From Sipunculus nudus (Eukaryota > Annelida > Sipuncula > Golfingiida > Sipunculidae), in the NCBI GenBank assembly GCA_026874595.1, contig CM049317.1:50983618-51047617 (forward strand): DNA of 64,000 nucleotides, in the 5' to 3' direction. Shown one piece after another: positions 1-64,000 of the stretch. Position numbers and translations under genes: made by a program. Positions within the stretch are counted from its first letter, which is position 1. The number at the start of each line of letters is the position of its first letter. Under the pieces are notes generated by a model that saw only the letters and a list, made by a program, of their open reading frames with translations, had not been told where the DNA came from and searched no databases.

Positions 1-2880
1 GTACAATCAGTAAAATATTGATAACACAGAGAATGTTATATCTGATAGCATAAGCAGCTGTTAATAGTCAGAATAGTAACATCTTCACACTATCACGTCT
101 CTGGCAGCTATGCTTTCACACCGTAATTCAGCGAGCCCTTCTGGCCTCTATTTCATTTATAGTGAAAACACCTTCAAGTGCCCGAGCCGATATCAAAGCT
201 ACAAATCAAATTCAACGACAAATAGCAAGTTAAAATGCCGTCTGGACGAGGAAACTTGCACACGGGGAACGATGCAGGTTTGTATGGCTTTATTTGATTG
301 GTCAATTCCCGATGCTCCTGACAATGCTAAACGTTTGTTTTAGTACTAGCAACCGACATGTTCCGGCGACCGGACAAAACAAGTTTACGACCCGTTCATT
401 AATCTTGAAATAGACGACAGAGCGGTTCGCTAAACCAAAGTATGTGAAAGTGTGGCTTACACAGACGTGTTGACATTGTGATGAAAAATAATTAAATGAC
501 AAAAGTTTGAAAATGGTAAAAAAAAAAATTTATGATCACAGTTCAGCTGAGTTACTTAACAAATGCATCTCGCTAACTCCAAATGACACACAGAATTGTA
601 ATTGTTACTGTTTATTACTGTATAAACTTGCTGTAATATGCCATAAATGTCATGCCAGTTCTCCCAATGTAGAGGACTATTACACAGCTCAACTATCAAC
701 AGCATGGCAAATGAGTCGGTGACGGTGACAATATACTTTAAATAGCAGACTCGTATTGATACAGACAGGTCATTGCTTCGGCAAGGGACTCTAACAATCA
801 GACTGAAATAACATATAACTGTTGCTTTTATCAAAACTGATATCTGATGCCTTTGTGCCGATAATAAGCACTGTCATCGAGACCGCAGAGACTGTATCTT
901 ACATTCATACGGTAATGTTTCCAGCCCATTCATCGGAGGAAAGTATACGGGGCCGCCATAAACCCAAATTGGATGTCCATGCAAACGAGGCTCTAACGGT
1001 AGTCATCAAAGTATACCACCCTTGGGGTCAGATTTAACACGCATATGCTCTATGAAATGTTACCATTTTCGAAAGCGTCTTCATGCTGGGCTAATTAGCA
1101 TGCAGGAGCGATGCCAGAACAAAACACTGTCAGGAACAGACCTGTCAAACATAACACACGCAAAGCTAATTACAAAAAAAATTCTGGTTCCTGGGGAAAC
1201 TTCCAGTAAGAACATTAAAGATGATGAAACTTAAGGAATCACCTGAGACCTGGGAGATACTGGGCTTTCACGTGATTATGTCAGAAGGCAAGAAATCACG
1301 CCTAACTTGAACAGAAACGTTCATACAAGATGCAATAGGAAATCTGTGTGCTTTCGAGTGTCTCTATTGTTGGCCTATTTATACACTAATGTGATGTCAC
1401 CTGAAGGTTATAATGTGTTCATAGATCCTGTGGATCCTAAATCTTTCCTGCAGTCGTCTATAGTTATCTTTACTTTTATCGTTTATCTTTAATAAGTAAC
1501 ATATCATCATATCGTTACCGATATTAAACTCTTCCTTTCCGCGTGCCGTGTCACTATACGAGGATCATTTTAACAGTTGAAATAATAATTATCATATGCC
1601 TCCGAATATATAACAAGAAGTATAGCATGTGTTATTTGTGTGAATATGGGGGTAGGGAAGATGACATGACAGATTTAACTTTGATATTCTTCGTGTTATG
1701 TAGTTCTTGATTTTTGTGTTTCATACTATACTATGTATTGTATATATTTTCTATTTCTTTAGTTTTATCCTGAGATTAAAGTATTTATAATCATGTTTAA
1801 TGTATTTAAGTAACGGTGATTACTGTTTTCCCCTTGTTATTAATGCGCGGGCACAATTTTGTTTCCTTGTAAGGGATTAGAAAGTATATCTTGTTTTATA
1901 TTATACAAGTTTCAGGATCATGCAAACCCGATCTTTAATACACCATTTAGTCGTGCAAGGAATGGGATTTGTTTAATCTACGCATATCAAAATTAAACAT
2001 ATACCAGCATATACTCCTTATATAAATAATCAATATAATCAATATGTGATATGTTACCTTGAAATCAAATTTACTGTCATTATTTGAATTCAGGGTTTAG
2101 CCCGGAAGAGCGAAAAGGTCAATGCAAAACAGACCCGTTATCTGCTGTTCATAGAAAGGAATTTCAAAGAAATTTCGAGGTTGTTGTTATACTATCCATC
2201 GTTTGAAACGTCTTTATATACGATGGATTTTATTTGTTAGGGATCGGATCTTTTGTGAAAAGCTAGATTATAATTATATATCAAATAACCAGGTACATCA
2301 AAGAGACAATGACAAGATATTCGCTTATATCCCATAACATCTTATTTTAAACAAAATTATAAATGTGCACTTGATATCTAAAAGATACAATAAATATGAT
2401 GATTGAAAGAGTTCCACTGTGTTTTAATCCTTTGTAGCTATAATTCCGATATATCGATTGAGTAAAAGGGGAATCCTCCATAAAAAAAAGTTTTTTTGTT
2501 CAACAAGGAATATAAGAAAGCATAAACCAATTTCAATTTGTTTAATGCCTTGTTTTCTAAGTACTTTAATATGTTAATGGATTGTCGTTTTGATTTTCAT
2601 CTCTTTTATATTCTAGCTGCGTTACGTTAACAAAACACGTACCTTTAGAAGTGACATTTGTTGGCGTAAGCCTGGCGCTCTGGCAAAGCAGATAATTCCT
2701 TTATTTACAGGCGGCTTGTAAATTAGTCCTGGCTGCTTGTCCACTACGGGACGTCTTCTGTCTAGCTCGGCTTATCTGACTACGCAAGCTGTTCAAGGAC
2801 TAAAAGCAGTTTACCCTGGAGACCAAGTGCAGTCTGTCGAAAAGAGCGCCTTTGTCTTGAAGGAAACTATAGACAATTAG
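1..2880. other. unassigned AT-rich sequence
   Basis: I see no gene here. The open frames are short and match no family I know. There is no compositional block, microsatellite or repeat that recurs elsewhere in the window. The sequence is ordinary AT-rich intergenic or intronic DNA. Confidence 0.6.
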
Positions 2881-2884
2881 GGGC

Positions 2885-3095
2885 AGGTCGTAGAACACTG
2901 ATACAAGAGGGGAAAGTCGACAGTTCGAACCCCGCCAGGGCCCTGAAGGAACATGGTGGTATCACCATTAAGATTGGGACATTCTCTGTAATGTCTTAAT
3001 TACAGTTTAAGACTTCTGCCGGTTCGTTCAAAGCCGTAGTAATATAAACCCTAAATGGCAGAAGTTATAATAATAACTTATTGCCTCCACCGTGA
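2885..3095 (+). repeat. decayed tRNA-derived SINE-like segment
   Basis: A good Pol III B-box-like core, AGTTCGAACCCCGCC, lies at 2922-2936. A degenerate A-box-like stretch precedes it at about 2886-2900, which is tRNA-like spacing. A non-tRNA body follows and includes a second GGTTCG-like motif near 3021. The A box is poor and no acceptor stem can be drawn, so this is a SINE relic and not a tRNA gene. No second copy of the body was found in the window. Confidence 0.4.
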
Positions 3096-3099
3096 GCCC

Positions 3100-3365
3100 A
3101 TGCGTGTGTTCATGTGTGTATTTGTTCACAACATTGCTCGCGCAATTATGAACGTTATCTTTTCCAATTTCAGGACATTTCTCGCCAAGAAAAAATCGAT
3201 AAGATTTTAGTGTGGATCAGTCTCATGATCCGGGTCAAGGAAAAGTACAGCCACGTCTGCACTATAAAACAAGGGAGCATGGGCCGAATAGAAAATCCTG
3301 ACATGTTTTTGGGATCATCCAGTATAAAGAACCGCCCACATGGAGGCCTGCATTCCTCAGAATAA
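3100..3365 (+). repeat. dispersed repeat family G, copy 1
   Basis: This segment aligns by eye with 30380-30632 in the same orientation. Shared blocks include the GTGTG...TTGTTAACAAC-like start, a CAATTATGAACG block, and an AAAAATCGAT...AGATTT...AGTGTGGAT block. Near the 3' end (3335-3355) is a GGAGGCCTGCATTC motif. Variants of that motif recur at 30.61 kb and, inverted, near 37.16 kb and 49.19 kb. There is no intact coding frame. The family type is unknown; a non-coding end of a retroelement is possible. Confidence 0.6.
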
Positions 3366-4004
3366 ATATTTCAAGTCTTTACAGTCATTAATAGACAAAG
3401 CTGCTAAAAAAGTTCATTGACCAGTCATATGGTTAAATATAACGGAAGTGCCCGTACATCTTCATATCTGATGAATTTTAGTGCGAGTTTTCCAATTCAT
3501 TTTGATTTATGTTTGCTCATGCCTGTGAGGGTAACATGTTACAGTTACGGGTAACAGTTAACGGTGTTTAAAATTGAATATTTTGAAGCAGCTACCAGAT
3601 TGCTTATCATAAATATATTAGTTTATGGAATCGGATATGATTAAATGGTGTAATTAACTGATGTATATTAAACGGGACTAGGAAAGCATAATGAAAGATC
3701 AACACAACATCGAGAGCGGAATGTTGCGCACTTCGTAAAAAAAACTTAAAGCCAGGGGAATAGTTGTTAAATCACAAGTCCTCGAATTGCTGTTACTATA
3801 AACATTGATTTAATGTGTTAATTCTGTGTTCTGAGTTAAGTCGTTATATAACTAGTACTTATCTTGCGTTGACGTAACGCTTTTCACACCACGATTCCCG
3901 TTGTTATTATTGGATTGTCTGACGAGTTGTTCGTGACTTTGCAACTGGCCGACTCCTTTACCTTTTCTAAATATATTTTGTACAATAACAGGCGGAGCAT
4001 ACCA
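3366..4004. other. unassigned sequence
   Basis: I see no gene or repeat. The last 12 bases (3993-4004) are the left copy of a direct repeat that flanks the next element. Confidence 0.5.
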
Positions 4005-4758
4005 GTAATGTAGTCGAGTCCACACCATCTACATCCGAGTGCAAGGCCAAGTCCAGGCCACTCGAGTCCAAGTCCGAGACAAGGCCACTAGAGTCCGAGT
4101 CCTTGAGGTTCGAGTCAAAGTCCACTTTCTATGAGTCCGCTTTTATGAGTCCATTTTCGATTTCGTCCATCCTTAAAAGGCAATTTAAAATGAGAATTTC
4201 AGATTATCATATATGTTTTTAAGTTAGCTTTCACAACCTACGCTGATGGTTTATTATATTCATGGCTCCAGATGCTGAGCAGAGCTTGTTATATATAATA
4301 TTATTATTTTCAAATATTATATATGCAGTTCGCACACGTGTGTAAGTCTTCTATTGGAATTGAGATGGACTCGGCCTGATAAATCGAGTTCTTGCCTCCA
4401 AGTGCGCGTACATGTCCGTGTTCAGGACCCTCGAGTCCAAGTTAGCCCTGCCTGGGCTTTAGTGTATTTATAATTACTACTAAAATGCTTATATTAAAAC
4501 GCGATTCCATGTACTGATAGACGTAACTCAGTACCAGCTCTTATCACTAAATGAAATAAGAGGGTCAGAGTGTGGCAATTAGTTATAGAAGTAGCCGAGA
4601 GGTGGCATTAACGACACTAAGTGCAATACAGTGAGAGAACGTTTGATTTCTCTGTCAGAAGCAACAGTTAAGAGAAATTTCATTGACTGGGCCAGTCTAA
4701 GTCCAAGTCAAAGTCCCTTTAAAAGTGGACTCGAGTCCGAACACGGGCCTTACATCGT
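4005..4758. mobile_element. GAGTCC-rich dispersed element, copy A, with 12-bp flanking direct repeat
   Basis: Both ends are dense in variants of GAGTCC and AAGTCC, spaced about 6 bp apart (4013-4150, 4370-4440, 4690-4740). The middle is AT-rich. The same order of blocks recurs at 11306-11680 and 15536-16530. The 12-mer CGGAGCATACCA occurs at 3993-4004 and again at 4759-4770, exactly bracketing the element, as expected of a target-site duplication. The part at about 4445-4680 is missing from the other copies and may be a nested insertion. No coding frame or polymerase signature is visible. A duplication of this length fits target-primed insertion better than a cut-and-paste transposase, but the class is not known. 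Confidence 0.7.
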
Positions 4759-4984
4759 CGGAGCATACCATGTGAAAGGCGCCACGTCATTACCAGCGAT
4801 AACACATTAATCATTGCCAATAAAGAGATAAATAAATAAAACCGAAATTTTGAATAACAGCAATTCGAGCACCGTTTGTTATATACAGTTATATGTTATT
4901 ATATGTAATCCATATAATATGTCAGAAAGATAAAAAATATTTCATATTAAACTCAGAAATTGAACTAAAGTGCATAATTCTGAT

Positions 4985-5112
4985 TATTATATATTTCATT
5001 TCCAATATATAAATATTATTCTCTGAATTTCAGGGGGGATCATCCCCTCCCCCTTTGCAAAAAAGTGGGGGGTATATATACCCCCATCCCTCCCCCCTAT
5101 ATTGAACCCCTG
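4985..5112. repeat. G/C-run hAT-like fragment, copy 1
   Basis: The left part is AT-rich (ATATAAATATTATTCTCTG). G-runs and C-runs follow, then a self-complementary block of six G, TATATATA and five C, then an end in CCCCTG. The same layout recurs at 10425-10560 and, decayed, at 48110-48215. Read from the right, the end begins CAGGGG, which resembles hAT-type termini. Only one end is recognisable, so the assignment is tentative. Confidence 0.5.
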
Positions 5113-6369
5113 CCTGAAACCTATAATATTGAAAACTGATATGTGCCAGTTATCATATTAGCAAAACCTACAGTGGTACTTTTGGACCATACTGGTAACA
5201 CAACATCATGTTATGGTCACATTAAATCCTATCGATGTGATCCCATTAAGAGCCAGTCTCCTGAAGAGCCTTCGGAGGTTCACTCTCTCACACATGTCGC
5301 GGTTTGTTTATCCTGATGTATGGCACATTTAGCGCTTGATTCTCGCCACTCGCGAGGCGCCATTACTCTTAGTTACATCTAACCATTTTTCATCGACCAG
5401 GACAGACGTTAAAATGACCCACTCAGGTCAAAGAGTATCCTCAATAGCCCTATTTACTGCGGAGCCGTGATCATAAACACTAATGGTCTGTCAACAGATC
5501 ACTCACAAGCGGATATCCGGTTTGGTATCACATCCCGTATTGGTAAACCTAAATTCGATACTTCGGACAATGGCACATGCAATTTTATTGATTTACTCAC
5601 GAAAAATCAAGGGTATACACATGATATGGAAGTAATAAGTAAGAGTCATAAGGAATGCATCTGATAGTATTTGTTTCTAAAAAAATGAAAAGAAGTCAAT
5701 GAGATATTTTTAAGTACAGACGAATATGATACGTGAGCGGATAAGAAAAAAAAGAGGGAGCGTTTTTTTCCCGGCGACTTACGTTTTCTTCACGTCTTTT
5801 TCGTTTTCTTAAGATTACTCTGAAGTTGATTTGGAAAAAAATAATCCTTACGAGCTCTGACAGAAGTGACAGTCCTAGCACTTCAGTAATCAGCAAAACA
5901 ATCCCCAACGACAGAACCATCACTTATAAGTGATTTTAAATGTCATTTAAGATTAGTAAGACAGTAACTCATAAGAAATGTTGTTTTATACGATTTTTCT
6001 TCCAGGGGGTATTTCGAGAAACAATAAAGGTGAAACTAATATAAAACTCACTGACCACAGTGTTTAGATAAATTAAATTTACGAAACTAACTTATGCACT
6101 CGGTATTGGATTTGCATGATGAGAAGAAAAGCCTGGAAGCCATTGCGGTTTTCTGCATTTTATTGCGTCACCGAAAACAGTTGTGCTTTGAAAAAGTGGG
6201 ATTTCTGTCAAAAGTCAAATTTCGCTACGCATAAATGTTCATGTGATGTTGCTCAAAAGAAGTTTTGTTGCTTTGGTTTCAGGTAAATCATAAAGGACAG
6301 TTTTGAATTCAAGTTTGAATCTTCGGAGGAAATCCTACACATTTTCCTATGGAGCCGAAAACGTTCAGA
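5113..6369. other. unassigned sequence
   Basis: I see no gene. The frames at 5467-5664 (+) and 5696-5923 (-) have no recognisable domains. Confidence 0.5.
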
Positions 6370-6836
6370 TTCACCCTTAAAGTTGCCTATTCACCTTCCT
6401 TTCGATATAGAATTAATGTGATTTCTGGTTTACTCTCTGCTTATATTAATGGTCTTAGGGTAATTTTGGTCGTGAAAAGTTCTTATAAGGCCATCAAGAA
6501 GAATATATGGACTTGTTCATCAACAACTTGTTTGTAACCATAGCAATGTTTACAAACGAAAGGAAAAACATGTAACCTAAGGTGGTAGGTTGCATATATA
6601 CGGAGGTAGAAAGGTCAGTTGCTGCAAAAAAAGCCATCTGCAAAGCTTTGGCTTATCTGACTTGCTTCAAGATGCCCTTGTTGAATTTGTTTTGATTATT
6701 TTAGCGGGCCCCTACATATTATAAAAACGCTGATATAAACAAAACAAGCAGCCTATGTGGGGTGAAGAAATCCACGTTTCTGGTCTTTTCTTATAAACGT
6801 TCCAAGGGATTACCTTATGTTTATAAAGGTCAGATA
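6370..6836 (+). repeat. dispersed repeat family D, copy 1
   Basis: Collinear with 38805-39247 in the same orientation. Shared blocks include GATTTCTGG, CTTAGGGTAATT, GAAAAGTTCTTATAAGG, GGTGGTAGGTTGCATAT, AGATGCCCTTG and a final TATGAAGGTCAGAT-like stretch. Divergence by eye is about 20-25 percent with small indels. The open frame at 6349-6537 is not kept in the other copy, so this is an old non-coding transposon copy. Confidence 0.7.
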
Positions 6837-7357
6837 GGTGATTGGGTTCCTTTAAAATCTACACCTTTAGTAAACAGGTCAGGTATAGGCGAGCACAGGG
6901 AGAGTCGTGTGAGGCTTAGAACGATTAATGGAGCCAGATAACATGACATAAAATGAAACCCCCTTTGTACAGTTTGAAATATGATTTAAATAAAAATTAA
7001 TGGGATATCCAATTCAAAACTAATGCGCGTCAGTTATCTGCTCATTTTAGATACTGTTAAGATATCCTAAATTTGGTGGACTCTACCTGGATTCTACCTT
7101 GTCTGTATAAAACATTAAATATTGGTTATGTTAAACTTGCTGCCAAACAATGAAAAAGACTACTGTAATATTTTTCTTCCATGAACGACCATACAGATTA
7201 TGCTGTTAAATGAAACCCCCGGAATCGATTTGTAGGATTTGGTCTCAATAGATTTTATCCACCACTTACCACATTGCTGGGGTCGCCTTACTGACATTTT
7301 CGATTTATTTATTAATTCTGAGTCCTATTTGATCCAGACTGTGTATTTCACAAGTAT
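6837..7357. other. unassigned sequence
   Basis: I see no gene, RNA or repeat with a second copy in this window. Confidence 0.5.
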
Positions 7358-7609
7358 TCATTACGTACGTATCTAGTCATTATACTTGTGTTAATCACTT
7401 TATGGTATACATTAAATACGTATCTATAGCCATTATACAAATGTTAATCACTTTATGGTATACATTAAATACGTATCTATAGTCATTATACTTGTGTTAA
7501 TCACTTTATGGTATACATTAAATACGTATCTATAGTCATTATACAATTGTTTATCACTTTTCTGGTTTACATAACGTACGTATCTAGTCATTATACTTAT
7601 GTTTATCAC
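7358..7609. repeat. 53-bp tandem repeat, about 4.7 copies
   Basis: The block ACGTATCTATAGTCATTATA recurs with starts near 7367, 7418, 7471, 7524 and 7578. The period is 53 bp in the centre and 51-54 bp at the edges. The central three units are nearly identical and the outer ones are diverged, the usual pattern of a minisatellite that homogenises from the centre. Confidence 0.92.
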
Positions 7610-10064
7610 TGCATTCTCGCATCATCGACCGATTCGATAATGACTGTGTTAGCGTAGCCATGTATCTGTTGTCTGCAGAACTGAAACAAGCCAGCGAGGT
7701 GTGCACGCAGCCTTTGTTGTTACGTTTCGTTTGAATTACAGCTCACCGGCCGAGCATCCTATGTACCCCAGGCCCTAAGCAAACCACGTCAGGGGTAATC
7801 CTCTCTGAGCCTGTGGCCTGTTCAGACGGTTACGCGGGGCGATGAGCTGTCACTCAAAACGAAATAAACATGATTGGCTCCGTGTATTCCTCGCTTGGCT
7901 TTGTCTTCCAGCACAAGGTCTCATCTGATTGGACAAAAATACAGTGCTCCCCTCTGGTGTAGCGATGCAGGATAAGAGGTCATAACAAACAGCGCCTTAC
8001 GATATAGGTAGTAGCCCTATATAGGTGAAGCGCTGTGTAAAGAGCGTAACATTACGTATGAAAAATGAATGTGTAAACTAAATATGATAAAAGTTGACTA
8101 AACCCCTTCCCGGGGCCATGTACCCTCAAAAACATTATTTCTTCAATGTCCAAATAGGTAATATCATGATTAATATTATGGTTTTGTAATTCAAATGAGC
8201 TCAAACAATGTTTGATAAATGCTTTATCTCCCCCTCGAATTTTTTCAACAAAATACTGTTATCCAATTAAAATAATTAATAAAGGAGGGGGGTATCGAAC
8301 GAGAGAGAGAAAAAAAATGATAGACAGGGTGTCCTCTCGTGTAGTGTGAACCTTGTTTACGACTGCAATTTTGAATCAATTTTTGTAAAACATTACATTG
8401 AGAATTCTCGATTCAGAAACCAAGAACAAATAAAAATATGTTTTCTTTTTGCGTCCCTTTGATCCGCCATTAGTCATTTCGCAATAGCAATTGGATTCAT
8501 GTTCAATCCTTAACACCTAGATGAATTAATAAATGTATTCGATTTATAGCTTTGTTCCATATTGTTGTTCACACGGGAGAATCCTGTCACATTATCAGTT
8601 ATTTTGGTATTTTCTGAAAAACTTCTGTTCGTTGATACTTGAGAATCTTTGTAAGACTCTGGCATACATTGTTAATAAATCTTATCTTTACGTTAATAGC
8701 TAAATGACATTGTTTGAATTAACAAAATGTTAGGGGGGAGGTATAATATTGTATAACCTACCCCCCCCCCCCCCCCCCCCTTTGTACTCCACCAAATTGC
8801 GCCGATGCTGACCTATATAAAAGAATGGACAGGGATTGAAATCTCGGAATAGCTGTCGTTACATCACCCACGGAAATTGACACCAGATGTGACTCCAGTT
8901 GTGTTCCACCTGTGGCAGGATATTAGCGAAAGTCATCCTTGAACCTGGGCATGGAAATTAACTTTAGATTTCTTCTCATCTGGGAAAGAAAATTGGCTTA
9001 AGACACCATGCTGGGGAAGCGGAATTGCTGGTAAGAATTGTTTTCAGATGCGCTGTCCTTTCTGCACGGAAGTTGACTCAGGTATCCCCAATCACCTGCG
9101 TCATAAAAGTCAAATATCCAGCGATAAGAATTCATGAGAACAAGTTATTCCGAATTAATGACTCGGAAAGGGTGACTCGACTTCGTTTACCGAGGCTAGT
9201 CAGAAACAACGTTGTACTTTGTAAGAGCTAAAAGATTACGTTTCATTCTCGATTAGATTGGGTTAGATGGTTTGCAGGTGCGGTATTATCCTATATTTTA
9301 AACATGTCAGGATCTTAATACGACACATAAATAAAATTACATATAGTTATTTATATAAAAACAGGAAACCTTATGATTCTTTCGGTGTCAGAGCAAATTA
9401 CAGTATTCCTCGGAGAGAATAAAAAATGCTAAAAGAAGTCATGCAATCAATATGTGTAAATTAAAAAAAAAGATGGAATTTAGTCCTGTGAACCTTTATT
9501 ATCGCCCTCTGTGCCGCAGTGTATCAGTTTTCTTATTGAGCTAAGTCACCCAGAAAGTTTATATCACAGTGTTTTCTGTTCCAAGAAATATTTGATTTAC
9601 TGTGCAGTTTCACCGAGACTTCTAGAATGTCCTTGAACGCTGTCACCATCAACCATGGAGATGTGTATTTATCTGTGTGCGGCACAGCGAAGGCTGGTCC
9701 GTTCCGCTAAATCAAAACCATCAAGGCTAGTAACATGGCCCGAACAGAGTTTTCTGTATATTATCTGCACAGTTCAGTCGGCTGTCGATATATTTCTTTT
9801 ACACTGTAGAAATTCAAGAATTCTAATCAAAATATGACAAGGCATATTGTTTCAAAGTAATGCAAAATCAAGTTAAAATTAAGACCATTCTTTTTTCGTG
9901 CGAATTATGTTTAGAACTGCTTCTCATGACACATCAAGCATCAGTAGCGTCAATTTTTCTTCCAGGGTGGGGGGGATGACTTTGTATATTTATATATACA
10001 CACACACACACATATACCTTTTTGAGCATCTCTGAGTGACATATTCAACTATCTATATATATAT
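7610..10064. other. unassigned sequence with homopolymer C run
   Basis: I see no gene. A run of 20 C occurs at 8761-8780, preceded by a G-rich segment. A short CA microsatellite lies near 9997-10012. The frames at 9025-9231 and 9655-9837 match nothing I know. Confidence 0.5.
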
Positions 10065-10232
10065 ATAACTCTGAAGAAAAAAAACACTGTAAATTCACAA
10101 CAGTCTGTTTCACGGGATGCGACCCGTGAAACAGACTGTTGTGAATTTACAGTGTTGTTTTTCTTCAGAGTTATACCGCTCTGGCCTAGTCTGTAGGGCA
10201 TAGAGCACTTTACATGGGAGGGTAACACTACC

Positions 10233-10236
<4 letters not shown>
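10065..10236 (-). mobile_element. E-family ribozyme element, copy 1, with 52-bp-arm palindrome
   Basis: Bases 10065-10116 and 10123-10174 are inverted copies of each other, identical at 51 of 52 positions, with a 6-base loop ATGCGA. The right arm is the 3' half of the hammerhead segment seen intact at 23936-23983. The 5' half, with the CTGATGA core, has been replaced by the complement of the 3' half, so this copy cannot form the ribozyme. Bases 10175-10236, read on the minus strand, match the 5' module of the E copies at 23869 and 35114, including the GGCCTA...TAGGCC hairpin. A (TA)n array follows directly. Confidence 0.85.

Positions 10237-10296
<60 letters not shown>
10235..10296. repeat. 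(TA)n microsatellite
   Basis: About 30 uninterrupted TA units directly abut the E element. Open frames across it are repeat artefacts. Confidence 0.97.
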
Positions 10297-10303
<7 letters not shown>

Positions 10304-10424
10304 CTTAATCATATTTCAAATAATTATATTTTAATAGAAAATAAGTTATTTTGTAATTGAAAGCAAGGTTTAAATATAAAATGTTTTAGTAAATGGATCC
10401 AAAGTCTTTAATTCTATTTATTTA

Positions 10425-10560
10425 TATAATTCATTTGCAATATTATAATATTATTCTCTGGAAAGTGGGGGGGGGGGGGGTGATTAAATTGGCCATCCCC
10501 CCCTTGCCAAAAAGTGGGGGGTATATATACCCCCCATCCCTCCCTATATTGACGCCCCTG
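10425..10560. repeat. G/C-run hAT-like fragment, copy 2
   Basis: Same order as 4985-5112: an AT-rich lead, a G-run (here 14 G), GATTAAATTGG, a C-run, TTGCCAAAAAGTGGGG, then TATATATA between G and C runs, ending GACGCCCCTG. The 3' end read on the minus strand begins CAGGGGCGTC, similar to common hAT termini. The other terminus is not evident. Confidence 0.55.
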
Positions 10561-11305
10561 TCAAGCATACATTCTTGATAGAAAGAAACAAGATTGGACC
10601 TAGACTAGCTGTTCAATCACTAGCATATACAAACTGATTGACTTTTTTATCATGGGGTAGGATGTAGTCCATTATTTAGGGCGGTACCTTAAACTGTCAA
10701 ACCTCGGTGACATCATAAAGATTCTCTAAAAATGCCTTTACAAAAGGTGATGACTTAGTCTTAGCAATACCGAAATCTGAAATTCTGAAATCTAGACTAA
10801 TTAAGAACACGTTTTCCTTGCCATTCGCATGGTATAGATACCTTCACCCGTTATAAACAGACAAGGTAAGAAATAGGCCATGGACTTCTTGTTTAAAGGG
10901 GATTATTCCGATATCTGACGTCTATTATTTAAATATAGCCCCATTGAACCTTTTTTTAAATAGGACAAAAACACCGATCCAATCGAATACAGGTTGTTGG
11001 TTTGTTTATATTATCGTGCATAATTATGTGGGAGGCCCGACGAAATAATCCAAACACATTCAACAGTGACCTCTGTTGGCAAGTCAGAAGAACCAGGGTT
11101 TTGCAAATGGTGGTTTTCAACTTTCCATCTTCCGCACCTATGTAAAATACCACCTTAGGCTACATGGTTATTCTGTTTGTAAAAGTTGACGCATGTATCT
11201 TGTTTAATAACAGCATGAAGATAAACAAGCTCATCCGTCATAGCGGCGCTATAACAACCTTTCTTAAGAATAATTACTAACAGTTAATTAATAACGGTGA
11301 TTTTA
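10561..11305. other. unassigned sequence
   Basis: I see no gene or repeat. Confidence 0.5.
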
Positions 11306-11680
11306 ATCAAGTCCACACCATCCGAGTCCGAGTGCAAGTCCGCGTCCATGCCACTCGAGTCCAAGTTCAAGAGGTTGTAGCCCAACACAAATGCCCTTAA
11401 AAAGTAATTAAAGTGGAAATTTCTGTACATCTTTAGGTAAGTTCATGTATGCTTTTACTATAATGGTACATAATATCTAAAGCTTCCGGTGCTCAGTTTT
11501 GTTGCTAAAGTGTTATTGTCTTGTAATATTTTTATATTAGTTCGCACATGCACATACGTCTTAATAAACATTGACAGAGCTTTATTCTATTTGACTCGAC
11601 AGATGGGCTTGGCCTGATTTCTCGAGTACTTACGTCCGAGTCCAGGACCCTCGAGTCCAAGTCCTAGTCCCTAAAATGAG
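11306..11680. repeat. GAGTCC-rich dispersed element, copy B
   Basis: Begins AAGTCCACACCATCCGAGTC, as copies A and C do, and keeps the block order CCCTTAAAA, an AT-rich middle, GGCCTGATTTCTCGAG, and GACCCTCGAGTCCAAGTCC. The 3' part found in copy A (4690-4758) is absent. No flanking duplication was found. Confidence 0.7.
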
Positions 11681-14039
11681 TACTACATCACGGATTAATA
11701 TGCACGCAGAGTACTTAACCAAGCACATACATTATACCGAAATAGATATGTGAATAGCTGGCTTTACAAAAATACATTGAATGTTCTGTGTAGGAGAGAC
11801 ATCTAGTCGAGAGTTGATGTCACACTGTCGTTTCGTCCTATTACATGTGCTGTAGATAAGCGTCTCTGGATTTATGAGAGCTGTAGTGATTGTGCTCAGC
11901 GGCATAGTATCTGTGTAACCACGTCGCCCATGAAGGGACAGTAATTCCCACCACTCCCGAGAATATTAGATTTCCCTGAAATATATCCTGTCCATGGGCC
12001 AGACAACGGCCATTTCATTTGATACGGCTGAAGTGCTTTCTGGTTTCACCGGTGATTTCACGATCACGCAGTTATTATACTCTGGTTGTGTTTTCTTTAC
12101 ATTGTCGAGGGCATGCCATGGGAATATTCAAGTCGTCATATATTTAATATATATATATTCCAGTAAACATCCCTTGTTCATTAATGGTCAGATTAAAAAT
12201 AAAAAATGAAGTGAAAATAGGAAAAAAATGCAACAAACGCATTTTATAGCAACCAGCGGTATACACAAATTTCGACATGCGGCATATGACATCCGGTATT
12301 TTGTGTGTACGCAAAACCGCAGCCCCCGTGAGCGGTTTCGAAAAAAAATGAAAAAAAAACACTGAATTAACCTGTTTATGATGGATAAAGGCACGGGGAT
12401 GTTACTGGCAAGAACATACTCCGGAGACAGCGTCCTGGTGAGAATCTGCAGAGAGACTTCGGAGGCAAGGAGACATTTAACGTCAAGATCATACCAAAAT
12501 CTGGAGGATGAAAATACTAGTATGTTTCGACTCTACCTGTGTTTTTTAATGAAGCCTGCCTAGTAACGCTGGTGTATATTCATTTTTTTTAGGGATATTT
12601 ATTCTGTTAATTTTGAATCAGGAGTAAAACGATCTGTTAATAAAACCACTGCAAACCAAGTTTTAGCAAATCTCATAATAAGTCTACAGTTCTACATTAC
12701 TTTAGCCGTCGATTACGTGGACAACCAGGGAACTCATTTACTTCAAACAGGTAGGGCTAATGTACGTGACTAATGAGCCAAACACACATCACAAATCATT
12801 GAAATTTGACAGCTCATGGAATCCATCAATAACCTTCGCCTCACCAGTTTTCTGAATAAACCCATTTCCGGCTAAAGCATCAATATCGCTTGGGCAGATA
12901 ACAGGATTGTCAGCTGAGTTGGATTAATATAACAGACATGGGCTTCGCATTGCAGCTTTCAAAGAGATGTTTTCAAGCGGCGGACGCAATAAATCAGAAA
13001 TGATACACAAAGCTCTTACGATATAGGCAGCTGGAGCGCTTATCTGACGACAATAAACGACATGTTAACAGTTGCCCGGCAGCCAAACTATCTCAGATAG
13101 CTTCAATCGCTCCATCTGTGCCGCATGTATCACATCACTGTCGCTGACATCTTTCCTCAGGCTGCGCGCAAACTGTCACTCAAGTAGTGAATTATTAAAG
13201 AAGATATACATTAACAACATTGCCGCTTGCGTGCCGCACAGTCCTATTAACTGATTCAAAGATTACCACTGTCCTTTCTCCTATGAAGAAATGTGTTTTT
13301 TTAAAATATCAGATTCACATAGCTGTGTAAGTGAGGACAAGTTGAAAAAGGAAAACTCTCTGAAGCAGGCAGAGTAATTAAGTCAGAGATCAAATTAATA
13401 CGGAAGCAGGTCATACAAAATGGCCCGTTCTTATAATTTATTTTTGTAAGCGTGTCATGAAACAATGAATAATTAATCTTGTATCTACAGTTGCTCAGTG
13501 TTTTAGCAACAGAAGTAGAGATTTCTCTGAGCTCGGTCTACATACAAGAAATTTCCAAAACGGTATGAACCGGAGATCACATTCAGGCGTGGACTTCAAT
13601 TTTAACATCATGATAACGTATATGGCCGTTAATTTCAGTTAGACATACGATAGTAACAGGTATTGTCACGCAGCAACTTTGGCTGAACAAATGCATATTT
13701 AAATTATGTTAAATCAGATGAAATAAGTTAAAAGCTAAAAGTTTCGAATATTTATTTTTAGATAATCTGTTGCACAAGGTTTGGTCTCCCTTTGTTTGTA
13801 AATGTTACTAGTTGTCTCCCCATTAGTGTATGTCTTAATTGTAAATTCGGTTATCAGTCTTAGACTATTTATTTCAACTGATTAGCTGCGGCCCAGATGA
13901 TCAAACAGCAATGTATGTTCACCCACAGAGGTCCGTTTCAAATGTAGACCAGACGACTGACTTTATAACACACAAAGCAATTTATTGTAAACTAGCCAAA
14001 ATTTGAACTTTACCGACATGCATCCTATCTTTGTTTACA
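11681..14039. other. unassigned sequence
   Basis: I see no gene. The frames at 11994-12209, 12144-12362 (-) and 12378-12563 lack recognisable domains. Confidence 0.5.
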
Positions 14040-14565
14040 GTTAGCTATAAAAACATGACTCAAGAGCCTTTTTTTAAAAACGGACTTGACCTGGGAGTCA
14101 TGAAACCAGGCACAGTTCAACAGCTGTTCCAGGGGTCGGATCAACATACTCATTTTTTTTTCAAATGAAAACAATAAAAAAATTGGTCGTGTTTCACTTG
14201 AACTACGATTGAATATATACTTAAGTTCGGAATCAGTTGGAGCAATATACCTCTCTTTTCCTTACCAATTATTTTTTCGTGAGAAAAGCAATCGTTAGGT
14301 TCAACTCCCTCTATAAAGGTACCTGTGACCAGTCCGCATGTGGGCGCTACATATTTTATTTATTATCAATAGCACGTGTGTCTGTACATATTCTTGCTGA
14401 AAAAAGGCGCCTTCTTTCAGGCAGATTTGTAGATGGAAGGGAATAGAATTAGCCCTGGCCATATTAAGGACAATTTATTCTTTTTTGTTCGTATAGTGGG
14501 TAAATCTGCGCTGTTTTTAAGTCTACGGCAGTTTCCCATACCATCTCCGTGAGAATTGCCCTAAT
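14040..14565 (+). repeat. dispersed repeat family H, copy 1
   Basis: Matches 21585-22170 in inverted orientation over several ordered blocks. These are AACAGCTGTTCCAGGGGTCG followed by GATCAA; CTACGATTGAATATATACTT; a CGGAATCAGTTGG-like block; GGTAAATCTGCGC; and TTTTAAGTCTACGGCAGT. Between blocks the copies have diverged strongly. No coding frame is shared. The transposon class is not known. Confidence 0.65.
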
Positions 14566-15535
14566 TATCAGCTATCACGGCAGGAAGATATGTAAGTTAA
14601 CATGAAATGTGATCAGTTTTAGTTATCGGTACGGGATGTGTTAACTTCTTTTATCAAAATTATGTAAAACACAATTTGTCAGGCAAGAGAGATGGACAAA
14701 TTTCGAGTACGTCTACATACATAAGAATTCACCCGAGCCGTACAGCTTTTACTGCCACTCCAACGTTTCTAGATTTGAATTTCGAAATTCAGATGGCAGG
14801 CTGCAGTTAAATACACATTGCGCCTATGGTGTGACTGATATCAAATACTTATTAACCCGGTATACTGTTTTTTTAAATCATTCAACTTCGTTGAAGTTGA
14901 ATAAAAGAAATACTGTAATTCTTTCTTAAGTAGCAAAATAAGGAATATTGATTTTTAAGTTTGTCGTGAACTGATTGTATTTTAAATAAGATTCTGCTTA
15001 TTTGATGCCTTTTCTGTCTGTCCAGTTTCCCATGTGGCAAATGTCACGCTTAGGCCGTCATGACAGACAACGACCCGGCAAAGCCGACAAGAGCTCGTCA
15101 GGCCGACAGACAAGTTCTCTCCAGGGGACCGGCGTTGTCACCAGGGGAGTCGCAGACACGGCGTGCCGGACAAAATCACTGCCAGTCTGTACCAGACCAG
15201 CGGCAGAAGGTTTATGTACATAATTCCCCTCGCAACAGAAGCAAATAACAAACGCAAGCGTCTGGCAGAGAATTGTCACATGGGTAAGCAACCAATATAC
15301 GTGTTTAATGCACTTAACATGTATCATCTCTCTCTGTTTAATAATTACACGATAAATTAAGTATTCGTTTTGCTCTTGGGCACTCACAATAGGCTTTCCT
15401 GTCAAAACTTCATTTCCTTAAAATACCCTGCATGATCCATATTTATATGCGAACGAAACATAAATCCTGTCCCCTAACCACCTGCGGCTAAGAACACGTA
15501 TTTGTCCATTTTACGGCACAGTCCGACGCAGTGTT
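14566..15535. other. unassigned sequence with a short CpG-rich block
   Basis: Bases about 15045-15190 are clearly richer in GC and CpG than their surroundings. Overlapping frames run through the block on both strands (up to 115 codons on the minus strand at 15058-15405), but none shows a known domain. It could be a conserved regulatory segment or an eroded exon. I cannot decide which. Confidence 0.4.
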
Positions 15536-16055
15536 ATAGTCGAGTCCACACATAATCCTAGTGCAATTTTGAGTTCAGGCTGGTTAGGTCAAAGTTCACG
15601 CCTGAGTCATTTTCACGTGTGTAGATATTCACCTTCGTAAGATTTAATCCTTTTCAGAGGGGCAAGTCCAGATGCGAGTCCTATAAAAATTATATTTATA
15701 AAAAAATTTAAATTGGAATCTGATATAATTATACATATGTAGCTTTTTTTATTTACGGTTATATTATGTAACATTTAGCTACAGGGCCATCCTACCTATG
15801 GGCTTTCATAAGTGAATTAAATATGGACCGGTGTAGTTTTGACCAATATGAAAATATTTTGTCAGTAGTGTGTATTTTACATCTTAGTCTTTGTGGTATG
15901 TTTTGCAATCTTAAAACCTTGCGTGACACAGTTTTTATCTACTAGAACTACGTTGAATGGGTATGATTTCTCGTGTCTTGACCTCCGAGTCTGAGTACAA
16001 TTAAGTTCGAGTATAGGACAATCGATTACAAGTCCGGGTCCAGGACTATCGAGTC
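15536..16055. repeat. GAGTCC-rich dispersed element, copy C (split by a TRIM element)
   Basis: Starts TAGTCGAGTCCACAC like copy A, has an AT-rich middle and a second GAGTCC-rich part near 15980-16055, and resumes at 16486-16530 after the inserted TRIM element. The right end, GTGGACTCGAGTCCG-like in copy A, appears here as CTGGACTCAAGTCCG. The GAGTCC element was therefore present before the TRIM inserted. Confidence 0.7.
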
Positions 16056-16112
16056 TGTTACGGGGTGACATAAAAGCGGACCGAACTCTCTCGCAAGTGA
16101 AGCTTGCTTTAC

Positions 16113-16166
16113 TGGCGAAGCGGTTGGTACGCCGGACTTGTGCGCCACCGTTATGGGTTCGAATCC
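16113..16166 (+). promoter_or_regulatory. tRNA-like Pol III A and B boxes inside the LTR
   Basis: TGGCGAAGCGG at 16113-16123 fits the tRNA A-box consensus. GGGTTCGAATCC at 16155-16166 fits the B box. The spacing, about 42 bp start to start, is tRNA-like. The tRNA-like stretch continues to GGCCCA but has no matching 5' acceptor strand and a poor anticodon arm, so it is not a tRNA gene. The same boxes, more or less mutated, occur in the LTRs at 18525-18681, 33568-33712 and 33837-33964. Use by Pol III is inferred. Confidence 0.65.
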
Positions 16167-16213
16167 GGGTACTGCCCAAAATTGTCCCCTTAACAATTGT
16201 CTTCGTAACAAAA

Positions 16214-16226
16214 TGGGGGCTCGTCC
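16214..16226 (+). other. tRNA-Pro primer-binding site
   Basis: TGGGGGCTCGTCC is complementary to the 3' end of animal tRNA-Pro including its CCA tail. Retroviruses such as murine leukaemia virus use the same primer tRNA. It lies 3 bases after the LTR. The copy at 33817-33833 extends the match to 17 bases. Confidence 0.75.
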
Positions 16227-16530
16227 AACGCGACGGTTAACTTTGTGGCCCAGGGAATTAGCCCACCAAAGTGTGACTCCTGGGATAAATGAGTACATTT
16301 GAGTTCGAGTTTAGGACAATCGAGTACAAGTCTTGGTCCAGAACAAGCGAGTTTGTAACGGGGTGACATAAAAGCGGACCGAACTGGCGAAGCGGTTGGA
16401 ACGCCGGACATGTGCGTCACTGACATGGGTTCGAATCCCGGAACGGCCCAGTATTTTCCACTTAAATTAATTTGTCTTTGTAACAAGTCAAAGTCCGAGC
16501 CCTGGAAAAGCTGGACTCAAGTCCGACCCA

Positions 16531-17637
16531 GCGTACGGTTTTTAACCGGATCATGTAGCCCAATCTACATGGTATTCTCTTAAAGAGGATAAAGCCCTAA
16601 AACCAGAAATAGAAACGTATGTATGGATATGTTTGCGCAACTATTAAAGTGGAAACGTAGCTTAATTCTCCGGGGTCTTAACCAATTCGGGGAGACTTTA
16701 AGACTAAGTGACATGGTTGATATTTAACACTTTTATTAACTGAAGACGTATATTGTTATCTGCTACTGCAATGTTTTTATTTGGCGTCTGATTGGTAATG
16801 TCTGTTTAGGGTATTATTGTGCCAGTAAGCTAGGTTAAAACAGCTTGGACTTGATATTTAATATAAAAGAAAACTACTTTTGTATATTTTTTTACATTAA
16901 ACATAATAAAACACATACAAACAATGACAAACACTTTACCCTATGTGCCTTTAGTAATAAGAGAACCATGGAAAATCCATCACATCGTATCACATATCTC
17001 TCTGCGTTTTTTCAGAATAGGAGCTCTACCTGAATAGGTTAAAAATATCCGTTTTGGTGTCAATCTGCACAACAGGGATAGGCAGGCTAGGAGGAAATTA
17101 TTGGGAAGTTAAAGTTAGAGATGCAGCCTGACGTTTGACCTACGTTACCATAGCGACAGTACCGTTAAACAAAGGTTTAAATTGAAAATGACACGACACG
17201 CCCATGGTGAAATCCAGATATAATTGAGTTGGTAAACAGCAGAAAAGACATATCACATATTTATTCTCTAGGTGAGCCACCCCTCTGGGACGCTATTGAT
17301 CTTCTTGGTATACACTGACGATGATTCTCAAAGAAGCCTGTCGAGCTAGGCTGTCATTTTCTGTGGCATCATATAAAGGAATTAGCTATCCACTTATATA
17401 GTCTGGGCTTAAGACAAAAGGTCGACCAGCTATAGACGTCCCCCAGACATCCCAGATCACGCCCTAACCTTTATCATGATGATTTTGTAAACTGTACAGG
17501 CGGGCGTCTCTATTGTCGATATGACACTCAATCCTCTGTTACCGAACGTTGAAACTCAACGCAAGGAAGTTAGGACATCTTTACATGCAGACTTCTGGTC
17601 TTCTCATGTTTTTTTTCAGAGATAAATATCTTTATTT

Positions 17638-17639
<2 letters not shown>
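16531..17639. other. unassigned sequence
   Basis: I see no gene or repeat. Confidence 0.5.
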
Positions 17640-17671
<32 letters not shown>

Positions 17672-17677
17672 TGTCAA

Positions 17678-17723
<46 letters not shown>

Positions 17724-17764
17724 GCAGAGAGACAGACAGACAGACAGAGCGAGAGAGACAGAGA
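17640..17764. repeat. (GA)n compound microsatellite
   Basis: GA repeats with GTGTGTC and AAAG interruptions grade into GACA repeats. The Arg-Glu-repeat and Ser-Leu-repeat frames on the two strands are artefacts of this array. Confidence 0.97.
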
Positions 17765-18228
17765 AAAATTCTGGAATTCCATCGGATAGAAAGTTTCTGA
17801 TTTCTTGCCGTTATATGCGAGCCTACACAACTCATATTCTTATTATACAAAATATCTTGATGCATGTATTTTGCATGACGTCTATGTTGTCCTCAGTTTC
17901 GAATGGCGCATTCAAAGATTATTGAAACCTTACGAATGGCAATTAGGCCGTTGGTTACATGTTTCTGACTTCTGTTTGTTTTATATATTTTACAAATAAA
18001 AAAATATATATATTTATATCGAGTGTATGTGTGAATGAGATGATGAGAGAAGTAAAGAAAGGCGGTTTTCAATCGTAACAAAATTTTTTTTGAGTTCCTG
18101 CATGTTTTCTTTTCCTTGTTTACAATATTTCTTGATGGATTGAAGTTTGCAAGAATTTAATATTACATCCTATCACATTTCAATTCATCATGATTAATCA
18201 ATTCATCTACAGATACTTTTTGTATATC

Positions 18229-18235
<7 letters not shown>
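17765..18235. other. unassigned AT-rich sequence
   Basis: I see no gene. The frames at 17805-17999 (+) and 17893-18081 (-) show no known domain. Confidence 0.5.

Positions 18236-18292
<57 letters not shown>
18236..18292. repeat. (TA)n microsatellite
   Basis: About 28 TA units end exactly at the start of a TRIM-like LTR. Confidence 0.97.
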
Positions 18293-18296
<4 letters not shown>

Positions 18297-18681
18297 ACGG
18301 GGTGACATAAAAGCGGGCCGAACTTTCTCGCTAGTGAAGCTTGTTTTGCCAGCAAAGCGGTTGGTTCGCCGGACTTATCCCCTGAACCATTTGTCCTCGT
18401 AACAAAATGGGGGCTTGTCCAACGTGACGGTAAAACTTTGTGGCCAAGGGAATAAGTTCACCAAAGTGTGACTCCTGGGATAATTAGTCTTGTTCTGATA
18501 GCAGAACGCTCTTAAGAGGGCGTGTGTTACGGGGTGACATAAAAGCGGACCGAACTGTCTTGCCATTGAAGCTTGCTTTGGTACCGAAGCGGTTGGTTCG
18601 CCCGACTTGTGCGCCACCGATCTGAGTTCGACTCCCGGATCGGCCCAGGATTTTTCCCCTCATTTAATTGTCTTCGTAACA
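18293..18681 (+). mobile_element. TRIM-like miniature LTR retrotransposon, copy 2
   Basis: The 5' LTR is 18293-18404 (112 bp, lacking the segment with the B box). The interior is 18405-18524 (120 bp). The 3' LTR is 18525-18681 (157 bp, full). Both LTRs begin TGTTACGGGG and end CGTAACA. A primer-binding site, TGGGGGCTTGTCC, lies at 18408-18420. A purine-rich stretch, AAGAGGG, precedes the 3' LTR at about 18513-18519, where a polypurine tract belongs. ATAT lies directly on both sides (18289-18292 and 18682-18685), consistent with a 4-bp duplication inside a TA array. No protein is encoded. Confidence 0.85.
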
Positions 18682-18690
18682 ATATACACT

Positions 18691-18735
18691 TAACTCTGAA
18701 GAAAAACAATATATATATATATATATATATATATT
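18691..18735 (-). repeat. terminal fragment of an E-family element plus (TA)n
   Basis: TAACTCTGAAGAAAAACAA at 18691-18709 is the complement of the E-family 3' end (TTGTTTTTCTTCAGAGTTA), and a TA array follows. It begins about 10 bp after the TRIM element, so the TRIM apparently landed next to, or within, an E-plus-TA unit. Confidence 0.7.
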
Positions 18736-19066
18736 ACGGCTCTTTCATTATACCGATATATCGGTACATATAGAAGCACCACTTCGATACGGTCAACGAT
18801 ATGCTTAACGAGCTGCATCTTTGTATCAGTGAAACACAATGGAATTAACTTCTTGTTTGTTTATGAGAAACTTAACCATAACGTTTTAATAAAAAAAAAC
18901 TGACACCCAAAGAAAAAAATATGCGCATCGTCTATGCGTATTGGATATCGCTTTTAGTGTATTGTAATACGCATTGGACATATATATATATATATTCATC
19001 TTGTTTAGCTTCTCGCCTACGTAACCGTGCATTCTGTCCGGTCTGTTTAAAGGAAACGTTTATTTT

Positions 19067-19574
19067 TATACGCCCGTCATATGACGGGAGTACTATGGTA
19101 TACCCACTGTCCTTTCGTCCGTTAACTTTTAGTGTCGCCGCGATAACTATCGGGGCTTTGATAGATTTTTACAAAACTCACCATAACTACTTACCAACAT
19201 ATTATCTCGTCCGAGTTCGATTATTGGTAACATCCACGCATATTTAATAAGGTCATGGTTACTAGGCTACTTTGTGGTGTCGCCGCGATAACTTATGAAG
19301 AATTGGTAGGATTTCGATAAAACTCATCAGAAATGTTAATCAATAAAATATCTCGCCTTAGTTTGATATCCAGCAAAATCCATTCATATTTAATAAGGTC
19401 AGAGGTCACCGCACTTTCGAGGCACCTTGGTTATTTATAAAAAAAAATCCTATTGATTTTGATTAAACTTGTTATACATATTCAACAATAGTATTTCTCA
19501 CCTGAGTTATCATCTTATCAAATTCACGCATATTAAATGAGGTCAGAGGTCACTGGATACACGATGGGCGTATA
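19067..19574. mobile_element. Helitron-like or subterminal-inverted-repeat element with three 145-bp monomers
   Basis: The left end TATACGCCCGTC (19067-19078) and right end GATGGGCGTATA (19563-19574) are inverted copies with one mismatch. The left end holds a perfect 16-bp palindrome, CCCGTCATATGACGGG, at 19073-19088. The interior is three diverged tandem monomers, marked by CATATTTAATAAGGTCA-like blocks starting at 19239, 19385 and 19529. This architecture (subterminal inverted repeats, a hairpin, internal tandem repeats, no protein) resembles non-autonomous Helitron/Helentron derivatives. A canonical CTRR end is not seen, so the class is tentative. Confidence 0.6.
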
Positions 19575-21171
19575 ATGCGCGTTTGCGGTGCTATTGATTT
19601 TACTTGCAATAAGATTTCCTTAAACAAGGTCACCTGTACATTTTTTATCTGTCGTAAAAGGTTATGTGTGTTAGAGGTAAATTTATGGCCTACACGTAAC
19701 TTTACCTCATCCCATCGCTGAATCCTACGCAAATGGAAGAGAAATTATCCAGAAAACAACAGATGCAACCAGGACTGCATGCCCAGCGTGCACTCTGATC
19801 TCAGCAATTTCTTTGATGTCTTCAAAAGTAGCTGTGTTACATTCTCTGGGTTACAGGCCATCCACTAATAGGATTGTGCTTTTGTTTGATGCTGGTGCTG
19901 CTATCTAGGACGTTTCCGTTTCAAGCTCGCACGTACAAAAGAGCTGGTGATTTATTCTGGTTCTTCCTACCGTCCACATTTTATATAACGGTTTCTTATT
20001 GTTGCAAAATAAACCAAGGACAGACAAAGTGAATTAACTCTTCTGCACCTGAACGCGATCCCTCGTCCTGAGGCATGAATGGCTCCCATGAAAACTCTTT
20101 GAAAAATAAATTATTAACGTAAACATACTCAGTGCACTAAAAATATGTCTCATTACATTGTTGGCACTTTTTTAATTTCAATCATGAACAGAGAATCCCG
20201 CCTCGAGATATACTTACTAGATTAATCAACACACGTTGCCCTGCGAAAAGTTTCTTCAGTATAATTAAAGACGTTAATTACATCGAGGGGCGAATTGGAA
20301 TTGCACTAAATAACTTATCTTAACAGGATAACATACAGCTTCAAGTGCTTTAGAGTTATGTGTTTATAGGGTCAATTTTAATATGGTCCTTGAAAACATT
20401 ACTGAGTGCTGCACTATTATTGACGTACTGTTTAATAGCCTTAATTTCTGTAACCAGCGCTCAAGCCGGGTACTTAAGCCGGTGTATCGGGAAGCCATTG
20501 GCATGATTTTCGCCTACTTAAATATTTAAAATTGTCAGTTGATATGAACGGCACGACAAAATGTCTACGCAAACCCGATAACCACAGAAGATGCCATATA
20601 AGGTGTGCAATATGTAATTCTGGGAAAGGAACATTAAGTGAACATCCTAATTCTTTCTGCGTCCCCGCCAGACGGAGCGGCTCCGCTCAAATTCCAACTG
20701 AGCTACCTTGAATCACTTAGTGGTGATTACGTAAGAGTTCTCATGGATGACAGTTAGAGGATACTGCTTTAAGAGAAAATCCCATGCAATTTCCCCAAGG
20801 AGGGAGTCTGACAAGAAACTTTGATTTTGTTAAGCAGATCTCTCTTGGGTAGAGATGCCGACTTGGTGTTAAATACATTGAAAGCCTCTCTTAAATAAAA
20901 TTCTGTTCAGCTTTCTTGTAGAATCTCTGAAAATGGATTAGAATCAAGAGAGGCTATAAAACCATGAAAACTTTATAATATAAATTTGATTTAATATCCA
21001 ATTATGCAAAAAACACTGATTTAGTGATATACGCTCAGTAATAATTAAAAGAACAAGTGACTCTTAAGGAGTATGTTTTCGGGAAATGTGCTGTGTATAG
21101 GAGGGTACAAGTGCGTGTGTGAAGTGCGCTGTAAGAGCGACTATGGGAGAATTGGTGTGCATGTAGATACC
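19575..21171. other. unassigned sequence with a tRNA A-box fragment
   Basis: I see no gene. On the minus strand, TAGCTCAGTTGG at 20695-20706 is a textbook A box, followed by a hairpin-forming AGCGG...CCGCT segment. No B box follows, so it is at most a broken tRNA pseudogene or SINE head. Confidence 0.45.
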
Positions 21172-21222
21172 ATCTATTATTATTATTATTATTTTTATTA
21201 TTTTTATTATTATTATTATATT
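21172..21222. repeat. (ATT)n trinucleotide repeat
   Basis: ATT/TTA repeat with a few TTT interruptions. The Tyr-repeat and Ile-repeat frames here are artefacts. Confidence 0.92.
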
Positions 21223-21584
21223 AATGTCTTTGTTAATAAATGCTCTTACGTGACTAGAGACAAAGCAGTTCTTTCGCGAGAATGATGAGCTTGGTATCAT
21301 AAAAGGTATCATCATTGGCCAAACGAACATCGATCGTGTATTGTGGAGACGATTGGGTGACAGTTCAAGATGCAGGGTTCGTATTACTTCCATTATTAGT
21401 ACATGTATACTCACCGTTCCTGACCCTATTTCGTCATGTTTATTCTGCCTGTCAAATTGTTAATTTCACAGTTTTGACATAAAACGTTACCACATCCCAT
21501 ACCAAGAACTACCAGTTACCACATCTAAAGTACGCTTACACATCTTAATGCCGTGATATCTGATAACAAAGACCTTTTTTCGTA

Positions 21585-22170
21585 AAAAAAAATGCCCAAA
21601 TATAACTCCATTAAACAAATCCTCTCATAAACGGTATGCAAGACTGCCGTGGACTTAAAACCGGCGCAGATTTACGCGCTGTACAGCCAACGAAGAATAA
21701 AATGTCAATACAAAAGCGCAAGGTACAAGTCTACATTATTATAAATATTTATCTGCCCGAAAGACGGAGGCTTTATCTGCATGTTTTAAACAAAATATGA
21801 AGCGCCGGCCGCGCCCGATCGGAACTCGTCTAGGATACCTCCATGGCGGAAGTGGAACCAGACGAGCATTATTCTCACACAAAAAAAACTGGTTCCAGAG
21901 AAAAGAGGGAAGGTATTTTGCACCAATTGATTCGGTATTTAAGTATATATTCAATCGTAGAACAAGTACAACACGACTTATTAAAGTTTTATTTGAAATA
22001 CCTCACCCAAACAGTATTTTGATCCGACCCCTGGAACAGCTGTTCAATTGTGACTGGTATCATGACACCAGGCCAAGTCTGTTTATTTTAGAAAAGACCT
22101 GTGAGCCATGACGTCATGGCTAAAGATTTACCCATTATGAAAATGGACCACTGATTAAACGATAGACTTG
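21585..22170 (-). repeat. dispersed repeat family H, copy 2
   Basis: Inverted relative to 14040-14565, with the same ordered blocks, for example CGACCCCTGGAACAGCTGTT at 22025-22044. It also contains a GC-rich insert near 21797-21850 (CGGCCGCGCCCGATCGG) that copy 1 lacks. The 104-codon frame at 21797-22111 lies wholly inside the repeat and is not conserved in copy 1. Confidence 0.65.
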
Positions 22171-22735
22171 CATCCTGTCATACTTGTACCAAGGCATCAT
22201 ATGGAAGAAAGGAATATTAAAGATCACTCAGAATGTTATGATCTTTTCATTTAATGATCTAGATATAAGGTTAAAGGTAACATATATGGCTTACGTGAAG
22301 ATGTTCCCGTGAGACACTCTAATCTAGTATTTCAAAGTTTAGTCTTGTACGTTTTTGAGTAGTTCCTCTTAATGATAATAAAGCCAGACAAAGAGAAGCC
22401 ATGTCAATGTCCTGTCCCATAAAATTATAGCTATTAATTTATTGTTATACATGCTACAGTTTTCCACCTCTTTTGCTTTTTGAACGGAAAGGAGTCATTA
22501 CAGATTTACAATATGTATGTCACAATATGTATGAAAGATTGTTTTTCTCCATATAATAGGACTTATATTTGCTAAATATTTGCCAGAATAACAGCTGGTC
22601 ATTCATTATTTGTCAACCAAACCGATTATGAATAAGACCAATCACATATAATGGCATAATCGATTAATTGTCAAAACACTTATACAAACACTGAAAGACG
22701 CAGGATATAGTTAGAACACAGGTGATTCATTCATC
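22171..22735. other. unassigned sequence
   Basis: I see no gene or repeat. Confidence 0.5.
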
Positions 22736-22980
22736 GGCTTCGGTGGTCTAGAGATACAAAACAGGTTTCAAACCCGGGAGATCGTGAGTTCGAATCTCAG
22801 TCGAGGTAGTGAGATTTTCACGGTCCGAGAATTAATGACCCCCGCAATGCGGATGACACATGCCCAGGACCAAGAGAGGGTACACCAAGCCTTGTTGATA
22901 CCAAGATTATCGCGTGTAAGCCCCTGCCACGTAGTCGAAACCAGAATGGAATTCTGCAGATGTTCATAGCACTTAATTAT
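22736..22980 (+). repeat. tRNA-derived SINE (family S1), copy 1
   Basis: The tRNA-like head is 22736-22806. The A box TGGTCTAGAGAT is at 22744-22755 and the B box GAGTTCGAATCTC at 22786-22798, flanked by arms that resemble a tRNA T stem. A GTGAGATTTTCACGGTC block follows the head. The same head and block occur in reverse at 37838-38141. The head has lost acceptor pairing. The body runs to an A-rich 3' region near 22980, but the exact end is uncertain. Confidence 0.75.
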
Positions 22981-23636
22981 AAGATAACATTAAAAATGGA
23001 GTTGGTTACGGTTAACTCCACCCAAAAAAATCTTTAAAAAATACAAGTAATTCATACTTGGCATTACATTCAAACAATCCGGGCCTGCTTCTCTGAGCGT
23101 TAACGTATTTTAATCAAGAAAACCACCGATGCGAAATTAGAGCTGGCCCGGGAGCGTAATTAAGGGGACAGGGTGCTTATAATCATCGGGACAGAAAAGT
23201 TTCATTGTTAGCCTGATAATGAATTATCTTATTATCAGCAGACACGTCGTCGTTCATCAATACAGTGAACGGGAGCTCATTCGTTTCTGTGCAGTAATCC
23301 TGTAGAGATATAAAATTAATCCTGGTCGGAAGGCTCAGATTGAATTAACATCACGAAGCAACAAAGATATTTGTTTTGTGTGAGGTTCCGATGAGAACAA
23401 ATAGATATCTCTGAAAAATCTGTCAATATTTTCTAGTCACATAAAAAATTGGGTATTGAAAATAATATTTAACCACTAAACACTATGAACTATATTATTA
23501 TCTATTACATCCGTATGCAAACTTTTATCTGGGACACTGTGATTTCAGTTGAAGGGCATTTTCTTAAGTTTGCAAGTTTTGCTACTGAGCATAAAGTTCA
23601 CTCTTAAAGACATTTTTAAATAAACCACCCGGAAAG

Positions 23637-23637
<1 letters not shown>
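22981..23637. other. unassigned sequence
   Basis: I see no gene. The part at 23080-23360 is less AT-rich and has several TAATTA-type motifs. It could be conserved non-coding DNA, but a single sequence cannot show that. Confidence 0.4.
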
Positions 23638-23674
<37 letters not shown>

Positions 23675-23697
23675 AATATATATATATATATATATAT
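23638..23697. repeat. (TA)n microsatellite, interrupted
   Basis: Two TA runs separated by AATAAA. The array abuts a TRIM-like solo LTR. Confidence 0.97.
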
Positions 23698-23814
23698 AGT
23701 TACGAAGACAAATTGCTCAGGGGAAAATTCTGGGCCGATCCGAACCCATAACGGTGGCGCACAAGTCCGGCGTTCACTAGCGAGACATTTCGGTCCGCTT
23801 TTATGTCACCCCGT

Positions 23815-23818
<4 letters not shown>
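23698..23818 (-). mobile_element. TRIM-like solo LTR, copy 3
   Basis: A single LTR in reverse orientation. The right end CCCCGTAACA is intact. The left end reads AGTTACGAAGAC where TGTTACGAAGAC is expected. At 121 bp it lacks about 30 bp around the A box but retains the B-box side. It is bracketed on both sides by TA arrays. A solo LTR normally results from LTR-LTR recombination of a full element. Confidence 0.8.

Positions 23819-23868
<50 letters not shown>
23819..23868. repeat. (TA)n microsatellite
   Basis: About 25 TA units between the solo LTR and the E-family element. Confidence 0.97.
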
Positions 23869-23873
<5 letters not shown>

Positions 23874-24006
23874 GTAGTGTTACCCTCCGATGTAAAGTGC
23901 TCTATGGCCTACAGACTAGGCCAGAGCGGTATAACATTCACCTGATGATCGGGTCGCATCCCGTGAAACAGACTGTTGTGAATTATCAGTGCTGTTTTTC
24001 TTCAGA

Positions 24007-24010
<4 letters not shown>
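23869..24010 (+). mobile_element. E-family ribozyme element, copy 2 (intact ribozyme)
   Basis: A unit of about 140 bp lies between two TA arrays. The 5' module (23869-23935) contains a strong hairpin, CTCTATGGCCTA with loop CAGAC and TAGGCCAGAG (23900-23926). The 3' module (23936-24010) contains a complete hammerhead ribozyme motif and ends CTTCAGAGTGAT. There is no open frame, A or B box, or poly-A tail. Known relatives in kind are Penelope-like elements and animal retrozymes, both of which carry hammerhead motifs. Whether E is a non-autonomous derivative of either is inference. Confidence 0.8.
23936..23983 (+). ncRNA. type I hammerhead ribozyme
   Basis: Stem I: ATTCAC at 23936-23941 pairs perfectly with GTGAAT at 23978-23983. 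Core: CTGATGA at 23942-23948 and GAA at 23965-23967. Stem II: CGGG (23950-23953) pairs with CCCG (23960-23963) around loop TCGCAT. Stem III: ACA (23968-23970) pairs with TGT (23974-23976) around GAC. The expected cleavage site follows T23977 (GTT triplet). All invariant core positions are present. The weak point is a T-T apposition (23949 and 23964) at the base of stem II, where natural hammerheads usually have G-C. The 3-bp stem III is typical of hammerheads in retroelements, which tend to act as dimers. Confidence 0.8.

Positions 24011-24051
<41 letters not shown>
24009..24051. repeat. (TA)n microsatellite
   Basis: About 21 TA units, directly following the E-family element. Confidence 0.97.
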
Positions 24052-27000
24052 CTTCCAAACATGTTTCATTTTTTGCGTTTAATTTATGTTGGAATGAAAA
24101 CCAGATAACTTCAATAAAAACGGTTGCATACTTGAATATACACGAAATACACAGATTTCAAGAGGAGCTAATATTCATTTGAACTTTTTTATTTTTTTAA
24201 CATGATAACTTTTATAGTATCCTCATAGTTCTTCCTGTTCATCCACCAAGTTTTACTCAAGAAAAGCATAAGTTCATCTTTAGATATTTTGTAGGTACTT
24301 TTTATGACTTTCTGAACCGTTAGAAAGTCACGTAATACCACATAACGAGGATACAGGACAGGCAAAACCAGGTCAGACAACTCAATTTTATGTTAAAAAA
24401 AACATAAAAATCTACCATAAAACCTCCTTGTTAAAATACCAGTCTGTTTTCACTCGCCTGTAAGTTTAAGATAAGTCAAAATTACGTGCAGCTGTAAATG
24501 GAAAGCTGCAGAGATTCAATTTACCCAGATTGCCAGAGGCAGAAGTCGGGCGATACAAATACTCCGGCATCCGGCCGGACATGATTAGGCAAGTGCCTTA
24601 CCTCGTAACAATAGAGACGGTCTGAAAAAGCTATAATAAAATCCCCATTTGTAAGCACACCTGCCTCGTCAAACGCCTGCATGGCTAAAGCCAGTTCTAC
24701 AAATATCTAATTTGACAAGACCCAGATGTATTTTTCAAACATGATATACTACCTTCATGTATACACAAAGTTAACATGTTGTAGAAGGACTTGTACATAA
24801 TTGTTTTGGGTCATGTGTATGTTTGTTTATGCATTTGTGCATATGTCCAAGCACAAACACACACACTTTTACAAAAAGGATATGTTTGCTCGGGATCGTT
24901 TTGATATAATACTGGAATTATGAGATTAAGTGTGTATCAATGGTGAAGTTAGCGTATAGAAAATCGGGTCTTATAATCACTTTCTTGTAAATATAATGAA
25001 ACAGTGCACACAGTAAAACAAAAAAAAGTATATTATAGTTAACATTACCAAAGTTCGTCGAAATATGTTAACCCTACATTTTATACAATTTGCCATACCG
25101 TATAAGTAATAATGGTTTATACTGACATTTTTAATAATGAATTCGTGATGAGGTGTCGTTCAGCTTTGATTACTAATGGCAATTCGGTCACCTTCAGCGT
25201 CAGTAACAGTGATAGGTTTAGATCATCCGAGACCTCGACAGCAAATAAAACAGACGGCCATGGAGACTGTGGCTTTTTAGGGTGGAAAATCAGTTATGAC
25301 ACGACACGACCGGCCTTACATGGTCTCATATGACTTTTATAATTATCAATGAAACGTCGCACGACCTCACGTGACTACCTGTGATGCTTCGGTAAGACCC
25401 GAAAAAAACGTCCATGACTGTCACGTGAATGGTCATGTGGTCATGTGATAGCAATGTGTCTGTTAAAGGTAGTCTAAATGACTTATCACAAGACACCGAG
25501 GTATATTTTTGATCGCGAATGTGTCCAACCTTTGAATGATTTTTTTGGTGCAAAACCGATTTAAAATAATTTATGACTATCTGTAGGAAACCCGGCCATG
25601 ACCATACCAGTCGACTTTCCTCATATGATTGTCAATGGCTGCAAGCGTTTACCAGTTACTTCCGCTACGGTATATTAACGATTGGCATTGACTGTAGGAT
25701 TCTACGTTGTATGACCGGGCCTTGGACCACGCTACTTGTAATAAGTGATAAATATTTGATTCATCACTGAAATTTTCTTTTCGGTTATCAATATGGCTTG
25801 TACTCAGACTCTGACGTCATATGGCAACGAAGACATAACAATAACTCTCCCAAACCTTCGACGCTTCCATCCGCCGTAACCCTGCTGAAACTGTACGACA
25901 GTCAAACTCGTAGGTTGTTTGTGACTATAGGCTTTACAGCAGTAAGGACCATCGTAGAGATCACATACGACTGTCGTAAGAAAAGCGTACGATTAAACTT
26001 AGACAGCCCACATCAATTATCGTCGTACAACATATAATTTATATCTGAATGCTTCGATGAAATTATCAACAAAGCAGCTCTCCTAAAACTAGGACGGTTC
26101 TATCTGTCGCAGCCCTCCTGGAATCGTACGACAGTCAAAATCATAGGTTGTTTGTGACTGTGGCTTAATTCTGTAATACCCAAAGTACATGATGGCCCAT
26201 TTATTGGAAGCATACACTATATCCACTGAGGCTTCCTATATCTCCTTGAACAACCGTGTCTTGAGCATTGTTAAGTCAACGCCGTATTCCTCCTGGTAGA
26301 TGTTTGATGTACCTGTAGGGAGAAAGCTAACAGAACTTCCCTCCATCAATTTCAATAAACCCTGAAAACACACTACGGAACGGAGAAAATAATCAAAAGG
26401 AAACATCAAGAATTTCGATATCCGACTTGCAGTGAAAACCTGCTATTAAATATATTTCTAAAGAAGCATCAGGATACATTAACGTAGAAATATCCAAAAC
26501 CTCATCGCTCATTTAAGAGAATTTTTTATCAGATTTAAAAAAACTATTTGTCATCACTTTCAACATCACTTTCGATCAATTTTTCATATCATATTTACCA
26601 AATACGATACGAAAATATATTCAGAATCGTCGACGTCTTTATCCGACGGCCCTGCCAAATGGTATTTGAACCTATAAGCATCCACTATCATTGTTTCCTT
26701 GAAGCTATCAGTATTTTAATACTTCTATTTGCGGCCTTATTAACGTAGATGCAGTGCAATTTTTTTTCATTTATTGTTATTATATTATAAATGCCCAAGG
26801 AATAATATATCTGACACAAAACGGTCTTGCTACATTTACCGTATAAGACCTGAAAAGTATACGTTTTGGTCAACAATAGTATGTAGCTTCCTTTCCATTA
26901 ATCACAAGGCAAGCCGCAACTGTTGAAATTTTGACTTAAAAGTACTGGATTGTGGACTACCCACACCGCAGTTCATTAGCTACTGGCTGGAGGGCGCATG

Positions 27001-27156
27001 CAAACATCTGCCGTAGACAACTTGCCCAAGGCCGGTCGGGGTGGACGCTTTATGAAGATCAGAGCTGACCATGAAACTTCCGAAGTAAATATCATCGCAC
27101 TGATTGAAACTCCAGCTTGAGTCCAGATGCGGAACAGTAGGAGATACTTAACGTGG
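24052..27156. other. unassigned sequence with short internal repeats
   Basis: I see no gene. Bases about 25884-25935 and 26130-26166 share GTACGACAGTCAAA...GTAGGTTGTTTGTGACT-like text in the same orientation. TACGACTGTCGTA near 25966 is a perfect short palindrome of the same motif. An approximate inverted pair, CCCGGCCATGAC and GTATGACCGGGCC, lies at 25590 and 25711. These look like pieces of an unidentified MITE. Confidence 0.4.
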
Positions 27157-27776
27157 TTTCGCGAGGCTTTTATATTCGCGATATATGCGAAAGTAAAAAT
27201 ATCCTGAAAATAAAACTTTCATAAATAAGACGTCCCACTACACGAGTGAAAATTCGTTACCGTAGCCTTATAGGAATCTCATAAAAATTATCTGTCCATG
27301 AAGCGTCGAAAGACATTTTTTTTACATTTTTTATATTAACTGATTGACAAAGATTTATTTTATGAATAATTAATCGGAGATCTTTACATACTCTGCCTAT
27401 ATTGAACAAACATGTTTATAATAATGCGATGGTCCATATGCTCTTTTTAAATTCCAAAGATTTTGCTGGAATGCTAAAGAATTCATACATAAAAGGATGG
27501 ATATATTTCAATGGCGGATTTAGGATATAGGAAAATGAGGGGTCCAACTAAGGAGGACTAATGACAAGCCCTGAAAATGGTCGCCTGGTCCGGAAAAGGA
27601 CCGCCGGATCTGCTTTTGACTTTGTGTAGTTAACTGTATGGTGAGATCGCGAAATCTCAACCCTCGCGAAATACTGAAAAAAGTGGAAATCGCGAAATGT
27701 TTACCTCGCGAAAGGCACTATTTCCCGCTAACCAGTATCACACTGGTTCGATTTCAATATAAACACTCTTTCGCGA
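27157..27776. repeat. cluster of TCGCGAA motifs
   Basis: TTTCGCGA or TCGCGAAA-like motifs occur near 27158, 27175, 27646, 27664, 27689, 27706 and 27770. A hairpin ACCAGT...ACTGGT lies at 27731-27747. Seven CpG-CpG octamers in 620 bp is far above what this AT-rich background would give by chance. The pattern fits either a palindrome-rich MITE or clustered protein-binding sites. Confidence 0.5.
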
Positions 27777-28598
27777 AAAATAAATTCTAATAATCGATAA
27801 CGGTTATTGACATATCAGTTAACAAAGGGGCGTATTTAACAAATCAAACGTGTAAGCAGTGCAAGTAGGCTGTTTTAAACACCCGTGCTCTGATCAATCC
27901 TAAACTTTTTACACTCCTGATATTCACCGATACCAATTAATTTTTCGTAAGATATAGTATTATCAGGTAATTTGTACATCAAATAATAACAGTTAAGCAA
28001 GTGGAGCATCGCCAAGCAAAGCGGGGATAAAGAAGATATATTATAAAGGTCGAAAGCCGAGATGCACCATTTGGTTTAATAACACATTACGTTAAAGTGA
28101 AGAGTGTCTCCTAGCAAGTCCTATAAACTCCTTGCTTCTAGGAAATCCTGAGCAATTTTATTTAAGATAATTGAATGATAAGACCATTTATACATTTGAT
28201 AAGGAGAATTAAGCCAGTTCAGCATCGGCAAGTCATGCGGTGACGAACTTAATTCTAATCATTATAACAAGGCTCTGATGCCGGGACCAAATATTCTGTT
28301 CGCTAAAACATCAGATTATTGTAAATACTTAATAGTATCTACTTTGCAATTCTGAGCAAGTTCTTTTGGCTATATTCACGTCGCAAATTTAGGTTTTGCG
28401 TCATTTACAGGTTTTGGGATATTATGCCCCCTTCTCCCCAGAATCTGCCAACGGATTCTCTTTAACTATTCAGAAATACTCTGGAACCAGATGGAGAAGA
28501 TGAACACATGTAGACAACGCAGATTGTCCAGAAGCAAGTTAAGTATCAACACAGAAGATAACCAGTGCTGGTGTACTTTACAATGTGGCCAGACACCC
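27777..28598. other. unassigned sequence
   Basis: I see no gene or repeat. Confidence 0.5.
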
Positions 28599-28943
28599 AA
28601 GGCAAAAAAAATAGGTTTTGTTTTTAAGCACTTTTGTTCAGAATCAATGCGGGCGGGTGTTTTTTTTTTTTTTTTTTTTAATTTTTTGTATGTTTCGATA
28701 AAAAATGTCAAATGATAAGGGAAAAGCAGGATAGTAACAGGTTTAGTTTGCTAAACAAGTGAAAGCACTATAAAAAAGGGAATATAATCAAAATTGTATG
28801 ATTTTATTTACGAAATGTCCGAGCGGCTGGAGCTCAAAATTGGTAAGTTTCTATTGAAAATCAAAATCATTTTTTTTATGCTGGGGTTTAAGATTGACGC
28901 ATGCGGTGTCTGAGAACAATACCTTTTATTTATTTTTTTTGCG
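28599..28943 (-). mobile_element. TIR MITE family M, copy 1
   Basis: Inverted relative to 41863-42200 and collinear along its whole length. Shared blocks include AAAAATGTCAAATGATAAGG, GAGCTCAAAATTGG and TTTCTATTGAAAATCAAAAT. Ends are GGC plus an A-run on the left and a T-run plus GCG on the right, less intact than in copy 2. A run of T at about 28661-28680 has expanded in this copy. The short frames that cross both copies are not conserved coding sequence. Confidence 0.75.
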
Positions 28944-29278
28944 CAATGTCATATCGGTCGTAACCATATCCCTGTATTTCTGAACACTGTATTACCTTTA
29001 CAGCTGGCCAAGTCACAAATATCATCGTGTTAAGGTGCGCATATCTCTTTTCTCGGAAGAAGTGACTGATCTGTCGATAATACCTAGCTGATATACACTT
29101 TTTGTGCAGCACTGATATGGAATAACCAACGCCATTATTCAGCTATAATGAGATTGATTATGATCTGGCTGTTGCCATGGGAACAGGTCCCTTCGGCGAC
29201 AAGAGCTAATTACCCTCACCAATAATTGATAAATAATATAATACTGAATTGATACATCGATCTTGCCTGTAGCTTGAG

Positions 29279-29332
<54 letters not shown>

Positions 29333-29378
29333 ATTCTTCTATTTGCGCTCTTTCATTCTCTCTCGCTCTCTCTCTCTC

Positions 29379-29438
<60 letters not shown>

Positions 29439-30379
29439 CTATAAGATTATCCACAGCGTTACCCTCCGTGTACAAGCACACAACCACGCACAGTTAATGA
29501 TTATATCTGCTTATGCTATTTTAGTTTAGTGTGACACAGAATGATCAGCATCTAACACTATATATCACGCAAGACTAGCTAATCAGTCATTCATGCAAGA
29601 ATGGAGTGTGGCTCAGTAATCACTTAATGACAGACGTCCACCTGTGTTCCAGCTTTATTAATACATCAGTCACCTTCCATCTCATCGCCACAAACAGCGG
29701 TTGTGATCACGTGCCAGCCGACTCCCATGGTGATTTTCCACGTGAGATGTATATTAAGCATATAAGTATACACCATAATACCTCCAATAACCAGCACCTC
29801 GGTTTACGGGCTTCTTTTTCGTTCTTTTTATAAAACCTCTCTTAGACGACTACTTACGAATGTTGGTCGCATTATCGAGGTTTTACTGTATTACTATTTT
29901 TTATTAACCAAGAAGAAACATTACAATCTCAGATACACTTACATATGACAAAACAATCATTACAATTTACAATATACAAAATAAGAAAAAGCAATATATA
30001 TCATAAAAAAAACAAATATGCTATAGGAGCATAATATACATAATACAGCATACTATTATTTACATAAAACCTACTAACAACTTCGTGGCAAGTTTAGACA
30101 AGACTATTTAATCTCAGTCAGTTTATCACCTTTCTTCGCTATCTCTATCTCTGTGTCAAGATACAGTTTGACTTTATGTATTAATCTTGTGATGTGACCT
30201 ATGGTTTTTTTTCATCATACCTACACTTATACAAGTACTTCTTATCGAGCAAAATAATTTAAATCTTGTTTAAAGTTATATTTTGAGCATACAAAATAAT
30301 ATTTTGTTTATATCTTACTTCCAATCTTTCATTGTTGAAAACAATGTATTTCTGTATTACTAATTTCTAAAAGGAGGGA
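28944..30379. other. unassigned sequence with compound TA/GT/TC microsatellites
   Basis: I see no gene. (TA)n at 29283-29314 runs into (GT)n to 29332. A TC-rich segment and a second (TA)n follow at 29380-29432. Tyr-Ile and Cys-Val repeat frames here are artefacts. Confidence 0.6.
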
Positions 30380-30632
30380 ATGCGTAAATTCCCGTTCGTG
30401 TGCTTGTTAACAACCTAGCTCATGCAATTATGAACGAAATCATATATAATTTTCAGGGTATGTCAAGAATGGGCCAATGAAAAATCGAATAGATTTAAGT
30501 GTGGATCCAACACATGGTAAAGATCTGGGATTGTCATCAAGGAATATTCCAAAATGTTCTTATCCACGAATGAATTTCGGAATATTGGTCGGATTAACTA
30601 AATAGCGGAGGTTTGCGTTCGTTACAGTACAG
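30380..30632 (+). repeat. dispersed repeat family G, copy 2
   Basis: Collinear with 3100-3365. It shares CAATTATGAACG, TTTTCAGG, AAAAATCGA, TTAAGTGTGGATC and the 3' GCGGAGGTTTGCGTTC motif near 30607. It is more diverged in the second half. No coding capacity. Confidence 0.6.
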
Positions 30633-31055
30633 ATTTATCCAGGTGACATCACCATTGATGGTTTGAAAATCATTAAATAATGAGGAAGATGCAACTTATT
30701 TCATGGACCAATATTGCCTCAAGGCCAAGACTGACCATGTATTATCAGTATCGTTTATTACCAATCATCTCCGCAGGCGAGGGAGAACAATGTGATATAA
30801 CGGTTCGTCTTCTCAGCTTGACTCTCACGAGACATTAATTTCCGCTGTGTCACAGACAGGTGACGTCAGACAGAAGGACAGACCGTGGCGGAAAGCGAGT
30901 CCAAGCAAGTATAACTCTAATGACAACCATTCATGCACTCTTGCAGTTGCAAATGACGTTTGAATTTTCAGGCAGTGTATTATTAACGATTGATTCCGAC
31001 TACCGTGGCAAGAATGTGTCAGTTTTTAATGAGCAAAACGATGATATATATATAT

Positions 31056-31116
<61 letters not shown>

Positions 31117-32333
31117 ATCTAATACTTCTAAAAGGAATTCGGTCCACTTTTGTTTCCAATGTTCTCTAAAACCGCCTTGCGTTTGACACTGCGCCACACC
31201 TCATTTTAAAGGTTATTGTTCTCGCAGTGACCTCGCTGATATGACAAATAATTTTTCTGTACACATAACTTTGAGTGATATTTCGTGGATTCTAGATTGC
31301 GTGGAGGCTACCATGCATGGAGAACAGCCGAACTTCCTTACGGCAATGACCGAAATACCTGCGTACACAAACACCGCCTGTAACAGAAACCTCCAGCGAA
31401 GAATAGAGGAATATTGTGCACATAAATAACCCCTGCTGTCGGTGACGGATTTAAGCATGTTGGCCTGACATTTGACCTAATCTCTTACCCACGTGCATGG
31501 TCAGTAAAGGTGAAAACATGTTTCTTGATATCCCTTGGCACTCAATGCTTATGTAAGCAAGCAAACATGGTTAATCGCACAATTCATCTAGATGATCCCT
31601 TTGCTTTAACGGAGAAATGACCGCAACAAGTGTTGCTGCATTTATATCTGATATCAACAATGCTGGAAACAGTTGTATCACGTAAACTTTCCAAGGAAGC
31701 ACCTGCATAAGTTCTGTTTATATTTACCATACCGTGTCACGGATATTGCACCGCAAAAAAGATGCACTGGTTCATCGATATAAAAAATATTTTTACGGAC
31801 AAATTAAATTCTGTTGGTTATATTTGGCAAGGATGTTGTCGATATATACTCTATATTTGATCCAATTTCCATTTTAAATTACACTCCTAAGATTTACGGC
31901 GTAGAAGAGTGCTGTGTGAGTGAATGTGGGCAGGAAGTTTTCATATGTATATTGATATTGTGGCATACAGTTCACAAGAACATTACCCAGCCGACTTTCA
32001 GGGGGAAACAGTGCTTAGAACAGATAACAAGTGCTCTGCCACGCAGGCCGTCCATCAAGAATTCACCAATTAAACTCTGCTTCCTTACTTTTAGTGGTTT
32101 TAAACTTTAAATACATCATATATATTTCCTACAAAGCACATTATTCCTTACTTTCAGTATTTTTCCACGAACACATTATTTAGTCCCTACAAAACTGGGG
32201 GGGGGGGATGGTTTTGCCCACCTTGGCTCCGCAACTAAGGACGTATGCATATTCCCGTTTTTTTCTTTAGAAAAAAGCTTCCTTGCCTTAAACATACATT
32301 TAATTTATCTTTCATATCTTCCGACAATTTATC

Positions 32334-32386
<53 letters not shown>

Positions 32387-33567
32387 ACCAATCAGACAGT
32401 CTTACGTGTCTTCTTCATGTGCGAAAAAACGTTGTGGTAAAATGTCTGACAAAATTTGATTCCTCTATATTTATATGAAAAAAAAGTGAAAATAGATTAA
32501 TTTTCTGAGGGAAAACATGGTTATGAAACTTGTATGGGTATTTGAAAACAAACACTCCTTTTTTATTGATCTCTTTTGATTTTCATTATTTTAAGCATAT
32601 AAGTTATATATACAATTAAGAATCACTTAATTAATCTTAAAATATAAAGCGCAAAGGAAATTGAAATTTCATCGGTATACGTCCGACTGACTGAACCCAA
32701 AACATCCGACCGAAGTGTGAACAGAACATTTTTCTAATTATATTTGCGCTTCTTTACAGGAAAAAATCAATTTTTCCATGTATGTGAATCCAAAGGACGC
32801 AGTGATGCCTTTAGTACATGTTTATGTCAAATCTCTTCTCAAGGTATAGCAAAATGGGTTTGTAGCGTAAATGAAGTTGCTCCAAGGCTAAGGGTATCTT
32901 ATTTATTTAAATTGAAAAGTATTTTTTTTTGTTCCTTTGTCCAGGGGAAAAGAGGCGGCGTCAATCTACATGACCCACAAGTCATGACAATTAACGTGGG
33001 CTCGCTCCACGAAGGATAAAAGAAACCCGCCTGGGATTGGGCACACGCACAAATATAATTATTTTAACAAAACGGATACTCTTTGTGACAAATGGGAGCT
33101 GTAAATATTTTTTAATGTCAAGTTTATACGGAGGCATGGCTAAACTTTTAACGTAAAAAAATGTACATATAGTTAAAGGATACAAAGGCAAACTGATGTA
33201 AACTCTATACTATTACCTGTAGGCGGAAGTCGTTAGCTGTAAACTAAGCCCATTATTGGAAAGCTGTTAACTGTAAAACTTTGAGAGGAACTCTTTGGCT
33301 TTAAATTTTTCATCTCAACTCATTAGCTCATAAACCTGTTAACGAGGTGTTCTTTTATGTACAATGCGTTCTAACACACACGTATATTGACATACGCGAA
33401 TTTCGATAAGCTTTAACATTTTCCTGAATAACATAAGTATTTTTTCAAAATACCACAACGTTTTACCCCTTTCTTATGAATTAGCGCTCCTTTGTTTGGT
33501 GAGCCACATGTTTCTTCAGATAATACTACACAGTATATTTTAAGGAGATTTTTTAAACTGCGTATAC
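30633..33567. other. unassigned sequence with TA arrays
   Basis: I see no gene. (TA)n arrays lie at 31044-31111 (interrupted by one AA) and 32338-32377. A run of about nine G occurs near 32200. The frames at 31213-31458 (-), 31814-32110 and 32744-33019 have no recognisable domains. Confidence 0.5.
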
Positions 33568-33964
33568 TGTTACGAAGACAAATCGTACAGGGAAAACCCT
33601 GGGCCGATCCGGGAGTCAAACCCAGGGCGGTGGCCCAAGTCCGGCGTACCAACCGCTTCACTAACAAAGCAAGCTTCACTAGCGAGATATGCTTTTATGT
33701 CACCCCGTAACACACCCCCTATTAAAAGCGTTCTGCTATAAAAAAAAAAAAAAACTAATTATCCCAGGAGTCACACTTTGGTAAGCTTATTCCCTGGGCC
33801 ACAAAGTTTTACCATCATCCCGGACGAGCCCCCTTTTGTTACGAATACAAATTGTAGAGGGAAAATCCTGGGCCGATCCGGAAGTCGAACCCAGGTCAGT
33901 GGCGCACAAGTCCGGTGTACCAACCGCTTCGCTAACAATTCGGTCCGCTATTATGTCACCCCGT
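33568..33964 (-). mobile_element. TRIM-like miniature LTR retrotransposon, copy 4
   Basis: Read on the minus strand: the 5' LTR is 33964-33837, the interior 33836-33713 and the 3' LTR 33712-33568. The primer-binding site at 33817-33833 reads GGGGGCTCGTCCGGGAT, a 17-base match to the classical tRNA-Pro site. A polypurine-like AATAGGGGGTG (33713-33723 complement) directly precedes the 3' LTR. GTATAC flanks at 33562-33567 and overlaps the right end at 33963-33968, so ATAC is a likely 4-bp target duplication and the last bases of the outer LTR are lost. The interior holds a run of 14 A on the plus strand and no open frame. Confidence 0.85.
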
Positions 33965-35040
33965 ATACATGTAACCTTAGGATCTACGTCAGCGTCATGT
34001 GAGGCCTAAAGTTTGCTACCAATATGAACAACAATTTAGGGACAAAGATCCTGGCAATCAGGTAGACAGGCGTTTAAATTTTAAGCTAAAATCATTAGAG
34101 GTCAATCTTAAGTTTGTATATGAAGTTTATTTATACAATATGGACAATATTTTAAAGAATTATAAATTGAAATATTTAATATAAATATATGGCATATAAC
34201 CTTGTTATGAGGGAAGGGAGCAATTTTATTATTTACTGATGGATAAAAAAGTGCTTTCTTTTTTTCAGTTTGTGAGGCGAACAAAACTTTAAAAAATATT
34301 AGAACTACAAAAGTCAAGATTTACAAATACACAATTCCACATAAAAATATATGCTTCGATACATGTTGCGAAAGTGAAGAAAATTATAATATGTTGGGAG
34401 AAGAAATTGTCCCGTTTGTCTAAAGGGGTAGCGGGGTTGTTCTGAGATTTCGACCAGGTGTACTTTATTCCAAGGGGGGGGGGGGGGTTATGCTCTTTAT
34501 CACTAACCCTTACATAACCTTACCAAACAAAGCCTTTATTCCGGGCAGTAGTGGCCGCAGTAACCAACCCCGTGGAAAGACCACCTGTATAAAGGCTAAT
34601 ACATGATTGCTTGCCAGAATGAAGTCCTGATGACCTTGGAAAAAATTAAACCATAAACTCTCAAAGGTTTACACATGAATTTCACATAGGAATACGACGT
34701 CACTTGCGTTTACGTTTGTATAAACATAATAAACATACCTTATTCGCCAGCCCGGAGGAGCTTGACCACAAGGTGGCATGGCCGATATTGCGTGCTGACC
34801 TAAGTGCGGTTACAGTGTACTGTCAATAAGATAAATGGACAAGATGCTCAAACAGCTGCGCTAATAGACCTTGCGGCATGCTTGTCAGTAAATCACCGCT
34901 TAACCATAACATAATTAACTGCCATGACCGAACTGCGAAATACATGCATGTTCAAAGCACTCACAGAAGCTGTTATAATATTGGATATGGCTGTATAATG
35001 TTTTGTGCGACAAATGTTTGAAAGCCGAGTTTATATATTC
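33965..35040. other. unassigned sequence
   Basis: I see no gene. A run of about 12 G occurs near 34476-34487. Confidence 0.5.
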
Positions 35041-35113
35041 ACACACACAAATCGCACATGTACACATACACACACGCGCACACACACACACACACACATA
35101 TATATAAATATAT
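35041..35113. repeat. (CA)n/(TA)n microsatellite
   Basis: CA repeats with CG interruptions pass into TATATAAATATATA directly before an E-family element. Confidence 0.9.
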
Positions 35114-35262
35114 AGAAGTCAAAGGTAGAGTTACCATCCTTTGTAAAGTGCTCTTTGGCCTATAGACTAGGCCAGAGCGGAATAACGCTGAAGAAAAACA
35201 ATACTGTAAATTTACAACAGTCTGTTTCACGGGATGCGACACGATCATCAGGTGAATGTGGT
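35114..35262 (+). mobile_element. E-family ribozyme element, copy 3 (ribozyme module inverted)
   Basis: The 5' module (35114-35186) matches copy 2, including the GGCCTA...TAGGCC hairpin, in plus orientation. After AATAAC, the second module continues in the opposite orientation to copy 2: CTGAAGAAAAACAATACTG leading to ATCATCAGGTGAATG. The hammerhead therefore lies on the minus strand at 35210-35257. It has one mismatch in stem I and one in stem II and is probably inactive or weak. Confidence 0.75.
35210..35257 (-). ncRNA. decayed hammerhead ribozyme motif
   Basis: On the minus strand, ATTCAC, CTGATGA, a stem II hairpin with loop TCGCAT, GAAACAGACTGTT and GTAAAT follow in order. Compared with 23936-23983, G to A in the 3' stem I strand and G to T in stem II each break a pair. 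The core residues are kept, as is the T-T apposition at the base of stem II, so that feature is a family trait and not a one-off mutation. Confidence 0.6.
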
Positions 35263-37837
35263 TAGAATGAAGCTAACGGCGTGGGTTTTCAAGAAATTCA
35301 AGAAATTTAAACATCAGTATCTTTACCTTGGCAGTGAAAATGTTGACATTTGCGATTCGGAATGGGACGCGGGGGCATTAAGAATTTCGAAGATCTTTGA
35401 CTGTTCACATATTTTATTATTGTTAGACCTATAACAGATGGATTGACGTATGAAAGATCTGAAAGATGAATGCAATGAAGGTTGTAAGGCAAGTAAGCTT
35501 TTCCTAATTAAAAAAAAAAAACAGGAATATACATACCTCGCCTAAGAAGTGCATATTAAAGAAAAAAAAAAGAAAAAGGACCAGATATATGTATGCATCG
35601 ACAATATCATTGGCAAAATATAGCCAACAGAAGTTTAATATTTAATATTTTGATAAACCTGTGGATCTATTTTCCGGTGTTATATCCCTGACCCGATTTT
35701 GTAAATATAAACAGAAAATTATTCAACTTCCTTGGATAGTTTACGTGATACCACCGTTTCCAAGACTGTCGAGGGTGTAAATATAGGCGACAGTGGAGCG
35801 ACACTTGTTGTGTTCATTTCAACATTATGCAAAAGGATAACCTGGATGGATAGTGGGATTAACCATTATAACCATTTTTGCTTGCTGAAATGAGAAATGA
35901 GTGCCAAGGCATCATGTGTTTCATATATACTGACCAGCAAATGGGTCGATGACTGGGTTAAATGTGAGGCCAAACATGCTTAAATCCATCACTTAAGCAG
36001 GGTGATTCTTATGCTCAATATACCTTAATCTTGCGCGGAGTTGCACGCTTTCCGGTCCTCTGCGAAGGGCAGTTCGGCTGTTTTCGGTGGTAACCTCCAA
36101 GCAACGTAATAACCACACAAAAATCGCCCAAAAGATGTGTACATTAAAATTTATTAATTCTCATATCGGCGAAGTCACTGCCGGAACAATAACCTTTAGA
36201 ATGAGGTATAGCACTGTATCATACCCAACGCTGTTTTAGAGAACCTTGAGAACGAATGTGACCAACTTTTTTATATACTTATCTACATATATATATATAT
36301 ATATGTATGCATGTATGTCTGTATGCAGTTGCATGTATTGTTTACACTTTAGCCTTATTTTTATTTCCTTAACATATCTCTTCTAGTTTCATTGGTTTTA
36401 GATCCTACTTTTTGCGTAGTCGTGCATTCTAGCACATCTAATTTGGTATGTCAAATGAGCATGCAAGCATTATGAAATGACCAATCATTTAAATGGCATA
36501 TAACATATCAAATATCTTGTGTCATGTTTTAGGACTACCTAAGTAGAAATGAATCAAGCTATGACTTAAGGTATTTTTTTTCACAAAAAGGCAAACCTGA
36601 AATGATAAAGGTGAGATGGGGGTTTTTGGGTGTCCATCAAGCAGCCGTTATCAGACCAGCTGTATTAGGTTATCAAGTTTTATTCATTATCATGATAGCC
36701 TACTTATACTGATGACTGTATTTATGCCTTATCGTCTCACGTTACATTCAATACACCTGTGAAGGAAGGCATTAAATAGCTAAAAAAAATAGGACACAAG
36801 CTTCCATGCAACATACATCAAGTTCTTCGTCTGTTTCATCACATACCGGCTAAACGAGAATAAAATACACCCTAGGAAAAAAGGGGGGATTTTTTATGGT
36901 TCTTTTATAAACTACATAGTTCTACAAGGAACCATGGTTCCTTCTGTAATCCTTTTCTAGGTGAATAGATTAAATCTGGCACTTCCAAGTTCGTGCCCTG
37001 ATCCTAATTTATAATAAGAATCCATATATATTAATGCAAGTGGTACCTGCGTCACAAGTCCAAAGCCCTGACCACTACACATCCACACTCACCTAATTTC
37101 ATATTTATAATTTCACTATTTTGGCTCGGAGCTCAAGTGTCGATATTACTAGTAATCTGCATTCTAAGGAATGCAAGCCTTCGCCATATGGGATTCCAAT
37201 TATTCGTTTGTGCTGTCAGCCGATTAACCACCATGTTTACCTTTTACCTTATATAAACAGTGATTGCTTTGACTGTTTATATTAATAGCTGATGAGTTCT
37301 TAAACTAAACAAAAAATGTGATATAATTTAGTTGGATATGTTTCTGGCTTTTGACTCGAGTAGGCTATAAGTAAGGTAGGAAAATGAATTAAATGCATTT
37401 AATTCTTTCAGCATTCACACGTTTAAAGTAATAAAAGGCTAAGTATATTCCTTTTAACTTTGTAATTCATTTTAAATAATCGTCTGGGTGGAAGCGCGTG
37501 GTCCCCCATTTAAAGTCCCACAATTTCCAAGAATGAAGTTAAAAGCCTTTCCAAGAAATGTTATATTTGTACTGGTATTTCACGATTGTCGACCACGGCC
37601 GCATTATTGCTCATAAAACCCATCCTGACTGACATCAAAGTATCTGTTATGACATTTCCTTTCATATTGGGGCCGAGGCTTTTCATGTTATATTCACTAA
37701 TAACCCGACCCATTTAAAATACCATGTCATCTACTTTTTTTTATTTTTTTGGGAGGTAACCGCCTCCATTTTCTAATGCTAACTTATCTAATTCTTAACC
37801 TAAGTATGTACATCTGCAAGGTTTCTATTTCGGTTTG
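35263..37837. other. unassigned sequence
   Basis: I see no gene. A short (TA)n lies at 36288-36304. GCATTCTAAGGAATGCAAGC near 37160 is a palindrome-containing motif, shared with 49.18 kb and, inverted, with the end of family G. Confidence 0.5.
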
Positions 37838-38141
37838 GGACTACTAGACAGGGCGGTAGCACGCGCTTCCTTTCATTTTTATTTTGTAACCTGGTGTCAC
37901 CCAGGCCCGGTGTCTACCGCACGGTCCCCATTACTGGGTCATAGCACCGAGGAACCCCCCAAAGTCGCACTCGTGTGTGATAGATACACGGCTGTGGGTC
38001 ACAGCCTTCCCATTAAGCCTGCAGAGCGCTCACCCTGGGTTGGGGCCGACCGTGAAAAACCTCACCGCCTCGGCTGAGATTCGAACCAACGATCTCCCGG
38101 CTTTGAGTCCTGCGCTCTACCCCTGAGCCACAGAAGCCGGT
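37838..38141 (-). repeat. tRNA-derived SINE (family S1), copy 2
   Basis: On the minus strand the head has an A box, TGGCTCAGGGGTAG (38117-38130), and a B box, GGTTCGAATCTC (38076-38087). The GTGAGGTTTTTCACGGTCG block comes next, as in the copy at 22736. A GC-rich body of about 200 bp, very unlike the AT-rich flanks, extends to about 37838. The anticodon and acceptor arms are degenerate, so it is a SINE and not a tRNA gene. The plus-strand frame at 37835-38077 is a shadow of this repeat. Confidence 0.85.
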
Positions 38142-38804
38142 TACCATGGCATCTACTTATTTTTTAGACTTTTACACTGTTGATGATTTAATTAAAATAA
38201 TGAGGCCAAGCAATTATAATTTATACATATATATATATATACACGAAATATTCTACTTGAATAGCCAAGCTGGTTAACAAGTCAGATTCTTAGGGTACGT
38301 TGATTCATATCTGGAATTATTGCAGATATTATAAAGGGTATCAGATATCTGAAGAGACACATGGTAAGTAACTACCATCCAAACCCGCATTATAGTTATG
38401 TATATTTCCTTGATACTGAAATAATGTTATTTAAAAGTCATAGATTAGACTAGACCGCCGACACATTTGCGGTCACAGATCACTCGGACTGACTAAGCGC
38501 CAGACACTATACTGGCTCGGCATCACGATGCAACTTGATCACAAATTAAAGGGTATATCTAGTCAATTATCACTTTTTTCATGACAACATTGTTTGTTTA
38601 TCTTTACCAAAATAACCTACCACAAGATTTCGTCCTTACCACGTAATAGTGAATCATTACTGATCATGGGAAGCAAAAAACATAAAGGAGGAATAACCAT
38701 ACAGCGCCTTCTTTGTTAATATTGGTTCTATCTCCCGTTAACTTGAAATCGATTTCGGATTACCCCCTCAAAATGTTTTTCTATATATAAATTTGGTTTA
38801 ATGT
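38142..38804. other. unassigned sequence
   Basis: I see no gene or repeat beyond a short TA run at 38227-38240. Confidence 0.5.
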
Positions 38805-39247
38805 GCCCATTCACCTACCTTTTGAAAAAAAATTGTGATTTCTGGCTTCCTCTGTGTTTATATTAAAGATCTTAGGGTAATTCTGGTTATGAAAAGTTCT
38901 TATAAGGTCTCTGTGAAGGATGTATGAACTTTTTTATCAGCAACATGTTTGTAAACACAGCAATGTTCGCAAACGGGAACACGTAACCTGAGGTGGTAGG
39001 TTGCATATGTGCGGAGGTATAAAGGTCACATGTTGCAAAACGCCATTTGCAAAACTCTGACTTATTTGACTGGCCGCCATGCAGATGCCCTTGCTAATTT
39101 TGTTTTTTATTATTTTGGCGAGCCCAAACATATTATGAACACCATTTTATAAACCAAACAAGCAGCTTTTATGCGGTTACATCCACGTTTTCTGGTCTAT
39201 TGTTATAAAAGCTTCAAAAGACTACCTTTAGTTTATGAAGGTCAGAT
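38805..39247 (+). repeat. dispersed repeat family D, copy 2
   Basis: Collinear with 6370-6836 and in the same orientation. It keeps the CTTAGGGTAATT, GAAAAGTTCTTATAAGG and GGTGGTAGGTTGCATAT blocks. Frames are not conserved between the copies. Confidence 0.7.
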
Positions 39248-41862
39248 GTGGTTTCTTACTTCTTGATTTCTTACATTAGTTTGAACCTTGTGTGAAATGT
39301 TTGCAGGTTATGTGTCATGCACTTTATTGAAGTCTATAAATCAGTAGAAATATATTTAAATATGTTTAGCAATATAATAAACATTTTTGACAATGTTATA
39401 GAAATTGTCACAAGTTTATTTTAGCTTTGTAACATCGTATCGTTTGTGTATTTTATTTAAACATTATATCTTAAGTCTTAAGGATCAGAATTTACCATTT
39501 GGTTAAATCTACAAGGAGGTAAACTGAAAAGTGCGGAGGTAACATTAAATTAGGTGCATATACCCCTGGGGGTAACCTTAAATTGGGTTAACCTGAAGGC
39601 TTTACACCAGGAGCCGAGAAACCATCCTCTTACCTTTATGAAACAAGTTACGTATATATTTCCATTGTTTTTTTATAAACCATAGAGCAGCTGTATTCCT
39701 TAATATACACGACAGACAGGAACAGATAAATTCATGTAGGCGAACGTATGTGTAGGTACACGTGTGTATCTGATTTAACCATCTTGTGTCAATTACGAGG
39801 CTCCAGACTTTTGTCTTGTCGTGGAGCAGTTTTCTCTCTTTACCCAAGCCAAGGGAGGACGATGCATTTACCAGTCTGTTTCTAATTTCAACTTGCTGTG
39901 TGTCTGTCACTCGGTCCTTCTTTGCCGTCAAAGCTATATATTTAGACATGCGTCCTTATAATTGGCCCAAGGTACCTAATAAATCAAATCGGTTCCTAGG
40001 GCTGTTTAGTCAAAACTGGCCCTGAAAACATGTCTGTATGTAGCTGTCAGAGCTAGATAACATATGCAGATCATTTCGTTGCAGTACTTATGTTACATTA
40101 TTTACAAGTTCCCTTTTATACATTATCTAACTCTTTTTCAAAAGGAACCAGCAGCATATTAATTGAAGAAAGCACAAAGAAATACATTCCAAATTGGACT
40201 CGTGTACATGTACCCCCGCATTTTTGTTACAATTTACACAGTGAATGTAAAAGTGTATGTCAAAAAGAAAATTTATAATAACTTAAGTGACTGATTTTAA
40301 AATTGTAGTAAAAGTTTCCCCAGAAGAGCCAAGTCATGCGCACTGTACTGTTTAGGATATAATACGCATTTATTCAAGAGAAGATTGTGCAATTTAACAC
40401 TTTTCTGGGGACGAATGGTGCACTAACAGCCGTACAAAATGCTGATATACCCTTTATTTTGACCTAACAAGTATCAGATTACTGTTATTATTTGCATGCA
40501 AAATAGAAAAGGTGAGAACATGGACATAATTGTTTGTGTTAACTTTCCTGACTACACTGAACCTTACATAAAGTATTCGTGTACTTATAAAGCGAAGACA
40601 AGGGATCAAAACAGGCCTTCCCCAAAGAAATAATCAACGTCTGCTAACTTCCTGAACAATGTACCATTGGATTCGTTCTTTTTTATCAGTCAGGAAGCAT
40701 GGTCCCGCCTTACATCCTGAGAAGTAATGACTGCAGGGATTTACCATTAATTTCCATACATCCTAAGAATGTTTCTGACTAATGTGCCTGGTCTTAGGAG
40801 TTGGATGAGTTCACATTTGTATAGCGTGTGACAGACGGGAATCATTCTGTCCATCTCTTAAATCAGCCGCGGTTCCTTCACAAACCTTAAAATCAATGGC
40901 AGCAACAAAAACTTTCTCAAATAGACGAAGAAGAATGGTTGCATTTAAAGATTACAAGTCCCAAGTTATCCGTCAAGTGAACCTAGGGCTTTGACTCTTA
41001 GATTAACCTACTATGCTAATATCTCCGCTGTTTCATTATCCCACCGTTTTCTGCCTGCGTCAGGACTGGCTGACCCAGTGATTACGGGGAATGGTCCATC
41101 TAATGTTACATTGAAGGCGCACAGTTCCTTAAAGCAGCTTGCGCCGTTCTGAGCACGTTTCATTTAACCCTTGGTGTTGCCGTATCGCACGAAATTCGGC
41201 TTCGGGGCAAAGTTGATTTCATTATCTTGACAAACGGTACCCGTGTGGCACAATAAGACCTCGGTGTGGCATATCGTGAGATTCTCTTCTTTACAGATAT
41301 ACAAATACTGCCAAGCTACACTTGAGAGTAACTTTGCTAAGTTAAAGCAGAACTGATGACCTTTACAGTGGATTTGGACAAAAATGAAAGTGGGTAAAGA
41401 CTGGCTTAGATTTACTGGGGCGGGTTTAGACACGTTGACGGATAGGAGCGCCCGGCCCTGAATAGCCGAGGCACTATGCCACTGGCTTCAACAAATGTAT
41501 TTTGTCCGTTTCCGCTCTCTGCGCATACAAATTGATGGGACACAAAAACTGTTGGCCATATTCCGAGAAATTTGTCCTTGACATGTTCTGCTCACGCTGA
41601 CATATTTCTCTTCTACGTGCAGCTGTTGTTTTCTCATAAAGCAAGAGTAGAAAAAAAGCTACTATATGGACATGCTAGAAAATGGTCTCCCCGGTCACGA
41701 TATCTTCACGCCTTTATAAAAAGTCAAAAATATGTTGAAAATATCAAGAGCAAGAGGATGATTTGGGTTAGCTGTCTCACAAAATCCGGTTTAACAGACT
41801 AACAAAAACGTTTCAGACGGCACTGATATTCACGTTCTGGTGTTTTTTATTATCAGGTTATA
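39248..41862. other. unassigned sequence
   Basis: I see no gene. The 115-codon minus-strand frame at 39602-39949 and the 89-codon one at 41164-41433 contain no motif I recognise. Neither shows convincing splice-site or start context. Confidence 0.45.
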
Positions 41863-42200
41863 AGGCCAAAAAAAAATAAAAGGTATGGTTCTCAGGCACC
41901 GCCCGCATCAATTTTAAACCCCCGCATCAAAAATTTTGATTTTGATTTTCAATAGAAACGTACCAATTTTGAGCTGTTGCCGCTTCGACATTTCTTTCAG
42001 GAAGATAAAACCATACAATTTCCTTTGTTTTGTAGTGATTTTACTTGTTTATCAAAATGTAACTGTTATTTTCATGTTTTCCCTTATCATTTGACATTTT
42101 TATCGAAACATTCCAAAAAATTTAAAATAAAAAAAGCGCCCGCCCGCATTGATTTCTGAAAAAAAGTGCCTGAGAACCAAACCTTTTTTTAATTTGGCCT
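41863..42200 (+). mobile_element. TIR MITE family M, copy 2
   Basis: About 338 bp, with long imperfect terminal inverted repeats. The left begins AGGCCAAAA, an A-run, AAAGGTATGGTTCTCAGGCAC. The complement of the right begins AGGCCAAATT, an A-run, AGGTTTGGTTCTCAGGCAC. GCCCGCATCAATTTTAAA lies inside the left arm and has a counterpart on the right. There is no coding capacity. A matching inverted copy lies at 28599-28943. The transposase source is unknown. Confidence 0.8.
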
Positions 42201-42923
42201 AAAACAGAGTTGTATTTTTGACATTTTGTTTCTGGACGTCGACCTCTAAATATATCCTCCATCAATGAACGGTATTTTTGTTTATTTATCAATTGCTTAT
42301 CTAGATCCAGTTGTCAAAACAGCAGTATTCACATCTTTCTGTTGGAGGTCCAAGTTTTAGTTACATGTTGTGAGGAATGAAGAACTGACATTTACTCACA
42401 TATCACCAGACTTCTTCATTCAAGATACTCCCGGTTAAGAATACTAACAAAAAGATGAAACAGAAAACCAATGTCATGGCGTTCAACGGGAAACAGCTGG
42501 TAGTATAGGGAGAAGGTACCAGGTTTAGATGAATGCGGGAAATAATCCGTGGTTTCGCACCTGGAACCAACCACACGGGAGGTTGTGGGGTTACCCGCAA
42601 TCGCTTATTTCAATACCTTTCGATAAATTTATTCTGATATTAAAAAAAGTGTTTAAATACAATATGTACAGGAAAACAATAATTAACATTGCCAAACGGT
42701 AGATATAGTAATAGAGTAAGAAATTCTCTTCAGTGATTGCTGTTCTGATCCTATGACTACTAACAATTTCTTTCTAGGCAACGTACGCTGCAATGCAAAC
42801 ATGCATGCAGCTACGAGACCATAGTTCATTGGACAACTACTCACAAATAACTTACGACAAGATAGTTGCCCTCAATAAGTAGAAAACTTGAAAACTGACT
42901 GCATATTTTACCGACTGGAAAAC
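42201..42923. other. unassigned sequence
   Basis: I see no gene or repeat. Confidence 0.5.
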
Positions 42924-43193
42924 TTTTGGCAGAATTAAAATCTGCAAATAATCAATTTTTCTTACTTAATAGATATATAAAACTTAATAGCTTCAAAATT
43001 AGTTAAATAATAGGGAAGACGTATTTTGTTCAGTATATCAGTTTTTTTAACTTATGTTTTTGGCAGAGTTAAAATCTGCAAATAATCAATTTTTCTTACT
43101 TAATAGATATATGAAACTTAATAGCTTCAAAATTAGTTAAATAATAGGGAAGACGTATTTTGTTCAGTATATCAGTTTTTTTAACTTATGTTC
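42924..43193. repeat. 134-bp tandem duplication, 2 copies
   Basis: TGGCAGAATTAAAATCTGC starts at 42927 and its counterpart TGGCAGAGTTAAAATCTGC at 43061. The units match apart from two A/G differences over about 130 bp. There are exactly two copies, so this is a recent local duplication and not a satellite array. Confidence 0.95.
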
Positions 43194-45395
43194 AGCAGTA
43201 ACGTCTTGTTGGAAATTGTGTATAATGAGAGTTGTAGCAATTTTCGACTTTTTGAAGATTGTGGGTAGCTGTTACAGTGACAATTGATAGTGCACTCTTG
43301 ATTCCCGGCAATTTGGGAAATTTGCCAACCACTGCCACGATTAAGTCAGCATCGTTCTTTTTCTTCTAATTAGCCTTTGATATGACACTAGCCACCGGCT
43401 AAAATGGTTTACTCCTTGATAACATGCTTGATTAAATGTGTGTTTAATGCGTTAACTCTACATGTGCTTTCAGGACATACTGTCACAGGGTAGGTTTCAG
43501 TATAAACACGGGATACGCTATAAACATTGTCTTTCATTTAAGAGCATTACTTGTACGGTCAATCGGTGAATATGTTTTAGGTTCATAATAAAATCCGTAA
43601 GGAAAACAGTATCGATTGGTTTTTATAGTTTGTTCGAAATATGAATCTGTATTTTGCTGGCTTATGTGGCCTCTCGCCTTATTGACCTTTGATACATTCA
43701 CATGATCGGCATGCAGCCAGACATTCACACTGCGTAGGATCGTATTCAGGATGGTTTTGAGTATCTGGAAAAAATGTATTTTCTGTTAACTCGATTACAT
43801 TGTGTCAGAGGGATTTTTTCAGGTGTGCGGTTGTTTTGGCGTTTCCTTTATCTGTTAATTTTCATTCCGACGTATATGTTATAGATCATCCGAAAAAAAA
43901 AGGACATGATAGACAGATGAGCGATAAGTGGAGTATAACCCTACAGCAGTGACAGCAGCATGGATTGGTACGGGCATCACTTAATTATGATAGCTTTCCC
44001 GTTAAGGATGATGGCACATCTGACATTGACCCATATAGTGCCCTGCCTAAGCTGCTTGTGATTGTTTATTTGTATTTCTGAATATAGGTGATCACAAATG
44101 TCTAACCATACATTTATATAAAAGCCTATAATGGGCGCAACATGAACCCTCCTATACTACAAACGTGTTAATGGTTTAGGGGACTACACATCATACTAGT
44201 TTCACGCTTGGTTATGTACCACTAGTCTTATCCGTAATGGAGACGGGGTCGGGTATCCCGTCTATGACGGCTAGCTGTTAGTGGATCTGTTCCAGGTTGG
44301 TAAATACATCAAACCCGGCTGATGTCTGCACGATTGTCCATTTAATTCAGTCGCAAACACTGGCGAGGGCCACCACGGCAGTCAGCCACATTTGTACATT
44401 TGTCATTGATGGCTAGTTCGACAAACAAGCAGCCAACACTGATTGATCGCGGTACCCGGCGACCGGGACGCCAGTGGGTTCCATCCGTCATCTGAACTTC
44501 TGACGCAGGCCCGGTGACAGCCCCCTTGCTTGCCACTTTCCCTGTTTTATCCTTTATCCTAACTCCCAACCCCGGGTCACATTGCAGCAACATCGGACGT
44601 GCTGCAAAGCGCGTAACCGAAGGCTGCTAAATCGCTTCCCCGTAAGGTAATCCATACCAGAACGCCCGTGACGTGATTCGGGCCTGGGCGCAAAGGAGCT
44701 TGGGATCGATGATCAAACTGTTGTCCCGTCGCCCGTCACTTATGGACACTACCGTTAGCCATCTGCTGGGTGTAATATTTACTATCGAACAGTTGGTTCC
44801 ATTACTTGCCCGCCTCATAACCACACCAACTCGAAATGAATCTTTGTAGCCTAAAGATTATGGCCGCTGGTATGTGGTAAATGCATGCCTGGGCGACATC
44901 TAGGGCACGTCCCCGCGACACAATCGATTTTAGCAAACACAACGAAAGTTGAATAACTGAAATTTAATCAGAATGGATGGTTGTAATCACATTATATATA
45001 TATAGGGTTTATTATATTTTCTAGTTTGTCTTCTTTGCTTAACTGCTGAAAATGAGACGTGACTCGCAAGATGTATACAATTGTCACATTAAAATCTTAT
45101 TATGTTAATCCGTTGCTCTACCCACCGACTCAAGTTCAAAGACAAAACCTAAGCCGACAAACAAAAAACAGATCATTGTAATCCCTTGTGTCAATGTTCT
45201 TAACGCTTTTTCAAGGTAGGCCTAACTGTAATATCATCAACTTGGCAAAGTGGGGGCGGGGAAGAAATATTTGTTTGCATGCACCCCGAAAACCAATATA
45301 TATCTGGCGGAACCGATCTAGGACATAAAAATACCTGTAGTTTTTTTCTGCTGCGGATCTTTATATCGTAAAGTTCCACATTTATGAAAGTTTTT
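43194..45395. other. unassigned sequence containing a CpG-rich island (about 44220-44840)
   Basis: The island is visibly richer in G, C and CpG than anything within several kb. Two minus-strand frames of 83 and 65 codons lie in it (44342-44593 and 44627-44824), with no recognisable domain or common frame. It could be a CpG-island promoter, an eroded coding relic or a GC-rich transposon fragment. I cannot choose among these. Confidence 0.4.
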
Positions 45396-46071
45396 TATGC
45401 CCCCGCCACAAAGTGGCCGGGGCATATAGTTTTACCCATGTTCGTCATTCCGTCTTTCCGTCCTTCCGTCATTCCGTCATTTCGAAATCAAACAGTTGTA
45501 CGGACTTTCTTTCGCAATGCCTGCAGATATTGGCCTGATTTTTGGTGTGTGGGCAGATAATGACCAGTTACAGGTCGAGTTTGCGTTTCGTCCCGGTTGA
45601 ACTACTTTTGACCGTTTTACGGCTCCTGAACATAGAAAATTTCATGAAAAATATAAATTTTCATGACAAATACACATGTACAGACTTTTTTTCGCAATAC
45701 CTGCAGATATTGGCCTGATCTTTGGTGTGTGGGCAGAAAATGACCAGTTACAGATCGAGTTCGCGTTTCGTCTCGGTTGACCTACTTTTGATTGTTTTAC
45801 GGATCCTAACCATAGAAAATTTCATGAAAGACAGAAATTTTTATGGAAAATGCACATGTATGGATTTTTTTTTTCACAATGCCTGCAGATACTGGCCTGA
45901 TTTTTGGTGTGTTGCTTGATAATCACCCGTTACAGATCGAGTTTGCATTTTGCACTTGTTGACCTTTTTTGGCCATACGAGACCTCCTGAACTTAAATTT
46001 CTTTTCAAAATTTAACAAATGTTTCTAATTTGCCCCAGGCGGGGGCATTCGTGTCGTTCCGACACATCTAG
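45396..46071 (+). mobile_element. Helitron-like non-autonomous element with three 180-bp monomers
   Basis: The left end TATGCCCCCGCC folds with GGGGCATA into a hairpin and is inverted near the right end as GGCGGGGGCATT (46038-46049). Right terminus: hairpin GTGTCGTTCCGACAC at 46051-46065, then AT and CTAG at 46068-46071, followed by T. Hairpin plus CTAG before T is the classical Helitron 3' end. Inside are three tandem monomers, marked by CCTGCAGATATTGGCCTGAT-like blocks, with starts near 45513, 45693 and 45875. The 5' end lacks a clear TC start. No Rep/helicase is encoded. Confidence 0.65.
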
Positions 46072-46463
46072 TTTTATATTATGTTTTAATGATTATGACT
46101 TTAATTTAAAATAAGAACGATTAATCTAAAGCTTTTATAACAATGGCACGCTTTAACACTTCATTTTAAGTTTGGGTCAGAAAAAAATGACGAACTGACT
46201 CTCAGGTAAAAAGAAACAATCAGAAACATTATATAACTCCCTGATTGCACAAACGTGAGAACAAAGTATAATTATGAAATACAAGATTAAGAAATGATAC
46301 ATACCCTTATCAAAACGGTGGAAGGAAACACCACGAAGAGGACACCTTCAATAACCTGCAAAAAATAAAATATTCTGAAGTGCTTCATGATGGGTTTCCG
46401 AAGAGTGAGGACCTACGGCCCTTACGAAACAACGTTGTAAAACCCATGTAGGTTAAAGTCTTG

Positions 46464-46466
<3 letters not shown>
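46072..46466. other. unassigned sequence
   Basis: I see no gene or repeat. Confidence 0.5.

Positions 46467-46526
<60 letters not shown>
46467..46526. repeat. (TA)n microsatellite
   Basis: About 30 TA units directly before a copy of repeat family F. Confidence 0.97.
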
Positions 46527-46529
<3 letters not shown>

Positions 46530-46940
46530 CAAACAAATCCCAGCACACAGTCTCAGTATCTCGCATACGGCTGTTAAACACCTTGTTATGTGGTTCTGCG
46601 TGTTGGTAAACACAGTCAACGTGTCTGTCTACCATAACAAGGCTGCGTGACCGGAGGTCCGATTTTGAGCCGCAACGAGCTTTTTTTAGCCAACGGGAAC
46701 GTGTATCAAGTCAGTCAGGGCATCTCCTGATTGGCACTTGTTGTTGCACGGCGATGCACGCGCTATGTTTACGTTTACTCTTTTGATCGCGCCCGTTCCA
46801 ATGTAATGACACTGGTTTACAGGATGAGTAGGAAACGGTTTCAGGGCAATATTTTGGCAGGTACGAATTCATTCTAAATACAAGAAGCTAATTTTCATAT
46901 TAACTCAACACACTTTATAGGTGATTGGGCCACTTTAAGT
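46527..46940 (+). repeat. dispersed repeat family F, copy 1
   Basis: Matches 63426-63872 in inverted orientation and, in part, 61165-61450. Shared blocks are CCCAGCACAC.GTCTCA, GGCTGTTAAACACCTTG, GTTGGTAAACACAGTC, GTGACCGGAGGTCCGAT, GATCG.GCCCG, and a 26-base block (46839-46864) identical to 63499-63524. It ends near GGGCCACTTTAA, and copy 3 ends at GTTAAATGGGCC, so both end at a TTAA. That would suit a piggyBac-type MITE but is not proof. Confidence 0.7.
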
Positions 46941-47235
46941 ATAGGGATTTATCTTTAAGCTGAATAAAGCTGAAGGGGTGGATCTGAACAGTGAGAGGGT
47001 AATCTGAAACCAAGTTAAGGCTACCCAAAAGGCAATTGGATATGGATTTAAACTTCTCAGAGAGTCATCTAGAATGCAGGGAGGGGGATTTTGTCTTTTT
47101 TAAGGATAGGTTCATGTACTTTTGGTGGCGCTGTCTATTGAATGTCTGATGATGGTATCTATGCGATAAGATGGATATTATTAAGCCTTCTGGATCTCAG
47201 GGTTTTGTTATATAAGCGATAATTCGCCATTCTGC

Positions 47236-47330
47236 CATGGAGGCATCGACGGGGATAGAACCAGGGACCTTCGGCTCTGATATCCAACCCCTAACCCGCA
47301 AGGGCGACGTCCTACTCCCCTGGCTTGGAT
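47236..47330 (-). repeat. possible tRNA-derived SINE head
   Basis: On the minus strand, GGTTCTATCCCC (47251-47262) resembles a B box. A weak A-box-like GGGTTAGGGGTTGG lies upstream at about 47285-47300. The matched spacing is right but the A box is poor. No second copy is in the window. Confidence 0.35.
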
Positions 47331-47437
47331 CTTTTTTTCTGGCATTATTGTCACCCGGCGCTACTGTCGGAATCAGTCCAATGCGTAGGGTTAAGGTTAT
47401 GGAAAATCTTGTCGTAAACTTATACGAATATTGAAAT

Positions 47438-47442
<5 letters not shown>

Positions 47443-47491
<49 letters not shown>

Positions 47492-47581
47492 TTATATACA
47501 TATATGTTGCATAGAAAGAACTAAACTTGGTTTCCTTCAGGCATTTCAAGAACACCTAGCTTAGTTCTTCTATGCAACACA

Positions 47582-47637
<56 letters not shown>

Positions 47638-47650
47638 TTATATATATATG
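47443..47650. repeat. (TA)n - 75-bp hairpin - (TA)n/(GT)n
   Basis: A hairpin unit at 47505-47579 begins TGTTGCATAGAA and ends TTCTATGCAACA. The arms are about 25 bp with small mismatches and the loop is about 24 bp. TA arrays flank it at 47443-47488 and 47582-47615, the latter running into GT. It looks like a tiny foldback element in a TA array. Confidence 0.8.
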
Positions 47651-48109
47651 GTCAAGCAGAAAGGCGGAAAAGGATATCAAGGATATGCCGTCATGTGGAA
47701 TTACCGAATGTTTCTAAAGAAAACATTTTATTTGGAATCTCACAAATAAAAACTGAAAATTTGCTTATGAATCATGTAATCTTATTATATAAATATTATG
47801 TTTTTGGAAAGAATTGAATATTATGTAGCCAGAAGGAAAGAAACAATCTCCATGCATAATAAAAAGTGGAAAAATTTGGTTGAATTATTTTGAATAATTT
47901 TAATATTTGAACAAACATATAGACAACGTATTTGCTTGTATTTTGAATATGACTATGTTTTATGTTCATGTATGTATGTCTGTTATCATCATGTTTATGT
48001 TTTACGTATAGGTATGTTTGTCTGATATGTAATTTGATGTGATTAAACTGTTTAAAAATAGAAAGGCGGAAAAGTAATAAAGTCTTTCATAATAATAATT
48101 GCTACATTT

Positions 48110-48215
48110 TATTTCCAGTATATAAATCTTACCCTCTGAATTAGGAGGGGGTGATTACATTTATCATCCACCTTGCCAAAATTTGGCTCCCATCATTCCC
48201 TGTATTGCTTCCCTA
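48110..48215. repeat. G/C-run hAT-like fragment, copy 3 (decayed)
   Basis: Same order as 10425-10560: TATATAAAT...CTCTGAATTAGG, a short G-run, GTGATTACATTTATCATCC, CCTTGCCAAAA, CCCATCATTCCC. The G and C runs are shorter and no clear terminus remains. Confidence 0.45.
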
Positions 48216-49866
48216 AGTTGAATGTTGAAAATCCTGAGTGAAAGGGAATCGGTACTGGTCCCCTTCTTTAACAAAAGTAAAAGACATAGTTTATAACAAA
48301 ATAGTAAAGCCGACGTAACATTGTATTTCCAAGAAAACACGTTACTTCTTTTTTAGGGTTGGAAACGCAAGAAAAATAGAAGATGATCAAAATTTCTTGA
48401 CGTGTAGATAAAACGTGCAAACATGCGCTCATAGTGACGCCTCGTTCACATGACATTACATCTACGTAGCGTATGGTGATGTGCTGATAACCGAATGAGG
48501 CGTAACGTTAAGCATATCTCGACCTTAAAGAATCGTCTAGAATTCTATCCAGCCGTATCATACAGTTATCATACATACACAAAAAGTATATTAATAAAAC
48601 ATATTTTGGATCTGAGGTATTCCTTTTAAAAAGTGAAATAAAACTATTCGTGACAACACCATGTAATTTTAACATACAGAATGTGCTGACATATGTTTGT
48701 TCTCAAGTTTCAAACTAATTTTATCACTAAAGTTTGAATATAAAGTCTGTCACATGGAATAAATTAAATCCCGATTAATTTGACTCACACATGGTCACCT
48801 GAGGTAATTACAAGCTTTGGGTTTCGTTTTAACCCGTATCATGTTTGCATCTGATGATTCAAGATGGGAAGTCAACTTTACTTTGTAAAGACGCTAAATA
48901 CCGAGAACAAAGAATGGAGCCACGGAGCTAATGAAACTCAAGGTTGCAGGTGTTCTTTGATTAAATGGCTGAAGCTCTCCCTGAAGAACCTGAAACTAGC
49001 GCTCATTAAACCCTGCTGAGAAATAAGGACTGACATCCCGCGCACTTCCCCAAAATAGACTGGCGTCCTGCGCTTTACGCAAAAATAGTGGACTGGTTCT
49101 AATAAAGCAGACAGAACTTCTTTGCCTTGAACTGAAAATAAAGGTTGGTTCCGTGCGCTTTAAAACACAACGACAAATTTGCATTCTATGGAATGCAAGC
49201 CTCCGCCACATGTGTGTGTGTGTGGGGGGGGGGGTGCTTTTGTGGGATGCTCCCAAAATCATGTTTGCATTCACTTATTAAAAATTTTGTTCAATATTCC
49301 CGGGATCACTGGTGCATTAAGTGACTTTATATTTGTGAAAGTTCTTTGGTGACGTTCGTGAATCCGGATTATTTGTGGGATTTACAACAACATTTCTTTA
49401 TTGGCCACTTCCCGAAGATTTCATCAGATGTGGTTCATGATTGAAGAACCTTTGATGTGAACAAACACACGAATACACACTGTAAGTATGAACATTGAAG
49501 TCAATTGTATTAGCTAGAGAAATAAAGACGCATCCAACAGGGTGTACCAAGGACTGAAGGACGCTCCACTTCTGCAAGAAGACATTTGAATCTGACGCCC
49601 CCAACTGCTTTCACCATGGGGTGAAAACATATGCGACGTCGGCCTTCAGACACGCATGCAATAATGTTATAGCTATCATTATTATTAACCTCGAGTGGGT
49701 CAGGAAATGCCAGACTGACCACTGTACAGTTGCTGCACTCGTGTGGATCCAATATTGATCTGAATCGGAGGTTCATTTCTATCTTACACAATAACAGTCA
49801 GGGACATGCCTGAGGCCAGTCATAGCAATCGACAGTTCTATTATTATGTTATCACACCAACACGAA

Positions 49867-49902
<36 letters not shown>

Positions 49903-50328
49903 AATATCAAACTTTGTTGGATATATTCGCAGAATTCAATGAAACACGTGAGCGGAGAAGAACACGTGTTTGAATTGTTGATGACTCAAAATTATGACAG
50001 ATCAAGGCATTGCTGATTTGAAAAGTTAATATAAATTTTAAATAGTGTTAGTTCTTTTTCACATCTCCAATATAACTCGCTGGGTAAAATCACGTCAATC
50101 CAACAATCTTTTCACAGCGCTTTACCTTTATATAGGCCAACTTTGATACTGCCTGCCTCGGAAGCGTAATCTAACCTATGTTACGGGACCTAATAACAAC
50201 AGATCACGTAATTGTGATCATTTAAAATTAAGTTACAGAGATAAATAAAAAAAATCAGATTCTGTAACACGAGGCAGCGTAAAATTTCTAGGGGAATGAA
50301 TAAAGAAGTCAGTGTTTTTTTTTTTTTT
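48216..50328. other. unassigned sequence with (GA)n and G-run
   Basis: I see no gene. A G-run follows (GT)n near 49209-49235, and (GA)n lies at 49868-49901. GCATTCTATGGAATGCAAGC at about 49180 repeats the 37.16 kb motif. The 92- and 93-codon minus-strand frames at 48996 and 49510 have no known domain. Confidence 0.5.
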
Positions 50329-50899
50329 TGTTAACAAATAATTATAATTTATTCTTAGAGCAATCTTAACATTACAATACACTAAATCATTACAATTACA
50401 CAGTATAACAATAAAATGTACAGTACCAGAGTGTCCGGATCCTAGGCTTTAATTTCTGGATACCACCACTGTCACAGCTCAACAAGAGTCCTTTAACACC
50501 AATAATCCACGTAAATAGTAATAATCCAAAGGGAAACTGGAGACAGTCCGTATTAAAAATGTATTAAGCCCGTTAAATATCTGACACCACTGCAAGTAAC
50601 ACTCAGTGCTCGCTGGTATTATCCTTTCTGCCAGCTCTAAGCACAGCCCCTATTTATAGCTTCTCACCCGAAAATTCTAGAATTGGAAAAACACCAAAGA
50701 ACAATACACACGCACATGAACAGACCCGAAACTTCTAGAACAAAGGAACGCTGTGTCTCTACGCTTCAGACCCCATACGCGAGCCAGCGCCCAACTAGCG
50801 AGGTTCCCATAGCGAAGAACTCTGCCTGCGCTACACGTATCAGAATGTCAACAGACACATGTAACACTCCTGCATACAATAAAACAGAAACCTGTAACA
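50329..50899 (-). mobile_element. LTR-like unit (possible solo LTR) with heat-shock-type promoter
   Basis: On the minus strand it begins TGTTACAGG (complement of 50891-50899) and ends TGTTAACA (50329-50336), about 571 bp with TG...CA ends. It contains GCTATAAATAGGGGCTG, a strong TATA box, at 50644-50660, and AATAAA at 50348-50353 (minus sense) about 300 bp downstream. An A-run lies just beyond the end (T-run on plus at about 50315-50329). TATA box, short transcript and poly-A signal within one unit is LTR logic. Against it: there is no flanking direct repeat, no primer-binding site and no second copy in the window. A gene promoter plus a retroposed tail is the alternative. Confidence 0.5.
50651..50740 (-). 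promoter_or_regulatory. TATA box with two heat-shock elements
   Basis: HSE 1 at 50670-50682 has GAA, TTC and GAA at 5-base steps, with a further GAA at 50686. HSE 2 at 50728-50740 has GAA, TTC and GAA at 5-base steps. Both meet the nGAAnnTTCnnGAAn definition of an HSF1-binding site and lie 10-80 bp upstream of the minus-strand TATA box (50651-50658). Heat-inducible activity is inferred from this arrangement. Confidence 0.65.
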
Positions 50900-53255
50900 C
50901 CTAATTATGATAGGCAACTAAAAAAGATTCATTAAAGTGTGTAATATTATTTATTATTTATTTTAATTTTAAATTATTTTTTAAAATATTTATTTATATA
51001 TATTTTTTTAAATATTTCTCACACAGATATATACTCAATCTTTATATTCCTTGACAATGTTAATTTGATATTACAAATTCATGAAAAATATAAAATGATA
51101 CATCTAAATTTCTTGGAGCTTAACCTCTATATTTTATTTATTAACGCATACGTGTCAGTTATTAAGTAACAATTAGAGCATAGATTTATCTTGAAATAAT
51201 AAATGATTTTAAAAATAGTCATTTGTATGCCTTGAGATCCGTCATATATAACAAGATCGGTGGTCCTAAATAGATCAAGAAAGTTACTATTTCAATCTGT
51301 TGCATCATATAATTATTTCCATATTTGCAAAAGGGAATATCGATGACATTCCCTTTGTTTCCACAAGTTCTAATTAACAGAAAATTCTTATTAAAATAAG
51401 TTTTAAAATAAATACAAAATAGGAAAGTGTAATATTCACTTATCTTGAAGCAGGGATATAAATATCTTATCCGCCCTGAAAAGCAAATAACCGGAACCGT
51501 ACACGAACTTACGAATTTTATGTTTTAATTTTTTTTTCAATTTTATTAATTCTTTTTTTATGAAAATAAGAATTCCTGATCATCGACAATGGTTTCGAGA
51601 ATGTTTACAGTATCCGAAATAGCGACAAAGGTTTAAAGAGTCCATGCACTTGAATTAACTGGAATCAAACACCATAACACAAGAATTATGCCGACGATTT
51701 CAAGTCAGGTATGTAGATGACCCGTAAAAGGTCATGGTACGTGCAGTAAATACCCGTCGTCTTGACATCACATTTTCAGGTTTATATCACTGATATTTAT
51801 TCATACACTTCACAAAAGTGAAGGTCACATTATACACAAACAAAAGAGTGACGCTAATTTGTAAAATATTGGTTTAATATAACAAACAAGAAAAACAGAT
51901 AAAATTTGTCAAATTTGTTCAGATTTAATGAATATTTTACTTTCTTGCAGGCAATTAGAGGTAGCCTCTCCGTGAAGCTTCCTTCCACCGTTTCTATAAT
52001 GACCCACGTAGATTAACTGAAAATAGATTGAAAATGGCTGACTCTTACTTAACCTCAGTCGCTTGACTAAGTTTATTATGACTGACAGAACAGCCACTGC
52101 TGGACCTAGGTGTAATGTGTAGGTGTTCTTCACGTCAAGGCAATGCAGCCCCTCCCTGGCTGTTTCGGATAATCTTATACGGGTGGCCGTCCCTGACCCC
52201 GTCCACTCAATCCAAAATCCCGGATTGAAGGGGACTTAAAACCTGCAATTAATGCTCATATGACGGGGATTTTCACGGGCCCCTAACGGGCGTCAATACA
52301 AGGTTTCTTTGGGTGGGATTACGTCCACCTATTTCTGTAGGCTATTGAACAAGCTGTCGGTCACATACTTCAAGACAACAACAAGTGACATGTAACAGGT
52401 CGGATATCTCTGTAGAGAACACGTATATATAAGATTCCTGAGTTAGGCATACATGCAAAAAGTATTTCAAATACTCTGCTGGTTACTTTTTTAGTAGAAA
52501 TTGATGTATGTGCTAAAATAAGGAACTACTACAAGAAGACGTATCGATATTGAATCAATAAGATTTTGCGATACAATTTCTTTAAATGACGTATCGTCCA
52601 ATTGTGACACACAGTGGGTACTGAAATTATAGATTAGATTTCAAATATGTATTTATATTGAAGATTTGTAACATGTTGTTGAACGGTCAGAAGAATAAAG
52701 CGAAAATAGCAAAAATGAAAACCTCCAAAATTAAAATTAATATATAAGCATAGTCATGGCTCGGAATTAGTATATAATATATAAATTGATCGGTGTTTGA
52801 AAAAAAATACGGCTCATGTTTTAACTGTTGTAGAAAGCATAGCAGGAGAACGTTAAATGAACTAGAAACGTCTAATGTATAGTGCAGGGCTGGATAACCT
52901 AAACACGGCCGCGGGCCACGGTCTTTAAACGTTCTTGCAGTGCAGTGCCTTGTGCGAGTTCCAAGACATATTCGAATGATGACTGTAATGTTTTTGCTAA
53001 TCATTGTTCTATATTATTTAGTTTAGTCGGTTACTTTCTTTGTATACTAGTATGTTAAATTCCGTACACACTGATACAGTTGTATGAAATAACGTATTTC
53101 AGGTAGAAAACCAATTATTTGTATTTGTTATTCAAGACCTTATATTATATTGTTATGTACATATATTAGACATACTTGTTCCATGTTACCGAGAGAGATA
53201 ATTGTTTGGGCATTCCTGCAAGTCAAGTGCCTTTGTATAAGAATACATGAAGCGT

Positions 53256-53258
<3 letters not shown>
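50900..53258. other. unassigned sequence with one hAT-like terminus
   Basis: I see no gene. CAGGGCTGGATAACCT followed by GGCCGCGGGCCAC at about 52884-52920 resembles a hAT terminal repeat, but no partner end was found. Confidence 0.45.

Positions 53259-53302
<44 letters not shown>
53259..53302. repeat. (TA)n microsatellite
   Basis: About 22 TA units. Confidence 0.97.
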
Positions 53303-53307
<5 letters not shown>

Positions 53308-54738
53308 ACCGTGGGTGTATTGTTATACGTACAGTATATACAGAATATGCTGAACATTTTCCAGGGGGAAATATATCCTAAAGCTAACTATTTAAGTAGA
53401 TTAACCGTGTTTTGAATTTAGAACAATTTCACAGAATCAACTATATTTATATAACCGGTTATATACTTAATTATGTCTTAGAATATATACTTCATAAATG
53501 GGATAAAAGAATTGAAACTGAGACGCAGTTGCAAGGACAAGCGGTGGCAAGTAAAATAAACATGCAGACGTGATGCTACTTGATTTCATTAATCTTCTCT
53601 ATCTAAAAAAACTTATAGTATGAATAGAGTAAAATATTTAGGGTACGTTAAGTTAAACCTACTACACTAAATTCAAAGTTTTCATGTATGGAACCATTTC
53701 CATAACCAAAAAGAAAAGGTAATTCATTTTATGAATCCTGGTGTCGAAGAGAGCTGCAAAAACATTTCCAATATCAATGTTACCATAATAACCTTTAATT
53801 GTATCTTTGAAGGTTAAAGAGTAAATATTATCTGTTTTGACAGGTTTTATATACCCGTCGCAGTTATTCATTTGAAGCTTTTTAAAGTAATTTCATGTAA
53901 ACAGCTGGGCTCCCAAGTCAAGGGCCCCACTTCCGTTTTGTTATGTTTTATTTAGGTGATTTTGTATGATTGTATAGCTACTAATACCATTATCCTTTAA
54001 AGACGTTTAAGATTAATTCTGACAAATCTAAATAGGTTATGACGCTTTGTATGATTTTTGCAGTCACTCATGCATATGCGTTCTTGTCGGTACATCACTT
54101 TATTGATTCAATCAGAAATAAAAATTTATTGAGAAATGATGTTTTTTAAATATACCAGTACATCTCCGGTTAGAAGAAATAGAATGTAACTTTCTTAAAC
54201 ATAAAACTGATCTATGTACCAAGTCACGACTCGAGAGACCCACACACACCAGTGTTCTGTCTGTCCGCTGTCATCTCCATACGCCTCGGCAACTAGTTTT
54301 ACTTTTATTCTGTATGTTTATGCAGGGATTAAAAGTTCGATTGAAGTATCTTCCATCCTGCTGATGCCGACGTCAACGATCAAATAATGGCCGTGTTGGA
54401 GTCCATCAGGTCGGTGCATTCTAAATCTAGTGCGGACATAAATTGTAAAACATTTTTCTCGTGATGCAGCAAATCCTACCTGCCATCTTTCGTTGACCGG
54501 CCCGGCTTATCTGAATTTTCCTTCAAAAAAATTTCAGTTCTGGTCTAGGAGTAATCTGGTCCCGGACTTTGTAATTTGTCATTTAAGATTTAAATGAAAA
54601 TTAACTGTATGCAGATAGATAGAAATTGCCCCGTAAGAATAAACAATAATAGAGCATCAATTTTTCATTGTGGAAAGTATACGATACCGATAGTAAGATA
54701 CATGGACGTCCAAGGAATGATACTCAAGAAGTATAGGG
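53303..54738. other. unassigned sequence
   Basis: I see no gene or repeat. Confidence 0.5.
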
Positions 54739-54817
54739 AGGATCCTAATGGTCAAGGCGGTGGACGTCGGACCTGAAGGTGCCTAGTTCGATCCCCACCA
54801 ACGCAAAAAGGCGTTGA
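54739..54817 (+). repeat. tRNA-derived SINE head with 3' hairpin
   Basis: TGGTCAAGGCGGTGG (54750-54764) resembles an A box of Leu/Ser-type tRNAs and AGTTCGATCCCC (54785-54796) is a B box. CAACGC and GCGTTG (54799-54804 and 54811-54816) form a hairpin directly after. There is no acceptor pairing, so it is not a functional tRNA. It differs from the S1 family, and no second copy is in the window. Confidence 0.55.
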
Positions 54818-57403
54818 AATGCTGAAATTTGCTTATTTATATGACTGACTTTTTTTAATTTCTGAAGGCGCTTAAATAAAACCTGACAAAATGAACGACA
54901 AAAACATGTTTAATAAACTTAGAGACAGCTAAGTTCTTGATTATGTATGATTTCATATATCAGCTACGGAAATTGTACACATGGGGAATTACTCAGGTAA
55001 TCGGGATACTAGAAGCATCTTATGTTAATATCCAACCGGGATCCCGTATTCCTCCTGGCCAGCGTATTTTGCAGAAGCCTTTGTTTGAAACTTAATTTAC
55101 AATTTCAGGAAGTTTTCTATACATTTACATTAATGACAAAAAATTTGCCTTAAGTTTTATGGTTATTTGCTCAGATGATTAAGTATTCATGAGCCAAGCA
55201 CACAATAAAAACAAAATCTATCGTCGAAACACTGCGTGTTTAATCGAGGGTTTTCATATGCACGCATGGTTTGGTTCATATATATACGTTTAGTTCATTA
55301 AGCATACGGATTCTCAAATATTGATAGATGTATTAGATGGATAGACATTTAACAGAAAATCTGATTCTGGCAGAAATAGGAACAAAGAACATGTTGATAA
55401 GCGTATCTTTTGAACAGCGGAGACTAAGTGGTATTTTATGAGGATGTCTGGACTCCTGATACGTCTAACAGTCCAGCGGCTAGGTCTCAAATTGCATGCT
55501 TTTGCCGGTGCTTATAACGGCAGCGTGCGTTTCTCATGTTTAATCTCTACTCTCTAGCTTAAGGAGGTATTTATTTACGACTTATCGCCATCTGCCAGCC
55601 CTAGGTTACATCCAAAGTGGTAAATGATCGTCCTAACTTCCGGTGTAGCGGCTGTAATTACTTTAAGGAAATGATGTATGGGTTTCGTCTCGTATGTGTG
55701 CTACAGCCTTCACAGGATTTATTCTAGCCACAAATGTATGTGGACTTGATAACTAATTAATTAGACATAATACAATTTTGATTCCTTTTCAGCCGTCCCT
55801 CCACTGAGTGAAATATCAGAACTGTCAGAGAATAAGAAGGTTATCATACACCAAGTTACAACAAATCTAGCCTCCATAAAAATACAATAATTATACAGGG
55901 CGTTCAATAGGAAGAAAAATTGAAGAGTTGGGGACTCTCAGTCCAGAATATCAGTGCGCGAGGTTACAAGATGGCGCGCCCAAAGAGAGGCGATCTGTGT
56001 TAAATTTTGAAGGGTTGTGAAAATTTGTATATTTCGTTTAATTGTACTAAATTTTCTTATCCGTTTATGATATGATACTGCGTCATTATTTGATTATTTA
56101 ATGAGATGGAGGGAAATCTAAGAACTTCAGAACAGTGTTTACATTAAATGGTTTCTGTGGTAGCTAGTCGGCAAACCATTGACTGCTTCACCAGGAAAAC
56201 TTTGATCCTCTCAATCCAACAGCAAGAATTTACGCGCGTCTTGTTGAACTCTTGGACTCCCAAAACCTAGCGTCCGAGTTAGAATCTGTGCGTCACAGAC
56301 GCTTACTCTGGCTTTCATGAAAGCCCTGGTTATACGTCTTCTTGATGTTGTGCAATTACTTTCTATTAATCTGGTTTGGATTTATAACTGAAAAAAATTT
56401 TACTGAAGAAATATTATTATATTTTTTACATAAATGTTTCCGTCCACCAATGATACACTTTTTCAATAAACAAGCATTATGATTACTCATATATCAGTTA
56501 CATAAAGTATTCAATATATCAACATGAAGGTACTTTCTGTAATCCAACTATCAGAGTCGACAAAAGGTAATGCAAAACAAAATAAACAATAACAATTAAC
56601 TTGTTAATGGAATAGCCTCACTTGCGTGTTTTGTTTTTGTTCGGACAGGCCAGTGACATTAAAGCACCGTGTGAAACGAGGTGGCCCTAGCTCATTATGC
56701 CAGCCATGATATTGCCGCGGTCATTAGATGGATTCATTGACTGTATTTGAGACCAGCATGTCCTTGTAAGGTTCTTGTGGAGAGTGGGTTTAGCGGAATG
56801 TTGCGGACACTTCAGACTGGACCTTGTCGTGGTTGAGTGTCCAGTGCATGCATTATGACATTGACATAAACATCTTTTAGCAGTGTCTCGGCTTTGCCGG
56901 CTATCACAGCAATTTCACAATATTTTCTAAAGCGTATGCTGGTCCAGTTTTATGTCCGCTTCAGTTTTGCATGTGTTTTCGTGACACATGAACTAACGTT
57001 GCTGTTTGCTCCAACTGAATGACTAAATGACATATTCCGGCAGATTATATAATTTCTCGGCAAGGTTCACCATGCTGAACACGTGAACGTGCTAATAGAT
57101 TATTTTAATCCAAGGCCTCATCAATGTACGGCAGAATCCAATGTGGTTGCACAAAACTTTGTCTTGCATCTACACAGCTCCATCGAATTGGAAAACCTTA
57201 ATAGAGTTAGTGTTTGTTGCACTGTTTGACATGACAAATCACCTGACCCTGACAAAGCCGAATTGAAATTCGGTAATTATTATATAATATATTATTAGTA
57301 ATAATAAATAATAAAATTAATATATATATGCAAACCCTAAATAATGGAGATTTTTTAAAGATTCCTGTTCACCATACTAAGTTTTCGTTGTGAAACGTAT
57401 AAA

Positions 57404-57408
<5 letters not shown>
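54818..57408. other. unassigned sequence
   Basis: I see no gene. Near 55897, ACAGGGCGTTCAATAGG has the look of a mariner-type terminus, followed by the small hairpin GGACTCTCAGTCC. No partner end or transposase was found. The region 56640-57250 is less AT-rich and unassigned. Confidence 0.4.
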
Positions 57409-57481
<73 letters not shown>

Positions 57482-57535
57482 TCATGTTCACGATATTAAA
57501 TTTTCATTGTGTAACATATACGCTCTGTCTCTATG

Positions 57536-57588
<53 letters not shown>

Positions 57589-57592
57589 GTAT
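57409..57592. repeat. compound (TC)n/(TA)n microsatellites
   Basis: (TC)n at 57409-57439 runs into (TA)n to about 57480. A second (TA)n lies at 57541-57582 with flanking GTATATG. ATATTCATGTTCACGATATTAAATT and similar text precede both arrays, so the unit is imperfectly duplicated (57363-57420 compared with 57484-57540). Confidence 0.85.
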
Positions 57593-59265
57593 TATATCAT
57601 GGTCATGAACTGCATGGTAAAAAAGGAATACCGGTCAAATTAAGATTGTTTACATTAGTATTTTTTTCTAAAAGCATAATTTAGAAAAAAAAATACAAAT
57701 GAGGATGCCCACTCGCCAGACCACCCATTTTACACGGAGAAACGTGTATCGTGATCTCTGCCCCGGAGGCTGCACAGTGCCAATAAACAGACAAACAACT
57801 AATCGTGGCCTGGAAGCAATGGAAATGCACAACAAGGAAAGCCATAACATAATTAGCTTAACCACAAGTGCTGACCTGCAGGCACGCCTGTCATGTGAAC
57901 TGTTATTGTAGCCAAAGAACTACCATTATATAACACAGGTGTTTAGATATTTCCAGGTATTTGCTGACTTGGGGCAATACCCACGGACATGAAATTCAAT
58001 CTGTTAATATGCTGGCCTTGAAACTTATTTTATTTAGTCGTTGCAGTATCCCGCAGCTAGAGTTCAAACCGTCTGTTATACTAAAATGATCTATTTGATG
58101 GTGTTGCAATGTGAGTTTTATGACCGGCGGCTAAACTTGTTATCATCAGAACCATTGGTAGGCCATTATTGTGTCTTTGTCAGCAAGTATGAATAATTTT
58201 TGCATGGAACTCAGAACAAACTTTAACATGGCAAAGATTAACTTTTCATCATCAAGACTTAAAAAGTGGTGTTAGCGATACGGCGTAAATTTAAAAAAAA
58301 ATGATAATCCAATTATTAGAGAATCTGATTATTTCGAAAAACGCACTTTGTCATATTCAGTGAAGATGAATTCGTTGACGTTTTCGGGCAGTGTATTGTC
58401 AGTGGATTCGTTTAATCTCACTCACTCAAAAGAAATCAGTGAATTTCAAGTCCAATAAATTGTCAACAAGCAAGTGTCACATGAGCTATATGATGCGACC
58501 AGTAGCACACACTATACTGTCTCCTGTTACATTACGTTCAAGCATAGGTAAGGCACTATCAGTACGATAGTACGTTCAGTATGCTCCACATGTCGACATA
58601 AGTCGTGGAACATAGCTGCACAAGAAAACTGGCGCAATGAGTTACAGAACTGCAGAACTCAACAGCTGGTGAATGGCTTACTGGGGCAGGTAGTTTAGGA
58701 ATCGCAGGAAGCCCGGGTTTCTCTTTGATGTCATACTGATAATCTCCCGGTATTCATTTTGTTTCCGACAGTTTTAGCGTTTATAGTCGCATCTGTTCTT
58801 TCGTCGATATGTAATATCGGCTAATGCGCCTCGCGCCCAGCTATTTTTGAACCCTGACAAATAATTGCTGACTTTTCTGATAAGTGCCTCCGCTTGGTTG
58901 CCCGTCCTGATTTATTGGTGATAGGAATCTACGCCGGGGGAGTTTCGTTCACGACCCGCGAGGCAAGTTACTGGGTTGGAACAAAGTAAATCCACGGGAG
59001 AATTTCTAAGGATGCAACGTACTCGAACTGACACACGTACGCTCAGTGGATGGAAGAAAATCGGGGCATATACCTCTATAAAGTCGAGCCCCTTTTGATC
59101 AATGGCAAGAAATGTATTTTTGTTGGGGACATATCAGAGTATTTTGAATCATGTTTCTACTTTTATTATTTATGCCTTGGTCAAATAAGTTCAAGTTCAA
59201 AGCCTTACGAACAGTTACACTTCCTGTTTCTATTAGAGAGAGTTCGAAGGGACTGATTTTATTAT
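57593..59265. other. unassigned sequence
   Basis: I see no gene or repeat with a second copy in the window. Confidence 0.5.
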
Positions 59266-59777
59266 AGCTACAGGCCTGTAACGCAAAAAAATATTTTTTA
59301 AGTTATTTTCTTTGAGTTAACACCCCTAAGGTAGAGAATTCATCTTGTAAAGTTTGGTCAGATCTGACCGTGCAGAGTTGTTCAGATCACGATATTGGGC
59401 GTTAGGACATGAAACACTTAATAACCTATTACGTATAATAAAGTTATTTTTATCCAGTTGAAAATAAATTGTAAACTAAGGTTCAGTATGTATAAAAATC
59501 TTGGCACTACGTTACTCTCAAGAAAATCTATTCATTAATGATTACCTCTATAGTCTATGGTTTATAGCTTGGCAAGGCATGCTGGGAAGGCTAAGGAAGG
59601 TCTTTTCGTGGGCACGTCATGGGGTTCTCTGAGGGAACCATAATCTATCGGGTGTTTTTGAGGAAATTTGCAAAGATCCCCCTGTTTATTTGCATGAGAT
59701 TCCCGTTTGGGGTTATGTGGAATCAAAGGGGAAATCTCCTCTAGAGGTATTCCGACTCCGGGCTGAATGTTTTAGCT
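59266..59777 (+). repeat. dispersed repeat family K, copy 1
   Basis: Inverted relative to 62753-63275. The outer end is CTACAGGCCTGTAACGC. Shared blocks are CAGTATGTATAAAAA, GATTACCTC, GGCATGCTGGGAAGGCTAAGG, GGGTGTTTTT, TTTGCATGAGATTCCCGTTT and GGCTGAATGTTTTAGCT. It has one octamer ATTTGCAT (59688-59695). No coding frame. Confidence 0.75.
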
Positions 59778-61164
59778 AATTTTATGGATACACATCGTAA
59801 TCCATACCTGACTCCAACCCGATATTCGAAAGTTCCTCTCCAAAACAGAATAACCATGAATTTATTTTAAAAAAAGCGATTTATTTTATCATCCTCCAAC
59901 GGTATGTCTTGACAGATGACAAATTCAGGCTTTGGCCTTTTATTTGTTTGGAATCTAAACTTTAATCAGCTTTACCCTGTGTCAGGACACATCATTACTA
60001 ATAAGAAACTGGGTAGCTGAATAATTCATCACTGATGAAAAGTTTATTTATAGTATATTTCTAAACCTGTCATTTAAAGGGGCGTCTCACAAGTGGCATA
60101 CATAAAATAATATTAGGACTATTACAAATTACATGAATTCATTTGTTTTTATAAAAGAAGGATAAATAAGGACCACTTAACATCAGGAACAACATACTAT
60201 TAGAATGAGCATATATGAATTTCATTTATCTTTTTTACATTTATCTGCTGTAAATCTCCTCAACACTACAAGAGCTTTTGTCTAAATTCACGCCTCGTTG
60301 AAAGTAAACTTAAAAGAATGCTTATTTGATTAACGATAATGCGACAATCGCTGATGAAGCGTGGGTAATAAAGATAGGAGTACGCTTTCAAAGGCTTTAC
60401 GGAACATGACTTAGCCTGTTGGCAAGTTTACACCACGCTCAAAGGCTGTCTTTCACTTAACATTAGCAACGGTATTAATTCTCACAAGGTACGTGGTGCA
60501 TAGACTGTCAATGTGCTGTCAGCCCGCCATCGGCGAGGCAAGGATATAAAGCAGCAAGAGCGGAATCTGGGCCACATAACCGACCTTCAGATTTGCTCAT
60601 TAGTGCTGCACAGCTTAATTGGAGTAAATTCAGAGCACCAAACCCTCCTATCACCAAAGGCTGGTCGTTGGGAGTCTATCCGAAAGCAGAGCGGTGCCAA
60701 ATTCCCGAAGCTAATGGGAAATGCAATTTGTGTAAGTTGTTTTTCGATAAAATTTTACACCCGGGATTTAAAGTTAACAAACAAACTTTCTTTTTTACGG
60801 AATTAGTTGTATTACATTAAACTAGTTGTACAAAATCGTCACGCAATCACTGGAACCCCATCCCCCAACCCCACCCCACCCCACAACGCCCGCAAATGAG
60901 CGATTTTGGGGATACGGCTATAGGGTTTACGGCCTTGTGAATAACGTCAAGGTCAAAATAAATATCAGGTGTGAATATGTGAAATTGCCTTTTAATAAAG
61001 AATGCAATGGACCATGGCGTGAGAAGAAATCAACGAGAAGACTCTTTGTATACATAAAACATATTAAAATATATTACAGGTACATAAACATAGATGCAAT
61101 AACTTACGTCACTTGTTCACTTTGGTGGAATGCGAATACTTCCAGGCAAAACCATTCCTTCCTT
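59778..61164. other. unassigned sequence with a C-rich G-quadruplex motif
   Basis: I see no gene. Runs of four or five C, separated by one to three bases, occur at 60856-60882. The minus strand therefore has at least four G-tracts, a standard G-quadruplex pattern. The 97- and 126-codon frames at 60513 and 60826 show no known domain. The second has Pro/Thr from the C-rich tract. Confidence 0.5.
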
Positions 61165-61450
61165 ACTAGCACCTTAATACGTTGTTATGGTTCTGTGTGT
61201 GAGTAAACACAGTCCACGTGTCTTTTTATCAGACACCATGACCAGAAGTCCGGTCTTGCGCATTCCCGAATACACCAATCAAGGGAGGTTAATCAAAAGA
61301 AGAAACGCAATTGAAACACCGTTTGGAAACGTTAGCATCTTTATTTGTGAAGTCGCGTGTTACGACAACTAGGTGGCGTGCGCGCTGTTTATATTTTGAT
61401 CGCGCCCCATACAAGCTTTTTTTCCTTTTCAGTACAGGAGTAAGCAAACT
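61165..61450 (+). repeat. dispersed repeat family F, copy 2 (partial)
   Basis: Keeps TTGTTATGGTTCTG, GAGTAAACACAGTCCACGTG, GACC.GAAGTCCG and TTTTGATCGCGCCC of family F but lacks the 26-base conserved block. It carries about 60 bp of foreign sequence in the middle. Confidence 0.55.
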
Positions 61451-62019
61451 ATTTAAAAATGAAATAGTGGTTGACGGCTTAATATTTAAAGGTGAAGCAC
61501 TATGTTAATCTATATCTAACATATCCGGTTTGTGAAACAGATTCCTCTAAAGAAACCCTTCCGAGACATTTAGCACACATTGACTCGTTGACGGACAGAA
61601 TTATCGTTGCTTTGATACCTCCGTTTTTTTAATTCCCTTTCACATTTGTGAGAATAATTTGGTCATTATCGACTGGAGCGCTAGAAGCTGGAATTACATG
61701 GGCGAAAGGACATGGTAACAACCCCCGAAAGGTTAATCCAAACACATTAGTGACGGCAAAAGATCCCTTTTATATGTCTTATCATTGATCATTCTGTCAC
61801 AAATTAGGCTGATTATCCGATAAATACGTGATACCTAAGGTATAAAAAGTATTAATGCGATGTTGTCTTGTTAGCCGACCAACTTTCTCATCCATAAATT
61901 ATTTCCACGTCAGGCACTTTCCATCAGTGGAATCAATACAGGGGGATGGGGGTATAGAACCACCCCCACCCCCCACCCCCCAAAAAAATAGCGGTCAGTG
62001 TTATCATATTGGGAGAATA

Positions 62020-62084
<65 letters not shown>

Positions 62085-62752
62085 TATTAATAATCGAATT
62101 ACAGTTAATTTTGTTTTTGTTCCATTTCTGAGATCACTGGAAAATATTTTATTCCTTAACTTGGTTCAAATTAACAATACTGGAAACATAATTGTAATAT
62201 ATAATTGAAATGTGGCACACAGACAACAAATTGTATATAAATGTGTGTGTGTTTATTCATAAAAAAGTTGCCCAATTGTGATTAGCCTCCCACACCTGAA
62301 TGTAATCTCCCTACTCTTGAAGATATATTGATACCACTGCTATCTCTTTAAGCAGACAACTACACACATTGTGTGTCCGTCAGAACCTTGAACGGAGACG
62401 CCATTCATAATGATGATGTAATTAAACCACAGAACGGTAAACCTCACTAATGAAAGTTGATAATGAGGTTTTTATTCTAAAAATCTAATCTACCTCAGGT
62501 TTACCTCATTAGCGCGGCATTAGGGAAGGTTAATTGCTTCGATAATAGCTTTTCCCGTAAACGTTTTCTTATCGGAGGAAACTTGTTAAAAAAAGGAGTC
62601 GTATTAAAGGGATTTGTGAATAATTAGCCCGTGCAGGTATATAATTACATAAAGGCCAAGGTTTGGTTTGGGGTCTGATTTCACTGACTTCTTTCACTTT
62701 TCTTTCGAGCCTGCTCATTCTTGAAGTATAATCCCCCCCCCCCCCCCCCCGG
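61451..62752. other. unassigned sequence with (TA)n and C/G runs
   Basis: I see no gene. A G-rich then C-rich stretch lies at 61940-61981, (TA)n at 62025-62085 and a run of 18 C at 62733-62750. AACCTCACTAATG and AATGAGGTT near 62441-62471 form an inverted pair, with GGTTTACCTCATTAGC following. Confidence 0.5.
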
Positions 62753-63275
62753 TAGCCTGAACATTGAGCCTCCATTTAGGAATAAAATCTTAACATCTGT
62801 AGGTGAGAGTATCCTCTCTGATTCGTCAGAGACCGAAACGGGAATCTCATGCAAATTAAAAGGGAGATCTATGCAAATTACCTAAAAACACCCTGTAGAT
62901 GGTGGTTTTCTCATAGACCCTATTGACGTCGAAAAAAAAAATAAACCCTCCTTAGCCTTCCCAGCATGCCCTGCCAGGCTGTAAACAAAGGCCGATTGAG
63001 GTAACAATAATCTGATTTTCTTTAGAATGTCAATTTTTTTTATACATACTGAATATTAAATTCCAATTTATGCCCCAAATAAGTAAATACGACGGTAATA
63101 TGCATAATATGTAGGGGTTGCTGCATGTTCTCACGCTGAACGCCGAATATAAGTGATCACTTTGGGCAGATATGTCAGAAATTAACCGGCTAAACTGTCC
63201 ACCTGAGGAGCTGTAATGCAAACAAGAAAAATCAAATTAAAAAAAGGACCTGTTTGCGTTACAGGCCTGTAGCTT
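62753..63275 (-). repeat. dispersed repeat family K, copy 2
   Basis: Reverse complement of the family at 59266-59777 and collinear with it over the whole length. It carries two perfect octamers, ATGCAAAT, at 62849-62856 and 62871-62878, 22 bp apart. The outer end GTTTGCGTTACAGGCCTGTAG mirrors copy 1. Confidence 0.75.
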
Positions 63276-63335
63276 ACCCCCGAGTTCATAGGACTGAAAC
63301 ACTTAACAGTTACTATGAGTACCCATTCGTATTGA

Positions 63336-63425
63336 TTCGAAGATGCGATCTGTCCTGATTGTAAATATGAAGAAGACGACTCAGCGCATGTTCTCCTTTA
63401 CTGTCCGACCTATACGTCCCAGTGA
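63336..63425 (+). pseudogene. relic of a non-LTR retrotransposon ORF2 C-terminal Cys/His motif
   Basis: A 29-codon stretch between stop codons encodes C-P-x-C, an acidic Glu-Glu-Asp-Asp run, then Ala-His, Leu-Leu and a Cys-Pro-x-Tyr end. This is the CPxC...E(x)H(x)LxxCPxY signature that follows the reverse transcriptase in Jockey/CR1/RTE-like LINEs. Nothing upstream continues the frame. The match is short but the order and spacing of C, C, H and C are characteristic. It abuts repeat family F. Confidence 0.6.
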
Positions 63426-63872
63426 GTTAAATGGGCCAAATCACCTTTAAAGCATGTTCTATTAGAACGAAAATAGCTTCATCCCTTTAAATAAGTTTGT
63501 ACCTGCCAAAATATTGCCCTGAAACCCGTTTGCTTACTCTTGTAAACGAGTGTTAAAACAGTGGACCGGGCACGATCACAGGCGTCAACATAAACACAGT
63601 GTGTGGGAGTGAGCGCTCGCCCGGGGCACAACATGTGTCAATCATGAAATGCCCTTACTGACTTGGCACAAAAAATGTAATACATGTACCCGCTGGCTGA
63701 AACATCGCCTGCTGCGGCTCACTATCGGACCTCCGGTCACACTGCCTTGTAATGGTAAACATACACATATGGACTGTGTTTACCAACACGTAGGGCCAAA
63801 GCAAGGTGTTAAACAGCCATCTGCGAGGAAATGAGACAGTGTGCTGGGCTGGTTTTCCTGGGAAACTTTTGT
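63426..63872 (-). repeat. dispersed repeat family F, copy 3
   Basis: Reverse complement of 46527-46940 and the longest copy. It includes the 26-base block (63499-63524) identical to copy 1. The left end is GTTAAATGGGCCAAATCACC. The frames at 63649-63834 (+) and 63655-63900 (-) are shadows of the repeat. Confidence 0.7.
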
Positions 63873-64000
63873 ATAAAGCAAAACTGAACTGACAGTGCAA
63901 AAGAATGGGTATGATATTGCTCCTGATTATTTCCCTTTACGATAATGTCTTCCATACAAGATTTGTTGACCCATTAAACATGCTGATGACCAAACATAAA

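Follow-up and report, generated by a model that had tools for sequence, protein, structure and literature searches.

What is the short hammerhead-like motif at positions 23936 to 23983 of this 64,000-nt stretch of Sipunculus nudus DNA (the window, always taken at its full length): part of a small retroelement with a ribozyme of its own, or a remnant of something larger? The initial annotation, made from the letters alone, called it a complete type I hammerhead, and in letters and pairing it is one, with the CUGAUGA, GAAA and NUH core elements and three helices in the type I order:

23936..23983, plus strand: minimal type I hammerhead motif, predicted cleavage after T23977
23936-23941 with 23978-23983: stem I, 6 bp
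23942-23948: core CTGATGA
23949..23964, plus strand: stem II with a T-T apposition (23949/23964) at its base
23950-23953/23960-23963: stem II pairs, 4 bp with a 6-nt loop
23965-23967: GAA
23968-23970 with 23974-23976: stem III
T23977: last base of the cleavage triplet (GTT)

A descriptor of the same geometry finds a single site across the 64-kb window, and in 2.298 Gb of order-2 random sequence it finds three matches with stem I of at least 5 and stem II of at least 4 pairs, which gives a chance expectation of 1.7e-4 per window, both strands counted, in such random sequence. The covariance check proposed with the annotation came out at background level: Rfam 15 gives no hammerhead match up to E=10 in a scan of the window stretch, and none on one intact tandem unit of the parental element described below (L100). 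For the isolated 48-mer the best predicted fold pairs CUG with CAG (-11.3 kcal/mol, against -6.9 for the hammerhead fold), and stems I and II are present in both. Tertiary contacts between loops 1 and 2 are absent, stem I being an unbroken 6-bp helix without an internal loop. A hammerhead normally needs a Watson-Crick pair at the base of stem II (10.1-11.1). Here that pair is replaced by U-U in 60/60 copies, so that the apposition is indeed a family trait, as had been proposed from fewer copies. These copies come from a recount over 47 non-overlapping loci and the window, where 60 of 66 BLAST rows cover the whole motif; 37 of the 60 have an intact core and no broken pair among the 13, a share biased upwards as the copies were collected by similarity. 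The expected covariation in the stems did not appear, with no change on both sides of a pair and pairing no better than in shuffles (394/500 reach the score), in an alignment of weak power that consists of 27 distinct motif sequences from close copies, three or more of these sequences being damaged or incomplete. This says little on the master element, because copies diverge after insertion. The missing covariation and the background-level Rfam result are both among the outcomes that the initial annotation had listed as refuting it. The descriptor detects no other hammerhead family in 223,575 bases of fetched loci, overlaps included. Coding from the ATG inside the motif was considered and rejected, given stops in the copies and a parental ORF that begins downstream.

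BLAST within the window finds three copies, here named A (matched over 23871-24009), B (10068-10234) and C (35122-35259), in which the two modules around the ribozyme differ in their relative orientation:

23819..23869: (TA)n target, left side of copy A
23871..23935, minus strand: long-end arm of copy A, an inverted 65-nt 'tail' with a strong hairpin, 5'-truncated at parent position 1520, 3' end CTACCTT against (TA)n
23934..24012, plus strand: short-end arm of copy A, the hammerhead and downstream sequence, 5'-truncated at parent position 1447, 3' end CTTCAGAGT against (TA)n
24010..24050: (TA)n target, right side of copy A
10064..10126, minus strand: short-end arm of copy B, truncated inside stem II, the 5' half of the ribozyme missing
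10123..10234, plus strand: long-end arm of copy B, head to head with its short-end arm, then (TA)n
35122..35287, minus strand: copy C, a single long-end arm with ribozyme and tail contiguous in parental order

It was from this differing orientation that the composite nature of the 139-bp 'unit' first became apparent. Copy A (23871-24009) is two opposed, strongly 5'-truncated ends of one Penelope-like element (PLE), set head to head in (TA)n. The TA arrays noted around it are its insertion context. The host is not the single element of about 140 bp that it had been taken for, as the 65 bp on its left come, inverted, from sequence that lies 3' of the ribozyme in the parent. The hairpin reported 5' of the ribozyme is real and its position is not: it lies 3' in the parent, where it forms the 'tail' between two reverse transcription start sites, and is inverted in copy A. 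The hammerhead of copy C (35185-35259, minus strand) keeps the core and has uncompensated mismatches in stem I and stem II (23980 G->A and 23952 G->T in copy A numbering). From the three window copies alone I had read them as 5'-inverted retrocopies, which was overturned by the direction and the parental order of genome copies.

Among the other repeats of the window are three short LTR pairs (16056-16484, 18293-18680, 33569-33965) and a single LTR copy (23699-23818), which lies between TA arrays and adjoins the hammerhead insertion. These LTRs hold a tRNA-like sequence (TGTTACGG..CGTAACA), in several followed by TGGGGGCTCGTCC, presumably a proline-tRNA-like primer site. By comparison with PMC10886601, the elements look like Helenus-type TRIMs. 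A 16-nt fragment at 18693-18708, between such a TRIM LTR and a TA array, matches the short end of the PLE. Tandem repeats are found at 42924-43192 (134-bp period, 2 copies, 98%), 7354-7610 (53/106 bp) and 45497-45950 (180 bp).

When the 139-bp sequence is searched against its own genome (1.43 Gb), 2067 first-look candidates are obtained, the best 40 of which were scored. In the 30 loci fetched from this first search the outer ends are nearly constant (a few, as in L018 and L019, lack some bases), and they are set in (TA)n, or at a few loci in another kind of simple repeat. The inner junctions fall into 25 classes; they are private in 22 loci and shared in eight, in sets of three, three and two (L003/L011/L027, L004/L010/L012 and L006/L022). 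Because the inner junctions vary while the outer ends hardly do, most copies appear to have been joined anew from parent sequence, which is not what the proposed new miniature ribozyme retroelement would leave. Copies with contiguous ribozyme and tail reach upstream to varying points, as expected of 5' truncation. Neither the composite nor any other short non-coding unit of the kind known from metazoan retrozymes was seen in head-to-tail tandem in the fetched loci, although tandem copies had been suggested. At L066:1-167, three direct ribozyme pieces follow one another at intervals of about 48 nt, the part from CTGATGA over stem II to GAAA having been duplicated locally in tandem. A genome search with the 65-nt tail gives 40 identical sequences among the 40 best matches listed, and the family therefore looks young. 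Viral contigs hold no relatives at exact-pattern or close-relative sensitivity, a collection from which records of this genome itself are perhaps absent.

The parental Penelope-like element, which the initial annotation had advised to look for, is present and abundant in the same genome as head-to-tail units of 2,925 bp; the hammerhead-like motif is of the kind described for these elements. One such unit was read through in L100, where the hammerhead, its core and stems intact, lies between consecutive ORFs and is followed by both start sites:

852: end of the upstream ORF
1460: ribozyme core
after 1526: short site
after 1589: long site
from 1636: next open frame, first ATG at 1675, running past the fetched end, with putative reverse transcriptase (RT) motifs

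In L051 an EN-like ORF lies upstream of the ribozyme on the same strand, and many copies whose 5' truncation falls at differing points keep the parental order without a break. A protein search gave 142 scored matches out of 3298 candidates, with stop-to-stop frames of 270 to 1158 aa (713 aa the commonest value). Of the 142, 42 fall within 153 kb of the C17 plus strand (42718687 to 42871518), most of them at intervals of about 2,925 bp or multiples of it. The short-site end of this array lies in (TA)n, and its first match starts inside the ORF. The PLE ORF is tentatively labelled RT by the motifs FDIVDFYPS...YRDDG and its C-terminus, likewise tentatively, GIY-YIG by VYKA..YIG. Profile searches add little: Pfam RVT_1 matches L053 at E=0.021, below the cut-off, and GIY-YIG gives none there, neither model matches L100, NCBIfam matches to the PLE ORF are all sub-threshold, and PDB sequence searches with the PLE protein return nothing relevant. 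AlphaFold models of the protein have a pLDDT of 35 and 31.5 and are unusable. The tandem units with pseudo-LTRs at a 2,925-bp period and the inverted arms, with a tail on one arm and an AT-rich target, are those of a PLE. Very long arrays of 2.9-kb PLE units occur at C17:42718687-42871518 and C12:49440251-49513309 (L100-L105).

In the parent, the order is the short RT-start site (CTTCAGAGT, then TATA), the 63-nt hairpin tail and the long RT-start site (CTACCTT, then CTA). I sorted 96 arms into 41 head-to-head pairs, all 41 with one long and one short end, and 14 unpaired arms; arms with 3' ends other than these two sites were dropped before pairing, and 30 of the 41 pairs are the query copy or loci of the first search, whose query itself carried one long and one short end. 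Two further pairs read by eye (L060, L061) are likewise long plus short (2/2). A sample chosen by the tail alone, for which 38 of the 40 best matches were fetched (all 40 identical in the tail, hence young copies), shows a short-end arm as the adjacent inverted arm in 21/21 classifiable cases; the remainder comprises 11 loci without an inverted arm in BLAST, two with the partner at the fetched edge and four in which the long arm reaches the edge. Outer flanks are mostly TA, and in this sample the inner junctions overlap or leave a gap, from -12 to +32 nt. In 11 of 23 pairs the two arms have 5' ends within 2 nt of each other, some via local palindromes. Single long arms of about 145-148 bp with a unique left flank are found in L067, L077 and L094. 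With the same two ends, insertion size ranges from 139 bp to about 75 kb. The largest, on C12, ends on the left with the short site and on the right with the long site, with (TA)n beyond each, and has a head-to-head centre between arms of about 30 kb (short-site end) and 45 kb (long-site end); ends and centre were read, and the continuity of the interior is inferred from the spacing of 9 minus-strand and 12 plus-strand scored matches. Order, ends, orientation, TA context and varied junctions are all directly visible in these copies.

With high confidence, I regard the motif as the leader ribozyme of a Penelope-like retrotransposon, and the composite around it as the product of priming from both sides at two sites. 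The parent RNA would probably begin with an A at parent coordinate 1438 (of L051:4982-6565), with the hammerhead 11 nt on, followed by the short site, the 63-nt tail, the long site, the ORF with its RT-like and GIY-YIG-like parts, the 3' region and the next unit. The element protein would cut the (TA)n target, and reverse transcription would be primed from both sides of the cut, at one internal site each; the two cDNAs would run 5'-ward for variable lengths and be joined head to head, in many cases across an overlap of a few bases. In copy A, both arms would have stopped almost at once, leaving 139 bp. What I infer here is the priming on either side of the cut, the 5' end of the RNA and ribozyme cleavage, if it occurs. 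A (TA)n primer could anneal at both sites, because TA follows both in the template (TATA and CTA). In PMC11167929, the tail lies between two internal RT starts and the PLE protein cuts and extends both strands; no strand difference was seen there in the RT start, and no homology of the start site to the cut DNA. The rule of one site of each kind and the TA annealing are thus not predicted by that work. Twin-priming on one RNA, suggested by long arms of the first search that end near the short site, was discarded when the 5' ends of long arms in the tail-only sample proved to be spread, with a peak at 1438.

Whether the longest arms are products of reverse transcription is evenly balanced, as the long head-to-head tandem arms could equally have grown by unequal crossing-over after insertion, with similar units and constant spacing that fit homogenisation. 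However, the C12 insertion has the same plan as the smallest copies (a short end, a long end and a single head-to-head centre), so its arms may be primary products.

It is rather unlikely, though worth weighing, that the ribozyme no longer matters and its sequence is kept as the core promoter and RT-recognition region of the PLE. In the tail-chosen sample the 5' ends of arms peak at A1438 (21 of 55 within 1435-1443, 10 of them exactly there). This position matches the initiator consensus (Inr, TCATTCT), and GGTCG at +28, which falls within stem II and its loop, matches that of the DPE; such combinations of these post hoc motifs occur 19 times in 128,000 window positions and twice in the 1,584-nt parent piece. 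On this reading, the letters of L051:6419-6450 (parent 1438 to +32) may serve ribozyme and core promoter alike. The lack of covariation, the background level in Rfam and the U-U in stem II also favour a promoter, as does the PLE leader, which is predicted to fold otherwise (stem I pair probabilities of 0.01). Against it stand the intact core and stems in the L100 tandem unit and in those 37 copies, the small probability of a chance origin and the axolotl hammerhead HHR_Amex2 (PMC7229834), which cleaves despite a U-U at the base of helix II. Near the cleavage site, 5 of 55 arm 5' ends are found (1489-1493), convincingly in one pair (L081), with L091 lying in a palindrome and L066 doubtful. Because the peak is at 1438 and not at the cleavage site, the usual RT templates are likely uncleaved RNAs that would start 11 nt before the ribozyme. 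According to PMC11167929, ribozyme mutants had no effect on insertion, and cleavage needed the protein.

Less probable again is that the hammerhead frees circles of the 2.9-kb PLE RNA, which the RT would round repeatedly from both (TA)n sides, so that a single event could give head-to-head multi-unit arms or, on stopping early, a 139-bp scar. If true, this would provide a function for the PLE ribozyme, a mystery according to PMC7761336, and would make the two RT-start sites obligatory partners, each serving its own side of the cut.

That the 139-bp unit is itself a non-autonomous mini-retrozyme, which self-cleaves, circularises and spreads as a unit, is very improbable: the three locus sets with a common inner junction, the single long arms with a unique left flank and the three direct ribozyme pieces of L066 would suit it, but most first-search loci have a private inner junction, two of the shared ones show overlaps of 3-4 nt and may recur by microhomology, the outer ends are the parent's two sites, and L081 is the only arm pair that convincingly begins at the cleavage site (to within 1-2 nt).

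The initial annotation is thus partly supported, and the leader ribozyme of a PLE remains the preferred reading. The family is useful as it looks young, has long open frames in tandem arrays and follows a clean end rule, so that both the purpose of the PLE hammerhead and the way in which PLEs make head-to-head insertions become testable within one genome.

Several known systems resemble this one in part. The axolotl HHR_Amex2 shares the U-U at the base of helix II and a short helix III, and its monomer is cleaved to 22% within one hour, its dimer more efficiently; in contrast to the ribozyme here, which sits in a coding PLE, it lies in tandem 350-bp retrozyme repeats (PMC7229834). The metazoan non-LTR retrozymes of the same source also have a type I hammerhead in a low-GC repeat and may depend on PLE proteins. 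However, they are tandem non-coding units of 170-400 bp expressed as circRNA, whereas the 139-bp composite has no fixed form and turned up nowhere in tandem in the fetched loci. The closest relatives are the minimal type I hammerheads in PLE pseudo-LTRs (Cervera and de la Pena 2014 and Lunse 2017, as cited in PMC7761336, PMC6155905 and PMC11167929), of which thousands are reported to be dispersed in animal genomes and which in their PLE variants likewise lack loop contacts (PMC7761336). The ribozyme joins this group, with a minimal type I hammerhead devoid of loop-loop contacts between tandem ORFs. Its element also resembles the PLEs described in PMC3846280 (inverted pLTRs, a tail on one pLTR, AT-rich targets), and shares the internal RT start of known PLEs. 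It differs from known PLEs with such hammerheads in a tail of about 63 nt instead of 30-40, and from PAc of Anolis in a cleavage site 179 nt before the first ATG and not inside the ORF start. The U-U in stem II, arms apparently of tens of kb and a pairing of long with short ends that is so far without exception further set this element apart from known PLEs.
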